Source: Desertivirga xinjiangensis
GTDB lineage: Bacteria; Bacteroidota; Bacteroidia; Sphingobacteriales; Sphingobacteriaceae
Length of the DNA: 64,000 nucleotides
Assembly (NCBI RefSeq): GCF_024436435.1
Contig: NZ_JAFMZP010000010.1
Span: 1-64,000, forward strand
Direction: 5' to 3'
Below, in pieces: positions 1-64,000 of the stretch. Numbering within the stretch: position 1 is the stretch's first letter; every line of letters begins with the position of its first letter. Below the pieces are notes generated by a model. The model saw only the letters and a program-made list of their open reading frames with translations, was not told the origin of the DNA and did not search any database. The position numbers were made by a program, and so were the translations under genes.

Positions 1-92
1 AGGCGCCATCCATGATCATAATAGGCATGTCGTGTTTTGCCAAACAGTCTGCACAGTGTAGCTATTCCTTTGCTGGGATAGTCCTGTTTCAT
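1..92 (-). CDS. IS3-family transposase orfB, N-terminal fragment (partial)
   Basis: This frame is open from an ATG at 92-90 to the window edge and encodes about 30 residues beginning MKQDYPSKGIATLCRLFG. The LCRLFG...Y pattern is the usual start of IS3-family orfB, ahead of its DDE integrase core, which would lie left of the window. The ATG overlaps the orfA stop as ATGA, and orfB is in the -1 frame relative to orfA. IS3 elements usually make a fused OrfAB by -1 frameshifting. Here an A-rich run precedes the overlap, but the classic A6G slippery site is absent, so coupled re-initiation is also possible. Confidence 0.7.
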   Translation of the reverse strand, partial: MKQDYPSKGIATLCRLFGKTRHAYYDHGWR

Positions 93-634
93 TTTTGAGA
101 CTGCCTGGCACCAGACTTTTTTCTGATATTGATTTTAAGTTGCTCTTCGGCAATATCAATCAGAGTGTCAAGGGCTTTAATCTTTAGTTCTGCCTCTGCC
201 AGGGCTTGTTGAAGTGCCTGCACCTGATCATTGTCGCTTTTCTTTGATGGTTCAGCCATAAGGGGTGTAGTGGATTTAGTTAGGCTAAGGTCGGCATTTT
301 CTTGTTTAGCTTCTCTAACCCAAGCCCGAACCATATGGGCATTGGTTATCCCAAAAGCAATTTGTACTTCTCTGGCTGTCATTCCTGACTCAATAGCCCG
401 TAAAACACTCCGCTTTTCTGCCGGCTTGTACGTACGCCTTTTATTCGTCCGATACTGATCCGAGCCATAGATCTTCATCCACTCGCTCAACGTTCCTTTG
501 CTCATTCCATAGCGCGCTACTGCTTCTCTTCGTGGCAAGCCTTCTTCAACCAGCTTTACAATCTCTTTGATTAACCGTTTATCAAACGGCTGACCTTTGT
601 TCTCTCGATTTACAAACGTTTCTTTCTGTTCCAT
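89..634 (-). CDS. IS3-family transposase orfA (two helix-turn-helix domains)
   Basis: This 181-residue protein carries two helix-turn-helix segments, at about residues 20-60 (REAVARYGMSKGTLSEW) and 75-110 (AREVQIAFGITNAHMVRAW). A charged, coiled-coil-prone C-terminus (about 135-175) is typical of the leucine-zipper region through which OrfA and OrfAB multimerise. It would bind the terminal inverted repeats of the element. The stop overlaps the orfB start by four bases. A short hairpin (TACAC/GTGTA) directly precedes the start codon. Family assignment is confident; activity depends on an orfB that lies mostly outside the window. Confidence 0.8.
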   Translation of the reverse strand: MEQKETFVNRENKGQPFDKRLIKEIVKLVEEGLPRREAVARYGMSKGTLSEWMKIYGSDQYRTNKRRTYKPAEKRSVLRAIESGMTAREVQIAFGITNAHMVRAWVREAKQENADLSLTKSTTPLMAEPSKKSDNDQVQALQQALAEAELKIKALDTLIDIAEEQLKINIRKKSGARQSQK

Positions 635-864
635 ACACTGTTTTTGTGTATAGCTTTTTTAGGAAGTGACAAAGTGACAGGTACGAGAAAGTGTGACACA
701 GGGCCACGGGTATACGCCTGTAATTACCGGGATAATAGTAAAAAATGGATTTACGTGCAGACCATGTAGAAATTTGCATGGTCACTGCGAATCATCGGAT
801 AACGATTATGCAAGTTAAAAATATCTTCATTATATAGGGTAGAAATACTAGTAGAATGATTTAA

Positions 865-1122
865 TTAAAACAACTCGCTAGTTCCGGATTCTCTGGCTGT
901 GCTGTTACCAGCGTCTGACTTCTCCGTATTATTCATTTCCACTATTATCCCATTGATCTCCGCCTCGGTAGATCGCAACTTGTCCTGGCAAAAATTAATA
1001 AGCACGGCAGCTCTCTTCACCTTAGTGGCTAGCTCGTCAATCGAGACCTGCTCGTTATTAATCAGGTCGTATATTTCTTCCAGCTCCTGGTAAGCCAGCT
1101 CATACGTTAAATTCATTTCCAT
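865..1122 (-). CDS. xseB: Exodeoxyribonuclease VII small subunit
   Basis: This 85-residue acidic, helical protein has the XseB pattern near its start (LTYELAYQELEEIYDLI), followed by IDELATKVKRAAVLINFCQDKL, which forms the helical hairpin that packs on XseA. Exonuclease VII degrades single-stranded DNA to oligonucleotides in mismatch repair and damage processing. The gene overlaps the 3' end of xseA by about 20 bases, so the two are probably translationally coupled. An ATG two codons inside (1116) is an equally good start. The C-terminal 20 residues are polar and probably disordered. Confidence 0.9.
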   Translation of the reverse strand: MEMNLTYELAYQELEEIYDLINNEQVSIDELATKVKRAAVLINFCQDKLRSTEAEINGIIVEMNNTEKSDAGNSTARESGTSELF

Positions 1123-2593
1123 TATAATCAGTTTTATTTTTTACTTCAGTATCTATGAGAAACTGTTGGTGTACAATCTGTAATGAATCTCCTGGGTTAA
1201 CATCTGAAGAGTCAGATATAATCTTTCCATTTTTTTTTATAAGCGCAAATCCGCGCTTTAGTATTTTTTCGGGACTTAAATTCTGGATATTATCCTTTAA
1301 GCTATTTAATTCCCGTTTCTGAAGATCTACCACCTGTGGTAACCTGCTAAGCAATTGCTTTTGAAATGCCAGTGATCTTTGCTTTTCTGCACGGATGATC
1401 TGCTTTGGTATAAAGGTAAAGGTCAGCGCTTTTTCGGCGAGCTCTTTTTCATATCTGTGAAGGAGCAGCTGCGATTTACTGCTTAAGTACAACTGTTTGT
1501 TCTTTAACTGATGTTTTCCAGATACTAATAGTTCGGTGGCCTTGTGAAATATAGTTCTTTGAAAATTACTGAGCTTTACTTGCTTGTTCCTTACCAGACC
1601 CTCTAATGCGAAGTTAAGTTCCCTCTTCATTCTTTGAAAATCATTTCCCTCTTTCCCAAGGAGCTGAATACCCTTGCTTTTAATGCTGGCCGATAAGGAC
1701 AGCAATTGCTTTTCGAAGGAATGGTTACGATCAATGATAAACTGGGCAGCGATACTTGGTGTTTTGGTATGTACACGGGCAAAAAAATCACATATTCCCT
1801 GGTTCATATGATGTCCTATGCCGGTGATCACAGGTATGGGCATACGAGCCAGTTGCAATGCCAGATGATAATCGTCAAAAGGAAGAAAATCTGCAGGAGC
1901 TCCACCACCACGACTGATCACCACAGCGTCATATCTCATACCGGACTGAGTAAGTTTATGCAGCGCCTGGGCTAGGGAAGTGGCCGCACCATATCCATGT
2001 ACTAAAACACTATAGACGTCAACATGAAAGTTATATTGGTACGAATTGCTTTGCAGGCAGTGCATGAAATCGTTATACGCATCCGAGGTCTCTGAAGTCA
2101 GAAGGGCGATGTGTTGAATTACCCTGGGCAAAGGCAAGAGTTTGTTCGGGGTGATATAATTGCCATCCTGTAGCCGAATAATGCCGGGATGATCGGCCAG
2201 CAGCTTTTCAAGCGTCTGTTTACGTTGAAGTTCAATTCCTCCGAGAGTGAGTTGAGCGTCAATCTCACAAAGTACCAGGCTTAGGCCATATACAGGATGA
2301 TAGTTAACGGATACCCTTAAGCCTATTTTTATTCCCTCGATAAACTTCTGTCCTGTTACTTTTTCGAAGTCGGAAATAGCTGTAGTTCCCTCGCCGTAGA
2401 AGGCACAGCCTTTGACCTGCGCAACCTTAACACCGCGCTCCAATTCGAGCAGCTCAAAATAGATATGAGAACCGGTTCTTCTTATGCCAGCAACCTCGGC
2501 TCTGATCCAGTAAGAAGCGGGAAAACCACCTCTTAGCTGATTCTGAATGCGCAAGAGCAGCTGCTTTAAACCTATGTAAGATTGAACCGGCAT
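1100..2593 (-). CDS. xseA: Exodeoxyribonuclease VII large subunit
   Basis: The 497-residue catalytic subunit of exonuclease VII. It has an N-terminal OB-fold (about 8-110), a central nuclease domain with the conserved SRGGG at 227-231 and GIGHHMNQ at 258-265, and a long helical C-terminal region (about 290-440) that binds XseB. The length is somewhat above the 450-460 typical of proteobacteria. It is first in a two-gene xseA-xseB unit. A TATCTTTG promoter box ends only four bases before the ATG, suggesting a leaderless or nearly leaderless mRNA. Confidence 0.93.
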   Translation of the reverse strand: MPVQSYIGLKQLLLRIQNQLRGGFPASYWIRAEVAGIRRTGSHIYFELLELERGVKVAQVKGCAFYGEGTTAISDFEKVTGQKFIEGIKIGLRVSVNYHPVYGLSLVLCEIDAQLTLGGIELQRKQTLEKLLADHPGIIRLQDGNYITPNKLLPLPRVIQHIALLTSETSDAYNDFMHCLQSNSYQYNFHVDVYSVLVHGYGAATSLAQALHKLTQSGMRYDAVVISRGGGAPADFLPFDDYHLALQLARMPIPVITGIGHHMNQGICDFFARVHTKTPSIAAQFIIDRNHSFEKQLLSLSASIKSKGIQLLGKEGNDFQRMKRELNFALEGLVRNKQVKLSNFQRTIFHKATELLVSGKHQLKNKQLYLSSKSQLLLHRYEKELAEKALTFTFIPKQIIRAEKQRSLAFQKQLLSRLPQVVDLQKRELNSLKDNIQNLSPEKILKRGFALIKKNGKIISDSSDVNPGDSLQIVHQQFLIDTEVKNKTDYNGNEFNV

Positions 2594-2597
2594 TTTT

Positions 2598-2605
2598 CAA
2601 AGATA
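2598..2605 (-). promoter_or_regulatory. Candidate -7 promoter element for xseA
   Basis: TATCTTTG on the minus strand matches the Bacteroidota -7 consensus TAnnTTTG. Only four bases separate it from the xseA ATG, so the transcription start would fall on or next to the start codon. No clear TTTG -33 element is seen at the usual distance. Confidence 0.5.
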
Positions 2606-2615
2606 AACGATAAGA

Positions 2616-2834
2616 CTATTGTTCCTGCATTTCTCCTGAATCCATTTTAAGCAGATGTTCCCTTAGTTCTAAAAGATGCCAGTAGCATGGATTTGTTGTT
2701 CCCCTGGCTTTCACCTGCGCAATACCCGTTGTTAAAAAAAGCTGAACATCCGTAATCCTGACAGCCCTGTTTATCTGTACTTCTTTAGGTAATTCGCGGC
2801 CTTTAAAAAATTCTTCTAGTTCCTCAATAGTCAT
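2616..2834 (-). CDS. Small conserved protein, DUF6965-like
   Basis: A 72-residue cytoplasmic protein beginning MTIEELEEFFKGRELP. The pattern (acidic EELEEFF start, then I..V..FL and a C-terminal L.EL..HLL helix) resembles the DUF6965 family of small Bacteroidota proteins, whose role is unknown. It has no signal peptide or metal-binding motif. It lies just upstream of xseA on the same strand (22 bases apart), but each gene has its own -7-like box, so they may be transcribed separately. The family name is from memory of its pattern and is moderately sure; the gene itself is well supported. Confidence 0.65.
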   Translation of the reverse strand: MTIEELEEFFKGRELPKEVQINRAVRITDVQLFLTTGIAQVKARGTTNPCYWHLLELREHLLKMDSGEMQEQ

Positions 2835-2838
2835 CTCA

Positions 2839-2846
2839 CAAATTTA
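2839..2846 (-). promoter_or_regulatory. Candidate -7 promoter element for the DUF6965-like gene
   Basis: TAAATTTG on the minus strand fits TAnnTTTG and ends four bases before the ATG at 2834, the same spacing as at xseA. This again points to a leaderless start. Confidence 0.45.
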
Positions 2847-3030
2847 AAAATCTTTATCGCAGTTCGCTTGCCGAGTTTCAAATTGCGTTCCTTTTCAAAA
2901 TGAGAGATAATAAACAGCTGCACTTTACGTCATTGGAATAGAAAACAGATTTCAATATTATCGTTATGTTAAAACAAAATGCGATGTTTGTCATTCTTCT
3001 TTCTCGAATCAATTAAAGATCAATACAATA

Positions 3031-3645
3031 ATGGCCGAAACAATTACCTCTATAATGAGTGCTGTCACTTTAACTGCCGATAAACCGGTTGAAGGGAATA
3101 GTCAGCTCAGTGAGGAAAAGGTATTTGAAGAGCTGTTTAGAAAATACTACTCCAGGCTTTCTGTCTTTGCCAATAAGTTCGTTAACGATCTACAGGTATC
3201 AGAGGAAATTGTGTCTGATACTTTCACTTATCTTTGGGCTCAAAAAGACTTTTTGAAATTTAACAGTTCTGCCAATGCCTATCTATATAGGATGGTTCAG
3301 AATCGTTGTCTTAATTACCTCAAACACAAAAAGATTGAAAGCGAATATGTAAACTATTTGGCGAGGCATAACATGCTCTCAGAAATTCCGGAAGTAAGTA
3401 GAAATCCTTATCAGGAAAAAGAGCTGGCTGAACAGATACAGAAGGCTATCCAAGACTTACCGGAAAAATGCAGGGAAGTTTTTAAACTTAGCAGGTTTGA
3501 ACAACTAAAAAATAAGGAGATCGCTCAGCAACTGAATATATCACCTAAAACAGTTGAACGTCACATGACCATAGCACTAGAAAGAATGCGAGCCTGTTTG
3601 AAGCATTTATTTGTTTTTTTGCTGATGGTATTCGGGGGCGTATAA
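3031..3645 (+). CDS. ECF RNA polymerase sigma factor (FecI-type, Bacteroidota expansion)
   Basis: A 204-residue sigma-70-family ECF factor. Region 2 spans about 28-100 (FEELFRKYYSRLSVFANKF and a DTFTYLWAQKDF segment). Region 4 spans about 140-195 (LPEKCREVFKLSRFE, then the helix-turn-helix NKEIAQQLNISPKTVERHM). It would direct RNA polymerase to the SusC/SusD genes downstream. The next gene encodes its FecR anti-sigma partner, so the three-part layout sigma/FecR/SusC implies induction when the outer-membrane receptor is loaded. A hydrophobic C-terminal tail (about 192-204) is slightly unusual but common in this expansion family. Confidence 0.93.
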   Translation: MAETITSIMSAVTLTADKPVEGNSQLSEEKVFEELFRKYYSRLSVFANKFVNDLQVSEEIVSDTFTYLWAQKDFLKFNSSANAYLYRMVQNRCLNYLKHKKIESEYVNYLARHNMLSEIPEVSRNPYQEKELAEQIQKAIQDLPEKCREVFKLSRFEQLKNKEIAQQLNISPKTVERHMTIALERMRACLKHLFVFLLMVFGGV

Positions 3646-3763
3646 CTTACTATGCATCTCAGACGCATACGTAAGGCGTTTGAAGAAGATCGAAAAGATA
3701 AAAAATCAATTTTTTAAAAGAATTTTGGGGGTTTTGGTCTTTTTAATTGTCTTATAGACGTTA

Positions 3764-4813
3764 ATGAACGAGACCGTTAAAAACCTATTAGTAAAATACA
3801 TCACCGGTCAGGCCGACGAGACTGAATCTGCTGAAGTAAAGGAGTGGATTAGGAGCAAGCCTGAGCATGAGAAGTATTATATTGAGCTTTATGAAGCCTG
3901 GCATAACAGTTTTTATGCCAATCAGGATCTTATCGATGTTGACCAGGCCTATTTATCTTTCCTGAAAAAAACAACAATACCTTTTTATAAAAAAACAACA
4001 TTCTGGTCAAAAATGGCCGTTGCAGCTTGCCTTATGCTGGCTTGTATTGCCGGTCTCTATCGTTATCAAAAAAATAGAGCATTTGACTCGATGGTGACGC
4101 TGAGTGTTCCCAAGGGTGCAAAAAGAAAACTAACGTTACCTGATGGCAGCCTGGTTTGGGTAAATGCGGGTAGCCAGATTACTTACTCGAAAAACTTTGG
4201 AGAAAAAAACAGAACTATTTACTTGAAAGGGGAAGCCTATTTTGATATTGCACCTGCCAAAACGAACATTCCCTTCCTGGTTAAAACAGATCGGTTTACT
4301 ATAAGAGACGTAGGGACAGTGTTTAATGTTAAAGCCTATCCTGATGAAAACGTGTTCGAAACTGCTGTAGTCGAAGGTAAGGTTTCGGTTGAAGGCAAGA
4401 TAAATCAAAGATCAGGATCTGAAAGCAAGGTTTTCCTTGATGCAAACCAGGTGCTGAGTATAAATACTCATCGTGTAAACGCTCAGCACTCAAGTCCTGA
4501 ACTTAATAAGCATTTGCATGCTGAACCTGTGAAAGTATTACAGATAGATCCGCAGGAAGTAAACGAGTATAATGGTTGGAAAGAAGATGTACTTGTATTT
4601 GACGGGGACACTTTTGAAGATATTATGCGGGTTCTTGAAAGGCGTTATGATGTAAAGATTTTGATTGCGGATGAGTCGCTGAAAAATTTGAAATATGTCG
4701 GAACTTTTAAAAACATACGAAGTATTTCGGCAGTTCTAAAAGTAATAGAAGAAACAACTCCAATAACCTGTCACACAGAGGGATCACAGATCACAATCGA
4801 TAAAGACCAATAA
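3764..4813 (+). CDS. FecR-family anti-sigma factor with DUF4974 domain
   Basis: A 349-residue inner-membrane regulator. The cytoplasmic N-terminal segment (about 1-80, with the VKYITGQADETESAEVKEW pattern) should hold the sigma factor. One transmembrane helix lies at about 83-100. The periplasmic FecR domain (about 112-212) has VPKGAKRKLTLPDGSLVWVN and GEAYFDI, and a C-terminal DUF4974 domain (about 270-345) follows. In the FecIR model, contact with the STN domain of the cognate SusC-type receptor triggers release of the sigma factor. It is 118 bases downstream of the sigma gene and 163 bases ahead of the receptor gene. Confidence 0.93.
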   Translation: MNETVKNLLVKYITGQADETESAEVKEWIRSKPEHEKYYIELYEAWHNSFYANQDLIDVDQAYLSFLKKTTIPFYKKTTFWSKMAVAACLMLACIAGLYRYQKNRAFDSMVTLSVPKGAKRKLTLPDGSLVWVNAGSQITYSKNFGEKNRTIYLKGEAYFDIAPAKTNIPFLVKTDRFTIRDVGTVFNVKAYPDENVFETAVVEGKVSVEGKINQRSGSESKVFLDANQVLSINTHRVNAQHSSPELNKHLHAEPVKVLQIDPQEVNEYNGWKEDVLVFDGDTFEDIMRVLERRYDVKILIADESLKNLKYVGTFKNIRSISAVLKVIEETTPITCHTEGSQITIDKDQ

Positions 4814-4976
4814 TCTTATTTGACTAATTAATCATAAACTAAACAATTAAGTATGACTTAAAAAAAGGAAAACTAAAAAAACCGGGATGCGCTAACACCC
4901 CGGAATCTTCTAAAAATTAAATAGCTAATACCCAGAGCTTGGGGAAGCACAGTATTAACTAATAATTCTCAAATCT

Positions 4977-7900
4977 ATGATTTTTTCGTGTAGAATTTCT
5001 CTATTCGCTGTTCCTGCATGGCGAAAAATATTAAAAGCTATGAAGCTTATTACTATTTTGATATTCACCGGCATCATGCAGATACATGCCGCTGTTTATT
5101 CTCAAAAGAACTTTAACCTCAATGAAACCAGGACAACGGTTAAAGAAATGTTTAAAAAGATTGAAAAGAGCAGTGACTATACGGTTTTTTACCGTCAGGA
5201 TCAGGTCAATCTTAATCAGCAGATTTCTGTGTTTGCAGAGAATGCCGGTATTGAGTCGGTTATGCAACAGGTTCTCAAAGGACAGCCGCTTGCCTTTGAG
5301 CTGATAGAGCAAATGATTGTTATCAAAGCGGCTAATAGCGAATCTAAGGATTATACGGTTACAGGTACAGTAACGTCAACCACGGGTGAGCCTTTGCCTG
5401 GTGCAAGTGTTATTGTGAAAGGAACTACTCGTGGAGCTTCAACAGATATCGACGGTAATTTTTCTTTGAGTATTCCGGGAGATGCGCCGGTCACTTTAGT
5501 TGTTAAGTATCTAGGCTTTACTGATAAGGAGGTTTCTGTAAGTCCGGGACAGGCGAGAATTGGTATTACTTTAAGCGAAGATGCTGCTGCACTTGATGAA
5601 GTAGTGGTAATCGGGTATGGCGCTGTTAAAAAGCGGGATCTTACGGGAGCGGTGTCTTCTGTTAAAGCTGAAGATATTACTCGCGTTCCGACCCATAACG
5701 CTGCAGAAGCTATACAGGGAAGGATATCGGGAGCTGATATAGTTAGGTCTTCCGGCGAGCCAGGGGCTGGTACTAATATTGTTATTAGGGGGACTCGATC
5801 CATCGCAGATAGAGATGATTTGAATGAGAGGAATGCTCCATTGTATATTATTGACGGTTTTCAGGGAGGGGATATAAGCACTTTGGACCCGAATGATATT
5901 GAGTCGATTGATGTGTTAAAAGATGCATCTTCTACTGCAATTTACGGCTCGCAGGGTGGCAATGGTGTGATCATTGTGACTACAAAGAAAGGTGTGGCAG
6001 GTAAAACTAAGGTTAGTTACAATGCTTATGCAGGTGTTAGCGATTACCGTTTTCCCAAATTAAAAACTGGTGACGATTATGTTCGCCTTAGGAGAGAAGC
6101 CGGGGTTACCAGAGGAATCTGGGCCAGTCCGGAGGATGACAGGAATGTATTTGCTGAAACTGGAGAGTTCGATGCCTATCAGAATGGCCAGTGGATCGAC
6201 TGGCATGACCTGATCATCCAGAATGGCTATCAGCAAAGCCATAACGTAACAGTAAATGGCGGTTCTGAAAGAACAAGAATCATCGGTTCCCTGGGTTATT
6301 TTAAGGAGACTGGGATGTTGCGTAGCAGTGATTTTAACAGATATACCGGGCGCTTCAATATAGATCAAGTTGTAAATAAATGGGCGAAAGCCGGTGTGCA
6401 AACTCAAATAACTTATTCAAGACAGCATCTTAGAAATGATCCTCTTGGACAAGTGATGTCCGTTGCACCTTTGGGTACTGCTTACGACGAAAACGGACAA
6501 GTAGACCTTTATCCACTTTTGTCTGCTGGTGAGGCGGCCGGTTCAATAAGCCCCTTGGCGGATGAAGCTTCTGATTTTGTTGCCAGAGATCAAAATTTGC
6601 GAACGAACATCAGGGCTAACGGTTATATTGAATTGACACCAATTAAAGGCCTGACGTTCAAGTCCAATCTAGCCACCGTATTCAATTTTAACAAACGTGG
6701 TATTTTCAATGGAGGAGAGTCATTAGACAGATATACCACCGGGTTTTCTGAAGCATCTGTCACCAATGAATTCAATCGTTTTATAAACTGGGATAATGTC
6801 TTGACATACACCAGGGAAATGCAGGATCATACGGTTACCTTGACAGGTATTACAAGCTATATACAAAGTGACGCAGATGAAACCTTCGCGCAGGGTGTAA
6901 GGCAAGTGCTTTCTTCTCAATTGTTTTATAACCTTGGTTCAACAAGCGCGGACGCTGGAGCGAGGGATATTTCTACTGAATATGTAGGATGGACCAATAT
7001 GGCTTACGCAGGAAGGCTGAATTACAGTTACAAAGGGCGGTACTTATTTACAGCTTCCGGTCGTTTTGATGGTGCATCCCGTTTATCTGCCGGGAAGAAA
7101 TGGGATTTCTTTCCTTCTTTAGCTCTAGGCTGGAATATCAGTGATGAAAGTTTTTTCAGCCCGCTGAAGTCAACCTTCTCAAACCTTAAACTTCGAGCAA
7201 GTTATGGCGCTTCGGGTAATTTCAATATAGATCCTTATGATACCCAAAGCCTTTTAACTCCGCTAAGCAGAATGGGATTTGGAGACGTTGCAGCACCCAG
7301 TTATCAGTTTGAGGGCACAGTAGCAAATGCGAATCTAACCTGGGAAAGATCAACTTCCACCAATATTGGATTAGATCTTGGGTTATTGAATAACCGGGTA
7401 AGTGCTTCAATGGAGTTTTACAATACAGTTACAAGCGATATTCTGCTTCCGAGAAATCTTCCCTTCTCATCTGGAGTTGGTAGTATATTTCAAAACATAG
7501 CTGAAACTAAAAACAGAGGTATCGAGCTCACTATAAATTCTACCAACATCCAGAAACCAGATTTCCGCTGGTCCTCCACCCTTACATTTGCCAGAAACAA
7601 AGAAAAGATCACAGAGCTAATTAATGGAATAGATATTATCGCAGCCTCAGGACAGGAAGAGAATTCGCTCTTGCTAGGTCGACCAATCAGCTCATTTTAT
7701 ACTTACCGCAAGTTGGGAATTTGGCAGACGGATGAATTGGCTACGGCCTCCAGTTATAAATTTGGTTCGACAGCTTTTCAGCCAGGGGATATAAAGCTAG
7801 CCGACCTCAATGGTGATTTTATTATTGATGCTAAAGATCTGACCTATATTGGCTCGACAGTGCCTGACTGGATCGGAGGTTTCCAGAATACATTTAGCTA

Positions 7901-8336
7901 CAAAAATTTTGATCTGAATCTATTCCTGATTGCAAGGGTGGGACAGACTATTGATGCAGAGTTTCTGGGAAGATACAATCCATCGGGCATAGGCAATACC
8001 TATGCTGTGATAAACTATTGGACGCCTGAAAATCCAAGTAATGATTACCCTCGTCCTCTTTATGGACAACCTTTGACTAATTATACGGGCTATCAGACTC
8101 TTACTTATGTTGATGGATCGTACTTTAAACTCAGGAATGTGACCCTAGGATATACCTTGCCGAAACGGATAACTGATAAGATATCTGCAGGAAGAGTGAG
8201 GATTTATGCCACGGGTTCTAATATTTTCACTATTGCAAAAAACGACTTGTTGAAGGGATATGATCCAGAAGGAGGAGGTTCAGAATCATCACCTTTAAGC
8301 CGTCAGTTTGTACTGGGTGTAAACTTTGATTTATAG
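4977..8336 (+). CDS. SusC/RagA-type TonB-linked outer-membrane transporter with STN domain
   Basis: A 1119-residue outer-membrane transducer/transporter. After a signal peptide (a second in-frame ATG at 5040 starts MKLITILIFTG) come an STN signalling domain (about 48-117), a carboxypeptidase-regulatory-like beta-sandwich (about 125-205, GEPLPGASVIVKGTTRG), a TonB plug (about 215-335, with DPNDIESIDVLKDASSTAIYG) and a beta-barrel ending in aromatic or hydrophobic FDL. It would import a glycan or peptide together with the SusD lipoprotein encoded next. The STN domain links it to the FecR/sigma pair upstream. No hydrolase lies nearby, so the substrate cannot be named. Confidence 0.95.
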   Translation: MIFSCRISLFAVPAWRKILKAMKLITILIFTGIMQIHAAVYSQKNFNLNETRTTVKEMFKKIEKSSDYTVFYRQDQVNLNQQISVFAENAGIESVMQQVLKGQPLAFELIEQMIVIKAANSESKDYTVTGTVTSTTGEPLPGASVIVKGTTRGASTDIDGNFSLSIPGDAPVTLVVKYLGFTDKEVSVSPGQARIGITLSEDAAALDEVVVIGYGAVKKRDLTGAVSSVKAEDITRVPTHNAAEAIQGRISGADIVRSSGEPGAGTNIVIRGTRSIADRDDLNERNAPLYIIDGFQGGDISTLDPNDIESIDVLKDASSTAIYGSQGGNGVIIVTTKKGVAGKTKVSYNAYAGVSDYRFPKLKTGDDYVRLRREAGVTRGIWASPEDDRNVFAETGEFDAYQNGQWIDWHDLIIQNGYQQSHNVTVNGGSERTRIIGSLGYFKETGMLRSSDFNRYTGRFNIDQVVNKWAKAGVQTQITYSRQHLRNDPLGQVMSVAPLGTAYDENGQVDLYPLLSAGEAAGSISPLADEASDFVARDQNLRTNIRANGYIELTPIKGLTFKSNLATVFNFNKRGIFNGGESLDRYTTGFSEASVTNEFNRFINWDNVLTYTREMQDHTVTLTGITSYIQSDADETFAQGVRQVLSSQLFYNLGSTSADAGARDISTEYVGWTNMAYAGRLNYSYKGRYLFTASGRFDGASRLSAGKKWDFFPSLALGWNISDESFFSPLKSTFSNLKLRASYGASGNFNIDPYDTQSLLTPLSRMGFGDVAAPSYQFEGTVANANLTWERSTSTNIGLDLGLLNNRVSASMEFYNTVTSDILLPRNLPFSSGVGSIFQNIAETKNRGIELTINSTNIQKPDFRWSSTLTFARNKEKITELINGIDIIAASGQEENSLLLGRPISSFYTYRKLGIWQTDELATASSYKFGSTAFQPGDIKLADLNGDFIIDAKDLTYIGSTVPDWIGGFQNTFSYKNFDLNLFLIARVGQTIDAEFLGRYNPSGIGNTYAVINYWTPENPSNDYPRPLYGQPLTNYTGYQTLTYVDGSYFKLRNVTLGYTLPKRITDKISAGRVRIYATGSNIFTIAKNDLLKGYDPEGGGSESSPLSRQFVLGVNFDL

Positions 8337-8378
8337 TATGCGATTTTATGATCTTAAACTTATATTATAGAGAATCTT

Positions 8379-10151
8379 ATGAAACTTATTAAATATATAT
8401 ATACTGGATGTATGGTTGGCGTTTTAATTTCCGGACTAAATGGCTGCCGAAAATTAGAGGAATATAATCCATCAGGTGCTACTGCAGATGCTGCCTGGAG
8501 TACTCCGGACGGCTTTATTACTCTTGTAAATGCGGCGTATTCAGACCAAAGAAACTGGTACAGTAAAGAAGACGGCATTTTCATGGGTGAAAGCGGAACA
8601 GACCTTTGGTTTAACCGCGAGAAGAATGGTTACGCACAACAGCTTACGAAGTATGTCGGACTTAATTCTTTACAGGGTAACCCGGTCAGGGCCACTTGGA
8701 GGGAACTATGGAAAGGTATAAACCTATGTAATGCCGGAATTAATCGGATTGGAGATGCTGGTTTCACGGATATTAATGAACGGAATAAAAGGGAAGGCGA
8801 ATTACGCTTCCTAAGAGCCTTCTATTATTGGCACATTGTAGAAACCTGGGGAGGCGTCATGCTGCGTACTCAGGAGACTAAAGAGCCTGAGTTGACTGCT
8901 ACCAGGAGTTCGGTGAACGATTTTTATAATTTAATTATATCTGACCTTGAGTTTGCTGCAGCTAATCTTCCAACCCAACAACAATGGGGACTTGAATACA
9001 GCCGCGCCAGCAAAAAATCTGCATTGGGATTTTTAGCGAGAGCCCTACTGTCAAGGGCTTATTACTCTTTAGCTGCTGGAAATACAACTGAGGCTAACGG
9101 TTTTTTCAGCCGGGCACGGGATGTGGCTCAAGATGTAATTAACAGAAAACTTGAATTTGGAATCGATTTGCACGCCAATCCTACTGCATTATGGGATTAT
9201 ACTAGTAATGAAAATGGCCACAACATAGAAGCGCTTTACACGATCAGTATCTCCACTAATACCGGTTTAAACATTGAAGACAATGCAAACCGGGTGTTTA
9301 TGACTTTCCAAACGCCTTATACAGGAGACCTAAAACCTGCCCTTCAAGCAAGCCTGGAATATGGGCTGGATAGCGAACGCAGGCTAATGCCGACCTTGCA
9401 GTTATTGGATTACTTTGATGAAACTAAGGACGCCAGGTATCAGGCATCATTTCAGGAGATATGGATTGCCAACTCAACTGACCCGTTTCAGTGGACGCCC
9501 GCAAACATATCTAAGTTTCAGAAAAATCCGGTTCTTACAGGAAGTGTGATACGTCCAGGTATTGATACAGCCTTGTACATCACCAAAAAAAGAATAACCA
9601 ATGAAGCTTTCCGTCCTTACATTGTAATTGACCGTGACAGCATCTATGATGCCGAAGGCAAAATCAGAGCAGGAACGAGGGATTATGTAACGTTGAAAAA
9701 GTTTATGGACCCTGGCCGTGCAGCAGCTAATTCCAGAGTTGGTACAAGGGATATAATCGTGATGCGTTTGGCTGAAATGTATATGATCATTGCCGAAGCA
9801 GAATTTCAATTAGGTAATTCAGATCGGGCAGCAACGGCGATAAATGTTCTAAGAACCCGTGCGGCATTGCCAGGAAAAACTGCAGACATGCAGGTCTCGG
9901 CGGGTGATATAACAACTAATTTTATATTGGAAGAACGTGCAAGAGAGTTTTGCGGCGAATATATGCGTTGGTTTGACCTAAAGCGTATGTTGTATGGCAA
10001 CAATGGACAAGAATTTGTAAATTTTATTAAAGAGCGAAATCCTGACATTGTAGACGTTCAAAATTTCCACCGTCTGAGACCTATCCGTCAGGAAGAGCTT
10101 AATGCTTTGCTTAATGGAGTAGAGTTCGGGAATAACCCCGGTTATAACTAA
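8379..10151 (+). CDS. SusD/RagB-family surface lipoprotein
   Basis: A 590-residue substrate-binding lipoprotein. The signal peptide ends in the lipobox LNGC with Cys at residue 23. The SusD TPR-like helical core is recognised by REGELRFLRAFYYWHIVETW (about 137-156), and the C-terminal RagB/SusD region by MRLAEMYMIIAEAEFQLG and ILEERAREFCGEYMRWFDL. It forms the lid on the SusC barrel and binds ligand at the cell surface. It lies 42 bases behind susC, and a strong hairpin terminator follows. It is probably the last gene of the sigma-FecR-SusC-SusD locus. Confidence 0.95.
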   Translation: MKLIKYIYTGCMVGVLISGLNGCRKLEEYNPSGATADAAWSTPDGFITLVNAAYSDQRNWYSKEDGIFMGESGTDLWFNREKNGYAQQLTKYVGLNSLQGNPVRATWRELWKGINLCNAGINRIGDAGFTDINERNKREGELRFLRAFYYWHIVETWGGVMLRTQETKEPELTATRSSVNDFYNLIISDLEFAAANLPTQQQWGLEYSRASKKSALGFLARALLSRAYYSLAAGNTTEANGFFSRARDVAQDVINRKLEFGIDLHANPTALWDYTSNENGHNIEALYTISISTNTGLNIEDNANRVFMTFQTPYTGDLKPALQASLEYGLDSERRLMPTLQLLDYFDETKDARYQASFQEIWIANSTDPFQWTPANISKFQKNPVLTGSVIRPGIDTALYITKKRITNEAFRPYIVIDRDSIYDAEGKIRAGTRDYVTLKKFMDPGRAAANSRVGTRDIIVMRLAEMYMIIAEAEFQLGNSDRAATAINVLRTRAALPGKTADMQVSAGDITTNFILEERAREFCGEYMRWFDLKRMLYGNNGQEFVNFIKERNPDIVDVQNFHRLRPIRQEELNALLNGVEFGNNPGYN

Positions 10152-10180
10152 TACAAAAATTCAATACTACCTATGTCAAC

Positions 10181-10217
10181 AAAACCGTCTCATATCAACT
10201 ATGAGGCGGTTTTTTAT
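10181..10217 (+). terminator. Rho-independent terminator after susD-like gene
   Basis: The stem AAAACCGTCTCAT pairs with ATGAGGCGGTTTT across a short loop with one wobble position and runs into a T-run (TTTTTTATTT). This is a classic intrinsic terminator closing the SusC/SusD operon. Confidence 0.85.
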
Positions 10218-10329
10218 TTAAACGCCTCACTCTTTGTAAGGAACGGGTGTAAAAGATGAAATTCATCACCTTAAAAATGAACTTCATCAGAAATTCAAGA
10301 GATTGATCGTTTACCTCTCAGGGAAACTC

Positions 10330-10337
10330 TATTTTTG
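10330..10337 (+). promoter_or_regulatory. Candidate -7 promoter element for the LytS-like kinase
   Basis: TATTTTTG matches TAnnTTTG and is followed by only four bases before the ATG at 10342, so the mRNA would begin at or very near the start codon. Confidence 0.45.
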
Positions 10338-10341
10338 AAAT

Positions 10342-11367
10342 ATGGGTCGTATTAAGAACATCGGCACGAAAAATCTTCTAATCTTTTTCGCTTCAACACT
10401 TATTTATGCTTTGTGTCAGATGCTGTTCAGCATTATCCTGATGAAAGAGGATTTATGGAGTAACTTCCATGTTCAACTATCTGCCCATTATGCAGTCATC
10501 TTTACGATGTGTATAGCTGATTATCAATTGTTGCTATTCCTGAATAAGTACTTACCCTATTCGAGGAATATTTTTTACCGAATTATGGCAGGCATTGCAG
10601 GGATAATCGTAATCTGCCTGATATTGTTATGGTTCTTCAATTACATCATATATAATGTGCTTAATATATCTAAAGAAGGGATGCCACCTTTCCTGGTAAA
10701 GTTTGCTTTCGGGATGGCTGCGAATATTCCTATCCTGTTGGTATTCGAACTGATCTACTATTTCCAGTCCGAACAAAAAGCAATTGCCAATTCTGAAAAA
10801 GCGAAACGGGAAGTACTATTATTCCAGCACGAAACATTAAGAGCACAAATAAACCCGCATTTCCTCTTTAATTCACTCAATGTATTATCTTCTTTAATCT
10901 ATATAAATCCAGACAACGCGAATAAGTTCACAAAAGCGCTGTCAAAAACGTATCGGTACGTGCTTTCACTTACCAGGCAGCCGATTGTGTCTGTCGCAGA
11001 AGAATTAGACACCCTGGACTCCTATATATTCCTGATGAGAATGAGGTTTGAAGACTCCTTCTCTCTTACAGTAAGTAAAACTGCTGGCTTCGAAAAGAAT
11101 AAGATTATTCCGCTTACCCTACAGCTGCTGATAGAGAATGCCTTTAAACACAATATCGCAATAGAAGAAGCATTATTGAATATTAAAATTACGATTGACA
11201 GCGATTATATTACGGTCGAAAACAATATTCAACCGTCTAACGATGTGGATAAAAGCGGCATCGGGTTGAAGTACATTACCAAACAGTATAAGTTATATGG
11301 AAAAGATGTCATCATTGAGCACACTGACCAGATGTTTATCGTGAAAATTCCTTATATCAAACCATGA
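10342..11367 (+). CDS. LytS/YehU-type sensor histidine kinase
   Basis: A 341-residue membrane kinase. Four hydrophobic helices span about residues 10-150, with no recognisable extracellular sensor domain. A linker helix leads to the His-kinase motif of the LytS class (AQINPHFLFNSLNVLSSLI; phospho-acceptor His about 173), and an HATPase domain follows (about 245-340, LLIENAFKHN). It should phosphorylate the LytTR regulator encoded next, with which it overlaps by four bases (ATGA). The neighbouring barrel and acyltransferase genes suggest an envelope-related stimulus, but this is inference. Confidence 0.92.
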   Translation: MGRIKNIGTKNLLIFFASTLIYALCQMLFSIILMKEDLWSNFHVQLSAHYAVIFTMCIADYQLLLFLNKYLPYSRNIFYRIMAGIAGIIVICLILLWFFNYIIYNVLNISKEGMPPFLVKFAFGMAANIPILLVFELIYYFQSEQKAIANSEKAKREVLLFQHETLRAQINPHFLFNSLNVLSSLIYINPDNANKFTKALSKTYRYVLSLTRQPIVSVAEELDTLDSYIFLMRMRFEDSFSLTVSKTAGFEKNKIIPLTLQLLIENAFKHNIAIEEALLNIKITIDSDYITVENNIQPSNDVDKSGIGLKYITKQYKLYGKDVIIEHTDQMFIVKIPYIKP

Positions 11368-12119
11368 AGTACCTCATTGTAGAAGATGAACGTTTCGCAT
11401 ACGAAGAACTGAAACGGATGATGAGCAAGTTACGTCCTGGCTACCTGTTGGAAAAGCATACTAAGACAGTCGTCGACACCATCGATTTTTTGAAATCATC
11501 TTCGGTAGATTTAATTCTGTTGGATATCCGCCTTGCCGATGGTAATTGCTTTGAGATATTCCATTATGCAGAGATTACTACACCCGTTATTTTCACTACG
11601 GCCTATGATGAACATGCTGTTAAAGCGTTTAAGCTGAACAGCATCGACTACCTGTTAAAACCATTCGATGAGAAAGAACTTGAGGAAGCATTGCTCAAAT
11701 TCGAAAATCTCTTTCATTATCCTTATAGAAAGAATAACCCACAGAATTTTGGGCAATTTCTATCTCTTAAGACCAAAAATCGATTCCTGATATCGAAAGG
11801 AGAAAATTATCATTACACAGAAACTACAGATGTCGCTCATTTCTATAGCGAGGAGGGAGTCGTTTTTCTTCATACCTTCCATGATAAGCGCTATATCATT
11901 AACTATACGTTAGACCAGTTGGAGCAGCAACTTGATAGTCGTTTGTTTTTTCGTGTTTCGCGTAATTGCATCGGGAATTTAAAAGCTATTGAAAATGTTG
12001 CGAAATACTTCAATAGTCGACTAAAACTTTCTTTTTCACCTGTATGTCCACACGACGTTTTAGTAAGCCGGGTACGGGTTCCAGACTTTTTAAAATGGAT
12101 GGACGGGATCGTGGAATAG
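11364..12119 (+). CDS. LytTR-family response regulator
   Basis: A 251-residue two-component regulator. The receiver domain covers about 1-115, with the acidic pair E7/D8, phospho-acceptor D54 (ILLDIRLADG) and K98 in LLKPFDE. The LytTR DNA-binding domain covers about 140-250 (FFRVSRNCIGNLKAIENVAKY). It is translationally coupled to the kinase upstream. Likely targets include the barrel/acyltransferase pair that starts about 150 bases downstream, but no repeated LytTR operator was identified there. Confidence 0.93.
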   Translation: MKYLIVEDERFAYEELKRMMSKLRPGYLLEKHTKTVVDTIDFLKSSSVDLILLDIRLADGNCFEIFHYAEITTPVIFTTAYDEHAVKAFKLNSIDYLLKPFDEKELEEALLKFENLFHYPYRKNNPQNFGQFLSLKTKNRFLISKGENYHYTETTDVAHFYSEEGVVFLHTFHDKRYIINYTLDQLEQQLDSRLFFRVSRNCIGNLKAIENVAKYFNSRLKLSFSPVCPHDVLVSRVRVPDFLKWMDGIVE

Positions 12120-12272
12120 TTGAATGTTTGGTATTCTGTTGAACCGGGTCAAAAATTCAGTTCATTTTCCTCCACCTGCATTTCATTCAATCGATTCTGA
12201 AGTCGATCGCCTATTGCTTTCGATTGTGTTCTATTCGTCATTCTTTTGCTCGTAAAAAAAAGAATAGACGCA

Positions 12273-13211
12273 ATGAAAAGTCCAAATCACATGAAATTAA
12301 TATTATTATTCTCAGCAACATTGGTAACGCTATTTTACCAGGAAGGAAAGGCACAGGAAATTACGTTCAAGACAGAGCACATTGGAAATTCTGGCTACTA
12401 CTATCTGCCTCCAGGCGAAAAACCTAGGGAAAAAATTGGAGATGGCAAAGGTTCTGCTACGATCTACCAGGGAGCGTTCTCCATGCCGCTATCCATAAAA
12501 ATGAACGATAACAACCGTCCGATAGCCTGGGGAATTGGTCTTGGCGGGGCATACGTTTCGTTGAAAAACCAAAACTTCTCAGACTACATGGTCTCTGAAA
12601 TTATGAATGTGCAGTTAGGAATATATCACCTGCGTCCCTTGAATGACAGATGGTCGATGAAGGCGAGTGTTGGAATGGGCGTATTTACACGCTCTGCGGA
12701 TCTCTCCAAAATCAGCTTTAACAATATGCTCGCAAGCGGCAGCGTCGTTTTTGTCCGCCACCTGAAATCCAATCTGGATATAGGAGGAGGTTTGGCCATA
12801 AACAGCTCTCTAGGTTATCCGATGGTATTTCCCGCTGTTTACCTTAAATGGAAAACCAACGGAAAGTTCGATGTGAATATTGAACTGGTCGACGGCCTGG
12901 ACGTGTCGGCAGGTTATGATTTCAATGACATGTTCAAACTATCCTATGCCATGGAAATGAACGGCCAGGCCGCTTTGCTTAATAAAGACGGCAAGGATGT
13001 GATATTCTCTCATCAGTATATTGTCACCGGCTTTCGTCCGGAAATAAAGTTTGGCGATATAGGATTGTCCCTGACTGGTATGGCGGGATTTAATCTATAC
13101 CGACCTGCTTCTTACAGCGACAGGACGTTGAAAGGCGTTTTTGCTGCCGATAATGATTATTATTTCACCGCTTCTGCATATGCGTCGCTTGGTTTGAAAA
13201 TGAAATTTTAA
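12273..13211 (+). CDS. Outer-membrane beta-barrel protein, DUF6268-like
   Basis: About 312 residues. I chose the ATG at 12273; another in-frame ATG at 12291 starts MKLILLFSATLVTLFY and also gives a good signal peptide, cleaved near GKAQ/E. Upstream extension would need a TTG. The mature protein is a run of alternating amphipathic strands ending LGLKMKF, as expected for an outer-membrane barrel. It resembles the DUF6268 family; transport or enzymatic function is unknown. It is followed after 3 bases by an LpxL-like acyltransferase, suggesting a joint role in outer-membrane lipid homeostasis. Confidence 0.75.
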   Translation: MKSPNHMKLILLFSATLVTLFYQEGKAQEITFKTEHIGNSGYYYLPPGEKPREKIGDGKGSATIYQGAFSMPLSIKMNDNNRPIAWGIGLGGAYVSLKNQNFSDYMVSEIMNVQLGIYHLRPLNDRWSMKASVGMGVFTRSADLSKISFNNMLASGSVVFVRHLKSNLDIGGGLAINSSLGYPMVFPAVYLKWKTNGKFDVNIELVDGLDVSAGYDFNDMFKLSYAMEMNGQAALLNKDGKDVIFSHQYIVTGFRPEIKFGDIGLSLTGMAGFNLYRPASYSDRTLKGVFAADNDYYFTASAYASLGLKMKF

Positions 13212-13214
13212 TCA

Positions 13215-14090
13215 ATGAAAATGAAGCCATTCTTGCAAACTGTAACATATAAAGGTATCTATGTAGTCATCTATGCCCTAAGTTTGCTGCCTATGACGGT
13301 TCTTTATGCAGTTGGATCTTTTGTTTTTTTTCTTAGCTTTTATATGGTTGGATATCGGAAAGAGGTAGTCGTTCAAAATATTACACGCTCTTTTCCGCAG
13401 AAGCGATATGGGGAAATTCATGCTATCATCAAAAAGTTCTACATGTGCTTTTCTGCCTATTTTGCGGAGATTGTAAAGGGGGTATCCGTTCCTGCAGAAG
13501 TACTTGACAAGAAAATAACATTTAAAAATCTAGGACTGATAGACCAGTATATAAACTCTGGTCGAAATGTAATTGCCTGCCTTGGCCATTGTGGTAATTG
13601 GGAGATGCTGAATTTCATGCCATATAAAATGCACCACGATACCTATGCCGTCTACAAATCGTTGAAGTCGCCAACGATGAACAGGTTGATGATCAAACTT
13701 CGTTCACGTTTTGGCATGAAGTTGATTACCGATAGATCGGTGATACGGCATATATTATCTAACCATTTATCCCCTGCTGTTTATCTGTTCCTTGCCGATC
13801 AATGTCCCGGGATAAAAGAGGAAAAATACCGGTTTAATCTTTTGAATCAGGAAACATATGTTTTTTCTGGTATGGAAAAAATTGCCCATAAAAGCCGGTC
13901 GGCTGTCATTTACCTGCATATTTCGCTAGTGTCAAAAGGGAGCTACCAAATTACCTGCCTGCCGGTAAGTTCTAAGGCAGAATCTGCGAATGATGGAGAA
14001 ATTACCCGAAAGTATGTAGAGCTCTTGACAGAAAACATTGAAGAAGAGCCCTATGGTTGGCTATGGACGCATAGAAGGTGGAAGAGATAA
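13215..14090 (+). CDS. LpxL/HtrB-like lysophospholipid or lipid A acyltransferase
   Basis: A 291-residue inner-membrane acyltransferase. An N-terminal hydrophobic anchor (about 13-45) precedes the catalytic HX4E motif in LGHCGNWEML (His about 125, Glu about 130). A second conserved block, ADQCPGIKEEKYRF, and the C-terminal PYGWLWTHRRWKR are typical of the family. It transfers an acyl chain to a glycolipid such as a lipid A precursor, although family members also act on other lipids. It directly follows the barrel gene. Together with the LytS/LytTR pair this looks like an envelope-lipid remodelling unit; the acceptor is unknown. Confidence 0.87.
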   Translation: MKMKPFLQTVTYKGIYVVIYALSLLPMTVLYAVGSFVFFLSFYMVGYRKEVVVQNITRSFPQKRYGEIHAIIKKFYMCFSAYFAEIVKGVSVPAEVLDKKITFKNLGLIDQYINSGRNVIACLGHCGNWEMLNFMPYKMHHDTYAVYKSLKSPTMNRLMIKLRSRFGMKLITDRSVIRHILSNHLSPAVYLFLADQCPGIKEEKYRFNLLNQETYVFSGMEKIAHKSRSAVIYLHISLVSKGSYQITCLPVSSKAESANDGEITRKYVELLTENIEEEPYGWLWTHRRWKR

Positions 14091-14096
14091 AAAACA

Positions 14097-14131
14097 AAAG
14101 ACTGTCCTTTTGAGACAGCCTCCTGTTTTTC
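14097..14131. terminator. Bidirectional terminator between convergent genes
   Basis: The hairpin ACTGTC...GACAG(C) is flanked by A-rich sequence on the left and TGTTTTT on the right. It can therefore end both the acyltransferase transcript (plus) and the endosialidase-chaperone-like gene (minus). Confidence 0.6.
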
Positions 14132-14155
14132 AAAAAACTACTAAAAACTAAAAAA

Positions 14156-14602
14156 TTACTGTGCTACGCTAGCACTACTCTTTAAAGTACGAACTTCTTC
14201 TTTAAGTTTTTCAATTTCAGCTTGCTGCTCCTTAATAGAACTAACTAAAAAGGGAATCAGACTGGTCATATCTACCGTATCAATGGTCACTGTCTTAAAG
14301 GCATTTTTTCCTGCAGGAACCATCTTGTTTTGCGATTTTACAATCCCCGGAATCACTTGCTGAACTTCGCTTGGCTGAAAACCGTATTGCGTACAAGTAG
14401 GAAGTTTCAGCTTCTTGGAATCGGAATTGTAATTAAATGATATGGGTGTTAGCTTTGATAATTGCTCAACTGAGTTAGTAATAGGGCTGGTTGTTTCCAT
14501 CAGCGCTTTGTCGTCGAGTTTTTGTGCGTTTACGTTGTTTGCCAATAAAAACACGGCAACAAATGATAATGCCGCAGTCAATTTCGAATTTACTGTGTTC
14601 AT
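14156..14602 (-). CDS. Secreted protein with S74/endosialidase-chaperone-like (tail fibre) domain
   Basis: A 148-residue exported protein with a signal peptide (1-26, cleavage near NAQ). The core resembles the intramolecular chaperone domain of phage tail spikes (peptidase S74). YGFQPSEVQQVIPGIV corresponds to the GF.AQEV...P motif, and a C-terminal trimeric coiled coil (SIKEQQAEIEKLKEEVRTL) follows. In phage proteins this domain folds the trimer and then cleaves itself off. Here it stands almost alone behind a signal peptide, a form often seen in Bacteroidota surface proteins. There are no phage genes nearby. Confidence 0.75.
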   Translation of the reverse strand: MNTVNSKLTAALSFVAVFLLANNVNAQKLDDKALMETTSPITNSVEQLSKLTPISFNYNSDSKKLKLPTCTQYGFQPSEVQQVIPGIVKSQNKMVPAGKNAFKTVTIDTVDMTSLIPFLVSSIKEQQAEIEKLKEEVRTLKSSASVAQ

Positions 14603-14693
14603 AACTAGAAATTTTGGTTTAAAATATATGTGAACACTTCTCTTTATAAAGAAAAGCGCATAATATCAATAGGATAAATAATCGCGAAATCGA

Positions 14694-15020
14694 TTAAGAA
14701 CGTTTATCGGGCGGAGGTGAGGGTACTGAAGGCTTGTGTAAAGAGTAATCAAGATTACTTGTTACCCGCTTTTTTTGCTGGCCAGCTTCCAGGATTAGAG
14801 AATCAGCAATAAGCTGGAAATCGCATACCCAAAATTCTTTAAGCGTTTTTTCTTTGTTTTCAGATTCCTGGGTAGAACTTTCTGGCTGGTTTAATAACAT
14901 TACAATGTTCTTGCTGCCACTTTGAGAAACTATAAACGAAATCACGGAAACTCCTGTTCTCTCAACTATTGTGAAAAGAAACAGGAAAACGAGCATATGC
15001 TTCACAAATTCCGACTTCAT
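14694..15020 (-). CDS. Hypothetical small membrane-anchored protein
   Basis: A 108-residue protein of unknown function. A hydrophobic N-terminal segment (about 8-35) could be a signal anchor. The rest is polar and ends in a proline-rich PSVPSPPPDKRS tail, a pattern I associate with poorly characterised Bacteroidota membrane proteins. It is on the same strand as the S74-like gene downstream, 91 bases away. A TACTTTTG box about 26 bases upstream of the ATG supports a real gene. Confidence 0.55.
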   Translation of the reverse strand: MKSEFVKHMLVFLFLFTIVERTGVSVISFIVSQSGSKNIVMLLNQPESSTQESENKEKTLKEFWVCDFQLIADSLILEAGQQKKRVTSNLDYSLHKPSVPSPPPDKRS

Positions 15021-15046
15021 TGTTTACATTTGACTGTTAGGTACTG

Positions 15047-15054
15047 CAAAAGTA
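15047..15054 (-). promoter_or_regulatory. Candidate -7 promoter element for the 108-residue protein
   Basis: TACTTTTG on the minus strand fits TAnnTTTG and lies about 26 bases ahead of the ATG at 15020, giving a short 5' leader. Confidence 0.4.
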
Positions 15055-15208
15055 TTTATTGTTTACAACAATGGCGAATTATCTGCGGCTTTTTACTTTT
15101 TAAAGATTAACGGGATTTTTCAATAAATGGTTTGAAACCTAACGCAAGATAGATCGTACAAGAATCCATCCTGACGATTTGTTTGATGATGATTTAAAAT
15201 TGGGGAAT

Positions 15209-15556
15209 ATGCATTTTGGTAAAATAGTTAAAGAAGTGGCGCATGCTCAGGATCTGTCAGCAGCAGAGTTTTCTGCCCTGTTTGGTAATACGGAGCGGGA
15301 GATGTTAGAGTTATATGAACAGGAAGACTGGAAGTCGAGTGATATTAAAACAGCCTCTGTAGCTCTTGAACATAATTTTGGTAAGTATTTGGACAATGCC
15401 CTGCCTTTCGATTTTTTGAATACTCCTTCTTCCATGGATAAAAGCGAATTTTTGTTCACGATAAAATATCCCAAAGGGAAGGAGCAATTGCTAAAAACCT
15501 GGCTGAGTAAGATGGCCATGATTGCCAAGGCAATCGGGCTTGAAATAGGTCGCTAA
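15209..15556 (+). CDS. Putative XRE-like helix-turn-helix protein
   Basis: About 115 residues from the ATG at 15209, which has a GGGGAA stretch just upstream; a TTG at 15179 could extend it by ten residues. The N-terminal part (HFGKIVKEVAHAQDLSAAEFSALFG...) resembles a divergent Cro/C1 helix-turn-helix. The C-terminal half (FLFTIKYPKGKEQLLKTWLSKMA) has no recognised motif. It could be a small transcription regulator, but the recognition helix is weak and DNA binding is unproven. The gene stands alone and is closed by a clear terminator. Confidence 0.6.
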   Translation: MHFGKIVKEVAHAQDLSAAEFSALFGNTEREMLELYEQEDWKSSDIKTASVALEHNFGKYLDNALPFDFLNTPSSMDKSEFLFTIKYPKGKEQLLKTWLSKMAMIAKAIGLEIGR

Positions 15557-15573
15557 ACACGTGTCAGCTGGTT

Positions 15574-15608
15574 AAAGCCGCAACAGGATACCCTGCTACG
15601 GCTTTTTT
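15574..15608 (+). terminator. Rho-independent terminator
   Basis: AAAGCCG pairs with CGGCTTT, with an inner CAGG/CCTG stem, followed by a run of eight T. It closes the helix-turn-helix gene upstream. Confidence 0.8.
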
Positions 15609-15738
15609 TTGTGAATTGTGGTTTTAGGCTCGCAAAGATTCCGCACTATATTCAACCATTTCTGAATACCAGACAGTTTTTCTTATAGTATTTTAACCTG
15701 CTGAGTATCTTTATTTTATATCGTATTATTAAAATGCT

Positions 15739-15882
15739 TATATTTGCGTCATAATCCCGGTTTTTGGTTTTCATCTTCTAACCCTTGATAAAAGCTCATT
15801 TTAATGAGGTGGATATACAAATAACACCCCCTTGTATATATCATTTGGTTGTTAGCATTAATTAATTTAAAATATTTATAAT
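15739..15882 (+). promoter_or_regulatory. Promoter box and long structured 5' leader of the RhlE-type helicase
   Basis: TATATTTG at 15739-15746 fits the -7 consensus and would start an mRNA with a leader of roughly 130 bases. The leader can form two hairpins: CTCAT/ATGAG at 15795-15808, and ATATACAA/TTGTATAT at 15813-15839, the latter about 43 bases before the start codon. Long structured leaders are common on cold-induced RNA helicase genes. Here that role is inference. The rest of the 326-base gap from 15557 holds the upstream terminator and A/T-rich DNA only. Confidence 0.5.
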
Positions 15883-17154
15883 TTGTCTTTTAAGAATTTA
15901 AATCTTATTGAGCCACTTTTGGCGGCACTTAAGACGGAAGGATACGAAAATCCTACACCCATACAGGAGCAGTCGATCCCTGTTATATTACAAAAGAAGG
16001 ATTTACTGGGCTGTGCACAAACAGGTACCGGAAAAACTGCAGCATTTGCCCTTCCAATTTTACAATTGCTTTCTGAAAATGCACGTCCACGCCATGAAAG
16101 GTCTATTGGTGCTCTGATATTGAGTCCCACACGTGAATTGGCGATACAGATCGGAGAAAGTTTCGCTGCATATGGAAAGCACACTGATATTCGTCATCAG
16201 GTTATTTTTGGCGGTGTATCGGCGTTTAATCAGATCAATGAATTAAAAAAAGGAACAGACGTACTAGTTGCTACTCCAGGCAGATTGTTAGACCTCGTAA
16301 ACCAGAAAGTGGTCAATTTACACAGGATACAACTTTTTGTATTAGATGAGGCCGACAGAATGCTGGATATGGGGTTCATCAATGATGTAAAAAAGATTAT
16401 CACAAAGATACCGGTAAAAAGACAGACACTGTTTTTTTCTGCCACCATGCCGAACGAAATTGCCGGTCTGGCAAATTCTATCTTAAATAATCCGGTAAAG
16501 GTAGAAGTAACCCCGGTTTCTTCTACTGCAGAGAAAATAACGCAGGCTGTATATTCCGTGGATAAAAAGGATAAGCCAGCTCTTTTAATTCACTTATTGA
16601 AGGATAAAACCCTGGATACCGTTTTGGTATTTACACGTACCAAACACGGGGCCGACAAACTGGTGAAGTCGTTGCAAAAAGCAAATATTACTGCAGAAGC
16701 CATACATGGAAATAAATCTCAGAATGCCAGGCAAAATGCACTGAATGGCTTCAAAGCCGGCAAACTACGTGTACTGGTCGCTACAGATATCGCTGCTCGC
16801 GGAATTGATGTTGATGAACTTAAGTATGTAATTAACTTTGAGCTACCCAACCAGCCTGAGACGTATGTACACCGCATTGGACGTACAGGAAGAGCCGGAT
16901 TGAGTGGCACTGCATGGTCTTTCTGCGATTGGGAGGAAAAACCATACCTCGCAGATATTAACAAACTTACCGGTCAGTCTATTCCCGTTGTCCAGGATCA
17001 TCCCTATCCTTTGCCTTTAAGGTTCCATCCTGAACCTGTAGTCTCCCAAGGTAAAGCACCAGTTTCAAAGAGGTCCGGGCATTCGGCTAATAGTTCAAAC
17101 GGCAAGAAAAAAGATTATCGCTCACGGCGTCCGGCCAAAACAAATAATGCTTAA
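15883..17154 (+). CDS. rhlE: DEAD-box ATP-dependent RNA helicase, RhlE type
   Basis: A 423-residue DEAD-box helicase. Visible motifs in order are the Q motif (GYENPTPIQ, about 20-28), Walker A (AQTGTGKTA, 46-54), PTRELA, DEAD ([13 protein letters not shown]), SAT and, in the second RecA domain, ARGIDV and HRIGRTGR. A short basic C-terminal tail (about 385-423) could bind RNA. It would remodel rRNA or mRNA structure. The start is a TTG: the family's usual [13 protein letters not shown] begins exactly there and no ATG is nearby. Distinguishing RhlE from related DEAD proteins by eye is not fully certain. Confidence 0.9.
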
Positions 17155-17186
17155 ATAGGTATATACATTATTATAAACTTATTTAT

Positions 17187-17411
17187 ATGGCTAAAGCGAA
17201 GAAAGAAGAAGGCAGCGGAATCACTGCATATTCGGTTAAAACAAAAACCAAGAATGTACCCATGATTGATCCTGTTATCAATATCAAATCTGGCAGATAC
17301 ATTGCCATTGGTAAAGATAGTGAAGGGAATAATATGTCGGCGATATTGGGTAAAGATAAAGCCGAAGAACATATTAAAGCGGGTCATGCCAAAAAAGGCG
17401 AAGGCTGGTAA
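17187..17411 (+). CDS. Hypothetical small basic protein
   Basis: A 74-residue lysine-rich protein beginning MAKAKKEEGSG and ending HAKKGEGW. I do not recognise a family. The central part (PVINIKSGRYIAIGKDSEGN) may form a small beta-rich fold; there is no signal peptide. It lies 32 bases downstream of the helicase gene and may be co-transcribed with it, before a strong terminator. A nucleic-acid-associated role would fit its charge and neighbour but is only a guess. Confidence 0.6.
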   Translation: MAKAKKEEGSGITAYSVKTKTKNVPMIDPVINIKSGRYIAIGKDSEGNNMSAILGKDKAEEHIKAGHAKKGEGW

Positions 17412-17426
17412 ACGTTATTTCTATTA

Positions 17427-17466
17427 AAAACAGGTAGTTTTCCATAAGGGAACTACCTGTTTTTGT
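17427..17466 (+). terminator. Rho-independent terminator
   Basis: A perfect 13-base stem AAAACAGGTAGTT / AACTACCTGTTTT with an 11-base loop is followed by more T. It ends the helicase and small basic protein unit. Confidence 0.88.
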
Positions 17467-17592
17467 TTTAAAGCCCTATGGAGATTGCAACTTGTTAATA
17501 AAGCCTCAACCGGCTGCTCTCCTAAGGCAAGAATACCACCATTCCTCGCAACTAATACTCAAAAATCCCGTAATACTGCCATATAGTTAAAC

Positions 17593-20373
17593 ATGGCTTT
17601 AAGAGGTTTTCAGCATTCTTTAGATTTAGTATTTTGCCTTAACCGAGACGGGGGCATTGAAGATGTTAGCCATGCGTGTCTAAGTCTGCTCGGTTTTCAT
17701 CCTGATGAACTTATCGGAACTAAGTTCTTTAATCTGATTGTCAGCGAAGATAGAGAGCCAGTCAATACCTTGTTGGCTGATTTGATAGGTCGACAAGGCG
17801 GTTCCCGTTTAGAAACCATCTATATTCACAAGGACGGCGAAAGTATTCCATTTAGCTGGTCTGCTTCATGGTCAGAGGCTGACAACCTGGTGTTTTGCAT
17901 AGCTCACGACATACGGGAGCTGCATGCCGAACGCCAGAAGATAAAAGAAAAAGAAGAATTTTACCTTACCTTGCTTGAGCAAGGTTCAGACATGCTTATC
18001 CTGTTGGATCATGAGGGAAACTATCAATATATCAGTCCTTCTGTCCTTAAGATCCTCGGCTATCAACGAAACGAGCTCTTAAAAACGGATGCCCTGAGTC
18101 TTGTTCATCCTGATGATATGGACCGGGTTAGAAGTTTATGGGAATCTTTAGCCGTCACTACAACTATTCAGACGAGCTATCGCTATAGAATAGCAGGTGG
18201 TGAATGGCGCTGGATAGAGACTACGGCCAGTAATCACATCAATAATCCCCTGATCGGTGCTGTTGTAATAAATTCACGTGATATTACCGATCGCAAGGAG
18301 CAGGAGCTGGCTGTTAAACAAAGTGAAATTAAATACAGATCATTGTTTGATAATAATCCAGACATGGTGTATTATCAGGATAGGGAAGGTTACATTCTAG
18401 ATATTAATGATTCAGCCACACGACTATACAATCTGCCCCGTGAGACAATAATTAACAAACACTACTCACATTTCTTACGTCCCGAACAAAAAGAGTTATC
18501 AGAACGACAGCTGAAACGGGCCTTCGAGGGTTATCCTGTGAAGTTCGAACAGACTTTATTTTTGCAGGAAACCGGAACAACCCATCACATCGATATTACT
18601 AAAGTACCTGTAATTGTCGACGGAGAAGTGATCGGAATGCACACGGTATCGAAAGATATAACCAAGATAAAAACAGCCATGGAAACCATCAGATTGCAAT
18701 CTGAGGAGTTACAGGCCTTAAATGAAGAATTGCAAGTCCAATCGGAGGAACTAAGTGCGCAGTCGGAAAACTTGCTGATGTTAAATAACGAGCTACAGCA
18801 AGAACGCGACCGCGCCGAAAAAGCGAGCCTGGCTAAAAGTGCTTTTCTGGCAGCAATGAGTCATGAAATCAGAACCCCCATGAATGGAGTTTTGGGAATG
18901 GCTTCATTACTCGACAGCACCCCGCTAAGTCCTGAGCAACGAGACTATACCAACACCATTCTAAATAGCGGTGAGGCTCTTTTAAGTGTAATTAATGACA
19001 TTCTCGACTTTTCAAAAATTGAATCTGGTAATCTGGAGATTGATATACATAATTTTAACTTGCGAAAATGTATCGAAGAGGTACTCGATTTATTTTCCGC
19101 TAAAATTGGTAGCGCTGGCCTGGAGCTGCTATTTGAAATAGATCATAAGATTCCATTTAACGTGATGGGAGATAGCCTGCGTTTAAGGCAGGTATTAATT
19201 AATCTTATAGGCAATGCCATTAAGTTCACCCCGCAAGGAGAGGTTCATATCCAGGTGCTTCTCGCCGAAAAAAGGGCTGATGGTTCACTTTCTGTTAACT
19301 TCAGTGTTAAAGATACCGGTATCGGGATACCATATGATAAACTTTCGTCCTTATTCAAAGCTTTTTCTCAGGTAGATTCAACAACAACCCGCAAATATGG
19401 AGGGACGGGTTTAGGCCTGGTTATCAGTAAGAAGCTTATTACATTAATGGGCGGGGATATATCGGTTGTGAGTGAGCCAGGTAATGGTGCCTGTTTTTCC
19501 TTCAATATTGAACTTAGGGAAGGGCAGACAAGTGGCTTTAGTCAAGGTACAGGAAAAAGTAATGTTGACTTGAAAGGAAAACGGATACTTGTAATTGACG
19601 ACAACGAGACAAATCGCAGAATCTTAAAGGACCAGCTCGAGCTATGGGAAATATGTGTAGTTTTGACATCTTCGGGGATTGAGGCTCTAAACTTCTTAAA
19701 ACAGGATTCTGCATTTGATCTGGTAATAACTGATATGCAGATGCCAGAGATGGACGGCGTTGAGCTGGCAGGTAAACTAAAAGATATCACCAATAGCATA
19801 CCGGTTATACTTTTAAGCTCTATAGGAGATGAGAATAAAAAGCATTACGCTCACTTGTTTTCTTCTGTATTGAGTAAGCCGGTTAGACAGCAGGTGCTTT
19901 TTGATGTAATAGCCGAAAATCTCAGCCAAAAACAAAAAGTAATGACTAATACTAGTAATCCTGCTAAAATACTCAGTAAAGAATTCGCTCTTGATCATCC
20001 TCTTAGGATTCTGGTAGCCGAGGACAATCTGATAAATCAGAAACTGATACAACGCATTTTAGAGAAGTTAGGTTATACGAGTACTCTCGCTTTTAATGGT
20101 AAAGAGGTTTTAGCCGCATTAGACAATACAGAATTCGATATCATTTTAATGGATATTCAAATGCCCGAAATGGACGGTTTGGAGGCAACCAGGATCATAA
20201 GAAGCGATTATGACGTTCAGCCATTCATAGTAGCTCTAACAGCTAATGCGATGGAGGAAGACAAAGAAACTTGTTTAAAATCCGGAATGAATGACTATTT
20301 ATCAAAACCAATTGACGTAAAAATCCTTATGGATATATTAAGAAGTACTGCCGCCCTGCAAAAACAAACTTAG
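17593..20373 (+). CDS. Hybrid sensor histidine kinase with three PAS and two receiver domains
   Basis: A 926-residue cytoplasmic hybrid kinase with no membrane segments. Three PAS domains cover about 1-115, 120-250 and 255-370, and a coiled coil of repeated QSEEL/AQSENL units covers about 372-415. The HisKA domain has H424 in [11 protein letters not shown], and the HATPase spans about 530-645 ([17 protein letters not shown]). Two receiver domains follow, with acceptor Asp at about 714 and 854, both in the [18 protein letters not shown] context. There is no output domain, so it must pass phosphate to a separate partner. The kinase downstream is a possible functional neighbour. Confidence 0.93.
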
Positions 20374-20434
20374 TTGAAGACTCGTTGATCGAGTTGTTAC
20401 CATTACAGGTCTTTCACTACTCAATTAATATCGA

Positions 20435-21496
20435 ATGAATTCTGACATTTTTAAGTTTTTTGTTGATCACTTTCCTCATGCTCAATGTATATTAGATCTG
20501 AAGCAGGATCGAATCCTCTATACTAATTTAGCATTCAGGAAAATGGTAGATGTTAATGAGCATAGTAGTTTGGATCGTGAATATTTCACAGAAAGGATAC
20601 CTGCAGAAGATCTTGATTATCTAAAGAAGAAATTTGAGGGACTTAACCAACCTGGCTCCAGTGTTGAGGCGGATGTAAGATTTGGGTTGGACGAAGCCGA
20701 GCTTAAATGGATAAGGTTGACACTCCTTCTTTATAGGTTAACTGAAGGACCAATTGTCCTGGTCACCGTTGCTGATATCACTGCGCAAGCGTCTAATTTG
20801 GATCACTACAAGAAATTTTCAAACAAGAAAAACTCAGTACTTAATATCATTGCCCATGACTTAAGAGGATCCCTGGGTGTCGCTCAAATGGCCAATTCTG
20901 TATTGCTTAAAAAGATCCAGGATCCGGAGCTTACTATTTTTACCAATACCATTTCCAAAGTGACAAGGCAGGCCATCGATCTTATTTCTGATCTCACAGA
21001 AAGAGAGTTCCTGCAAACGGCTGAAGTAGTCCTTGTAAAGAAGAGAATAAATATATCCGCCAAGCTAAAGGAAGTGGTCGAGGAATACAAGAATACCGAA
21101 GAGTTAACAAACCGGAGATTTGAATTTATCAGCTTACCTGATGATATTTTCCTGAATGCAGACGAACCCAAGTTCATCCAGGTAATCAATAATTTGATGA
21201 CAAACGCATTAAAGTTCACCAAAGCCGGAGGGGAGATTATCATGCGCATAGAGGAAAAGTCTGATACAGTGCTTTTCTCAGTATCAGATAATGGTATAGG
21301 CATCCCTGAAAAATATCACGCTACGTTGTTTGATAAGTTCACCAATGCCAGCAGGAAAGGCTTACAAGGTGAACCTTCGGTAGGTTTGGGTATGTCTATA
21401 ATGAAAACTATCGTCGAATGGCATAATGGGAAGATATGGTTCCAGTCCAAAGAGGGAGACGGTACAACTATCTATTTTGAACTACCAAAAAACTAG
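20435..21496 (+). CDS. PAS-domain sensor histidine kinase
   Basis: A 353-residue soluble kinase. An N-terminal PAS domain (about 1-115) is followed by a HisKA-like helix pair with His in IAHDLRGSLG (about 137) and an HATPase domain (about 240-353: NNLMTNALKFT, DNGIGIP, GLGMSIM). No transmembrane segment or receiver is present. It starts 61 bases after the hybrid kinase and may share its transcript, so the two could feed one phosphorelay. No response regulator with a DNA-binding domain is adjacent. Confidence 0.9.
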   Translation: MNSDIFKFFVDHFPHAQCILDLKQDRILYTNLAFRKMVDVNEHSSLDREYFTERIPAEDLDYLKKKFEGLNQPGSSVEADVRFGLDEAELKWIRLTLLLYRLTEGPIVLVTVADITAQASNLDHYKKFSNKKNSVLNIIAHDLRGSLGVAQMANSVLLKKIQDPELTIFTNTISKVTRQAIDLISDLTEREFLQTAEVVLVKKRINISAKLKEVVEEYKNTEELTNRRFEFISLPDDIFLNADEPKFIQVINNLMTNALKFTKAGGEIIMRIEEKSDTVLFSVSDNGIGIPEKYHATLFDKFTNASRKGLQGEPSVGLGMSIMKTIVEWHNGKIWFQSKEGDGTTIYFELPKN

Positions 21497-21619
21497 GTGT
21501 GCTAGATAGTAGATGAGATTCTGCGGCTCCCTAACACATGTGTAATAAAAAACCAGCTGGCACTTTCTCCAGATCACACATTTATTTCTAAATTTAGAAG
21601 GTTTTTTACTCGAGCACAC

Positions 21620-22171
21620 ATGATACATGATCCTGAACAGTTAGAAATTAATGGCCACCTGCTAAACCTTCAGCTAACTGAAGTTGAAGGACAATATCAA
21701 TCCAGAATCAAAATCGAAGTACTTAAAAACTCCGGGATCATTCATGAAAAGGAACTCCTGGTTCACGGAACATCTTTCTTATATGATTTGAAAGATAACC
21801 AGGAAGGCGGCACCATCGCTGGCTTCGATGACAAACTTTTAATCAGTTGTGGTGATTCACTTATGTGCTATTCTGTACCTGACTTAGACCCGGTATGGAT
21901 ATTTCAGCCAGATCAGTTCGATCTCTTTGAATTTTATTCAATTGAGGACGATTTTCTAATAAGGGGAGAAACCAGTGTTTACAGGGTGGATAAGGAAGGT
22001 AACAAAGTTTGGGATTTTGCCGGGAAAGATATCTTCGTAAATATGGAAGGTAAAAAAGAAGTTAATATAAACGGAGACCATATCTTGCTTACGGACATTA
22101 ATGGCGACGAGTACAAATTAAGTTATCAGGGTGAACTTCTTTCTCCAACTGACTATAGATTTCTCACATAA
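21620..22171 (+). CDS. Hypothetical protein with beta-rich, propeller-like repeats
   Basis: A 183-residue cytoplasmic protein without a signal peptide. It contains short beta-hairpin repeats rich in Trp, Asp and Gly (PVWIFQPDQFDLFEFYS; KVWDFAGKDIF; HILLTDINGDEYKL), suggestive of beta-propeller blades, but too short for a full propeller. I do not recognise a functional family. It stands between a kinase gene and an OmpA-type lipoprotein gene, each separated by more than 100 bases. Confidence 0.6.
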   Translation: MIHDPEQLEINGHLLNLQLTEVEGQYQSRIKIEVLKNSGIIHEKELLVHGTSFLYDLKDNQEGGTIAGFDDKLLISCGDSLMCYSVPDLDPVWIFQPDQFDLFEFYSIEDDFLIRGETSVYRVDKEGNKVWDFAGKDIFVNMEGKKEVNINGDHILLTDINGDEYKLSYQGELLSPTDYRFLT

Positions 22172-22289
22172 ATTGTATTTTGTTTAGGACAATATTTTGA
22201 TTATTTAATTTGAAAACTGTTGTCATTCAATAATTTAAATTCAATTCATTTCAGGCATCAATATTGAATAATAGTTATAACTATTGTTC

Positions 22290-22310
22290 GGAACCTTCAC
22301 GTGAGGTTCC
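22290..22310. terminator. Hairpin between the hypothetical gene and the OmpA gene
   Basis: GGAACCTTCACGTGAGGTTCC is an almost perfect inverted repeat followed by TATTGTTT. It could be a weak terminator for the upstream gene or a leader hairpin of the OmpA lipoprotein gene that starts 25 bases later. Confidence 0.4.
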
Positions 22311-22334
22311 TATTGTTTAACTAAATGAATCATT

Positions 22335-23183
22335 ATGAATTTTAAATATTTAATTTTGACTGCCACTGCACCGCTTTTTTTGTTCTCATCATGTTCGAAA
22401 AAGTTAAAAGAGGCGGAGCTACGGTATAATAACCTGAACACCTCCTACATGGCCCTTCAAGGGCAAATGGCTGCTTGTCGTGATTCCTCTGCTAAATATC
22501 TCGATAGAATAAAAGCGCTGAATGATCAGTTGAGTAATCAGCAAACAAGTAATTCACAAATGCTGCAGCAATTGAAAGACCTTTCAGTAATCTCTGGCTC
22601 TCAGGCGGAAAGTATTAAAAAGTCGCTCGAAAATATAGGTGCTAAAGATGCTTATATTAAAGACCTTCAATCTGCTATTTCAAGAAAGGATTCATTGAAT
22701 ATGGCTTTAGTTATGAACCTGAAAGGCGCGATAGGTAATTTAGACGATCAGGATATTAATATCAAAGTCGACAAAGGCGTGGTTTATATAGACATCTCCG
22801 ATAAACTCCTTTTCAAAAGTGGTCGTTATGAAGTCAATCAGCAGGCAAAAGTAGTCCTTGGAAAAGTAGCCACAGTGTTAAAGAATCAACCGGATATCGA
22901 GTTTATGGTTGAAGGTCATACAGACAATGTTCCTTATAGGGACGGTGTTTTGTTGGATAACTGGGATTTAAGTGTTAAAAGAGCCACTTCAGTAGTTAGA
23001 ATCCTGCAAAGCGAATACGGAGTTCCGGCGGCCAGGATGACAGCCGCCGGCCGCGGTGAATATATTCCCCTTGCATCGAATGATACCGACAGTGGAAGGG
23101 CGACCAATCGTCGTACACGTATCGTAATTCTACCGGAACTTGACCAGTTCTTTAAACTGCTCGAAAGTCCTCAGCGTAAATAA
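22335..23183 (+). CDS. OmpA-family peptidoglycan-binding lipoprotein
   Basis: A 282-residue lipoprotein. The signal peptide ends in the lipobox FSSC (Cys about 20). A coiled-coil segment (about 22-125) leads to an OmpA C-terminal domain (about 150-275) with VEGHTDNVPYRDG, NWDLSVKRATSVVRIL and NRRTRIVI. The last of these carries the peptidoglycan-binding Arg. It would tie the outer membrane to the cell wall. The form is like the Pal/MotB-type proteins common in Bacteroidota. The coiled coil suggests oligomers. It is a single gene closed by its own terminator. Confidence 0.92.
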   Translation: MNFKYLILTATAPLFLFSSCSKKLKEAELRYNNLNTSYMALQGQMAACRDSSAKYLDRIKALNDQLSNQQTSNSQMLQQLKDLSVISGSQAESIKKSLENIGAKDAYIKDLQSAISRKDSLNMALVMNLKGAIGNLDDQDINIKVDKGVVYIDISDKLLFKSGRYEVNQQAKVVLGKVATVLKNQPDIEFMVEGHTDNVPYRDGVLLDNWDLSVKRATSVVRILQSEYGVPAARMTAAGRGEYIPLASNDTDSGRATNRRTRIVILPELDQFFKLLESPQRK

Positions 23184-23203
23184 TCCGCAGGATAAATGCA
23201 GGG

Positions 23204-23240
23204 AAGCCCGTACCCCAAAGTGTTACGGGCTTTCTTATTA
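23204..23240. terminator. Terminator between convergent genes
   Basis: AAGCCCGTA pairs with TACGGGCTT and is followed by TTCTTATTA. It lies between the convergent OmpA lipoprotein and methyltransferase genes. Confidence 0.7.
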
Positions 23241-23244
23241 CTTA

Positions 23245-24435
23245 TTACTCTATACGTTCTGCTTCTATAACTAATAGCCTGCTGTCAGCAGCCATACAAA
23301 AGAACAGAAAAAGCTCCCCGCCATCGCTGATCTTATGCTTCTTTTTTATCTGCTCCGGAGAGTAAGGAAAATTCCTTGAGATCACGTTGGCTTTCCTTGC
23401 CTGTTTCAATTTTGAGAACTCGCCGTAATTGGTACTTCTATTTACACGGTACACTTTACCGATAAAAGATAGACCTGCCTGATCGGATGTATACAGATGA
23501 GTGTTGACATGAAGCTTTCTAATAGTATACCTGTTGGCAATCATTTTAAAGCAGCCCGCTTTTAAAAGGGCCACATCTGGTTCATAAAGGAAGTTAGCCG
23601 GGGTAGAAGCCTCTGGTAAAGCCAGATTTCTTTCTTCGCTAAAAAAAAATGAGAATGAGCTTGTGTTTACCAGCTGGTGTTCCTGTAAAGCAGACGCTAT
23701 AATCCGGGCTTCTCCATTGAAGTTTTTATCGATCACCCACAACAATTCCTTACAATCATTTTTGACGCTTATTACATGAACTTCCCTGACATTACTTAAT
23801 TCTTTTAAACCCGACTGAATATCAAAAAGCGGAGATGTTTTGATAATGATCCTTGAAGCTTTACTTAGTAACAAGGGCAGGTTGCTCACAACATCGGGTT
23901 CGGTATCTTTTAGAAGGAACACTTTTCTGGTTTGTACCCGTCGTGCAGGATCGACATAAATGGTATCAAAACTAAGCTGTGTATCCCGCAGATATTCGAG
24001 ACTGTCGCCCTTTACAAAGTGAAGGTTCTGGGCAGACAGCAAGCGGCTGTTGTGCGCAGCAATATCCGAGAGTTCAGCATTTTGTTCAACATGGTAAACC
24101 TGCTTTACTCGTTTGGAAAAGTAATAGCTGTCAACACCGAATCCACCCGTAAGATCCACCAAAATATCGCCCTTTGCAAGCTGACTTTTGTATTCAGCGG
24201 TGCTCTCAGACGATGTTTGTTCCAGATTCAATTTTGGGGGAAAGTAAATTCCCGATGTTTTAAACCATAGAGGGAGTTTCTTTTGACTTCGCTTTTTACC
24301 ATCGATCTGCGTAGCCAAATCCCTTGTACTGACCGCTTCGAAGGGGCTCTTTTTTAATAGTATCTTATTAATGTCTTCATTTAGATTAGAAGCGATAAAC
24401 TCCTGTATTTCATGTTTTAATAGTTGAGTATTCAT
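23245..24435 (-). CDS. Class I SAM-dependent methyltransferase with THUMP-like C-terminal domain
   Basis: About 396 residues from the ATG at 24435, which sits two bases after the aspartate-kinase stop; a GTG further up is less likely. A helical N-terminal part precedes a Rossmann methyltransferase core with SAM motif I (LVDLTGGFGVDSYYFSK) and a DTIYVDPARR motif IV. A THUMP-like C-terminal region follows (about 310-390). The THUMP-like part suggests an RNA substrate, but the target base is unknown. It is third in a yggS-aspartate kinase-methyltransferase operon. Confidence 0.82.
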   Translation of the reverse strand: MNTQLLKHEIQEFIASNLNEDINKILLKKSPFEAVSTRDLATQIDGKKRSQKKLPLWFKTSGIYFPPKLNLEQTSSESTAEYKSQLAKGDILVDLTGGFGVDSYYFSKRVKQVYHVEQNAELSDIAAHNSRLLSAQNLHFVKGDSLEYLRDTQLSFDTIYVDPARRVQTRKVFLLKDTEPDVVSNLPLLLSKASRIIIKTSPLFDIQSGLKELSNVREVHVISVKNDCKELLWVIDKNFNGEARIIASALQEHQLVNTSSFSFFFSEERNLALPEASTPANFLYEPDVALLKAGCFKMIANRYTIRKLHVNTHLYTSDQAGLSFIGKVYRVNRSTNYGEFSKLKQARKANVISRNFPYSPEQIKKKHKISDGGELFLFFCMAADSRLLVIEAERIE

Positions 24436-24437
24436 AT

Positions 24438-25712
24438 TTAACCGGCCGGCAAGTTTTTCATTACCATCTGACACGTGTGACGGCTCTTAACTTCAAGCAG
24501 GACGGATTTATTTAGAGTCACCCTGTCTATGGTTTGCTGATTGTAATAGCGAATGGTAACCAGCTCAAGTCCTTCATTAAAAACTACTTTGTAGGTAGAG
24601 GATAGTCGAGAGATCAGTTTTTTGATCTTCTCCGGATCATTATCAACACAAATGGAAAAGCTCAATGCAGAATTTAGCATGGTGTTAACCTTAACGCGGT
24701 TTGAGTGCAGGATATCAAATATATGGCTCAGGCTTTCCTCAATAATAAAGGAATAATCCTTCGGCAATATAGATATTAATACCTGATCGACTTTGAAGAT
24801 GAAAGAGGGTATATGCCGTGCTTTCTCATGATCGCTTATCACAGTGCCCGGTGAACCATGATGAATAAACGACCGGACATACAGAGGTATAGACTTATTT
24901 TGTAATGGCTTTATGGTTTTAGGATGAATGACGGTAGCCCCATAATACGTTAGTTCAATAGCATCGTGGTAACTTATGTGTGGCATTAATTCGGTTTTAT
25001 CAAACCATTTAGGATCAGCATTTAATACACCTGGAACGTCTTTCCAAATGGTTACTGCATCTGCCTTTATGGAAGATGCAAAAATAGCTGCTGTATAGTC
25101 AGATCCTTCGCGGCCTAATGTAGTGGTGAAGTTTTCGGATGTGCCGCCAATAAAGCCCTGAGTAACTGCCACCTGCTTTTCCAGGATTGCGGGCAGCTGG
25201 CTTACAATGGCGTTTTGCGTTTTATCCCAGTTCACCTTGCCCTCGCGGTAGGTGTTATCGGTATGTATAAAGCCGCGGGCATCCAGCCACCTGCTGCTGA
25301 TGCCTGTAGAATTAAGGTAGGCATTTACGATTTTTGAGGATACAACTTCTCCCAGAGACACAATCTGATCATAAGTGTAATCAAAATCATCATGAGGATC
25401 TTCTTCCAATATCCACTCAATTTCTACGAATGCATTGGCTACATCATCGAACGCTGCCCGGTTTTCATTACCAAACAGCTCCAGCATTATGTTTTCGTGG
25501 TAGTTCTTGATCTCTTCGAGCATTTCATGTGTATCCTGGTGCCGTGCATGGTAAGCCATGGCAAGAGCCTCCAGGGCATTTGTGGTTTTACCCATTGCAG
25601 AAACTACTATCAGCAGTTGTTTGTTGGTAGCCAGCCGGATGATCTCTGCAAGATTCTTCACTCCCTCTGCATCCTTTATGGATGCACCACCGAATTTGTA
25701 AACTTCAGACAT
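24438..25712 (-). CDS. lysC: Aspartate kinase (monofunctional)
   Basis: About 424 residues from the ATG at 25712 (MSEVYKFGGASIKDAEG); an upstream GTG would overlap yggS and is disfavoured. The amino-acid-kinase fold has the N-terminal KFGGASI phosphate loop, the TTLGREGSDYTAA substrate loop and a WKDVPGVLNADP nucleotide segment, with two ACT-like regulatory domains at about 300-415. It phosphorylates aspartate, the first step toward lysine, threonine and methionine. A riboswitch-controlled homoserine dehydrogenase sits 25 kb away. No dehydrogenase domain is fused. Confidence 0.9.
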   Translation of the reverse strand: MSEVYKFGGASIKDAEGVKNLAEIIRLATNKQLLIVVSAMGKTTNALEALAMAYHARHQDTHEMLEEIKNYHENIMLELFGNENRAAFDDVANAFVEIEWILEEDPHDDFDYTYDQIVSLGEVVSSKIVNAYLNSTGISSRWLDARGFIHTDNTYREGKVNWDKTQNAIVSQLPAILEKQVAVTQGFIGGTSENFTTTLGREGSDYTAAIFASSIKADAVTIWKDVPGVLNADPKWFDKTELMPHISYHDAIELTYYGATVIHPKTIKPLQNKSIPLYVRSFIHHGSPGTVISDHEKARHIPSFIFKVDQVLISILPKDYSFIIEESLSHIFDILHSNRVKVNTMLNSALSFSICVDNDPEKIKKLISRLSSTYKVVFNEGLELVTIRYYNQQTIDRVTLNKSVLLEVKSRHTCQMVMKNLPAG

Positions 25713-25719
25713 GTCGACC

Positions 25720-26397
25720 CTATATTTTTGTTTCACGATGTCCGAAAATTGTACTGCCGATACGAACCATAGTACTTCCTTGTTCTATTGCAACTTTATA
25801 ATCTCCCGACATCCCCATGGAAACTTCTTTAAAAGCCTCGTCTTTCCGGAAAAAACTTTGTTTTATTCCGTCAAAAAAGGTTTTTAATTCATAGAACTCT
25901 TCTTTAATCTGTTTTGGATTGTCTGTGTTTGTTGCAATCCCCATCACGCCAACTAAACGCACATTCTTTAGATTTGCAAAATCATCTGAACGTAAAAGCT
26001 CTATAGCCTCGTCAAAACCCAGACCAAACTTGGTTTCTTCGTCCGCGATATATACCTGCAGCAGGCAATCTATGATCCGGTTATTTTTCTTAGCTTGTTT
26101 ATCAATTTCCTGCAACAGCTTTAATCTATCTACCGAGTGTATCAGTTTTATGAAAGGAGCAATGTATTTAACCTTGTTGGTTTGCAGGTGGCCTATCAGG
26201 TGCCACTCTATATCTTTAGGCAGCTCTTCATACTTATCAACCAATTCCTGCACCTGGTTTTCACCAAAAATCCTCTGACCAGCCTGGTAGGCTTCCATTA
26301 TTTCCTCTTTGGGTTTCGTTTTTGAAACAGCAATTAACTTAACGTGTAAACGGTCGGTTTCTTTCTTTAATTCTGTTAGGTTGGCTGCTATACTCAT
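25720..26397 (-). CDS. yggS: YggS/PLPBP-family pyridoxal phosphate homeostasis protein
   Basis: A 225-residue single-domain TIM-barrel protein of the PLP-binding YggS family. LIAVSKTKP holds the PLP lysine near residue 26, followed by FGENQVQEL, WHLIGHLQTNK and the phosphate-binding SMGMSGDYKVAIEQGSTMVRIG near the C-terminus. It has no enzymatic activity in known members but controls free PLP and amino-acid balance. It is first in the operon with aspartate kinase, seven bases upstream. Confidence 0.93.
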   Translation of the reverse strand: MSIAANLTELKKETDRLHVKLIAVSKTKPKEEIMEAYQAGQRIFGENQVQELVDKYEELPKDIEWHLIGHLQTNKVKYIAPFIKLIHSVDRLKLLQEIDKQAKKNNRIIDCLLQVYIADEETKFGLGFDEAIELLRSDDFANLKNVRLVGVMGIATNTDNPKQIKEEFYELKTFFDGIKQSFFRKDEAFKEVSMGMSGDYKVAIEQGSTMVRIGSTIFGHRETKI

Positions 26398-26404
26398 TTA
26401 TATG

Positions 26405-26412
26405 TATTTTTG
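26405..26412 (+). promoter_or_regulatory. Candidate -7 promoter element for DUF4296-mutS2
   Basis: TATTTTTG fits TAnnTTTG and ends 25 bases before the ATG at 26438, giving a normal short leader for the DUF4296-mutS2 unit. Confidence 0.45.
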
Positions 26413-26437
26413 TCGAAAATCACGGCTAAATTAAGAA

Positions 26438-27001
26438 ATGAGGCGTTTACTGGTATTGTTTTTTATTTTCATTTTTTTTGAGGCATGTAATTCGGGCAAA
26501 ACTCCCGACGGCATAATACCTCAGGAGGCAATGATCGATGTGTTAACAGATATGCACCTGGCAGATGGTTACACCTCATCTCTTATCGACACACCACAAA
26601 TTGTGGCGGTATATCAATCTCTATATAAAACTCACGGTATTGACTCCCTGAAGTTTATGAAAAGCCTTTCTTTCTATTCTAAAGATCCTGTTCGTTTAAA
26701 GGAAATGTACGGGCAGGTAGAAAGCAGACTTTCTGTGATGGAAAAGGATGAGCAAAAGAAAGAAGAAATAAAACGTAAGCAGCAGGAGAAACGCGATAAG
26801 CAGATAGCTGACTCGTTAAAAAGACAGGAAAAACTAAGAAAGGACTCTCTGAGAAGAGACTCCATAAAAATGATTTCAATAAAAAAGGAAGCTCTCAGAA
26901 AAGATTCGCTGAAGAAAGATTCTGTGAAGAAAGCAAAGATGGAGCTGAAGTTGAAGAAGGAACGAAAAAAAAATGATTTACCCGCAAAACGCAATAGATA
27001 A
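26438..27001 (+). CDS. DUF4296-family lipoprotein with highly charged C-terminal tail
   Basis: A 187-residue exported protein. The signal peptide ends in a lipobox-like FFEAC (Cys about 17). The DUF4296 domain spans about 25-105 (IIPQEAMIDVLTDMHLADGY, ...MYGQVESRL). The last 80 residues are almost only Lys, Arg, Asp, Ser and Glu, with repeated R/K-K-D-S units (RKDSLRRDS, RKDSLKKDS), probably a long charged helix. Function unknown. Its 3' end overlaps the mutS2 start by 29 bases, so the two are likely coupled although unrelated in function. Confidence 0.85.
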   Translation: MRRLLVLFFIFIFFEACNSGKTPDGIIPQEAMIDVLTDMHLADGYTSSLIDTPQIVAVYQSLYKTHGIDSLKFMKSLSFYSKDPVRLKEMYGQVESRLSVMEKDEQKKEEIKRKQQEKRDKQIADSLKRQEKLRKDSLRRDSIKMISIKKEALRKDSLKKDSVKKAKMELKLKKERKKNDLPAKRNR

Positions 27002-29339
27002 ACTAGGGTTTACAGAAATAAAAACACTTATCCAGCACCACTGCCTGAGCGATATGGGCAAACAAATGGTGGCCCGGATACAGATGATGACCAATTATGA
27101 ACAGATTAATAAATTTCTAAGACAAACCAGGGAGTTTAAAGACATACTGGAAAATGACGCCCAGTTGCCCATAAGAAATCTGTTTGATATCAAATCTCTT
27201 GCTGAGAAGATCAGGGTGGAAGGTGCCTTTTTATCAGAGGCGGAGCTTCACCAGGTGCTTTTATCACTGCAAACCGTGTTTGCTGTGATAAGCTATTTCA
27301 ATGAAAGGGAAGGGCGCTATCCCAATTTAGAAGCTCTGTTTGAGCACCTACCCATTGAAAAGAAGATCATTAAAAGTATTGAACTGGTTATTGATGATAA
27401 AGGTAAGATAAGACCTAACGCTTCGCCTGAACTCAATAATATCATTCATAGTATAGCAAAAGCGGAACAGGAAGCACGTAAAAAGATTGACCAAATATTC
27501 AAGAATGCGCAGAATAACAACTGGACAGCCGATGGCAATTTGACGGTCCGTGATGGTCGTTTATGTATCCCCTTGCTTGCTGAAAACAAAAGGAAGGTGA
27601 AGGGATTTGTGCATGACGAATCGGCATCGGGGCAAACAGTGTTTCTTGAGCCTGAGGACGTGTTTCAGTTGAACAACTTGGTGAGGGACCTGGAATTTGA
27701 CAAACGACGTGAGATCATAAGGATACTAACCGTTCTAAGTAATGACCTTCGGCCCTATGTGCCTTTATTGTTAGCTTATCACAGCTTACTTACCAAACTG
27801 GATTTCGTTCGTGCAAAAGCGCTGTTTGCTATACAAACAGAAGCAGTGATGCCTGTGCTTTTAAATACAGCGGAAATGAACTTGGTAAATGCACAACACC
27901 CGCTGCTCTTATTGAATTTAAAAAAAGAAGGTCAATCGGTTGTACCTCTTAATATTAAGATCGATGAAGTACAGCGTGTAATTGTTGTTTCTGGTCCGAA
28001 CGCAGGCGGCAAGTCTGTGTGCATGAAAACGGTAGGTTTATTACAGATCATGGTCCAGGCCGGTTTACTTATCCCTGTCGACGAAAGTTCCAAACTGGGT
28101 ATATATAAACAGGTTTTTGCTGATATTGGCGATGACCAGTCTATCGAAAGCGACCTGAGTACTTACAGTGCTCATCTTTCAAAAATGAAATACTTTGTTG
28201 AGAATGCCGGTGGAAAAACATTGGTGCTTATTGATGAGTTCGGTACTGGCACCGATCCGCAATTTGGCGGACCTATCGCTGAAGCAGTACTGGAGACACT
28301 TAACCGGAAGAAGATACGCGGTGTAGTTACTACTCACTACTCCAATTTGAAGAGTTTTGCTAATATCACAGAAGGAATCGAGAATGCTTCCATGATGTTT
28401 GATAATCATGAAATGCGTCCTCTTTACATTCTGGAAACAGGAAAGCCGGGTAGTTCGTATGCCTTTGAAATTGCACAGAAGATTGGTTTGCCGGTACCGG
28501 TGTTGAACGCTGCTAAAAGTAAGATCAGTGGCCATCAGAAAAAAGTAGATACTCTGCTCGTAGACCTGGAACGGGACAAGAAAGAGTTACTTGAAAGCCG
28601 GGTATCGGTTGAGAAGCAGCAGCGCAAAGTTGCTGTGATGCTCGAAGAAAATGAAAAGCTAAAGACTTACCTGGAGGAGAACCGGAAAGCCATACTTAAA
28701 GAAGCGAAAAAAGAAGCTCAAAATATCATTCTGAACGCCAACAAGCTGGTTGAAAATACTATCGCAGGGATTAAAGACAGTAAGGCGGATAAAGAAAAAA
28801 CACAAAAACTCCGGCAGAATCTTCAAAGCGAGTTACAAAAGCACCAGGTGAAAGAAAACCCTGCGAAAAAAGCTGAAACAGATACTTCTGAACTTGTTTC
28901 CGGCGATTGGGTGAAATTTGCTGACTCCGAAACCGTAGCGCAGGTTATGGACGTAACAAAGGACAATGTGATTCTGGCAATGGGAGACCTGCGTTCGGTA
29001 GTTAAACGCAAACGCGTGGTAAAAATTCCAAACAAGGAAGTTCCGAAGGAAATACGCCGCTCTGCTTCCTCAAATGTTACCGATGCAATCGCCAGCTTTA
29101 AGGCCGAATTGGATGTCAGGGGAATGCGCGGAGAAGAAGCTTTATACGAAATCGAGAAATATCTTGATAAAGCGATTATGATGAGTTTCCCAAGCCTGAA
29201 GATCATTCACGGAAAAGGTGACGGCATTTTGCGCAAACTGATAAGAGGCTACCTCAAAAAATACGATCAGGTCAGCCACATGGAAGATGAGCACCAGGAC
29301 CGGGGAGGTGATGGTATTACATATGTTTATTTGAAGTAA
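26973..29339 (+). CDS. mutS2: MutS2-family ATPase/nuclease
   Basis: 788 residues. The MutS-type ATPase core has Walker A GPNAGGKSVCMK (about 341), Walker B LVLIDEFGTGTDP and THY. The mismatch-recognition domain of MutS1 is absent. A coiled-coil stalk (about 515-630) and a C-terminal Smr nuclease domain follow (about 712-788, LDVRGMRGEEALYEI and HGKGDGILRKLIRGYL). MutS2 suppresses recombination or, in other bacteria, rescues collided ribosomes. The length is that of normal MutS2. The ATG lies inside the preceding gene. Confidence 0.95.
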   Translation: MIYPQNAIDKLGFTEIKTLIQHHCLSDMGKQMVARIQMMTNYEQINKFLRQTREFKDILENDAQLPIRNLFDIKSLAEKIRVEGAFLSEAELHQVLLSLQTVFAVISYFNEREGRYPNLEALFEHLPIEKKIIKSIELVIDDKGKIRPNASPELNNIIHSIAKAEQEARKKIDQIFKNAQNNNWTADGNLTVRDGRLCIPLLAENKRKVKGFVHDESASGQTVFLEPEDVFQLNNLVRDLEFDKRREIIRILTVLSNDLRPYVPLLLAYHSLLTKLDFVRAKALFAIQTEAVMPVLLNTAEMNLVNAQHPLLLLNLKKEGQSVVPLNIKIDEVQRVIVVSGPNAGGKSVCMKTVGLLQIMVQAGLLIPVDESSKLGIYKQVFADIGDDQSIESDLSTYSAHLSKMKYFVENAGGKTLVLIDEFGTGTDPQFGGPIAEAVLETLNRKKIRGVVTTHYSNLKSFANITEGIENASMMFDNHEMRPLYILETGKPGSSYAFEIAQKIGLPVPVLNAAKSKISGHQKKVDTLLVDLERDKKELLESRVSVEKQQRKVAVMLEENEKLKTYLEENRKAILKEAKKEAQNIILNANKLVENTIAGIKDSKADKEKTQKLRQNLQSELQKHQVKENPAKKAETDTSELVSGDWVKFADSETVAQVMDVTKDNVILAMGDLRSVVKRKRVVKIPNKEVPKEIRRSASSNVTDAIASFKAELDVRGMRGEEALYEIEKYLDKAIMMSFPSLKIIHGKGDGILRKLIRGYLKKYDQVSHMEDEHQDRGGDGITYVYLK

Positions 29340-29340
29340 T

Positions 29341-29477
29341 GAGGGTGTCCAAAAATTAAAGTTTACGTCATCCTGAACTTGTTTCAGGATCTCTTGCCTA
29401 AGCAAGGGATTCGTAAGTTATTCAAGAGATGCCGAAATGAATTCGGCATGACGTACTACGGTTTTTTGGCCACCCTC
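29341..29477. repeat. Outer inverted repeat enclosing the cruciform element, copy 1
   Basis: GAGGGTGTCCAAAAAT at 29341-29356 matches the reverse complement of TTTTTTGGCCACCCTC at 29462-29477 at about 14 of 16 positions. It starts right after the mutS2 stop. The simplest reading is a former terminator hairpin whose loop has been filled by the cruciform repeat at 29366-29453. Confidence 0.6.
29366..29453 (+). repeat. Dispersed cruciform repeat, copy 1 (about 88 bp)
   Basis: The element starts CGTCATCCTGAACTTG and ends GGCATGACG. CGTCA/TGACG forms an outer stem that encloses three arms: CCTGAA/TTCAGG, CTCTTG/CAAGAG and ATGCCGAA/TTCGGCAT, a cloverleaf-like fold. A second copy of the same family lies inverted at 45001-45096. 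It carries no ORF and would be a MITE- or REP-like mobile sequence. Confidence 0.75.
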
Positions 29478-29536
29478 CGCAACAAAAAACACTGTCCTAG
29501 TTCGCGACAGCGGCTCTACGGATTAACAAATGAACG

Positions 29537-29559
29537 GGAGCCTCCAGGCTCTCCCTTAC
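29537..29559 (-). terminator. Hairpin downstream of the LuxR-type regulator
   Basis: GGGAGCCT and AGGCTCTCCC form an imperfect stem just after the end of the minus-strand LuxR gene. No long T-run follows, so termination here is uncertain. Confidence 0.35.
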
Positions 29560-29564
29560 AATCT

Positions 29565-30242
29565 CTATATCAGATCAAACGCCCTCGCATACTCACTTAG
29601 TTCAAACATCGAGTTCGTTTTGAGCTTACTTTTAATATTCCTCTTATGGGTGTCAACCGTATGCTCTGAAATAAAAAGCTGATCTGCAATTTCAGCAGAG
29701 CTTTTTCCCAGCACAAACAGCTTCAAAATTTCTTTTTCCCGTTTACTTAATCTGTCAAACTGATGGTAGTGCTTACGCAGGAAGTTATTTTCCCTGAGCA
29801 GCCTCTCGGCCTTGGAAACCATATGATGCATAGAATCAATAGGAAAGGCCATGGTTATAGTATAGAGAGGGCGGCCTTCGTCGTCTCTCATAAATATTTT
29901 TGTACTCGACATGTGCCAGGTCCAATCTGCCGTCTGGGAGAGTCTTACCTGTTGAAAGTAGGTGCACATATTTTCGTCGTTATTACTTTCAAGCAAGCTT
30001 AATATTTTAGGAACATAATCTTTAGCATCTTCTGCATTGAAGAAACGGGAATAATACTCATCTGCGCTAAGCTCTCTAAGCTGCTCAAGAGTGGTACCTA
30101 ACTTAGCCAGCCCGTTTTCTGACATCCAGACTACTGCCCCCCGTAAGTCATGAATAATTATCACACCCGGAAGATTATGTGCATAATTACTGAGTTCACG
30201 AATCTTAAGTTTAGCTTTTTCCTGTAGTTTTTCTGTTAGCAT
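29565..30242 (-). CDS. PAS-domain LuxR-type transcription regulator
   Basis: A 225-residue soluble regulator. A PAS-like sensor domain (about 20-140) includes GVIIIHDLRGAVVWMSENG. A LuxR-type helix-turn-helix (about 160-222) has LSKREKEILKLFVLGKSSAE and ISEHTVDTHKRNI. No receiver domain is present, so it should respond directly to a ligand or redox cue through PAS. It is a lone gene, divergent from the SRPBCC gene at 30428, which is a plausible target. The signal is unknown. Confidence 0.87.
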   Translation of the reverse strand: MLTEKLQEKAKLKIRELSNYAHNLPGVIIIHDLRGAVVWMSENGLAKLGTTLEQLRELSADEYYSRFFNAEDAKDYVPKILSLLESNNDENMCTYFQQVRLSQTADWTWHMSSTKIFMRDDEGRPLYTITMAFPIDSMHHMVSKAERLLRENNFLRKHYHQFDRLSKREKEILKLFVLGKSSAEIADQLFISEHTVDTHKRNIKSKLKTNSMFELSEYARAFDLI

Positions 30243-30394
30243 AAATGTGTCAATGTGAATTGTGCATGATCAGTGTGCGGTTTATTTATGATTAATTGCC
30301 TTCTAAGATACTAATTTAAGTATGTAAACACAATTGGTCGTAAAATGCCCCTCAATTGTCGTTGCTGCACAGTGCATATCTTTACTATCGCTCG

Positions 30395-30402
30395 TACATT
30401 TG
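30395..30402 (+). promoter_or_regulatory. Candidate -7 promoter element for the SRPBCC gene
   Basis: TACATTTG fits TAnnTTTG, 25 bases ahead of the ATG at 30428. Its presence argues against a longer TTG-started version of the gene. Confidence 0.45.
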
Positions 30403-30427
30403 TATTATCAAACTAATTAAACAATCG

Positions 30428-30853
30428 ATGGAGACAATGAACAAAACCGTTATTACTGTCAAAAATGTAATAAACGCCACTACACAAAAAGTCTGGGACC
30501 AATGGAATGAACCTGAGCATATCAAACAGTGGTGTAATGCCTCAGAGGATTGGCACGCACCGCATGCCGAGAATGATTTAAGGGAAGGTGGCACCTTTAC
30601 AACCACTATGGCTGCTAAAGACGGAAGTTTCAGTTTCGATTTTGGTGGAACCTACACCAAAGTTGAAGAAAACAAATTGATAGAATATACCATGTCTGAT
30701 GGTAGAAAGGTTAAAGTGGAGTTTATTGACCAGGGAAATGAAACCGGACTTGTGGAAAGCTTTGATGCTGAAAATACACATTCAGAAGAGATGCAAAGGG
30801 CGGGATGGCAGGCGATACTAGATAACTTCAAAAAACACGTTGAATCAAATTGA
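30428..30853 (+). CDS. SRPBCC/AHSA1-domain protein
   Basis: About 141 residues from the ATG at 30428 (METMNKTVITVKNVINA). The START-like helix-grip fold of the AHSA1 family is recognised by the pattern TTQKVWDQWNEPEHIKQWCN, then GTYTKVEENKLIEYTM and the C-terminal MQRAGWQAILDNFKKHVES. Such proteins bind hydrophobic ligands or aid Hsp90-like partners; the ligand is unknown. It is divergent from the PAS/LuxR regulator. Confidence 0.85.
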   Translation: METMNKTVITVKNVINATTQKVWDQWNEPEHIKQWCNASEDWHAPHAENDLREGGTFTTTMAAKDGSFSFDFGGTYTKVEENKLIEYTMSDGRKVKVEFIDQGNETGLVESFDAENTHSEEMQRAGWQAILDNFKKHVESN

Positions 30854-31248
30854 TATTAATTAATTTGTTCTGTTATTAATTTTGACCTGCAGGGATTGAA
30901 TCCCTGCGGGTACTTTCTAAGTGTGTGGTATAATGTATGCGCGCGCAGTAACCCTATCGCAAATTTCCAATTATTTGCCTTGATGTATTTGGCGCTTGTT
31001 TACATGATAGAATCACCACAGCTGAAAAAAGAATAAAGAGCAATGTTAATGCTACTGATAATCTCAAACGTATATTCATATTTCCCCCAAAGTTTTGATA
31101 TAGTATATAGACGTAAGAACAATAAGTTTTGTAACAGTTTAATTCTAAAAAATAATTCGCGTATCTTTTTCTCTTTCAGGTTGCCGGGCTCTTTCATCTC
31201 TGCATTATTCCTCATGAATTCTTGACTATCTTTGTAGCCCTGGAAAGC
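30854..31248. other. Intergenic region without supported gene (395 bases)
   Basis: A/T-rich DNA between the SRPBCC and hrpB genes. It holds a hairpin CCTGCAGGGA/TCCCTGCGGG at 30886-30910 that may be a weak terminator, and a TATCTTTG box near its right end. A 71-codon minus-strand frame (31000-31215) lacks convincing coding character. I see no RNA gene. Confidence 0.5.
31227..31234 (+). promoter_or_regulatory. Candidate -7 promoter element for hrpB
   Basis: TATCTTTG fits TAnnTTTG and ends 14 bases before the ATG at 31249. It falls inside the TTG-started extension, which supports the ATG as the true start. Confidence 0.45.
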
Positions 31249-33747
31249 ATGAAATCAAATTTCGACCCTCTTCAAAGCAATTTGCCCGTTACTGAAATAA
31301 TACCTTCTGTAAGGGCTCATCTCACAAATCATAACAGACTTATTATCAGCGCTCCGCCAGGTGCTGGAAAAAGCACACTGCTACCCTTAGCGTTGATGAA
31401 CGATTTATGGCTTAATGGAAAAAAGATTATTTTACTTGAGCCCCGCCGTTTGGCGGCCCGTAGTATTGCTTCCAGGATGTCGGACCTTCTTAACGAACCT
31501 GTTGGAGCTTCCATAGGATATCGCATACGTTTCGAGAGCAAGGTTAGTCCTACAACCCGCATTGAGGTAGTTACAGAAGGAATCTTAACGAGGATGCTTC
31601 AGGGTGATAATGCGCTTGAAGAAGCAGGCATGGTTATTTTCGACGAATTTCATGAAAGAAGTATACATGCAGATCTGGCCCTGGCATTGTGCCTTGAAGC
31701 ACAGCAGGTGCTACGGCCTGATCTTCGGATTGTGGTGATGTCAGCAACCCTGGATACCGGTCAATTAGCTGATTTGCTTGAAACCACGGTGGTTGAAAGT
31801 GAGGGAAGGATGTTCCCTGTTGAAGTGATCTATACCGGTGAACAGGATCTACAACGTTTACCGGAACATTGTGCAGCAACGGTAATACGGGCATTGAGCG
31901 AGAAAGAGGGCGATATACTCGTCTTTTTACCGGGGCAGGCAGAAATAAGGAAGTGCGAAGAAATACTTAAACGAAAAATCAAGACTGAAGTAATACATAC
32001 ATTGTACGGCCAGCTATCTCAGTCCGAACAACAGGCTGCTATCCTTCCAGATCCGCATCAACGCCGAAAAATAGTACTGGCAACCTCGATAGCTGAAACA
32101 AGCTTGACCATTGAGGGGGTGAGAATAGTGGTGGATAGCGGTTATGCCCGAATTCCAAGCTTTGATCCCGGTTCAGGCCTCTCAGGTTTAAAAACTTCGG
32201 CTATTTCACTCGATTCTGCAGATCAGCGTGCTGGTCGTGCCGGGCGGCTAAGTGAAGGCTCCTGTTATCGCATGTGGTCGGCGGCAACCCAGCAAAGAAT
32301 GCAGCCGTTTCGTATACCTGAAATTTCGGAAGCTGACCTGACTCCCATGCTGCTTGATCTGGCAAAATTGGGTGTTTCTGATATCGCCTCGTTATGCTGG
32401 CTCACAATGCCTCCAACTGCTGCAGTATCGAGTGCTAAAGAGATCCTCGAAAACTTGAATGCGCTAAATAATGGGTTTATCACACAACATGGTAAGCTCC
32501 TCCACGAATTACCGTGCCATCCACGCCTGGCGAACATGCTTATTATGGCACAAGATAGTGGTAAACTTGCGCTGGCTACAGACATAGCCGCCATCCTGGA
32601 GGAACGCGATCCGCTTTATAATCTTACAGGTGTCGACATTAACTTCAGGATAGAGGCCCTGCGCAGGTATCGCCGTGATAAGGTTTCAGACAGAAAGTGG
32701 GATAGGATTGAAAAGGTTGCTGATAGCTACCGGAAATACTTCAAGATTCCTCAAAATAACAATATTCCCGACCACTACGCCACAGGCCTTTTGCTAACAT
32801 ATGCTTACCCAGAACGCCTTGCAGTAGCCAGGGCAGGATACCCAGGTCAATATCAACTGGCAAATGGCAAAGCGGCAGTACTGTCTGATTCTGATGATCT
32901 GAGCTCTGAGCAATGGCTGGCTATCGCCCAGATGGATGCACGGAAAGGTACCGGTAAAATATTTATGGCAGCTCCCTTGAATCCAGAAGATCTTATATCA
33001 ATGGCAAAAGAGGTTGATGCCGTTTACTGGGACTCCAGGAAAGGTGGTCTTATCGCATCACGGGATCTCAGAATTGGTAACATCACTTTACAGTCAAAAC
33101 CCTTAAAAAACCTTTCTGAAGAAAGAATTATTGAGGCGGTTTCTGATGCAATAAAAGCTGAAGGGGAAAGTCTCCTGAACTTTGACGAAGAAACGGAACA
33201 ATGGCGGAACCGTGTATCATCGCTGGCTAAATGGAATCCTGATGACGCCTGGCCGGATGTTAGCAAGGGACATCTGCTGCGACACAATAAGGAGTGGTTG
33301 TGGCCTTATTTGGGCCAAGTTAAACGGGTCGATGAGCTGAAGAAAATAAATCTTGCCCAGGTGCTGCAGCAAAGTCTCGACTACGAAAAGCAAACAGCCC
33401 TGGAACGGTTTGCTCCCGGCAGTATTTCCGTGCCGAGCGGATCAATCATTAAAATTAAATATTCGCCTGATGGCGAAAGTCCGGTGTTGGCTGTAAGACT
33501 TCAGGAAGTGTTTGGAATGCTGGATACACCGAGAATTAATAATAATAAGACTCCGTTGGTGCTTCACCTTCTTTCTCCCGGATTCAAGCCTGTACAAATA
33601 ACTACGGATCTGAGGAGCTTTTGGGATAAGGCATATTTCGAAGTAAGAAAGGAGCTGAAACGAAGATACCCGAAACATTCCTGGCCGGAAAATCCGTTAC
33701 TTGCTGAGGCCGTAAGTGGTGTCAGGAGGAAGATTGCTAATAGCTAA
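31249..33747 (+). CDS. hrpB: ATP-dependent helicase HrpB (DEAH-box family)
   Basis: About 832 residues from the ATG at 31249 (MKSNFDPLQSNLPVTEIIP); a TTG nine codons upstream is disfavoured. The DEAH/RHA core shows Walker A SAPPGAGKST, a DEFHERS box, SAT, the LATSIAETSLTIEGV motif and QRAGRAGR. The C-terminal HrpB-specific domain (about 480-830) contains HPRLANML and the RYPKHSWPENP ending. The biochemical role of HrpB is poorly known; it is thought to act on RNA. The length matches the family. Confidence 0.94.
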   Translation: MKSNFDPLQSNLPVTEIIPSVRAHLTNHNRLIISAPPGAGKSTLLPLALMNDLWLNGKKIILLEPRRLAARSIASRMSDLLNEPVGASIGYRIRFESKVSPTTRIEVVTEGILTRMLQGDNALEEAGMVIFDEFHERSIHADLALALCLEAQQVLRPDLRIVVMSATLDTGQLADLLETTVVESEGRMFPVEVIYTGEQDLQRLPEHCAATVIRALSEKEGDILVFLPGQAEIRKCEEILKRKIKTEVIHTLYGQLSQSEQQAAILPDPHQRRKIVLATSIAETSLTIEGVRIVVDSGYARIPSFDPGSGLSGLKTSAISLDSADQRAGRAGRLSEGSCYRMWSAATQQRMQPFRIPEISEADLTPMLLDLAKLGVSDIASLCWLTMPPTAAVSSAKEILENLNALNNGFITQHGKLLHELPCHPRLANMLIMAQDSGKLALATDIAAILEERDPLYNLTGVDINFRIEALRRYRRDKVSDRKWDRIEKVADSYRKYFKIPQNNNIPDHYATGLLLTYAYPERLAVARAGYPGQYQLANGKAAVLSDSDDLSSEQWLAIAQMDARKGTGKIFMAAPLNPEDLISMAKEVDAVYWDSRKGGLIASRDLRIGNITLQSKPLKNLSEERIIEAVSDAIKAEGESLLNFDEETEQWRNRVSSLAKWNPDDAWPDVSKGHLLRHNKEWLWPYLGQVKRVDELKKINLAQVLQQSLDYEKQTALERFAPGSISVPSGSIIKIKYSPDGESPVLAVRLQEVFGMLDTPRINNNKTPLVLHLLSPGFKPVQITTDLRSFWDKAYFEVRKELKRRYPKHSWPENPLLAEAVSGVRRKIANS

Positions 33748-33843
33748 GGCACTACTTCTTTCAATAAAATGTTGCTCCAGATAGTTTAATTGGAATTTTT
33801 TAGTATTTTTCAATCGTTGTAACCATTCCTCTTCCACGATTGT

Positions 33844-35967
33844 ATGATTTTGATTGTTGATGACATAAAGGATAATTTGTATTCACTAAAAAGCGTATTA
33901 GAGCATAATGATTTTTTGGTTGATACAGCCTCTTCAGGGCCCGAAGCACTAAAAAAGGTTTTAAAGACCAATTACGTCCTGATCATCCTTGATGTTCAGA
34001 TGCCAGGTATGGATGGATTCGAAGTAGCGGAGATCATCTCTGGCTATAGTAAGGTAAAAAATACAGGAATCATCTTCCTTTCAGCAAATTATACAGATTC
34101 AAGCTTTATCCTCAAGGGTTACAATCAGGGAGGTATAGACTATATTACAAAACCCGTTGATCCGGGGGTGCTTTTGTTAAAGGTAAAGACACTTTATCAG
34201 CTGTATGAAAGCCGTATGGAAATTCAAAAACAGCAACAGGAAATCACAAGCCTATATTCTAAAGAGAAGTACTTAAACCTTGAGCTCACTCAAAAGAGAA
34301 AGAAATTGCTTCTTACCCAGAAGCTTGCAAAGCTTGCTAGCTGGGACTTCTATGTTGATTCTGAGACTTTAGAATGTTCAGCGGAAGTTTATGTATTACT
34401 AAGGCTTAATAATGTTAAACCCATCACGCTGCAGTTTTTCCTGGATAGTCTATCCGTAGCCGACCTTGATAAGTTTAAAGGTATTTGCCAAAGCTATAGA
34501 AGCAGGGGAGGACGTCTTGAATACGAACATGCGTTTAAGGGTGAGGATGGTAAGATCCGGTATTTCAAACAATATGCAAAACTTGAACGCCGAAATGGTG
34601 TACCCTACAAACTGACAGGAACTCTACAGGATATCACAGATGAAAAACAAAGAGAATTAGAATTCCTAAAATTATATGAGCGTTTTACCTTAGTGAATAA
34701 GGCGACAAATGACACTATCTGGGATTGGGACCTCGTCAACAATACGATGGAGTTCAACGATAATATAACCCACGTCTTTGGATATCCGAAAATTGAAGAT
34801 GGACGAACAGAAGAATGGTGGAAGAAAATAGTACATCCATCCGACTTAAAATATGTTACTGCATCTTTTGAAAAAGCCATTATTCAACACACCGCAAAAT
34901 GGTGCGTTGAATGCCGCTTAAAGTGTTTTAACGGTGAATACAAGGATGTTTTCGCGCAATCATTTTGCCTCTATGATCATTCAGGCCAGCTGATTCGCAT
35001 GGTCACCGCAACTAAAGATCTGAGTCCCTTGAAGAAAATTGAAAACCAGCTGCACTTATCAGAGCTCAAGCTTCTTCAGACGGTTGAAACAATTAACGAA
35101 GGTTTTTTTACTTGTAATAGAAGCTGGGATGTAACTTACTGGAATAACAGATCCAAGGAACTATTAGGTATAAGCAAGGAAAACGCCTTAGGGCAAGGGT
35201 TATGGGAGCTGTTTCCTCAGGCAAGAGAGTCCCGGTTTTATGAAGTGTATTCTGAATGTATTCGATCAAAACGACCTTCGTCTTTTGAAGAATATTATGA
35301 ACCGTTCGAAAAATGGTTTAGGGTAAGTGTTCATCCCAGCGATGAAGGTATTGCAGTTTACTTTGAAGATATTACCGGGGAATTAATGCGTGACCTGGAA
35401 TTGAATGATGCGAAAGCAAAGGCAGAACTGATCAAAGCGACTAGTCACGATGTGATCTGGGAAGCTGACATCAACAGCAATTATGTACACTTTAATAAAA
35501 ACTTATTCCTGCACTTCGGATACCCTTCGGGCACCCTTACAGATAAGGTCTGGTTCAGGCAAAGGGTCCACCCCGAGGACATAGAGCGGGTGACTAAGAG
35601 CTTAAATAAATGCATTGAAGAAGGGCATTCTGTCTGGGAACAGGAATATCGGTTCCTTGATGCGGAAGGAGTGTATCACCATGTGCATGGAAAAGTTTAT
35701 TTTACAAGGAATGAGAATAACATTCTGATTCGAATGACCGGTTCCATCACGGATATGCAGCCTCTTAAGGAAAAGGAATTTAAGCTGGCTGAAATTGCTT
35801 TTTCGAACTCTCATTTGGTTAGAAAACCCCTGGCAAATATACTAGGGCTGATTGATTTGCTTAGTCCTGATGATAGCTGCGAATATGACGAAGTATTGCA
35901 CCTTATCAAGGCAAGCGGGCTGGAACTCGACAATGTCATAAAACACATCGCTAATAAAACCACCTGA
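33844..35967 (+). CDS. Receiver-PAS multidomain signalling protein with DHp-like C-terminus but no kinase domain
   Basis: A 707-residue soluble protein. An N-terminal receiver domain (about 1-120) has the acidic D6/D7 pair, an acceptor Asp in LIILDVQMPGMDG (about 52) and a KP at about 103. About four PAS domains follow (roughly 150-275, 280-400, 405-515, 520-640). The last 60 residues (NSHLVRKPLANILGLIDLL, His about 657) resemble a HisKA dimerisation helix, but the protein ends without an HATPase domain. It may act as a receiver-controlled scaffold or phosphotransfer protein. It is a single gene. Confidence 0.85.
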   Translation: MILIVDDIKDNLYSLKSVLEHNDFLVDTASSGPEALKKVLKTNYVLIILDVQMPGMDGFEVAEIISGYSKVKNTGIIFLSANYTDSSFILKGYNQGGIDYITKPVDPGVLLLKVKTLYQLYESRMEIQKQQQEITSLYSKEKYLNLELTQKRKKLLLTQKLAKLASWDFYVDSETLECSAEVYVLLRLNNVKPITLQFFLDSLSVADLDKFKGICQSYRSRGGRLEYEHAFKGEDGKIRYFKQYAKLERRNGVPYKLTGTLQDITDEKQRELEFLKLYERFTLVNKATNDTIWDWDLVNNTMEFNDNITHVFGYPKIEDGRTEEWWKKIVHPSDLKYVTASFEKAIIQHTAKWCVECRLKCFNGEYKDVFAQSFCLYDHSGQLIRMVTATKDLSPLKKIENQLHLSELKLLQTVETINEGFFTCNRSWDVTYWNNRSKELLGISKENALGQGLWELFPQARESRFYEVYSECIRSKRPSSFEEYYEPFEKWFRVSVHPSDEGIAVYFEDITGELMRDLELNDAKAKAELIKATSHDVIWEADINSNYVHFNKNLFLHFGYPSGTLTDKVWFRQRVHPEDIERVTKSLNKCIEEGHSVWEQEYRFLDAEGVYHHVHGKVYFTRNENNILIRMTGSITDMQPLKEKEFKLAEIAFSNSHLVRKPLANILGLIDLLSPDDSCEYDEVLHLIKASGLELDNVIKHIANKTT

Positions 35968-36031
35968 CAATCTCTTGACCTTAATCTGATTATTATCCGG
36001 GCTTTAAATTCTTCTTATCGTAATGTATTTG

Positions 36032-36039
36032 TAATTTTG
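36032..36039 (+). promoter_or_regulatory. Candidate -7 promoter element for ccmE-ccmF
   Basis: TAATTTTG fits TAnnTTTG and ends 38 bases before the ccmE ATG, giving a short leader to the two-gene cytochrome maturation unit. Confidence 0.45.
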
Positions 36040-36077
36040 CGGAATCTAAAACGTTGGTTTTAAATACACACTGATTC

Positions 36078-36485
36078 ATGAAGAAAAGTTCAATTATAGG
36101 AATTATCATTATTGCCATTGCTATAGGTGCAATAATGAGTACCTACGCTGATTCAAGCACTTATGGCACATTCTCCGAAGCCCGGGAAACTCAGGATGAA
36201 TTGCATGTGGTTGGTAAATTAAACAAGGAAAAAGAGTTAATTTACAATCCACAAAAAGATGCCAATTACTTTGCCTTTTATATGCAGGATAATAACGGAA
36301 AAGAATGTAAAGTTGTTTTCAACGGTAGTAAGCCGCAAGATTTTGAGCGGTCTGAGCAGATCGTTCTAACCGGAAAAATGGTTGGCTCTGAATTCCACGC
36401 TTCAAAAATTCTGATGAAGTGTCCGTCCAAGTACAATAAAGATCAAGTAGAAGTTCAGGAAGTTACTACTGCTTCAGTTAACTAA
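36078..36485 (+). CDS. ccmE: Cytochrome c maturation protein CcmE, CxxxY variant
   Basis: A 135-residue haem chaperone. One N-terminal membrane anchor (about 4-22) precedes a periplasmic OB-fold (about 35-118; LHVVGKLNKE, YFAFYMQDNNGKECKVVF, IVLTGKMVGSEFHASKI). At the haem-attachment site, where proteobacterial CcmE has a His, the sequence is MKCPSKYN, giving the CxxxY form (C115, Y119) known from sulfate reducers and archaea. It carries haem to the CcmF lyase encoded 13 bases downstream. No ccmA-D or ccmG/H is in the window. Confidence 0.9.
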   Translation: MKKSSIIGIIIIAIAIGAIMSTYADSSTYGTFSEARETQDELHVVGKLNKEKELIYNPQKDANYFAFYMQDNNGKECKVVFNGSKPQDFERSEQIVLTGKMVGSEFHASKILMKCPSKYNKDQVEVQEVTTASVN

Positions 36486-36497
36486 TAATCAGCATTA

Positions 36498-38942
36498 ATG
36501 GATATTCAATTTGAAGGTGAACACCTTCTGCCTGGCAGTTTAGGCCAGTTCTTTATTATATTGTCTTTCGGTACCGCACTTCTTTCAACCATTGCTTATT
36601 ATTTTGCAACAACAAAAGAAGTTCAGGACGACTCCTGGCGCAATATTGGCCGTGTTTCAACCTGGCTGAACTTTCTTTCTGTAATTGGTATTGGGGCCAG
36701 TCTTTTTTATATCATCTATAATCATCTTTTCGAATATCATTATGCCTGGGCGCATTCATCAAAGGCGCTGCCTACTCATTATATCATTTCGAGTTTCTGG
36801 GAAGGGCAGGAAGGTAGCTTCTGGCTTTGGATGTTCTGGCAGGCTCTTTTAGCAAATATATTGACCTGGAGAGCAAAAAGCTGGGAAAATTCGGTAATGA
36901 GTATTGTGATGTTGTCACAGGTTTTTCTTTCATCTATGCTTTTAGGAGTGGAGATCCTTGGCACACGTGTCGGCAGCTCCCCCTTTATACTCTTGCGTGA
37001 AGCTATCGAAGGACCAATATTTTCGCGTCCTGATTACCTCACGCTAATCCCTGATGGAAACGGATTGAATCCGCTGTTGCAGAATTACTGGATGGTAATT
37101 CATCCGCCTACTTTGTTTTTAGGTTTCGCTTCCATGATCGTTCCTTTTGCTTATGCAATTGCTGGTCTTTGGGAAAGGAGATTTAAAGACTGGACATCGG
37201 CAGCGCTTCCATGGGCCTTATTTGCTGTGATGATATTAGGTGCAGGAATTATTATGGGCTCTTTCTGGGCGTATGAAGCGCTAAACTTCGGTGGTTTCTG
37301 GGCATGGGACCCTGTGGAGAATGCTTCGATCATTCCATGGCTTATCCTCATTGCAGCGGTTCACGTAATCATAGCCTACCGTCATTCCGGCCACTCATAT
37401 TTTACCGCTACCTTGTTGACAGTTTCGAGCTTTATTCTGGTTCTATACGCGTCTTTCCTTACCAGGAGTGGTATTCTGGGTGAAACTTCAGTACACTCAT
37501 TTACTGACCTTGGAATGTTCGGGCATTTGATTGCTTACATTGCCGTTTTTGCGGTGATTGCTATCGGCTTCATGATAAGCAGATGGAAAGTAATGCCCAT
37601 CACGCAAAAAGACGAGGAAACCTATTCGCGCGAATTCTGGCTTTTCATAGGTGCCCTGGTATTGGCAGTTTCCTGTGTGCAGGTCTTAGCAACCACCTCC
37701 ATACCGGTATTCAATGCTATTTTTGGCACCAAAATAGCGCCTCCGGCGGATGTTATACAACACTACAATAAATGGCAGGTTCCGTTCGCTGTAGTTATCG
37801 CCCTGTTATCTGGATTCGGACAATTCCTCAAATATCGCAATTCTGATACAAAGAAGTTCTTCCGTAAGGTAATTCAATCCTTTGTGATTGCACTTGTTGT
37901 AACAGCAGGATTCGTATATATTGCCAAAGTGTATAGCAACCTGATGTACATCGTGCTCACTTTCGCTGCTGTATTCTCTATTATTTGTAACGGACAGTTG
38001 CTAATCGATTCATTAAAGGGGAAGTGGCGCCTGGCAGGTTCTTCTGTGGCTCATATTGGCTTTGCCTTCCTTTTAATGGGGGCACTGGTTGCTTCAGCAA
38101 CAAGCAACGTGATCTCTATTAATAATACAGGTGTGGGTTATGGCGAAGAGTTTGCGAAAGAAAACAATCCCCGTGAAAATATTATGCTTTACCAGGACGA
38201 GCCTGTGAAAATGGACAAGTACACGGTAACCTATATGGGGGATTCTATTGAGGGGCCTAATACTTTTTATAGAGTAAATTATAAAGTACTGGACGGTGAT
38301 AAAGTTAAGGAAGAGTTCGACCTGTATCCTAATGCGCAGCAAAATGTTAAGATGAAATCTATTGTAGCTTCGCCGGATACCCGGCACTACATGCTTCACG
38401 ATATTTACACGCACGTTAGCAGTGTACCTTTACAGGAAGAGAAGGAGGGGCATGATCACGAGCATGAGGGGCATTCTGAGGAGGAGCACTATGATGCACC
38501 GACCACTCATGCAGTATCTCCCGGCGACACCGTTAAATACAAAAGTGGTCTTATCGTAGTTAAATCAATCAACAGAAACGCTAATATTGAAAAGATTCCT
38601 TTAAAGCCAGGCGACCTTGCTGTAGGTATGGAGCTTGAGGTTTTAACACAAGGCAAGACCTTTTCTGCGCAACCTTTATACCTTATCAAGAACGGCAACG
38701 TGTACGATTTTGCGAAGAATATTGAAGAGGCAGGTTTGAGATTGCGTTTCTCGAAAATTGATCCTGCAAATAATAAACTTGAGCTGATGGTTTATCAAAA
38801 ACCCGTGGCAGAGAAGAAATGGATTGTTCTAAAAGCTATCAAGTTCCCTTATATTAATTTGTTATGGGGTGGAACTATCCTGATGGTTGTGGGCTTCCTG
38901 CTTTCCATTTTCAGAAGGAATAAAGAAATCAAAACAGCTTAA
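36498..38942 (+). CDS. ccmF: Haem lyase CcmF/CcsA-type cytochrome c assembly protein
   Basis: An 814-residue polytopic membrane protein with more than 12 hydrophobic helices. The haem-handling WWD segment, GGFWAWDPVENASIIPW, lies at about 265-281. Conserved histidines include IHPP (about 201) and H-rich loops facing the periplasm. It attaches haem to apocytochrome c with CcmE. A hydrophilic periplasmic region (about 565-785) includes a His/Glu-rich stretch at about 646-671 that could bind metal. It directly follows ccmE. Confidence 0.93.
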   Translation: MDIQFEGEHLLPGSLGQFFIILSFGTALLSTIAYYFATTKEVQDDSWRNIGRVSTWLNFLSVIGIGASLFYIIYNHLFEYHYAWAHSSKALPTHYIISSFWEGQEGSFWLWMFWQALLANILTWRAKSWENSVMSIVMLSQVFLSSMLLGVEILGTRVGSSPFILLREAIEGPIFSRPDYLTLIPDGNGLNPLLQNYWMVIHPPTLFLGFASMIVPFAYAIAGLWERRFKDWTSAALPWALFAVMILGAGIIMGSFWAYEALNFGGFWAWDPVENASIIPWLILIAAVHVIIAYRHSGHSYFTATLLTVSSFILVLYASFLTRSGILGETSVHSFTDLGMFGHLIAYIAVFAVIAIGFMISRWKVMPITQKDEETYSREFWLFIGALVLAVSCVQVLATTSIPVFNAIFGTKIAPPADVIQHYNKWQVPFAVVIALLSGFGQFLKYRNSDTKKFFRKVIQSFVIALVVTAGFVYIAKVYSNLMYIVLTFAAVFSIICNGQLLIDSLKGKWRLAGSSVAHIGFAFLLMGALVASATSNVISINNTGVGYGEEFAKENNPRENIMLYQDEPVKMDKYTVTYMGDSIEGPNTFYRVNYKVLDGDKVKEEFDLYPNAQQNVKMKSIVASPDTRHYMLHDIYTHVSSVPLQEEKEGHDHEHEGHSEEEHYDAPTTHAVSPGDTVKYKSGLIVVKSINRNANIEKIPLKPGDLAVGMELEVLTQGKTFSAQPLYLIKNGNVYDFAKNIEEAGLRLRFSKIDPANNKLELMVYQKPVAEKKWIVLKAIKFPYINLLWGGTILMVVGFLLSIFRRNKEIKTA

Positions 38943-39001
38943 CATGAAAGTAGCTAGTTCTCATTTTATTTATAAAATAAAACCTTTCAAAGCATCTTGA
39001 T

Positions 39002-39772
39002 ATGAAAGTAGTTCTTCTCGGAAGTGGTAATGTTGCAACACATCTTGGGAAGGCCATGCATCAAGCCGGTCATAAAGTACTGCAAGTTTGGAGCAGAACA
39101 ATTCAAAATGCGCTCCAGCTTGCAAAATTACTAGATGCAAGTGCAACAGATTCGATCAGCCAGTTAAATAATGACGCCGATATCTATATCGTGTCTGTTT
39201 CTGACGATGCTATAGCTTCCCTGGTAGATCAATTTCGTTTTCCAGAGAAAATGCTGGTTCATACTTCGGGTACCGCTAGCCTGGAAGTCCTGGAAGCTGC
39301 TTCAGCTCAAACTGGTGTATTTTACCCCCTGCAAACCTTTTCAAAGGTCAAACCTGTAGATTTCAGCAAGGTGCCTGTTGCGATAGAAGGAAGCTCAAAG
39401 CAAGTGGAAGAAATACTATTGACTCTGGCAGCTTCACTTACGAAGAAGACAGTGGTTTTCGACTCTGAAAAGAGAAAGTCATTACATGTGGCGGCCGTGT
39501 TTGCTTGTAATTTCAGCAATCATCTATATACTATCGCCAGTGAGATCTTAAAAGAAAGCGGATTGGATTTTGATTTGATCCGTCCTCTGATTGCTGAAAC
39601 TTCTGATAAAGTTCAATATTTTTTTCCGCATGAAGTGCAAACTGGTCCTGCTGTTAGGAGAGATCAAAACGTTATAAATAAACATCTTACATTTTTAAAT
39701 AGTAAGCCAGAGCTCAAAGAACTCTATGAAAGCTTAAGTCAGAACATTATCAATTTCCACCAAAAGCCTTAA
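39002..39772 (+). CDS. Rossmann-like and DUF2520 domain protein
   Basis: A 256-residue protein. An N-terminal NAD(P)-binding Rossmann fold (about 1-110) has the glycine motif LLGSGNVATHLG. A helical C-terminal DUF2520 domain (about 120-250) includes SLHVAAVFACNFSNHLYTIA. The layout is that of 6-phosphogluconate-dehydrogenase-like reductases such as ProC or F420-dependent enzymes. The substrate is unknown. It lies 60 bases after ccmF and 32 before the ferredoxin gene; a link to either is not evident. Confidence 0.85.
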   Translation: MKVVLLGSGNVATHLGKAMHQAGHKVLQVWSRTIQNALQLAKLLDASATDSISQLNNDADIYIVSVSDDAIASLVDQFRFPEKMLVHTSGTASLEVLEAASAQTGVFYPLQTFSKVKPVDFSKVPVAIEGSSKQVEEILLTLAASLTKKTVVFDSEKRKSLHVAAVFACNFSNHLYTIASEILKESGLDFDLIRPLIAETSDKVQYFFPHEVQTGPAVRRDQNVINKHLTFLNSKPELKELYESLSQNIINFHQKP

Positions 39773-39789
39773 TGGGGAAACATTTTTTT

Positions 39790-39797
39790 TAATTTTG
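39790..39797 (+). promoter_or_regulatory. Candidate -7 promoter element for the ferredoxin gene
   Basis: TAATTTTG fits TAnnTTTG and ends seven bases before the ferredoxin ATG at 39805, consistent with a leaderless mRNA. Confidence 0.45.
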
Positions 39798-39804
39798 CGC
39801 AGCG

Positions 39805-40137
39805 ATGGACGTTTTTAACATTAAAATAAACTTTGAAGAGGCCGGTCACGAAAGTGTTGTCCTTCAAATTGCAGAAGGGGAATCGGTTCTAGATGTATGT
39901 CTGGATAATGGCATAGAACTTCAGCATAATTGTGGTGGGGTATGCGGTTGCAGCACTTGCCATATCTACGTAAACAAAGGAATGGATAACCTGCAGGAAA
40001 TCTCTGATAAAGAAGAAGATTTTATTGACAGAGCTGTTAACCCAAGGATCAATTCCAGATTAGGCTGTCAGTGTGTAGTTATTGACGGTGATATCGAGGT
40101 TACTTTACCAGACCAAACTCAATTTTTAGGACATTAA
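39805..40137 (+). CDS. fdx: Adrenodoxin-type 2Fe-2S ferredoxin
   Basis: A 110-residue electron carrier. The cluster ligands are C43, C49 and C52 (motif HNCGGVCGCSTC) and a distal C88 (SRLGCQ), the adrenodoxin/ISC pattern CX5CX2C...C. It would donate electrons to Fe-S cluster assembly or related redox enzymes. IscX is encoded nine bases downstream. In proteobacteria fdx and iscX are neighbours in the isc operon, but here no iscS, iscU or hscA is near. Confidence 0.92.
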   Translation: MDVFNIKINFEEAGHESVVLQIAEGESVLDVCLDNGIELQHNCGGVCGCSTCHIYVNKGMDNLQEISDKEEDFIDRAVNPRINSRLGCQCVVIDGDIEVTLPDQTQFLGH

Positions 40138-40146
40138 TATTCTTTT

Positions 40147-40389
40147 ATGAATCAGGATAAGTTTGCTTTACCCTTCCGCTGGAACGACTATGAAGATATC
40201 GCCATGGGTTTATACGAAAAATTTGGCGATGATTTTAGCGAATCCAAAATTTATCGGATCCGATTTACCGATCTTATGGAGTGGGTGCTCAGCCTTCCAA
40301 ACTTTGCGGGTACCCGTGAGGGATGTAACGAAGGGCACCTGGAACAGATCCAATCAGCCTGGGTGTACGAATGGCGCGACAATCAGTAA
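40147..40389 (+). CDS. iscX: Fe-S assembly protein IscX
   Basis: An 80-residue acidic protein with the IscX pattern WNDYEDIAMGLYEKFGDDF, then IRFTDLMEWVLSLPNF and NEGHLEQIQSAWVYEW. Known IscX binds the cysteine desulfurase IscS and tunes cluster assembly. The protein is somewhat longer than the 66-residue E. coli form. It is co-encoded with the ferredoxin and followed by a hairpin that likely ends the transcript. Confidence 0.9.
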   Translation: MNQDKFALPFRWNDYEDIAMGLYEKFGDDFSESKIYRIRFTDLMEWVLSLPNFAGTREGCNEGHLEQIQSAWVYEWRDNQ

Positions 40390-40399
40390 GATCTTAGGT

Positions 40400-40436
40400 A
40401 CAGGAAAAAGCTATAAATCCAGCTTTTCCTGTTCTT
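40400..40436 (+). terminator. Terminator-like hairpin after iscX
   Basis: ACAGGAAAAAGCT pairs with AGCTTTTCCTGT across a short loop, followed by TCTTCTCT. It is a strong stem with a weak T-run and separates fdx-iscX from kdsC. Confidence 0.6.
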
Positions 40437-40470
40437 CTCTATAACCTTTTCCCTAGACAGACCTGGATTC

Positions 40471-41007
40471 ATGTTCCTTTCCAAATTAAAAGACATCAAA
40501 GCGTTCGTACTGGATATAGACGGGGTTTTAACTGATGCCACAATTCTTGTAACCGAATCTGGCGAACAATTACGCCGCTTCAATGTTCGCGATGGTTATG
40601 CTATGCAGCTCGCTATCAAAAAAGGCTATTTAATTTGCATTATTTCAGGCGGAAAGTCGCAAACGGTTGTTCATCGCCTGAAAGGACTGGGAATTACGGA
40701 TGTATATCTGGGTATTGATAAGAAAATTGACGTTTACCATAATTTCCTGGAAAGACATCAGCTGTTGCCAAAACAAGTGCTATACATGGGAGACGATATT
40801 CCGGATATCCCTGTCCTGAAAGCTGTTGGTGCACCCGCATGTCCGGCTGATGCTGTGGATGATGTTAAAGCAGTTTGTGACTATGTTTCAGGGAAGAATG
40901 GTGGATTTGGCTGCGTTAGAGAAGTGATTGAAAAAGTATTGCGGGTTCAGGGACAATGGTTTGACAGCAACCCCTCTGGCCAGGAAGAAAGTATCCCATC
41001 CCTTTAA
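40471..41007 (+). CDS. kdsC: 3-deoxy-D-manno-octulosonate 8-phosphate phosphatase (KdsC)
   Basis: A 178-residue HAD-superfamily phosphatase of the small cap-less KdsC type. Motif I is DIDGVLTDATI, with a G-G-K-S loop (IISGGKSQTVVHRL) and motif III/IV MGDDIPDIPVLKAVG. KdsC makes free KDO for lipopolysaccharide core synthesis. The length matches the family. It fits with the Maf-type gene next to it only as a housekeeping neighbour. Confidence 0.9.
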   Translation: MFLSKLKDIKAFVLDIDGVLTDATILVTESGEQLRRFNVRDGYAMQLAIKKGYLICIISGGKSQTVVHRLKGLGITDVYLGIDKKIDVYHNFLERHQLLPKQVLYMGDDIPDIPVLKAVGAPACPADAVDDVKAVCDYVSGKNGGFGCVREVIEKVLRVQGQWFDSNPSGQEESIPSL

Positions 41008-41052
41008 TCGTTCAGAAACCAGACATTCATAGTTCATCACTCATCATTCTAA

Positions 41053-41613
41053 ATGCAACTCATACTCGCCTCCAAATCTCCGCGCAGACAAGAACTATTG
41101 ACTTTAATGGGAGTCGATTTCAAAGTGGTTCTCAAAGATGTTGACGAATCATATCCGCAAAATCTTAGCCCGGCTGAAGTAGCTGTGTTCATTGCAGAAA
41201 AAAAGGCACGTGCTTTTGACGAAAAGATTGAGGAAAATGCGATCGTGCTGACAGCTGATACAATAGTTTGCGTGGACGGCCTAATCCTGGGCAAACCAGA
41301 AGGAGAGGAGCATGCCTTCGAAATGCTTTCGCTACTGTCTGGTAGAAAGCATGAGGTGATAACCGGCGTAGCCTTGCTGCAAAACCAAAAGATACATTCC
41401 TTTTATGAAATATCTGAAGTGTACTTTAAATCTCTGGAGGCAGCAGACATCCGAAAATACATTGAAGATTGCAAACCGTTTGATAAAGCAGGTGCATATG
41501 GCATACAAGAATGGCCAGGTTTGGTAGCGATAGAAAGAATAAATGGCTCGTATACCAACGTTGTCGGTCTCCCGACTCATCGCGTATACCAGGAGCTGCA
41601 GAAGTTAAAATGA
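41053..41613 (+). CDS. maf: Maf-family nucleoside triphosphate pyrophosphatase
   Basis: A 186-residue protein with the Maf signature at the N-terminus (LASKSPRRQELL). The substrate loop TADTIVCVDGLILGKPEG and the C-terminal IQEWPGLVAIERINGSYTNVVGLP follow. These enzymes hydrolyse dTTP, UTP and modified nucleotides as house-cleaning. The stop abuts the convergent exopolyphosphatase gene, with no terminator between. Confidence 0.92.
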   Translation: MQLILASKSPRRQELLTLMGVDFKVVLKDVDESYPQNLSPAEVAVFIAEKKARAFDEKIEENAIVLTADTIVCVDGLILGKPEGEEHAFEMLSLLSGRKHEVITGVALLQNQKIHSFYEISEVYFKSLEAADIRKYIEDCKPFDKAGAYGIQEWPGLVAIERINGSYTNVVGLPTHRVYQELQKLK

Positions 41614-42552
41614 CTAGAAAGCATTTGCTTTTTCGATAGCCTGAACAAGCAGGCCTTCTTTTAACGCAAATCGTGAAAGCCGTATTACGGGGAAGTTCAT
41701 CTGTTCTATCAGGTATTTGGTTAGAACCGAAGCCACCACGATCATATCGGTCCGCACAGGAATAATAAGTTTATTCTGCACTCTTTCCCGGTGTGTTGAT
41801 ACTAAAACAGTAGTTAATATACTCTTCAGCTCTGAAGGCTCAAAGCTATAGTTATCTAAATTCAGGATTTGCTGATCGCCCTTGTGTTTATCAGCCACTA
41901 GCGCTGCGAAAGTTTCAAATGCCCCGGCAGAACCAATTAATTGCTGTGGCTTGTATTCTCTGGCCCTATCTTTAAGCTCCTCCACAGGCTCCTGCAAATA
42001 TGCCTCAATTGCATTCATGTTCGGAATCGATATTGGGTCGGAATGGTGGAACATAGCCATCAGGCGGGCTGCACCGATTGGGTAGCTTTTCTTCCAGAAG
42101 ATCTGAGCCCCATTACAAAAAATAAATTCAACACTTCCACCGCCGATATCCATGATCAGGGTAGAGCTCCTGAGGTCGCTCACCGCCCTGACTCCCTTAT
42201 AGATCAGTTCAGCCTCAACGTCTCCCTCAATAATTTCTATACAAATCCCTGTTTCCTGCATCACTTCATTAATGAAGTCAATTCCATTAACCGCGCTTCG
42301 TAGTGCGGAGGTACCCGAGGCCTGGATAAGATCTACATTGTAGTCTGCAATTACAGACTTAAACTCGCGTAGCGCTTCAATGCCTCTCCTGAATGCCGCA
42401 TCCGTAATCTTTCCCTCTGTAATACCTCCTTCGCCAAGCTTTACGTGTCTTTGTTCCTCGATAATTTTGTTGAACTTGTTGTTGTTTACCTCCGCCACTA
42501 CTAAGTGAAAAGTATTGGTCCCCAAGTCAAGTGCAGCTATGCGTTTATTCAT
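41614..42552 (-). CDS. Ppx/GppA-family phosphatase
   Basis: A 312-residue protein of the ASKHA fold, short compared with E. coli Ppx (513), comprising only the two actin-like domains. Visible motifs are ALDLGTNTFHLVV (phosphate 1), MDIGGGSVEFIF (phosphate 2) and IGSAGAFETFAAL. It would degrade polyphosphate or pppGpp; the two activities cannot be told apart here. It follows the ABC exporter genes on the same strand after 3 bases and is probably co-transcribed. Confidence 0.9.
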   Translation of the reverse strand: MNKRIAALDLGTNTFHLVVAEVNNNKFNKIIEEQRHVKLGEGGITEGKITDAAFRRGIEALREFKSVIADYNVDLIQASGTSALRSAVNGIDFINEVMQETGICIEIIEGDVEAELIYKGVRAVSDLRSSTLIMDIGGGSVEFIFCNGAQIFWKKSYPIGAARLMAMFHHSDPISIPNMNAIEAYLQEPVEELKDRAREYKPQQLIGSAGAFETFAALVADKHKGDQQILNLDNYSFEPSELKSILTTVLVSTHRERVQNKLIIPVRTDMIVVASVLTKYLIEQMNFPVIRLSRFALKEGLLVQAIEKANAF

Positions 42553-42555
42553 TTC

Positions 42556-43881
42556 TTATTCTTTATACATAAACCATTTCGCCAACTCCTTATAACTTGG
42601 TTTTTTACCATACATCAAGATCCCGACCCGGTAAATGCGTGCAGCAATCCAGGTGATCAGCAGAAATCCGGCGACTAACAAAGCCATCGAAAGGAGAAGC
42701 TCCCAAAGCGGAACACCAAAAGGAATTCTGATCATCATGGCAATGGGAGAGGTAAATGGTATTACAGACAACCAGAAAGAAAGCTGACTGTCGGGGTTAT
42801 TAATTACAAAATTTATGGAGATAATGAAAGTGAAAATAAGCGGCATCGTGATGGGGAGCATAAACTGCTGCGTTTCTGTTTCACTGTCGACAGCCGACCC
42901 AACCGCTGCAAAAATAGAACTGTATAGCAGAAAGCCAAAAAGAAAGTAAAATAGGAAAGTACTTAAGGTGTAAGTAACTGGAATAGAATTCAGCGCTTGG
43001 AAAATTTCCTCCGTGTCACTGAGCTGTTGCTGAACCTGCTGTTTGGCCTGTTCGGTCTGTTGAAGCTTGCTTGCTGTTTGTTCCGTAATAACTTTATCAG
43101 AACTTTTAGTTCCTAATAGAAATGAGCCTGCCGCAGCGGCAATACCCACACATAACAGTATCCACAGAAAGAACTGAGTCAGGCCAACCAGTCCGACACC
43201 AATGATCTTGCCTATCATAAGCTGAAACGGCTTAACCGACGAAATGATCACCTCAATAATACGGTTGGTTTTTTCCTCAATGACTCCTCTCATCACCTGC
43301 ACACCATAAATAAACAGCGACAGGTAAATAAGAAAGGCCGAAGCAAAGCCCACGCCATAGGCTATCCATGAGCCTGCATCTTCTTCTCCTTCTTCGGTAA
43401 GCTGTTTAGTATCCAGGCGTAAGTGATTCGTATTGGCGTTTAGAATTGCAGTATCAATACCTGCGGCAAGTAACTGATCGTTCCGGTTTATATCATTCAG
43501 CTGGCTCTCAATAGTTGAAATATCATTGATTCCTGGCTTTCGTTGACTCAACAATAGGACATTCTTTCCATCTTTTGGTATATGTAATAGAAAATCATTA
43601 TCCGATTCCTCGAAATCTCTTCTGGCTTTAGCTAGAGGGGCATCCGAATAAGCAAAATCCAAAGCTGGCGTATTTTTAAATTTACCGTTGTTCCGGCCGC
43701 TTTCGTCAACTACAAGCACATGTTTGACGTCCCCGAGCTCATCTTTTTTTATAAGCATATACCCTATGAGGGCATACATGCCAATGAAAAGCATAGGCAC
43801 CAGGAAAGTCATCACTATAAAAGACTTTTTCTTGACACGACTCAGGTATTCCCGTTGTATAATGAGTAGGATCTTATTCAT
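42556..43881 (-). CDS. ABC-2 type exporter permease (NatB-like)
   Basis: A 441-residue membrane protein. One N-terminal helix (about 20-42) is followed by a large extracytoplasmic loop (about 45-170), then five or six helices (about 175-430), with a Gln-rich segment at about 270-290. Topology and motifs (ERYL-like start, GVIEEKTNRIIEVIISSVKP) match the NatB family, in which the conserved EEKTNRI segment contacts the ATPase. It works with the ATPase encoded one base upstream. Substrate unknown; NatAB members export sodium or peptides. Confidence 0.9.
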   Translation of the reverse strand: MNKILLIIQREYLSRVKKKSFIVMTFLVPMLFIGMYALIGYMLIKKDELGDVKHVLVVDESGRNNGKFKNTPALDFAYSDAPLAKARRDFEESDNDFLLHIPKDGKNVLLLSQRKPGINDISTIESQLNDINRNDQLLAAGIDTAILNANTNHLRLDTKQLTEEGEEDAGSWIAYGVGFASAFLIYLSLFIYGVQVMRGVIEEKTNRIIEVIISSVKPFQLMIGKIIGVGLVGLTQFFLWILLCVGIAAAAGSFLLGTKSSDKVITEQTASKLQQTEQAKQQVQQQLSDTEEIFQALNSIPVTYTLSTFLFYFLFGFLLYSSIFAAVGSAVDSETETQQFMLPITMPLIFTFIISINFVINNPDSQLSFWLSVIPFTSPIAMMIRIPFGVPLWELLLSMALLVAGFLLITWIAARIYRVGILMYGKKPSYKELAKWFMYKE

Positions 43882-43882
43882 G

Positions 43883-44788
43883 TTAGTCGGTACCTGTTAC
43901 TTTTTGAACGAATATTTCATGAATAGTGGGAATGACCTCGGTCAGGCTGAGAATCTCAACCTTTGGTAAGAGAAATGCGAGAGCCTCGTTAGTTGTTTTA
44001 CCCGCTTCGAGTTTTAAGGTAAGTTCCGTGTAGTCGTCATGCACAGATCGCTTTAGGATTTCGAAAATTCCATTCTCTTGGGGAATTTCATCGTTTGGAC
44101 GGCACTGTATTTTATAAGTATCGTCTCTAAATGAATTACGAATATCTTTTACTTTACCTTCCAGTATTTTCTTTGACCTGTGAAGCAGTACTATGCTATC
44201 ACATAACTGTTCAACCGATTCCATTCTGTGAGTGGAGAATATGATGGTTGCACCTCTCTTATTTAGCTCGAGTATTTCGTTTTTGATCACATCAGCGTTT
44301 ACGGGATCAAAACCCGAGAAAGGCTCATCCAAAATAATGAGACGGGGCTCATGGATCACAGAAGCAATAAACTGCACCTTTTGCTGCATTCCCTTACTCA
44401 AGTCTTCTACCTTTTTTTTCCACCAGGTTTGCATATCCAGCTTTTCAAACCAGTACTTTGCGCGGTTCAGCGCCTCAGGCTGACTAAGACCCTTTAGCCG
44501 GGAAAGATAGATCACCTGTTCGCCTATTTCCATTTTTTTGTACAATCCGCGTTCTTCGGGCAAGTAACCGATAGATGAAATGTGCGAAGGCTGCAATTTT
44601 TCGCCATCAAATAATACAATACCTTCATCAGGTGCGGTGATTTGATTAATGATACGGATCAGCGAGGTCTTTCCTGCACCATTTGGACCCAATAATCCAA
44701 ATATGCTTCCTGTTTGAATATCAAAACTTACATTGTTTAACGCCCTGTGATTGGCGTATTGTTTGACAATATTTTTAACGCTGAGCAT
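43883..44788 (-). CDS. ABC exporter ATP-binding protein (NatA-like)
   Basis: A 301-residue ATPase. Walker A is LGPNGAGKTSL (about 36), the signature is LSKGMQQKVQF, Walker B is LIILDEPFSGFDP, and the H-loop is STHRM. A C-terminal extension (about 215-301) is typical of the NatA/DrrA class. It pairs with the permease gene downstream, and the exopolyphosphatase follows. A TATATTTG box ends seven bases before the ATG. Confidence 0.92.
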   Translation of the reverse strand: MLSVKNIVKQYANHRALNNVSFDIQTGSIFGLLGPNGAGKTSLIRIINQITAPDEGIVLFDGEKLQPSHISSIGYLPEERGLYKKMEIGEQVIYLSRLKGLSQPEALNRAKYWFEKLDMQTWWKKKVEDLSKGMQQKVQFIASVIHEPRLIILDEPFSGFDPVNADVIKNEILELNKRGATIIFSTHRMESVEQLCDSIVLLHRSKKILEGKVKDIRNSFRDDTYKIQCRPNDEIPQENGIFEILKRSVHDDYTELTLKLEAGKTTNEALAFLLPKVEILSLTEVIPTIHEIFVQKVTGTD

Positions 44789-44795
44789 AATGGGA

Positions 44796-44803
44796 CAAAT
44801 ATA
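44796..44803 (-). promoter_or_regulatory. Candidate -7 promoter element for the ABC exporter operon
   Basis: TATATTTG on the minus strand fits TAnnTTTG; seven bases separate it from the ATG at 44788, again a leaderless-type spacing. Confidence 0.5.
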
Positions 44804-44940
44804 TTAGATGCTGCCGAACAATGTATGTTACGGGAAGAGTAAACATCGAATTTTGCGAAATGTTACGGCGATAAGTGAAGGATGTGACACGTCGCACGGA
44901 ATAACTTATAGTTAAGAGCTTCTTTTTACTACAGCTTAAG

Positions 44941-45132
44941 GGATCAAGTGGAAAAGTTGGGGGCGGCTAAGCGCATTAGTGCCAAACTTTTTAAAACGGT
45001 CGTCAGCCGTTCCTGAATCAAGTTCAGGATTCGGCAACTCTTGGACTATAAAGGACATGCTTAAGCAAGAGGTCCTAAAACAAGTTCAGGATGACGAAGG
45101 AAAGAACATCTACCAACTTTTCCGCTTGATCC
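44941..45132. repeat. Outer inverted repeat enclosing the cruciform element, copy 2
   Basis: GGATCAAGTGGAAAAGTTGG at 44941-44960 matches the reverse complement of 45113-45132 at 19 of 20 positions. The arms differ in sequence from those around copy 1. The 424-base gap from 44789 to the tRNA holds this structure, the repeat inside it and a terminator, but no gene. Confidence 0.7.
45001..45096 (-). repeat. Dispersed cruciform repeat, copy 2 (about 96 bp)
   Basis: Read on the minus strand it starts CGTCATCCTGAACTTG, identical to copy 1 at 29366, and ends CTGACG. CTCTTG/CAAGAG and the TTGCCGAA...CGGC arm are shared. The last arm holds an extra CCTGAA/TTCAGG stem, and one C-to-T change weakens the first arm. 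It is the same family in inverted orientation. Confidence 0.75.
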
Positions 45133-45176
45133 AGCTTATGTCAGTAATTATAGTACGGGACGTGGAGTGTAAAACG

Positions 45177-45211
45177 AAAAAAGGGCCCAGAATGATCAGT
45201 AGCCCTTTTTT
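45177..45211 (-). terminator. Terminator downstream of tRNA-Arg
   Basis: AAAAGGGC...GCCCTTTT forms a stem with A-rich and T-rich flanks on both sides, so it can work in either orientation. On the minus strand it ends the tRNA-Arg transcript. Confidence 0.75.
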
Positions 45212-45212
45212 G

Positions 45213-45286
45213 TACACCCATCAGGATTCGAACCTGAGACCGACGGTTTAGAAAACCGTTGCTCTATCCAGCTGAGCTATGGGTGC
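45213..45286 (-). tRNA. tRNA-Arg (anticodon UCU)
   Basis: The minus strand folds into a full 74-base cloverleaf. The acceptor GCACCCA pairs with TGGGTGT (one G-U). The D arm holds AGCTCAGCTGGATAGAGC. The anticodon stem ACGGT/ACCGT holds the loop TTTCTAA with anticodon TCT. The T arm has GGTTCGAATCC. The discriminator base is A and CCA is not encoded. It reads AGA and AGG codons. Confidence 0.95.
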
Positions 45287-45402
45287 CCTTAGTGGCTGCA
45301 AATATAGAAAAGCTTAACATATTACACAAACTTTTATTGATCGGCTTCGTGATTTGTGATAATTGTAACATACTAAACTCTTTTACAGGTAATTATTTTT
45401 AA

Positions 45403-45433
45403 TAAAAAAGGCTCCTTTGGAAAAAGGAGCCTT
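45403..45433 (-). terminator. Terminator of the PH-domain gene
   Basis: AAGGCTCCTTT pairs with AAAGGAGCCTT. On the minus strand it runs into TTTTTTATT, 18 bases after the PH-domain gene ends. Confidence 0.8.
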
Positions 45434-45450
45434 GCTATATCGGAGAGATC

Positions 45451-46020
45451 TTAAAATTTCGAAAGATGCTGCTGGGTGATATGTCCAAGCCTGATCAGAT
45501 TGTATTCTTTTTCTGAAATAGCACCCTTCTCTTTTAATTCATAAACCTGGTTCAGGTTATGACTAGGTAAACTTTGAACTCTCAGCTCAAGTGCTTTGGA
45601 AAATAATTCAGGATCCGCAATGTTAGAGTGGCTGAATCCAGAACAATCGTCTGCGCGACGGCGTGTATTTATGTTTCCAAGGTTGCTGAAATATTTACTC
45701 AAACGAGTGTTATTTGTATGAGTTTTATAAATGTCATGAACACTTACTTCCTCATATTTTTTTGAAAGAATTCCTTTTTCAATTACCAGGTAATGATCGG
45801 TAAGATGCCATTTTTCATTAGCTTTTTTAAGGATCTGATAAAAGCCAAAAAGCATAACTGCAAGGCCTGCAGCCTTAAAGAATGTCGTGTCGTTGTTAAC
45901 CAGAACGATGCCCGCGCAAACAAATAAAGTAGGAACTATATAAACGATCCAATGTTTTTTAGCAGTTACTACCGGCTGGTGATTGTGTTTTTTTGCTTTC
46001 TTTTTTTTGTCCTTTTTCAT
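45451..46020 (-). CDS. PH-domain (bPH2-like) membrane protein
   Basis: About 189 residues from the ATG at 46020; a TTG-started longer form is unlikely. A very basic N-terminus (MKKDKKKKAKKHNHQ) precedes two hydrophobic helices (about 22-62) and a bacterial PH-like domain (about 70-135) with WHLTDHYLVIEKGILSKKYEEV. The C-terminal helices (NQVYELKEKGAISEKEYNLI) resemble a SHOCT-like segment. Function unknown; such proteins sit at the inner face of the membrane. It is a single gene. Confidence 0.8.
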   Translation of the reverse strand: MKKDKKKKAKKHNHQPVVTAKKHWIVYIVPTLFVCAGIVLVNNDTTFFKAAGLAVMLFGFYQILKKANEKWHLTDHYLVIEKGILSKKYEEVSVHDIYKTHTNNTRLSKYFSNLGNINTRRRADDCSGFSHSNIADPELFSKALELRVQSLPSHNLNQVYELKEKGAISEKEYNLIRLGHITQQHLSKF

Positions 46021-46164
46021 AAACGTTTTTTGTGGTATGGTGGTCCTTCTACGTCGCAAAGAAATAAAAAGGTTCAACAAATAAGAAATATTTCCCAATT
46101 CGATGGTTTTGAAACCTATTTCCCCCTTTTTCAGTAGAAGTGAGCTTTAACAAAGGAGTGGGGA

Positions 46165-48030
46165 ATGACTAAGGTGTTTAGAGTTAAAAAGGAAATGATC
46201 ACTGTTGGACTAAGGACAGGCATATTTCTTCTTATTGTATTAACAGCAGGATTTGGACGCCGGATCGATTATTTAACCGGCAGAAACACTTTATACAAGG
46301 CAAACAAGGTTTCACATTCGAGGTCTCAGCCGGACTTACTTAACACCACTGTGTTACTGAATAATCAATCAGGCCTTGTTCCATTAACAGCTTTGAAGAA
46401 CAGGAGAATTGCCAGTGTAAACGTAGGTGCTTCAGGTTCAGCAACAGCATCGTTCTTTAACAATATGCTAGCCAGATATACTGAGATAGCGAAATTTGAC
46501 CTGTCAGCCTTAAAGCACAATGATCTGGACAAATTTACAAGCGTTATCATACGGCTTAATGCTGACTCTCTCTATAGTAACCGAGTACTCTCATTCATAA
46601 GAAAAAATATAAAGACCAAGGAGGTGCTGATTGCAGGATTCGGGCAGTCAGCGGCACTTAGGAATCTGGATGGTCTAAGTACTCCAATTATTTGGAATCC
46701 GCTAGACAACGAGGAGGGTGCAGAGTTTTCCGCTCAGATGATCTTCGGCGGTATGGCAGCAACAGGTAATTTAAATTATACTATAAGCGAGTATTACCAG
46801 GCAGGAGCCGGGTTTCACACAGTTGCAAGCCGGCTTCGGTACTCTGCCAGTAAAAATGCTGATATAAATACCACAAAGTTAAGCAGAATTGATGCAGTTG
46901 TGGGGGAGGCTATAGCACAAAGGGCCACGCCCGGAGCTGTAGTGATGGTAGTGAAAGACGGTAATGTAGTTTTTAATAAGGCTTATGGTAGCCACACTTA
47001 TGAAGAGAGCACGCCAACTAATACCAGTGATATTTTTGACATCGCTTCTGTGACCAAAACAGCGGCAACTACTATGGCTGCCATGAAGTTGTATGAGCAA
47101 CGGAAATTGGATTTGAACGCTGCTATAGGAAACTACCTTGCTGAGGTAAAATATACCAATAAGGCTAACATCCCGGTGCGGGATGTGTTGCTGCATCAGG
47201 CTGGTTTTGTAAATCTCGATTTTTTCGGAGGATTAAAATCCACGGATCGTAGCAGGGACTCTTCCACATTGTTCCCGGTTAAGCTTGCAGACAACTACTA
47301 CCTGAGAAAAGATTACTACAAAGACGTAATGTGGCCAAAAATGCTCCGTACGCCTTTACCTACGCGAGGCCAGTATGTCTACAGCGATATAAGTATGTAT
47401 GTCATGAAAGAGCTGATAGAACATCAGTCAGGTCTTTCACTCGATAAATTTGTTTCTTCAGAGTTTTACAAACCACTTGGAATGCAGACTGCAGGATTTA
47501 TTCCTAGCAGGAGATTTTCAAAAGACAGGATGGTGCCAACAGAGCGTGATACCTATTTCCGGCAAACGCTTTTACATGGACATGTGCATGATTCAGGGGC
47601 TGCAATGGCAGGTGGCGTGTCTGGGCATGCCGGACTGTTTGCAAGCGCAAACGACCTGGCTATTCTGAATCAAATGCTTTTGAATGGTGGTTCCTATGGT
47701 GGCGAAACTTATTTTCGCCCGGAAACGGTCAGGCTTTTTACCTCAAAACAGTCCATGGTTAGCCGGCGAGGGCTAGGGTTCGACAAGGGAACGGGACGTG
47801 GATATCCTTCATCTCTTGCGTCCTCTGAAACTTATGGTCACACCGGCTATACAGGTACCTGTGTATGGGTAGATCCTAAATATAACCTGATCTATATCTT
47901 TCTGTCGAACCGGGTATACCCTTCAGCCAGTAATAAACTGAACAGTCTCCGCATTCGTCCAAGGATACATGATATTATTTATGAAGCAATTCAGGGTAGT
48001 CGTCCGGATATAGCCTCTGTCACAGATTAA
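46165..48030 (+). CDS. Beta-lactamase-family serine hydrolase with leftover GH3 C-terminal domain
   Basis: A 621-residue exported protein. After a membrane or signal helix (about 12-32) comes a segment (about 45-215: NTTVLLNNQSGLVPL, FDLSALKHNDLDKF) matching the C-terminal domain of GH3 glycosidases. A class C beta-lactamase-like domain follows (about 240-610) with SVTK (S295, K298), YSD (Y406) and HTG (about 559). Bacteroidota relatives are near 1000 residues with an N-terminal GH3 (NagZ-like) catalytic domain, which is missing here. The serine-hydrolase half looks intact and may act on peptidoglycan peptides. Confidence 0.85.
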   Translation: MTKVFRVKKEMITVGLRTGIFLLIVLTAGFGRRIDYLTGRNTLYKANKVSHSRSQPDLLNTTVLLNNQSGLVPLTALKNRRIASVNVGASGSATASFFNNMLARYTEIAKFDLSALKHNDLDKFTSVIIRLNADSLYSNRVLSFIRKNIKTKEVLIAGFGQSAALRNLDGLSTPIIWNPLDNEEGAEFSAQMIFGGMAATGNLNYTISEYYQAGAGFHTVASRLRYSASKNADINTTKLSRIDAVVGEAIAQRATPGAVVMVVKDGNVVFNKAYGSHTYEESTPTNTSDIFDIASVTKTAATTMAAMKLYEQRKLDLNAAIGNYLAEVKYTNKANIPVRDVLLHQAGFVNLDFFGGLKSTDRSRDSSTLFPVKLADNYYLRKDYYKDVMWPKMLRTPLPTRGQYVYSDISMYVMKELIEHQSGLSLDKFVSSEFYKPLGMQTAGFIPSRRFSKDRMVPTERDTYFRQTLLHGHVHDSGAAMAGGVSGHAGLFASANDLAILNQMLLNGGSYGGETYFRPETVRLFTSKQSMVSRRGLGFDKGTGRGYPSSLASSETYGHTGYTGTCVWVDPKYNLIYIFLSNRVYPSASNKLNSLRIRPRIHDIIYEAIQGSRPDIASVTD

Positions 48031-48046
48031 GTGCCCGCATAAGTAA

Positions 48047-49414
48047 TCAGGCGATATATATGGTTTTGATATTGACGAATTCTTTGATGCCATACACTCC
48101 AAGCTCACGCCCATAACCAGATTGCTTTACCCCGCCGAATGGAAGCCTGGGATCTGACTTAACAAAGTCATTTACAAAGCAAGAGCCAGCCTGAAGTTTG
48201 GTAGCGGCTATATTTCCCGCCCTGGCTGTGTCTTTGCTAAATACCGCAGCCCCAAGGCCAAAAACGGTATCGTTCGCAATCTCTATGGCATGTTGCTCAG
48301 TTTCTGCGGTAATAATTGCTGCAACGGGACCAAATAGTTCTTCATCGTAAGCCGGCATTCCTTTTTTTACATTTGTAAGAATGCTTGCCGGATAATAAGC
48401 ATGGTCTCCTTCGGGTATAAAGCCGCCTAAGATACACTTCGCACCAAGCTGTATACTCTTTATTACTTGTCGGTGTAGATCGTCCCGGAGGTCTGTCCGG
48501 GCCTGTGGTCCGATTTGAGTTTTTTCGTCGAAAGGATCTCCGATTATTCTGGCAGATATATTCTCTTTAAAGAGCGCTGTAAATTCCTCTTCGATCTCTT
48601 TCGCAACAATAAATCGTTTGGCAGCAATACAGCTTTGACCACTATTGATCAGACGACTTTCGGTACACATATGCGCGGCGAGCCTGAGGTCTGCATCTTT
48701 CAAGATGAGGTAAGCATCACTTCCGCCAAGCTCCAGGACCACCTTTTTAAGTACGGAACCTGCTTTTTGCGCAACCTTCATGCCCGCTCCGGTACTTCCT
48801 GTCAAGGTAACAGCCTGAATTAGTTTGTTTTCAATCACTCTATCTACAGAACTACTGCCGATCAGTAGTGTACTAAAAACTCCTTCAGGAAAGCCGGATT
48901 CTCTGAGGATCTCTTCAATGGTGATAGCGCAACCGCTGACGTTAGAGGCGTGTTTAAGCACTGCGCAGTTCCCCGCCATTAGGCTGGGCGCAATAAAACG
49001 AAACGCCTGCCAAAAGGGGAAGTTCCAGGGCATTATCGCAAGAATAACACCCAGTGACTCGAAGCTTACATAACTTTTGCTGGCTTCCGTCTCAATAGGC
49101 TCTGGCTTTAAAAAGTACGCAGCATGTTTGGCATAATAGTCACAGCATACGGCACATTTTTCAATTTCAGCTTCACCGGCTTTCAGCGGTTTACCCATCT
49201 CAAGAGCCATTAATTCAGCCAGAAACCGCTTCTTACTTCTTAGTATCCGCGCTGCCGCCGACATCAATCCTGCCCGTTCTTCAAAACTGGTTTCTTTCCA
49301 TAAAAGCCAGGATTGGTGGGATTTATATATTTTTAGATCAACCTCTTCATCAGAATGAGAAGGGTAGGTTTTTATCAATTCGTTAGTTGCCGGGTTTATT
49401 GATTCCAGTGCCAT
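48047..49414 (-). CDS. gabD: NAD(P)-dependent aldehyde dehydrogenase, succinate-semialdehyde type
   Basis: A 455-residue ALDH-superfamily enzyme. Conserved elements are IMPWNFPFWQAFRFIAP (cofactor fold), GSTGAGMKVAQKAG, the catalytic Glu in LELGGSDAYLI (about 230) and the catalytic Cys in NSGQSCIAAKR (about 265). The C-terminal PFGGVKQSGYGRELG is typical of the succinate-semialdehyde subfamily. Substrate by homology only. It abuts the BamE-like gene upstream with one shared base. Confidence 0.88.
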   Translation of the reverse strand: MALESINPATNELIKTYPSHSDEEVDLKIYKSHQSWLLWKETSFEERAGLMSAAARILRSKKRFLAELMALEMGKPLKAGEAEIEKCAVCCDYYAKHAAYFLKPEPIETEASKSYVSFESLGVILAIMPWNFPFWQAFRFIAPSLMAGNCAVLKHASNVSGCAITIEEILRESGFPEGVFSTLLIGSSSVDRVIENKLIQAVTLTGSTGAGMKVAQKAGSVLKKVVLELGGSDAYLILKDADLRLAAHMCTESRLINSGQSCIAAKRFIVAKEIEEEFTALFKENISARIIGDPFDEKTQIGPQARTDLRDDLHRQVIKSIQLGAKCILGGFIPEGDHAYYPASILTNVKKGMPAYDEELFGPVAAIITAETEQHAIEIANDTVFGLGAAVFSKDTARAGNIAATKLQAGSCFVNDFVKSDPRLPFGGVKQSGYGRELGVYGIKEFVNIKTIYIA

Positions 49415-49809
49415 TATTGTTTAGTTTGCGAACTGTCCGGGCTGTCTTTATCCAGTTTGTCTTTTATTTTGTCAGCGGCATTATCAACCTTTTCTCCGAG
49501 GTTGCCAAATCCTTTTTTTACTTTTTGATTAGTACTGTCCAGCCAGCCAGCCACTGAATCAAGACGTGCTTTCGGAGAGGTCATAATCGAGTATACGGTG
49601 TCCGCCCGGAATACTACCGTCCGGCTTGAGTCTGTATAATCCCATATCTCCGTCTTATTGACTACATCTTTTTTCTTTGGCTCACCAATCATATTCACAA
49701 CTTCGGTTTTTGTCATACCAATGGTTACTGAAGCAAGATCTTTCTTAGGGCGGTTGCAGGCACTTAATACAGCTAACGCTGATAAGGATAACATAATAAA
49801 TCTTTTCAT
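49414..49809 (-). CDS. Small lipoprotein with BamE/SmpA-like domain
   Basis: A 131-residue lipoprotein. The signal peptide ends in the lipobox LSAC (Cys about 18). The VTIGMTKTEVVNMIGEP pattern (about 28-44) matches the start of the BamE/SmpA fold, followed by a strand EIWDYTDSSRTVVFRADTV. The C-terminal third (about 90-131) is a Lys/Asp-rich helix. A role in outer-membrane assembly is possible, but the domain is shared by other small lipoproteins. It sits just ahead of the aldehyde dehydrogenase. Confidence 0.75.
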   Translation of the reverse strand: MKRFIMLSLSALAVLSACNRPKKDLASVTIGMTKTEVVNMIGEPKKKDVVNKTEIWDYTDSSRTVVFRADTVYSIMTSPKARLDSVAGWLDSTNQKVKKGFGNLGEKVDNAADKIKDKLDKDSPDSSQTKQ

Positions 49810-49855
49810 AAAATTACATTTGTTCAGCCAGTTAACAGTATCAGAAAAGTATTGT

Positions 49856-50326
49856 TTACATCAACGACCTCAGCTTCTGTTCCAGCTCCATTAAAATAGG
49901 TAACTGTGATGCATTAATCTTTAGCCTGGCCTCTTCCATGCTGAACCAGTCGGCCTTATCCGTTTCAGGAAAACTTTGCATCTTCCCCGACTTAGGCGGC
50001 CATTCGATTTCAAACATATTTGATGAAATATAACACTGTTCGAAATCTGCTTCAGTGGCCCATGTTGTAATTAATTTTCCTCCCTTGGAACGAACAGGCT
50101 CGAGAGGGATAAAAAGGCTTGAAGCAATAGTGTTGCCTGTTTCCTCAAAAAATTCCCTTTTTGCAACTTCCAATGCGTCTTCCTGGTCAGGATTATATTC
50201 GCCTTTTGGAACAGACCAGACCCCGGCGTCTTTTTTTGCATAAAAAGGACCTCCCGGATGTACAAGTAAAATTTCGAAATGATCTGACTTGACCCGGTAC
50301 GCCCATATTCCCGCTGTATGTTTCAT
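49856..50326 (-). CDS. NUDIX hydrolase
   Basis: A 156-residue protein with a complete Nudix box, GEYNPDQEDALEVAKREFFEETG by position (about 42-64): G, E, R-E, E-E and G are all present. An N-terminal strand AGIWAYRVKSDHFEILLVHPG precedes it. The sequence resembles the diadenosine-polyphosphate or NTP-hydrolysing group, but the substrate is uncertain. It is 46 bases upstream of the lipoprotein gene on the same strand. Confidence 0.87.
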   Translation of the reverse strand: MKHTAGIWAYRVKSDHFEILLVHPGGPFYAKKDAGVWSVPKGEYNPDQEDALEVAKREFFEETGNTIASSLFIPLEPVRSKGGKLITTWATEADFEQCYISSNMFEIEWPPKSGKMQSFPETDKADWFSMEEARLKINASQLPILMELEQKLRSLM

Positions 50327-50598
50327 GTGTGTAATGCGCTAAAAAATAAACACTGTATAAAAATTAAGTATTGAAAACTCTACAATTAAGATAATAATAT
50401 TTTTTAAAAACTATTTAGTTGCAATTATATGACTTTATTATTTGCAAATTTTTAATAATCAATATAATTTAGTAGAAATTTTTCAGGGGATAGTCTTTTT
50501 GGCTTAGTATTTGATAATTGTTAGCTGAAAAGATGCGAATTCGCAATCCCAAAGATTTTATCAGGTCTTTTTATTTCTCTAAAAACAAAGGAGGCAAC

Positions 50599-50880
50599 AT
50601 GCAATTAAAGGATTTATTACTTAATGGTTTCAGTTTTAACGAAATTTTGAGACAATTTTCAATTGAAAAATCAGATTTCATAATTCAGGATGAAGACATG
50701 ATCCTGTCGAGAAAAGACCTGGCGAACAAAGAAGTGTTAAAAGAACGTGTTTTAATCCAAGGTAAATCAACTAATGGTATTTTTAATTTCTTTGGAACTT
50801 TGCACTGCAATTTCTTAAATCAGCTTGCTGTGTTCGAGCTGGATTCTGTTGAGCAACAACAAGCCTCAGCAGCAGCTTAA
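50599..50880 (+). CDS. Hypothetical small protein
   Basis: About 93 residues from the ATG at 50599, which follows a strong AAAGGAGG ribosome-binding site by five bases, rare in Bacteroidota. An alternative ATG at 50533 and a TTG at 50518 would add 22-27 residues. The sequence (MQLKDLLLNGFSFNEILRQF; KTNGIFNFFG-like region; VEQQQASAAA tail) matches no family I know. There is no signal peptide. A terminator follows, and the gene stands alone. Confidence 0.55.
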   Translation: MQLKDLLLNGFSFNEILRQFSIEKSDFIIQDEDMILSRKDLANKEVLKERVLIQGKSTNGIFNFFGTLHCNFLNQLAVFELDSVEQQQASAAA

Positions 50881-50920
50881 CCTTTAAGCTAAGAGAGCGG
50901 CGAAGGCAGGCTCTCAAAGT

Positions 50921-50955
50921 AAAAGAGGCTTCTCCAGAAAGGGAAGCCTCTTTTA
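50921..50955. terminator. Bidirectional terminator
   Basis: A perfect stem AAAAGAGGCTTC / GAAGCCTCTTTT with an A/T-rich flank on both sides lies between the convergent small ORF and hom. Confidence 0.85.
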
Positions 50956-50962
50956 CATTATG

Positions 50963-52234
50963 CTAAATAGTAGCGATATGGGTGGCTACTCCAGACGCCT
51001 CTATTTTCAGATGCTCTTCCGAATAGCCACTTTCGTGTGTAACGGGACTAACGTTACCTATTTCCGCTACAAAACTGCCTTTTATACTGAGAAGCTCTTT
51101 GTGTTCGATTAGGCTGTTGAGAGATACTTTTCCAATAATGTAACTAAAGTCGGGAGAATAATATCTTTCTGTAATACTTTCAAAATGAAGTTTTTGGATC
51201 AGCGACTCATCTGTGTATCTCAGGTAGACGTTCAGAGAGTAATCACCCGTGAGCCGAAAGCCTGACTTTTGATGATATTTCTTATACTCATATTTATAGT
51301 CGTACCGAAGAGCTGCGATATCAGATAGAACAGCGGAACCCGTTGGGTGACCTCCTGCGCCTTTACCAAAAAAGAACTGCTGATCGGCAAAAGCGGCCTG
51401 AACAATTACCCCATTATACTCATTCTCTACATTATAAAGAAAATCATCACTCTTTACTAGCTTAGGCAAAACATAAAGTACTATCTGTTTCTCAGCAAAT
51501 TCAAGAGCTGTTGGAACGAGTTTAATCTTATAGTTTTTTTCTTTAGCAAATTGCACATCCTGCGATGTGAGATTTTGAATACCAATGTTCAACACTTCAT
51601 CAGGATTTGCGAGGACCCCATAAGCATGCGCAGAAGCTATGACTAATTTATACTTTGCATCATAACCCCCAACATCGAGGATCGGGTCTGATTCGGCAAA
51701 TCCAAGATCCTGCGCTTGCTTCAGGGCCACATCATAGTCCAGATCTTCATTGAATACTTTTGACAAGATGTAATTGGAGGAACCGTTAAATATCCCCCTG
51801 ACAGAATAAAGCAATTCGTTATCATAATATTCCTCTAAGTTCCGTATAATAGGAATACTGCCACATACCGACCCTTCGTAAAGTAATGATGCCCCGTACT
51901 CTTCCTGCAGATCCACTAATTCTTCCAGGTGAGATGCTATAAGCTTTTTGTTTGCAGAAACGACATTTATTCCTTTCTTGAGGGCGCTGGATACTATATA
52001 CCACGCCGCCTCTGCATCATTGATAAGCTCAACGATAGTATTTATTTCCGGGTCGTTTAGAACGGCATCAACATCTGTTGTAAATAACTCTGCAGGCAGC
52101 GAGCGTTTTTTCTCAGGATGTTTAATGGCAATTTTTCTGATTTCAAGGTTGAGATCCTTTGTACGTATAATATCATACAGGCCCTGTCCCACGACACCGA
52201 ACCCAAATAAACCAAGACTTAATTTTTTACTCAT
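50963..52234 (-). CDS. hom: Homoserine dehydrogenase
   Basis: A 423-residue NAD(P)-dependent enzyme reducing aspartate semialdehyde to homoserine, toward methionine and threonine. The N-terminal Rossmann motif is LGLFGFGVVGQGLYD. NVVSANKKLIA and GSVCGSIPIIRNLEEY (about 120-140) lead to the catalytic/dimer domain with NGSSNYILSKV, and GKGAGGHPTGSAVLSDI follows. A C-terminal ACT-like extension (about 340-423) suggests feedback control. It is the only protein gene behind the SAM-I riboswitch at 52481-52595. Confidence 0.93.
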   Translation of the reverse strand: MSKKLSLGLFGFGVVGQGLYDIIRTKDLNLEIRKIAIKHPEKKRSLPAELFTTDVDAVLNDPEINTIVELINDAEAAWYIVSSALKKGINVVSANKKLIASHLEELVDLQEEYGASLLYEGSVCGSIPIIRNLEEYYDNELLYSVRGIFNGSSNYILSKVFNEDLDYDVALKQAQDLGFAESDPILDVGGYDAKYKLVIASAHAYGVLANPDEVLNIGIQNLTSQDVQFAKEKNYKIKLVPTALEFAEKQIVLYVLPKLVKSDDFLYNVENEYNGVIVQAAFADQQFFFGKGAGGHPTGSAVLSDIAALRYDYKYEYKKYHQKSGFRLTGDYSLNVYLRYTDESLIQKLHFESITERYYSPDFSYIIGKVSLNSLIEHKELLSIKGSFVAEIGNVSPVTHESGYSEEHLKIEASGVATHIATI

Positions 52235-52262
52235 GTTATATATTAAATTAGCAGAAATCTAT

Positions 52263-52285
52263 AGCACACGCGACACGCGTGCGCT
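52263..52285. repeat. GC-rich palindrome in the hom leader
   Basis: AGCACACGCGACACGCGTGCGCT is nearly self-complementary, and a second hairpin (GGCA...CGTATG/CATACG...TGCC, 52289-52316) lies beside it. A related palindrome is at 60143-60168. Confidence 0.55.
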
Positions 52286-52472
52286 AGCAGGCAACGTATG
52301 CGGGCATACGCGTGCCAAGTGTGAATGAACTGTTTGTAGACAGCATAAGTCGCCAATTTTTCATCAGGTCAGAAAGTTGCCGGTGCCAGCGACGGTGGCA
52401 TAGAAAAGAATACATCAACGAGATATACAAATAACCCGTACGAGGAGAAAAGATTACGTGACTTTGCTTCAT
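52284..52472 (-). CDS. Putative leader ORF between the SAM-I riboswitch and hom
   Basis: A 62-codon ORF beginning MKQSHVIFSPRTGYLYI and containing LCHRRWHRQ near its centre. Its ATG lies nine bases after the 3' strand of aptamer stem P1, and its stop is 49 bases before hom, inside a GC-rich palindrome. No protein family is recognised. Position, not sequence, suggests a regulatory leader peptide. It could also be a chance ORF. Confidence 0.35.
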   Translation of the reverse strand: MKQSHVIFSPRTGYLYISLMYSFLCHRRWHRQLSDLMKNWRLMLSTNSSFTLGTRMPAYVAC

Positions 52473-52480
52473 GTTTTACA

Positions 52481-52595
52481 ATTTATATGTTTCCTGATGT
52501 TACCATCGGGAACAGGATTTGGCACCTTTTCCGGTAGTTCCGGTTAGGTTGCCAGCGGGTCGTTGAGCCTGTTCTCTCACCGCTTCTTTATAAAT
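52481..52595 (-). promoter_or_regulatory. SAM-I (S-box) riboswitch aptamer ahead of hom
   Basis: On the minus strand P1 is formed by ATTTATA/TATAAAT (52589-52595 with 52481-52487). Within it are GCGGTGAGAGAACAGG and GACCCGCTGGCAACC of the P2/kink-turn region, P3 CCGG/CCGG and the conserved AAGGTGCCAAATCC. P4 pairs TGTTCC/GGAAACA with GATG/CATC. Together these match the SAM-I consensus well. No poly-U terminator follows; control is probably on translation or through other hairpins. It regulates homoserine and methionine synthesis. Confidence 0.9.
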
Positions 52596-52644
52596 CAAAG
52601 CCTTTTAAAGGGGATTGACAATCCAATACTGCTATTGGTCGCTT

Positions 52645-52677
52645 CAAATATAATACGATTTTAGAATACAGTCCAAA
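52645..52677 (-). promoter_or_regulatory. Promoter of the SAM-riboswitch/hom transcript
   Basis: On the minus strand a TTTG (-33, at 52674-52677) and TATATTTG (-7, at 52645-52652) are separated by 21 bases, close to the Bacteroidota consensus. The transcript would start about 45 bases before the aptamer and carry a leader of about 400 bases. Confidence 0.65.
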
Positions 52678-52704
52678 AGAAATTAATATAGAATAGCAAT
52701 TACA

Positions 52705-53829
52705 TTATAAAAAATTCAAAGCTTGTTCAAGATCCTCAATCAGGTCATCAATAAATTCTAAACCTACCGACACCCTTAGAAGGCTGAAAGGAGTGGTGGT
52801 CTGCGGACCTTCCACAGATGCGCGATGTTCAATCAAACTCTCAACACCCCCAAGGCTGGTAGCCTGCGTAAACAGCTTTAAGGAATTAGCCACTTTTCTG
52901 GCAGCCGTCTCCCCGTCTTTAAGTGTGAAGGATAGCATTCCGCCGAAAGCGCTCATCTGCGATCTCGCAATTTCATAACCGGCATGAGAAGGCAAACCGG
53001 GATAAAATACATGCTCCACTTTGGAATGTAAATGAAGATATTCTGCTATTCGTTGGGCATTAAAAGCGTGTCCCCGCATCCTGTGAGGAAGTGTTTTAAT
53101 GCCTCTAACCGTCATATAGCAATCAAAAGGAGCAGGCACGGATCCGGATAAGGTTTGAATATTCCTTATCTTCTCCCACAACGCGTTACTTTCTTTGGTA
53201 ATCAAACCGCCGCCAAGTACGTCACTATGCCCCCCAAAATATTTCGTTGTGGAGTACATAACAAGGTCAGCTCCGAGTTCCAGTGGCCGTTGGAATACAG
53301 GGCTAGCAAACGTATTATCGCAGCAAACAATAATATCTGTTTCTTTGGCCACAGAACAGATTGCCCGGATATCAGAGACTTTAAGCAGAGGATTCGATGG
53401 AGTTTCAATCCAGATAAGCTTTGTGGTATAAGGTATAATTGCCTTCTTTATTGCTTCAATATTTGTGAAATCAACGAAACTAATTTGCAGAGTATTTGAG
53501 AATACCTCGGCGATCAAAGCTTTAAGCCCATGGTACATATCGCCTGGCGCTATAACATGACTTCCCGGCTCAAGAGATTGAAATAACGCTGCCCCGGCAG
53601 CATTACCTGAAGAAAACGCACAAGCATCCTCTCCTCCCTCTAGTTGGGTCAATACATTTTCAAGTGCCTGCCGGTTAGGATTTGACGCCCGCGTATATGT
53701 AAAGCCACCGGGATAACTGCCGTCATCTGAGCGCTCAAAAGTAGTAGAGAGTGTTATTGGCTGAATCACTGCCTTTGAGTAGGCGTCGGTGCTGTTTCCT
53801 GCGTGAATGGCTATAGTGTCTAGTTTCAT
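52705..53829 (-). CDS. Trans-sulfuration PLP enzyme (cystathionine gamma-synthase or beta-lyase type)
   Basis: A 374-residue fold-type I PLP enzyme of the Cys/Met metabolism family. YTRASNPNRQALENVLTQLE, the conserved KLIWIETPSNPLLKVSDI and the PLP lysine in YSTTKYFGGHSDVLGG (about 200) are visible. The C-terminal HRASVEGPQTT and LLRVSVGLE segments complete the family. Telling MetB from MetC by eye is not safe. It is upstream of the SAM-I/hom unit on the same strand, consistent with methionine metabolism, and divergent from mqnE. Confidence 0.9.
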   Translation of the reverse strand: MKLDTIAIHAGNSTDAYSKAVIQPITLSTTFERSDDGSYPGGFTYTRASNPNRQALENVLTQLEGGEDACAFSSGNAAGAALFQSLEPGSHVIAPGDMYHGLKALIAEVFSNTLQISFVDFTNIEAIKKAIIPYTTKLIWIETPSNPLLKVSDIRAICSVAKETDIIVCCDNTFASPVFQRPLELGADLVMYSTTKYFGGHSDVLGGGLITKESNALWEKIRNIQTLSGSVPAPFDCYMTVRGIKTLPHRMRGHAFNAQRIAEYLHLHSKVEHVFYPGLPSHAGYEIARSQMSAFGGMLSFTLKDGETAARKVANSLKLFTQATSLGGVESLIEHRASVEGPQTTTPFSLLRVSVGLEFIDDLIEDLEQALNFL

Positions 53830-53933
53830 TTCAAAAGCTTGATGTACCGCTGAAAATTATCAATATTATTTGATTTAAGATGCAATAAATGCATTGTTAC
53901 ACGAAAATGATAATGCAAAGTCGGCCATTATTG

Positions 53934-53941
53934 TATTTTTG
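53934..53941 (+). promoter_or_regulatory. Candidate -7 promoter element for mqnE
   Basis: TATTTTTG fits TAnnTTTG and ends six bases before the ATG at 53948, so the mRNA may be leaderless. Confidence 0.45.
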
Positions 53942-53947
53942 CCATAC

Positions 53948-55141
53948 ATGGATGCAGTACACAAACTGAATACACTTTTCAGTGATACCAACCTTGATCA
54001 GGATTTAAAGAACATTGCCGGCAAGGTAGCAGAAGGACAGAGGATCAATTTTGACGAAGGGGTTTTGTTATATGAGAAAGCTGAACTATCTTATCTTGGT
54101 ATTCTTGCAAATTATATACGCGAACGGAAACATGGTAATATAACTTACTTCAACAGGAACTTCCATATTGAGCCTACTAATCTTTGTGTCTACGATTGCA
54201 AATTTTGCTCTTATTCTCGCTTAATTAAGCAAAAAGAGGAGGGCTGGGAATACTCGATGCAGGAAATGTTTGATATCGTAAAAAAATACGATGACCAGCC
54301 TGTAACAGAAGTTCACATAGTAGGAGGGGTTTTACCTCAATATGATGTGGATTTTTATTCGGAGCTATTCACAACTATCAGAAAGCATCGTCCGCAATTG
54401 CATATCAAAGCCCTTACCCCGGTAGAATATCATTATATCTTCAAAAAGGCAAAAATTGATTATGCTACTGGTATGAAATTAATGAAAGATGCCGGATTGG
54501 ATTCAATTCCAGGGGGAGGAGCAGAAATTTTTCATCCGGAGATTCGTCAGCAGATTGCAAAAGACAAATGTACCGGTGAGCAATGGCTGGCTATCCATGA
54601 AGAATGGCATAAACTTGGTCAACGTTCGAATGCTACGATGCTCTATGGACATATAGAACAATACTGGCATCGTGTGGATCACATGGAGCAACTTCGTGCT
54701 TTACAAGATAGAACCGGAGGTTTCCAAACCTTTATTCCATTGAAGTTCCGCCATGAAAACAACCAGATGTCACATGTACCAGAGGTTTCTGTAATTGAAG
54801 ATCTAAGGAATTATGCCATCGCAAGGATATATATGGATAACTTCGAGCATATCAAAGCTTATTGGGCAATGATAAGCCGGAGCACGGCTCAATTGTCGTT
54901 AAACTTTGGCGTAGACGATATAGATGGAACCTTGGACGATACTACCAAAATATATTCTATGGCTGGTGCAGAAGAACAAAACCCTGCGATGAGTACCAGG
55001 GAGCTGGTAGAACTGATCAGGCAGGTTGGCCGTCAGCCAGTGGAAAGAGATACACTCTATAACGTCATTACTGACTATCAGGACTATCAATTTGAAGAAC
55101 AGCCTAAGACCGGATTCTACAGGTTGCCGGTTGTTAATTAG
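53948..55141 (+). CDS. mqnE: Aminodeoxyfutalosine synthase MqnE (radical SAM)
   Basis: About 397 residues from the ATG at 53948 (MDAVHKLNTLFSDTN). The radical-SAM CX3CX2C motif is NLCVYDCKFCSYSR (Cys about 80, 84, 87). MqnE-specific GGGAEIFHPEIR follows, with later MLYGHIE and TFIPLKFRHENN. It joins a SAM-derived adenosyl radical with 3-(1-carboxyvinyl-oxy)benzoate in the futalosine route to menaquinone. The acid acceptor is made by MqnA, encoded two genes downstream. Confidence 0.9.
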   Translation: MDAVHKLNTLFSDTNLDQDLKNIAGKVAEGQRINFDEGVLLYEKAELSYLGILANYIRERKHGNITYFNRNFHIEPTNLCVYDCKFCSYSRLIKQKEEGWEYSMQEMFDIVKKYDDQPVTEVHIVGGVLPQYDVDFYSELFTTIRKHRPQLHIKALTPVEYHYIFKKAKIDYATGMKLMKDAGLDSIPGGGAEIFHPEIRQQIAKDKCTGEQWLAIHEEWHKLGQRSNATMLYGHIEQYWHRVDHMEQLRALQDRTGGFQTFIPLKFRHENNQMSHVPEVSVIEDLRNYAIARIYMDNFEHIKAYWAMISRSTAQLSLNFGVDDIDGTLDDTTKIYSMAGAEEQNPAMSTRELVELIRQVGRQPVERDTLYNVITDYQDYQFEEQPKTGFYRLPVVN

Positions 55142-55158
55142 GAAGGAATACTTTTTTT

Positions 55159-55794
55159 ATGGGTATAGAAAAGAATATATACATCATACGTCACGGAGAG
55201 ACAGATTTGAACAGGAGAGGTGTGATGCAGGGAAGGGGGATGGATACTGACCTTAATGACCATGGAAGAAAACAGGCAGAGGCATTTTACCAGGTGTACA
55301 AAGATGTTCCTTTTGATAAAATCTACACATCATCCTTAAAACGTACTCATCAGACAGTTCAGCACTTTATAGATGCTGGAATTCCATGGACACAGTTTGC
55401 GGGGCTCGATGAATTGGCCTGGGGCATATACGAAGGAAAACAGGCAACTGATGAATTAAAACAAGTGTTCGAAAGGCTTATCAATAGCTGGACCGCCGGA
55501 GATCTGCACTTAAAATTCGAAAATGGCGAAAGCCCTCTAGAGGTCAGTAACAGGCAACTGGAAGTTCTGGAAAAATTGATAGAACGTGATCATGCCAAGA
55601 ACATCCTTGTTTGTATGCACGGCCGGGCCATGAGACTGTTTTTATGTCTTTTGATGAATCTTCCTTTGCATGAAATGGATAAATTCCCTCATCAAAACAC
55701 AACCCTTTATCGTCTGAAGTACGACGGCAGTCAATTTGAGATCATAGATTTTAACAATACGGACCATCTACATAAGTACATTGAGCAAAATTAA
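55159..55794 (+). CDS. Histidine phosphatase family protein (phosphoglycerate-mutase-like)
   Basis: A 211-residue phosphatase. The catalytic RHG is in IYIIRHGETDLNRRG (His about 10), followed by LNDHGRKQAEAFYQ, TSSLKRTHQT, the acid Glu in ELAWGIYEG and the second His in VCMHGRAMRLFL. The substrate is not predictable; relatives act on sugar phosphates or alpha-ribazole phosphate. It sits between mqnE and mqnA (17-base gap on one side, 14-base overlap on the other), so it is likely in the same transcript. Confidence 0.9.
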   Translation: MGIEKNIYIIRHGETDLNRRGVMQGRGMDTDLNDHGRKQAEAFYQVYKDVPFDKIYTSSLKRTHQTVQHFIDAGIPWTQFAGLDELAWGIYEGKQATDELKQVFERLINSWTAGDLHLKFENGESPLEVSNRQLEVLEKLIERDHAKNILVCMHGRAMRLFLCLLMNLPLHEMDKFPHQNTTLYRLKYDGSQFEIIDFNNTDHLHKYIEQN

Positions 55795-56500
55795 AATTTC
55801 AGCAGTTTCCTACACCAACACCAAACCTTTTTTATATGGACTACAGCATTCAGGCATACTGAATGAGGTCGACTTAACCCTCGATGTTCCTTCAGATTGC
55901 GCTGACAAACTTATTAACAATCAGACTGATATAGGTTTAGTTCCGGTAGCAGCATTGCTAAAGATTTCCAACTATCACATCGTCTCTGATTATTGTATCG
56001 GAGCGGTTGGCGCTGTTGATTCCGTGTTTATTTTTAGCGAACGTCCGATACACGAGGTTCGCACTTTGCGTCTCGATACGCAATCGAGAACCTCAAATGC
56101 TTTGGCCAGAGTTTTATTAAAAAACTATTGGAAAACCAGTCCTAAACTTATTGAAGGAACGGCCGATGCTTTTGTGGAGATTGGCGACCGTACGTTTGGG
56201 AAAAAGAATACGTATCCATTTGTTTACGATCTTGCACAAGAATGGATGAATTTTACTGGTTTGCCATTTACGTTTGCTGTATGGGCGGCAAATAAACCCG
56301 TTGACGAAAACTTTATTGCAGAATTTAATAAAGCTTTGAAGTACGGTTTGAATCATCGCCGCGAGGTTATTAAAACATTGGAAAAGCGCGACGATTTTGA
56401 TCTCGATGATTACCTCAATCATAAAATCGATTATCCTTTGACAAGGTATAAGCGCGAAGCTTTAGCGTTATTTCTGAAGTACGTAGAGAATCTTAAATAA
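55781..56500 (+). CDS. mqnA: Chorismate dehydratase MqnA (futalosine pathway)
   Basis: A 239-residue periplasmic-binding-protein-like enzyme. ISAVSYTNTKPFLYGL marks the MqnA N-terminus; TDIGLVPVAALLK, IGAVGAVDSVFIFS, TLRLDTQSRTSNALARVLL and GDRTF follow. It removes water from chorismate to make the acceptor used by MqnE. The start is a TTG inside the phosphatase gene; the conserved SKIKISAVSYTNTKPF begins right after it. MqnB, MqnC and MqnD are not in the window. Confidence 0.9.
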   Translation: MSKIKISAVSYTNTKPFLYGLQHSGILNEVDLTLDVPSDCADKLINNQTDIGLVPVAALLKISNYHIVSDYCIGAVGAVDSVFIFSERPIHEVRTLRLDTQSRTSNALARVLLKNYWKTSPKLIEGTADAFVEIGDRTFGKKNTYPFVYDLAQEWMNFTGLPFTFAVWAANKPVDENFIAEFNKALKYGLNHRREVIKTLEKRDDFDLDDYLNHKIDYPLTRYKREALALFLKYVENLK

Positions 56501-56779
56501 GTAAGTTTACGATTTAATGCAGAATATTAAGGAGGCTAAACACACCCCCTTTTTAATTCTCCCTTTATTGTTATAATTCATATTATGTTAAATAGGAATT
56601 ATAATATATGCTCCCTTCTTGCTCCTAAGTTAGAACCAATAAACATCGACACTTTCCTTAAAAGAAAAACTAATGTATTTCTAACTGTTTATCAATTGGT
56701 TCTCTAAAGGAACTAACGGAAAGCTTCACACAAACTATTTTTTTACAGAAATGTTGATAATACAACCAATCCATCTATT

Positions 56780-57256
56780 ATGGAACAATATCCAGAAAAT
56801 TACACTAAGCAGCTCCAAAGGCTATTGGCGCTTGTGTCTGACAGTAAAAAACACTATCAACATGCGGCCGAAAACTTAAAATCTTCGGAGTTCAAAGATC
56901 TCCTGAAGCAATATGTGGTTGAAAGGGAAAATATCATAGTTGAACTCAAGGAAAAAATTGCGAGTATGGGTGGCGACCCGGACGAGGATGAGCATGGATT
57001 TCTATCCATATTACATCGTGGGTGGCTGGAAATGAAAGCTAAGGCAGCGGGTAAAGGCGACCAGGAACTTCTTGAGGCTTGTAGAAACACAGATCAGGCT
57101 CTACTTGACGGATATGATGATGTTCTTCAGGGTACCCTTCTGGAACACAGTGATTTAAAAACATTTGTCTCGGGACAACGATTAGCTGTGAACGAATCGT
57201 TCTCGGAGCTTGACCGCCATTATTTTAATCTGTTCAATACAAATAACTCTCTTTAA
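56780..57256 (+). CDS. PA2169-family (DUF2383) four-helix-bundle protein
   Basis: A 158-residue helical protein. Acidic and aromatic residues are spaced as in ferritin-like bundles: YVVERENIIVELKEKIASMGG, LEACRNTDQALLDGYDDVL and VNESFSELDRHYF. It matches the PA2169/DUF2383 stress-associated group, whose function is unknown. It is two bases ahead of ku and probably starts the ku-ligD transcript, an arrangement that may link it to the DNA-damage or stress response. Confidence 0.85.
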   Translation: MEQYPENYTKQLQRLLALVSDSKKHYQHAAENLKSSEFKDLLKQYVVERENIIVELKEKIASMGGDPDEDEHGFLSILHRGWLEMKAKAAGKGDQELLEACRNTDQALLDGYDDVLQGTLLEHSDLKTFVSGQRLAVNESFSELDRHYFNLFNTNNSL

Positions 57257-57258
57257 TT

Positions 57259-58029
57259 ATGAGATCAATCTGGAAAGGCTCTATTGGCTTTGGACTGGTA
57301 AATATCCCGATAAAGTTATATTCGGCGGTACAAAGCAGTTCGCTGGGTTTGGACATGCTTGATAGCCGTGATCATTCCAGAATTCGTTATCAGCGAATTA
57401 ATGAAAAAACCCGGAAAGAGGTACCTTACGAAAAGATTGTAAAGGGCTACCCTATCAATGATTCGTACGTCATTCTTGAAGATAAAGATTTTGAGGATGC
57501 CAGCCCTGAAAAAAGTAAAATAATCGAGATTGAGAACTTTGTAGACTTAAACGAAGTTAACCCGATGTTTTATGAGACATCGTATTATACGGAGCCAGAA
57601 GCCCAGGGTAAAAAGGCCTATGCTCTTCTGCTTAAGGCACTGCAAAAATCCAAAAAGGCCGGCCTTGCACGATTTGTTTTGCGAAGCAGTGAAAATCTTT
57701 GCATCATTCACCCAGTTGACAAAGTAATTGTTGCATCAAAGATCCGGTTTGCCGATGAGATCCGTTCCTCTGAAGAAATTCTCACTCCCGATAATGTTGA
57801 AGTGAGTAAAAAAGAACTGGATATGGGACTCGCATTGATAAACCAGTACAGTGGTAAGTTTGAAATTGAAAAGTTTAAAGACGAATATCACAGCGAACTA
57901 TTGAAAATTATCCAGGCAAAAGCTAAAGGTAAACGTCCAACTATCAAGAAACTTAAACCTCAAAAGGCTTCCGACGATAATCTTTATGATATGCTGATGC
58001 AGAGCCTTGGTTCTAAGAAAGGAGCATAA
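57259..58029 (+). CDS. ku: Ku protein (bacterial NHEJ DNA-end-binding)
   Basis: A 256-residue bacterial Ku of the homodimeric type. It starts MRSIWKGSIGFGLVNIPIKLYSAV; the core beta-barrel covers about 1-200 (RIRYQRINEKTRKEVPYEKIVKGY, ALLLKALQKSKKAGLARFVL). A basic C-terminal tail (about 215-256, KAKGKRPTIKKLKPQK) is of the kind that contacts LigD. It encircles DNA ends in non-homologous end joining. It overlaps ligD by one base. Confidence 0.94.
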   Translation: MRSIWKGSIGFGLVNIPIKLYSAVQSSSLGLDMLDSRDHSRIRYQRINEKTRKEVPYEKIVKGYPINDSYVILEDKDFEDASPEKSKIIEIENFVDLNEVNPMFYETSYYTEPEAQGKKAYALLLKALQKSKKAGLARFVLRSSENLCIIHPVDKVIVASKIRFADEIRSSEEILTPDNVEVSKKELDMGLALINQYSGKFEIEKFKDEYHSELLKIIQAKAKGKRPTIKKLKPQKASDDNLYDMLMQSLGSKKGA

Positions 58030-60119
58030 TGGGCTTAAAGGAATACAAGAAAAAAAGGAATTTTCAGGAAACCTCCGAGCCGGATACTGATGAAAAGAAG
58101 TCGGAAGGCAACCTATCCTTCGTTGTTCAAAGACATCACGCTTCTCACCTGCACTACGACTTCAGACTGGAAATGGAGGGTGTATTAAAGAGTTGGGCTG
58201 TACCAAAAGGTCCGTCCCTGAATCCCAAGGATAAGCGGCTGGCTATGATGGTTGAAGATCACCCCTATGATTACCGGACGTTTGAAGGAGTGATTCCTGA
58301 AGGAAACTATGGTGCAGGACTTGTTACTATATTCGATGAGGGTACTTATGAATCGTTGGGTAGCAAAAACCATGAGAAAGAGTTAAAAAAAGGCCTTTAT
58401 GCTGGTAATCTTAAATTTCGTCTTTTTGGGAAAATACTCAGAGGTGAATTTGCTCTGGTGAAGCTTAAGGGATCAGACGAAAAATCCTGGCTTCTGATCA
58501 AGCACAGGGATGAATATGCTGTAGACAAGCAGTTCGACAGCGAAGATCTTATTCCTGAGAAAGTGAAAAAACGTGGTTTGGATCGGAAGAAACTTGCTAA
58601 AGTGGAAAAAAGCAAGGCGTATTCGGAAGAGGCGGATGGTCTGTATAAACCAATGGTCCCGCAATTCTCGAAAAAAATGCCTGATGGCGACGGCTGGATC
58701 TTTGAGGAAAAATTAAAGGGCCAACGGTTAATTTCACATACTGGCGATAACCATAGGATCCTTTCGGAGGACGGTGTAGATGTGTCCGAAGAATTCGTTT
58801 CCTTAACTAAAGCACTTTCTTCGCTCGACAAAGAAGCCGTTATAGATGGTGTTTTAGTAGATGGGAAGAAATATATTGCGTTTGATCTGCTTTCTTTAAA
58901 TGGCCATGATACCCGCGGCCTGGAACTGATAAAAAGGAAGGAATTGTTGAAAGCACTATTGGCAGATGTCAAAAAAGATTCAATCTCGTACCTTGGGCAT
59001 TCGACTGACGGTGACAAACTGAAACCTTCAAAAAAAGACGTGTCGGGTTTTATAGCGAAAGAAAGTAGCAGCGTTTATGAAAATGGCTCGAAATCAAAGC
59101 AGTGGCTGGAAATTTCAATCGCCGACTCCTTTCAGGGCGTAGAAAAGAAAGCTAGCCCCTCTCCTTCTAAAAAAATGAAAAACATGGCCCAGGAAACTGA
59201 ATTTCCCGATGAAAAAGAAGAAGACTTTGGTAAAAAGAAACTGAAGCTTACTAATCTCAATAAATTCTACTGGAAGAACGAAAAGATCAAAAAAGGTGAT
59301 CTCATCGAATATTATCGCAATATTTCTGATCATATATTACCATATTTAAAGGACCGGCCGCTATCGTTAAACAGACATCCTAATGGAATCGACGGTCCAA
59401 ACTTTTTCCAAAAGGACCTTGATACTGACCAGATTCCTTCCTGGATAAAGTACCAGCCTATGTTCTCAGAAAGCAATAACAAGGATATTGACTATCTTAT
59501 ATGTAATGACCTGCCTACTCTTCTTTGGATGGCGAATTTGGGCTGCATTGAAATAAACCCCTGGCTTAGCACTTATAAACGTCCGGAAAACCCAACTTAT
59601 GCGGTGCTCGACCTGGATCCTAACGACGTTGATGACTTCGATGATGTAGTGCGCGTAGCTCTTACAGCGAGAGATATTCTGAAGAAAATGGGAATCCGCC
59701 CTTTTATTAAAACTTCAGGTTCCAGAGGGCTCCATATTTTCATTAATGTAGGTGCACGCTACGATTATGAGGTGGTAAAGAATTTTGTAAACTTTCTTGG
59801 GAAGCTGATACTGGAACAATATCCTGATCTGACTAGTCTGGAGCGTAGTCCCTCGAAAAGAAAGAAGAAGATATATCTCGATTTTCTGCAGAACAGACGG
59901 GGACAGACTATAGCAGCCCCTTACTCTGCGCGGCCAAAGCCTGGGGCAACTGTTTCAACACCTCTTGCCTGGGAAGAAGTTGTTGAGGGACTTGATATCA
60001 AGCAGTTCACGATCTTTAATATCCTGGACAGGATTAAAGAAAAGGGTGATCTGTGGAAGGATATAACCAGCGAAAAAACAGATTTGAAAAGAGCTCTGGA
60101 GATGATGAATAAAGCTTGA
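58029..60119 (+). CDS. ligD: LigD-type NHEJ protein: phosphoesterase and polymerase intact, ligase domain degenerate
   Basis: 696 residues in order phosphoesterase (about 28-170), ligase-like (about 206-365), primase/polymerase (about 400-690). The phosphoesterase keeps RHHASHLHYDFR and EDHPYDYRTFEG, and the polymerase keeps LDLDP (about 528) and FLQNRRGQT. The ligase motif I reads EEKLKGQR: the Lys is kept (228), but the Asp of KxDG is Lys. Motif III is DGV instead of DGE, motif IV SGFIAK lacks its Glu, and motif V WLEIS lacks its Lys. The OB-fold after it is missing; a charged linker (371-400) leads straight to the polymerase. Confidence 0.9.
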   Translation: MGLKEYKKKRNFQETSEPDTDEKKSEGNLSFVVQRHHASHLHYDFRLEMEGVLKSWAVPKGPSLNPKDKRLAMMVEDHPYDYRTFEGVIPEGNYGAGLVTIFDEGTYESLGSKNHEKELKKGLYAGNLKFRLFGKILRGEFALVKLKGSDEKSWLLIKHRDEYAVDKQFDSEDLIPEKVKKRGLDRKKLAKVEKSKAYSEEADGLYKPMVPQFSKKMPDGDGWIFEEKLKGQRLISHTGDNHRILSEDGVDVSEEFVSLTKALSSLDKEAVIDGVLVDGKKYIAFDLLSLNGHDTRGLELIKRKELLKALLADVKKDSISYLGHSTDGDKLKPSKKDVSGFIAKESSSVYENGSKSKQWLEISIADSFQGVEKKASPSPSKKMKNMAQETEFPDEKEEDFGKKKLKLTNLNKFYWKNEKIKKGDLIEYYRNISDHILPYLKDRPLSLNRHPNGIDGPNFFQKDLDTDQIPSWIKYQPMFSESNNKDIDYLICNDLPTLLWMANLGCIEINPWLSTYKRPENPTYAVLDLDPNDVDDFDDVVRVALTARDILKKMGIRPFIKTSGSRGLHIFINVGARYDYEVVKNFVNFLGKLILEQYPDLTSLERSPSKRKKKIYLDFLQNRRGQTIAAPYSARPKPGATVSTPLAWEEVVEGLDIKQFTIFNILDRIKEKGDLWKDITSEKTDLKRALEMMNKA

Positions 60120-60142
60120 AGTCCGCGCTTAAATTTATTGGG

Positions 60143-60168
60143 AAGCACACGCGGACATGCGTGTGCTT
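60143..60168. terminator. Hairpin between convergent ligD and proS
   Basis: AAGCACACGC and GCGTGTGCTT form a perfect ten-base stem around GGACAT. It sits between two convergent genes and is likely a shared terminator, although T-runs are short. Its core resembles the palindrome at 52263-52285. Confidence 0.65.
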
Positions 60169-60180
60169 TCTAACTCGAAG

Positions 60181-61653
60181 TTAATACGCTCTTGCGAATA
60201 GTACGCGTTGTGTGGATGGTTTACCACTAAAGATACAAACGCCATCTTCCTGAGTATTTTGTAGAGGAATACATCGAATAGTTGCTTTAGTTTCCTCTTT
60301 GATCTTTTGTTCGGTCTCCGAAGTGCCATCCCAATGCGCCAGAACGAATCCACCCTTTTCGTCAAGTACTTGTTTGAATTCTTCGTAAGAGTTTACTTCA
60401 GTAGTATTTTCGTTCCGGAAACTTAAAGCCTTTTGATAGATATTCTTCTGGATATCTTCAAGCAGCTGTTCGATCCTTTCGGCAAGGTCTTCCCTGCTTA
60501 CTGTTTGTTTTTCCCTGGTATCTCTTCTGGCTATTTCAGCAGTTCCATTCTCGAGATCCCGGCCTCCGACGGCTACACGTACCGGCACGCCTTTCATTTC
60601 GTACTCTGCAAATTTGAATCCCGGACGCTGTGTATCCCTGTCATCATATTTAACGGAAATGCCTTTTTGTTTCAGTTGAACGATCAAATCATCAGCAACA
60701 GCTGTAATTCTGGCTAATTCTTCCTCTCCTTTATTGATAGGTACAATAACCACCTGTATTGGCGCTAATTTAGGGGGAAGCACCAATCCGGAATCATCGG
60801 AGTGAGCCATGATCAATGCGCCCATCAAACGGGTAGAAACACCCCACGAAGTAGCCCAGACATGATCAAGTTTTCCTTCTTTACTAGTAAACTTTACATC
60901 GAAAGCTTTCGCAAAGTTTTGTCCGAGAAAGTGTGAAGTTCCCGCCTGCAGGGCCTTGCCGTCTTGCATTAATGCTTCAATGCAATACGTTTCAACAGCG
61001 CCGGCAAAACGTTCGTTAGCTGTTTTAATACCCTTCACTACTGGTACTGCGAGCCAGTTTTCAGCAAAGTCTGCATATACCTCAAGCATTTTTTCAGCCT
61101 CAGAGATAGCTTCCTCCGAAGTTGCATGTGCTGTATGTCCTTCCTGCCATAAAAATTCAGCAGTTCTTAAAAACAAACGGGTGCGCATTTCCCAGCGCAC
61201 AACATTAGCCCATTGGTTTACAAGAATAGGGAGGTCACGGTACGACTGGATCCAACCTCTATATGTGTTCCATATGATAGTTTCTGAAGTCGGACGCACA
61301 ATCAGCTCTTCTTCAAGTTTGGCATCTTCATCAACGATGATATTACCGTTACCATCGTTTTTCAAACGGTAATGAGTTACAACAGCGCACTCAGTGGCAA
61401 AGCCTTCAACATGTGACGCCTCCTTCGAAAAGAAAGATTTAGGGATAAAAAGCGGAAAGTAAGCATTACTATGTCCGGTATCCTTGAACATTTTATCTAG
61501 GGCAGCCTGCATCTTTTCCCAAATGGAGTATCCGTAAGGCTTAATTACCATACAGCCTCTGACTGCCGAATGTTCGGCGAGATCTGCCTTTGTAACAAGT
61601 TCGTTATACCACTGCGAATAATCTTCGTTTCTACTTGTAAGACCCTTACTCAT
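60181..61653 (-). CDS. proS: Proline--tRNA ligase (short, archaeal/eukaryotic-type)
   Basis: About 490 residues from the ATG at 61653 ([19 protein letters not shown]); a TTG-started extension is unlikely. Class II motifs are visible: motif 1 around [19 protein letters not shown], motif 2 [20 protein letters not shown] and motif 3 near the [16 protein letters not shown] segment. The HisS-like anticodon domain (about 300-400) and C-terminal region ending VLFARAY are of the ProS type without the editing insertion. Confidence 0.94.
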
Positions 61654-61704
61654 ATTACTTTTTAAAAGAATTTTTTGTAACTTTAAACACAAATACTAAT
61701 ACCA

Positions 61705-61712
61705 CAAAGTTA
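61705..61712 (-). promoter_or_regulatory. Candidate -7 promoter element for proS
   Basis: TAACTTTG on the minus strand fits TAnnTTTG, 51 bases ahead of the proS ATG, giving a normal leader. Confidence 0.4.
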
Positions 61713-61810
61713 TAAAACTAAGTGAGGTATTTACATTAATGATGCAACCATTTCTCCCTGGATTGCGTCATAGTAAGGGAAAGCAGAGATTGAAGATAAA
61801 CACACACGCA

Positions 61811-62836
61811 ATGAAAAAGTTAATTTTACCTGTACTCGCAGCTTCAGCACTGTTGCTGGGGGCCTGCTCGACGACTCAGCTTGCTCAGCAGAGCACTGCG
61901 GAGGATGATGTGTACTTTACAAAAGCAAAGGCCCGTGAAGTGCAGAATCCTGTTGTCAATACTGAAAATACTCAGAACAATCAAAACGAAAGAACTTACC
62001 GTACTGATGAGCAGCTATACGGTGGCGGTAATTATACCGATGAGTATTATAATGATTATAACTACGACTATGGATACGCCTCGAGATTGAATCGATTTTA
62101 TGATCGTTCGCCTTGGAGGTCAGGATACTATGATTCCTGGTATTCTTATAGCTATATGCCATGGTATACCTACAGATATGATCCGTTCTTCTACGATCCA
62201 TGGTACTATAGTCCCGGTACCTCGGTATGGATTGGTATAGGTGCTTATCCGAGATATGGCTGGTATGATAACTATTACTGGGGACTTTATGGTTCACCAT
62301 ACAATAGTCGCTATTGGGGGCCATATTCTTATTACAATGTATATCCTGGATATTATGGTGGCGGATATTATGGCGGTGGCTACTACGGTGGCGCGAACCA
62401 GCTTCCTAACAGGCGTCGTCCAAACTATACGGATCCTAATTACAGGAGCAGACCAGGTTCTGGCGGATACAGTAATCCTCCAAGAACAGTGGGCGTTGAT
62501 GGCCAGGGTCGGGTAATGACTGGAAACTCCCGTGGAGAGCGCTGGGGGAATGCAAATTCAAGGCCAGCACCTTCGACTGAAACTTCCGGCAGGAACAGTG
62601 GCAGAACATCAAGCACTGCTCCTTCCAGAACAGAAAGAACACCAAGCTCAAATGAAAGAACAGGAACTTCCAGGGCTGCACGTCCGGAAAGAGCTGAGCC
62701 CGCTTACAGACCTTCACGCGAAAGTTATTCACCTCCAGCTTCTTCGGGTTCATCAAGAAGTTCAGGATCAGGTAACAGCGGCGGCAGTGGAGGTTCTTCC
62801 AGGTCATCGAGACCATCAAGAGCCGGAGGTAATTAA
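61811..62836 (+). CDS. Tyr/Gly-rich lipoprotein of unknown function
   Basis: About 341 residues from the ATG at 61811, chosen because MKKLILPVLAASALLLGACS is a clear lipoprotein signal (Cys about 19); the upstream ATG at 61739 would add 24 non-signal residues. The middle (about 70-200) is very rich in Tyr, Trp, Gly, Pro and Asp (YDPWYYSPG; repeats of GGGYYGG). The C-terminal 140 residues are Ser/Arg/Gly/Pro-rich and probably disordered. No enzymatic motif is seen. A surface adhesin-like or cell-envelope structural role is possible but unproven. Confidence 0.85.
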   Translation: MKKLILPVLAASALLLGACSTTQLAQQSTAEDDVYFTKAKAREVQNPVVNTENTQNNQNERTYRTDEQLYGGGNYTDEYYNDYNYDYGYASRLNRFYDRSPWRSGYYDSWYSYSYMPWYTYRYDPFFYDPWYYSPGTSVWIGIGAYPRYGWYDNYYWGLYGSPYNSRYWGPYSYYNVYPGYYGGGYYGGGYYGGANQLPNRRRPNYTDPNYRSRPGSGGYSNPPRTVGVDGQGRVMTGNSRGERWGNANSRPAPSTETSGRNSGRTSSTAPSRTERTPSSNERTGTSRAARPERAEPAYRPSRESYSPPASSGSSRSSGSGNSGGSGGSSRSSRPSRAGGN

Positions 62837-62868
62837 TTATCAATCTATCTATTTATAAACGAATAAAA

Positions 62869-64000
62869 ATGACCATTAAATATATTACCCTGCTGGGCGC
62901 CATGATGGCGCTCAGCTTGCAAACATATGCTCAATTTACAGCTGACGCCTTGAGATTTTCACAAATAGACCAGTCATCATCTGCCAGATTTAAAGGGATT
63001 GGTGGTGCTCAGACTGCTGTAGGAGGAGATATGAGTTCATTAAGCGGAAACCCGGCCGGTATAGGCCTTTTCACCAGGTCCGAGTTTTCTTTAACACCCG
63101 AATTAAATAGCTATAGTGATAAAGCTACCTACTTTAATAACGAATCCATAGGAAAAAAAGACAGGCTGAACTTAAGCCAGATCGGCGTCGTTTTCCGTGC
63201 CCCTACTTACAGGCGGGCTGGCCAGGACACCGAGAATGGCTGGTTAAGTGTGAACTTTGGTATCGGTTTTAACCGCTCACACGATCTTGGGAACAGCTTT
63301 ACCTTTGGGGGTGTTAATCCAAGTAGTTCAATTACAGATTTTTATGCTGATCAGGCGAATTTATCCGGTTTAAACCCGAGTGCACTCATTGATGACTACA
63401 ATGACTTTGGAGACAATGCGGTGGCTGCGGGAGCGTACGAGAATTATCTAATTGGATATGATTCGCAGGATGGGTACTATCCTGAACCTGATCTGAATAG
63501 CATGCAGCGTCTTACGGATAATCGGAAAGGGTCTCAGAATGAGTTTAATTTTGCTGTCGGTGCTAATTATTCGAATAAACTATATATAGGAGCGAGTCTT
63601 GCCTTAACTTCGCTGAATTATCGTTCTGAGTCCATATTCACTGAATCTGGCTACAATCCTTTCCAGGAGAATGATTACCGTACAAACTTCACGCAAATTC
63701 AAGACACAAAAGGCTCAGGAGTTAACGGAAAGCTTGGCGTCATTTACAAGGCGGCCCCTTTTCTAAGGATTGGTGCCAGCTATCAAACTCCGACCTGGTA
63801 CACTATCGACGATGATTACAGCCATGAAATGAGCACTCAATTCGGAGCTTCCCGGATTGATTCCCAATTCTTCAGTCCTCAGGAGGTTTATTCATCTTCC
63901 TATAAAGTAAGAACACCTTCCAGGATCAATACAGGTTTGGTATTGCTAAGCAAATTTGGTTTTATCAGTACTGACGTTGAATTTGTAAATTATGGTGGTA
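62869..64000 (+). CDS. OmpP1/FadL-type outer-membrane transport protein (partial, runs off window)
   Basis: An open frame from the ATG at 62869 to the window edge (377 codons). The signal peptide MTIKYITLLGAMMALSLQTYA is followed by FADALRFSQ-like sequence, then GIGGAQTAVGGDMSSLSGNPAGIG, the N-terminal plug pattern of FadL/OmpP1. Amphipathic barrel strands follow (for example LNLSQIGVVFRAP, FNFAVGANYSNKLYIGASLA). It would let hydrophobic molecules cross the outer membrane. It starts 33 bases after the Tyr/Gly-rich lipoprotein. Confidence 0.85.
   Translation, partial: MTIKYITLLGAMMALSLQTYAQFTADALRFSQIDQSSSARFKGIGGAQTAVGGDMSSLSGNPAGIGLFTRSEFSLTPELNSYSDKATYFNNESIGKKDRLNLSQIGVVFRAPTYRRAGQDTENGWLSVNFGIGFNRSHDLGNSFTFGGVNPSSSITDFYADQANLSGLNPSALIDDYNDFGDNAVAAGAYENYLIGYDSQDGYYPEPDLNSMQRLTDNRKGSQNEFNFAVGANYSNKLYIGASLALTSLNYRSESIFTESGYNPFQENDYRTNFTQIQDTKGSGVNGKLGVIYKAAPFLRIGASYQTPTWYTIDDDYSHEMSTQFGASRIDSQFFSPQEVYSSSYKVRTPSRINTGLVLLSKFGFISTDVEFVNYGG

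Follow-up and report, generated by a model that had tools for sequence, protein, structure and literature searches.

In this study, Desertivirga xinjiangensis, a Pedobacter-like bacterium (assembly 5.5 Mb, 99.98% complete), was found to encode beside its Ku a LigD that is very probably a natural ligase-dead, Ku-linked protein with a 3′-phosphoesterase (PE) and a primase-polymerase (Pol) domain, and more than a product of chance. We give a probability of roughly 70% to the reading that this protein is the Ku-linked PE-Pol end processor, its ligase being dead, and that sealing of the nick takes place in trans, with one or other of two LigD paralogues of the same genome as the likeliest sealer.

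The locus lies on the + strand of the window, i.e. the whole stretch of 64,000 nucleotides that was analysed, in the tightly packed order DUF2383, Ku and LigD. The DUF2383 protein gene (56780..57256, +; PF09537, E 1.5e-23), an operon neighbour, is situated 2 bp upstream of Ku, and a homologue of it directly precedes Ku in G001, G002, G012, G034, G010, G065, G075, and G084. Ku (57259..58029, +; 256 aa) scored 288.8 bits with TIGR02772 (cut-off 150), and its stop codon overlaps the start of LigD. In the whole genome, one Ku match exceeded the family cut-off, and one more was below it at 12.5 bits. As a sequence-only reading of this DNA had stated, LigD (58029..60119, +) is a single uninterrupted open frame. 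Its 696 aa comprise PE, an apparently dead nucleotidyltransferase core, a linker, and Pol.

The ligase remnant (58644..59123, +; residues 206-365, 160 residues) is a nucleotidyltransferase core without most of the active site. It scored 68.3 bits with the ligase domain model TIGR02779 (cut-off 227.75), the protein as a whole scored 333.3 with the LigD model TIGR02776 (cut-off 373.2), and the general Pfam ligase family PF01068 was passed with 45 bits (cut-off 26.2, E 1.3e-11). Motif I (58710..58727, +) reads K228-L-K230-G-Q-R233 in place of the expected KxDGxR, with D replaced by K and the nucleophile lysine kept. The other motifs were matched by spacing to Mycobacterium tuberculosis LigD (MtbLigD). 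At the motif Ia position (58767..58769, +) the conserved arginine, equivalent to R501, is E247; in motif III (58845..58853, +; D273-G-V275) the glutamate equivalent to E530 is V; in motif IV (59043..59060, +; S339-G-F-I-A-K344) the E613 equivalent is S and the K618 equivalent is kept; the arginine ahead of motif V, equivalent to R629, is K355; and in motif V (59103..59117, +; W-L-E361-I-S363) K635 is replaced by E and K637 by S. Hence the motif I lysine typical of ATP-dependent ligases is present, and the motif III and IV glutamates and motif V lysines are absent. Alignment to full-length orthologues showed that approximately 18-22 further residues are missing after motif III. The sequence-only reading had listed motifs I, III, IV, and V as degenerate; all four readings were correct, with the addition that K228 itself is kept. 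It had also described the C-terminal OB-fold as absent, which agrees with our results: no match to the OB-fold family PF04679 was detected in the 696-aa LigD, and a charged linker (59124..59213, +) modelled with low confidence (pLDDT < 50 at residues 368-386) takes its place. Neither domain profiles nor the structure model revealed an OB-fold or functional motifs elsewhere in the chain.

The roles of MtbLigD R501, E530, E613, R629, K635, and K637 are given in PMC8656161, where the E613A and K637A mutants are each reported to be unable to seal nicks; therefore, the Ku-linked LigD of D. xinjiangensis is predicted to be very probably ligase-dead. The retained equivalents of MtbLigD K481, R486, and K618 are K228, R233, and K344, so that residual nucleotide binding or adenylylation is possible. 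That the module still adenylylates or seals nicks in special conditions via K228 and other residues would be in keeping with the preserved lysine and arginine of motif I and lysine of motif IV, but we regard it as very improbable, with six active-site equivalents and the whole OB-fold gone, and with either of the above single substitutions sufficient, according to PMC8656161, to abolish sealing by MtbLigD.

In the predicted structure, the remnant formed a nucleotidyltransferase core, with ten-residue pLDDT means of 86-97 over residues 211-360 except for one block at 77, and no OB-fold followed. Residues 202-365 were superimposed on residues 454-639 of the MtbLigD ligase domain (6nhz) with a Z score of 21.3 and an rmsd of 2.0 over 161 residues (VIA-align). 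By this model the core fold of ATP-dependent ligases appears preserved; the model was built from a 49-row alignment in which most rows are intact ligases, and the modelled core may lean on them for that reason.

The sequence-only reading had further proposed that phosphoesterase and polymerase are intact, and this is borne out, since both passed the NCBIfam cut-offs. The PE domain (58035..58514, +; residues 3-162) scored 210.2 bits with TIGR02777 (cut-off 144), spanning model positions 1-156, and its predicted structure matched the PE domain of Pseudomonas aeruginosa LigD (3n9b) with a Z score of 22.6. It is the only PE domain in the genome, as shown by a single PF13298 match. The Pol domain (59235..60098, +; residues 403-690) scored 244.3 bits with TIGR02778 (cut-off 214.7) over residues 405-651, and its predicted structure matched the archaeal NHEJ polymerase 5dmu with a Z score of 38.6. 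D528, D530, and D618, which we take to be metal-binding, are retained in Pol and are invariant in the 49 alignment rows.

A second LigD or a LigC elsewhere in the genome had been suggested as a point to check, and three further ATP-dependent ligases were found, all with PF01068 and PF04679 matches, intact motifs, and OB-folds, two of them also with Pol. They were 1) a Lig-OB-Pol paralogue of 702 aa (L006:4372-6480) with an intact ligase module, OB-fold, and Pol but no PE; 2) an EEP-Lig-OB-Pol paralogue of 964 aa (L007:2898-5792) with the same intact parts and likewise no PE; and 3) a 538-aa ligase (L008:3590-5206), presumably LigB-type, with an N-terminal ligase domain, intact motifs, and an OB-fold. 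The genome has 3 PF04679 matches, all in these proteins. No Ku was observed beside either of the first two within the stretches read. Judged by their predicted domains, the ligase-dead LigD and these two paralogues are complementary in parts, because the sole PE is on the ligase-dead protein and the intact ligases are on paralogues lacking PE.

We propose that Ku would bind the break and recruit the ligase-dead LigD via the Pol domain, PE would trim 3′ ends, Pol would fill gaps or add nucleotides, and Lig-OB-Pol or EEP-Lig-OB-Pol would seal the nick in trans. With a Pol of their own, the two LigD paralogues are the best sealing candidates, the third ligase being a possibility, and the nucleotidyltransferase core may either be a spacer in decay or have been retained as a scaffold for binding. 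PMC7719229 describes Pol as the domain through which LigD interacts with Ku, so recruitment, trimming, and filling should all still be within reach of the ligase-dead LigD. Where the ligase of LigD is defective, sealing by LigC as a backup has been recorded (PMC5124664 and PMC7719229). The case for split NHEJ rests on domain complementarity, and that the paralogues seal for this particular Ku is what we infer from it.

To survey the shortened pseudo-ligase form, a profile of the degenerate region was run against 399 genomes of the family. Only two scored alike (388-395 bits; next best 141), namely D. xinjiangensis and Pararcticibacter amylolyticus FJ4-8 (G075/L089), the latter with a complete 708-aa gene after DUF2383 and Ku. 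The idea that shortened ligase domains form a widespread conserved clade in the family was thus rejected; the 2 of 399 belong to two genera that the gene trees do not unite, and other lineages have lost the ligase in different ways. A chance event or sequencing artefact was also rejected in view of the open frame, the many replacements, and the occurrence of this form in another genus too. In an active-site survey of 11 residues at each of 80 related loci (the best 80 of at least 439 candidates, each represented by its best + strand ligase-core match), 73 kept all residues, a count that is not a frequency, as the query was built from the two degenerate proteins. Because 73 of these 80 loci keep the entire set, the motif loss is not ordinary variation. 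The remaining seven comprised a truncation at a contig end (L092), a split gene in which R replaces one K (L158), and five losses of the ligase module (L089, L090, L096, L097, and L107). Both congeners of D. xinjiangensis have full-length LigDs (frames 844 and 848) behind DUF2383 and Ku.

Ligase losses of other kinds were observed as follows. Pedobacter nyackensis has a partial ligase core without the OB-fold, adjacent to Ku; Pedobacter deserti has no ligase, its PE being fused in frame to Pol, with Ku approximately 43 kb off; the Chitinophagaceae MAG RYN_291 has a dead core in a frame running off the contig, the OB-fold lost; and in the Mucilaginibacter MAG RYN_318 and in G263 the core is deleted, with PE and Pol in separate frames. 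Beside the Ku of RYN_291 lie another PE and ligase. Six ligase-less genomes (D. xinjiangensis, P. amylolyticus, P. nyackensis, P. deserti, RYN_291, and RYN_318) have one Ku match each, and each carries another frame with PF01068 and PF04679 of 661-979 codons, long enough for LigD; Pol on such extra frames was looked at in the D. xinjiangensis genome only. In D. xinjiangensis, P. amylolyticus, P. nyackensis, and P. deserti, the ligase-less protein carries the one PE that was found, and each of the two MAGs has two. That the module has also gone in Ku-bearing P. nyackensis, P. deserti, RYN_291, and RYN_318 speaks for the proposed reading of the D. xinjiangensis LigD.

Further ATP-dependent ligases with PF01068 and PF04679 are likewise carried by all 3 intact relatives checked, and the paralogous ligases are therefore permissive rather than diagnostic. 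The split NHEJ proposed in the sequence-only reading stands as regards the lost motifs and OB-fold, the kept PE and Pol, and the presence of other ligases, but the extra ligases do not set D. xinjiangensis apart from relatives with an intact LigD.

As a counterpoint, G263 has a ligase-less PE/Pol pair yet no Ku match, so that losses of the ligase module can be plain pathway decay. Neither in G263 nor in G350, where the stretch read held Pol only, was a Ku match found at E <= 1e-10, and for this reason ligase loss in both looks like decay. The same might apply to D. xinjiangensis, with NHEJ being lost in the lineage, the ligase module first and PE, Pol, and Ku to follow. The varied depth of ligase losses in several lineages would fit such a course, as would these two genomes with pieces of LigD and no Ku match. 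We nevertheless consider it unlikely here, because identities to the two congeners are at ordinary values (85-90% for Ku, 79-82% for PE, and 79-83% for Pol), the operon is complete, the pseudo-ligase form is an open frame in two genera, and PE and Pol are under constraint equal to that seen in relatives whose LigD is intact (D. xinjiangensis pairs gave pN/pS 0.13-0.16). Here pN/pS was used in place of dN/dS because synonymous sites were saturated in most pairs.

The remnant itself gave pN/pS values of 0.47-0.68 (seven pairs including a remnant), as compared with 0.27-0.32 for intact ligase cores (five pairs); the more closely related pair G012-G034 gave 0.15. Three of the remnant pairs were bootstrapped, and their intervals were within 0.37-0.72. 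These values clearly point to relaxed constraint on the remnant, part of whose divergence may predate the ligase loss.

Whole-gene horizontal transfer between the D. xinjiangensis and P. amylolyticus lineages was considered and found unsupported, as the trees keep the two separate, with modest support and most branches unstarred. In the PE+Pol tree, in which g1 was not a clade, the D. xinjiangensis row was placed with G002 (80/77), surrounded by rows of g1 and g11, and P. amylolyticus grouped with its own genus (94/94). The DUF2383 and ProS trees agreed in holding them apart. In the Ku tree, D. xinjiangensis grouped with G001, G002, and G013 (90/91), and P. amylolyticus took no settled place. 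Forcing the two together lowered the log-likelihood by 14.3 units for PE+Pol, which is no rejection (AU p 0.082), and by 7.8 units for Ku (p 0.026). With all 158 columns of the remnant, the two came together (86/92) on long branches, and constraints holding each with its own genus were not rejected (p 0.23 and 0.25). After removal of 22 motif columns, P. amylolyticus returned to its own genus (88/86), and a constraint pairing both remnants was not rejected (p 0.26).

Both remnants share the replacements D to K, E to V, and K to E. Thirteen of 158 remnant residues were common to both and absent from five comparison rows. Pairs within one genus had 2-9 such residues, and the remaining cross-genus pairs had 0-4. 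The like remnants can be explained either by exchange of a small segment or by the same changes arising twice.

Such likeness also bears on a repurposed core, i.e. a scaffold binding a ligand or DNA ends, which would either link PE with Pol or deliver ends to the trans ligase. Several observations are in line with this: the core is complete in the model and matches the cap-binding domain of snurportin1 (1xk5) with a Z score of 18.5 over 161 residues; it retains K228, R233, and K344; at 6 of the 15 positions where both remnants are novel they have the same residue (chance expectation 1.4; P 0.0017 in a rough model), despite separate gene trees; and an identity of 36% persists between the remnants in spite of saturation at synonymous sites. 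However, the model alignment is dominated by intact ligases, and a model from the D. xinjiangensis and P. amylolyticus remnants alone reached a pLDDT of only 32.6. The raised pN/pS of the remnant argues against repurposing too, losses favoured catalytic columns over the rest of the conserved ones only weakly (P 0.05 for D. xinjiangensis, 0.48 for P. amylolyticus, and 0.04 for RYN_291), and P. deserti does without the whole module. We therefore hold repurposing to be a possibility, albeit a doubtful one. Its more specific form, in which the core binds ATP, DNA ends, or a partner within a machine of Ku, PE, and Pol from which processed ends go on to a separate LigD, the same replacements being present in two genera, is put forward equally tentatively.

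A natural ligase-dead LigD beside the sole Ku, together with intact paralogues, offers a test of the handover between processing and sealing by two LigDs, and the same genome allows one to ask if the pseudo-ligase core serves a purpose in itself. In the open PubMed Central literature, we found no paper describing a Bacteroidota LigD whose ligase module is dead or absent. A survey from 2020 (PMC7719229) states that wherever NHEJ occurs in Bacteroidetes, it is of the conventional kind. Surveys that score any LIG match as present would probably call the D. xinjiangensis NHEJ conventional as well, because PF01068 still matches its LigD.

Like the three-domain LigDs of Bacteroidota (e.g. Pedobacter sp. 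SYSU D00535, L091), P. aeruginosa, and M. tuberculosis, the D. xinjiangensis protein combines PE, core, and Pol in a single polypeptide encoded next to Ku; it differs from them in that most ligase active-site residues are replaced and the OB-fold is deleted. The m3G-cap-binding domain of snurportin1 resembles it in having a nucleotidyltransferase-like core, a fold that snurportin1 uses without catalysis for cap binding; snurportin1 is a eukaryotic import adaptor and is not known to be linked to DNA repair. With LigC backup, the likeness is the sealing in trans proposed here. The ligase-defective LigDs in those cases are laboratory mutants, whereas the D. xinjiangensis case is natural and its candidate sealers are LigD-type paralogues. 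Split NHEJ is known from archaea, and Pol-only and Lig-only proteins from Streptomyces (PMC5124664); as there, the ligase would be on another polypeptide than the Ku-linked Pol. The domains in archaea and Streptomyces are separate genes, whereas D. xinjiangensis has a three-domain enzyme with an apparently dead core between PE and Pol. Because split NHEJ is already on record in those organisms, the D. xinjiangensis system would be a variant of it and not a new kind.

The 3′-phosphoesterase (PE) domain of LigD was found in a stop-to-stop frame of its own, overlapping the next frame, which carries the ligase and primase-polymerase (Pol) domains, in the related stretches L203, L066, L105, L118, L164, L165, and L168. 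Separation of the PE frame from the Lig-Pol frame is recurrent in Bacteroidota. The neighbourhood was inspected in L203 and L066, and in both Ku adjoins the split pair.

LigD genes that were broken up or reduced were also observed. In L200 (genome G159, same family), the gene lies in three pieces, comprising PE with the start of the ligase core, the middle of the core, and OB-fold (OB)-Pol; the gaps between them are approximately 1.2 kb, as if elements had inserted into the ligase module. L197 (G111, same family) has a Pol-only gene convergent with Ku, and neither PE nor a ligase core was found within the 10 kb read. In L196 (G263), where PE and Pol are separate frames, the short repeat PVRGYPF, read twice some 17 codons apart, occupies the former place of the ligase core between the two pieces. 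A permuted domain order, LIG-OB-PE-POL, was displayed by an 847-codon LigD frame in G067, of the same family as the window's genome (L201:2722-5262, minus strand).

Upstream of Ku in the window, with a spacing of 2 bp, is a DUF2383 gene (56780-57256). A homologue precedes Ku in eight relatives, and this gene evolves fast (41-57% identity).

The window's own genome also encodes a 964-aa LigD paralogue (C19, L007:2898-5792, minus strand), in which an exonuclease III-like domain (EEP, PF03372) is joined N-terminally to Lig-OB-Pol. The role of PE in end cleaning might pass to this EEP part.
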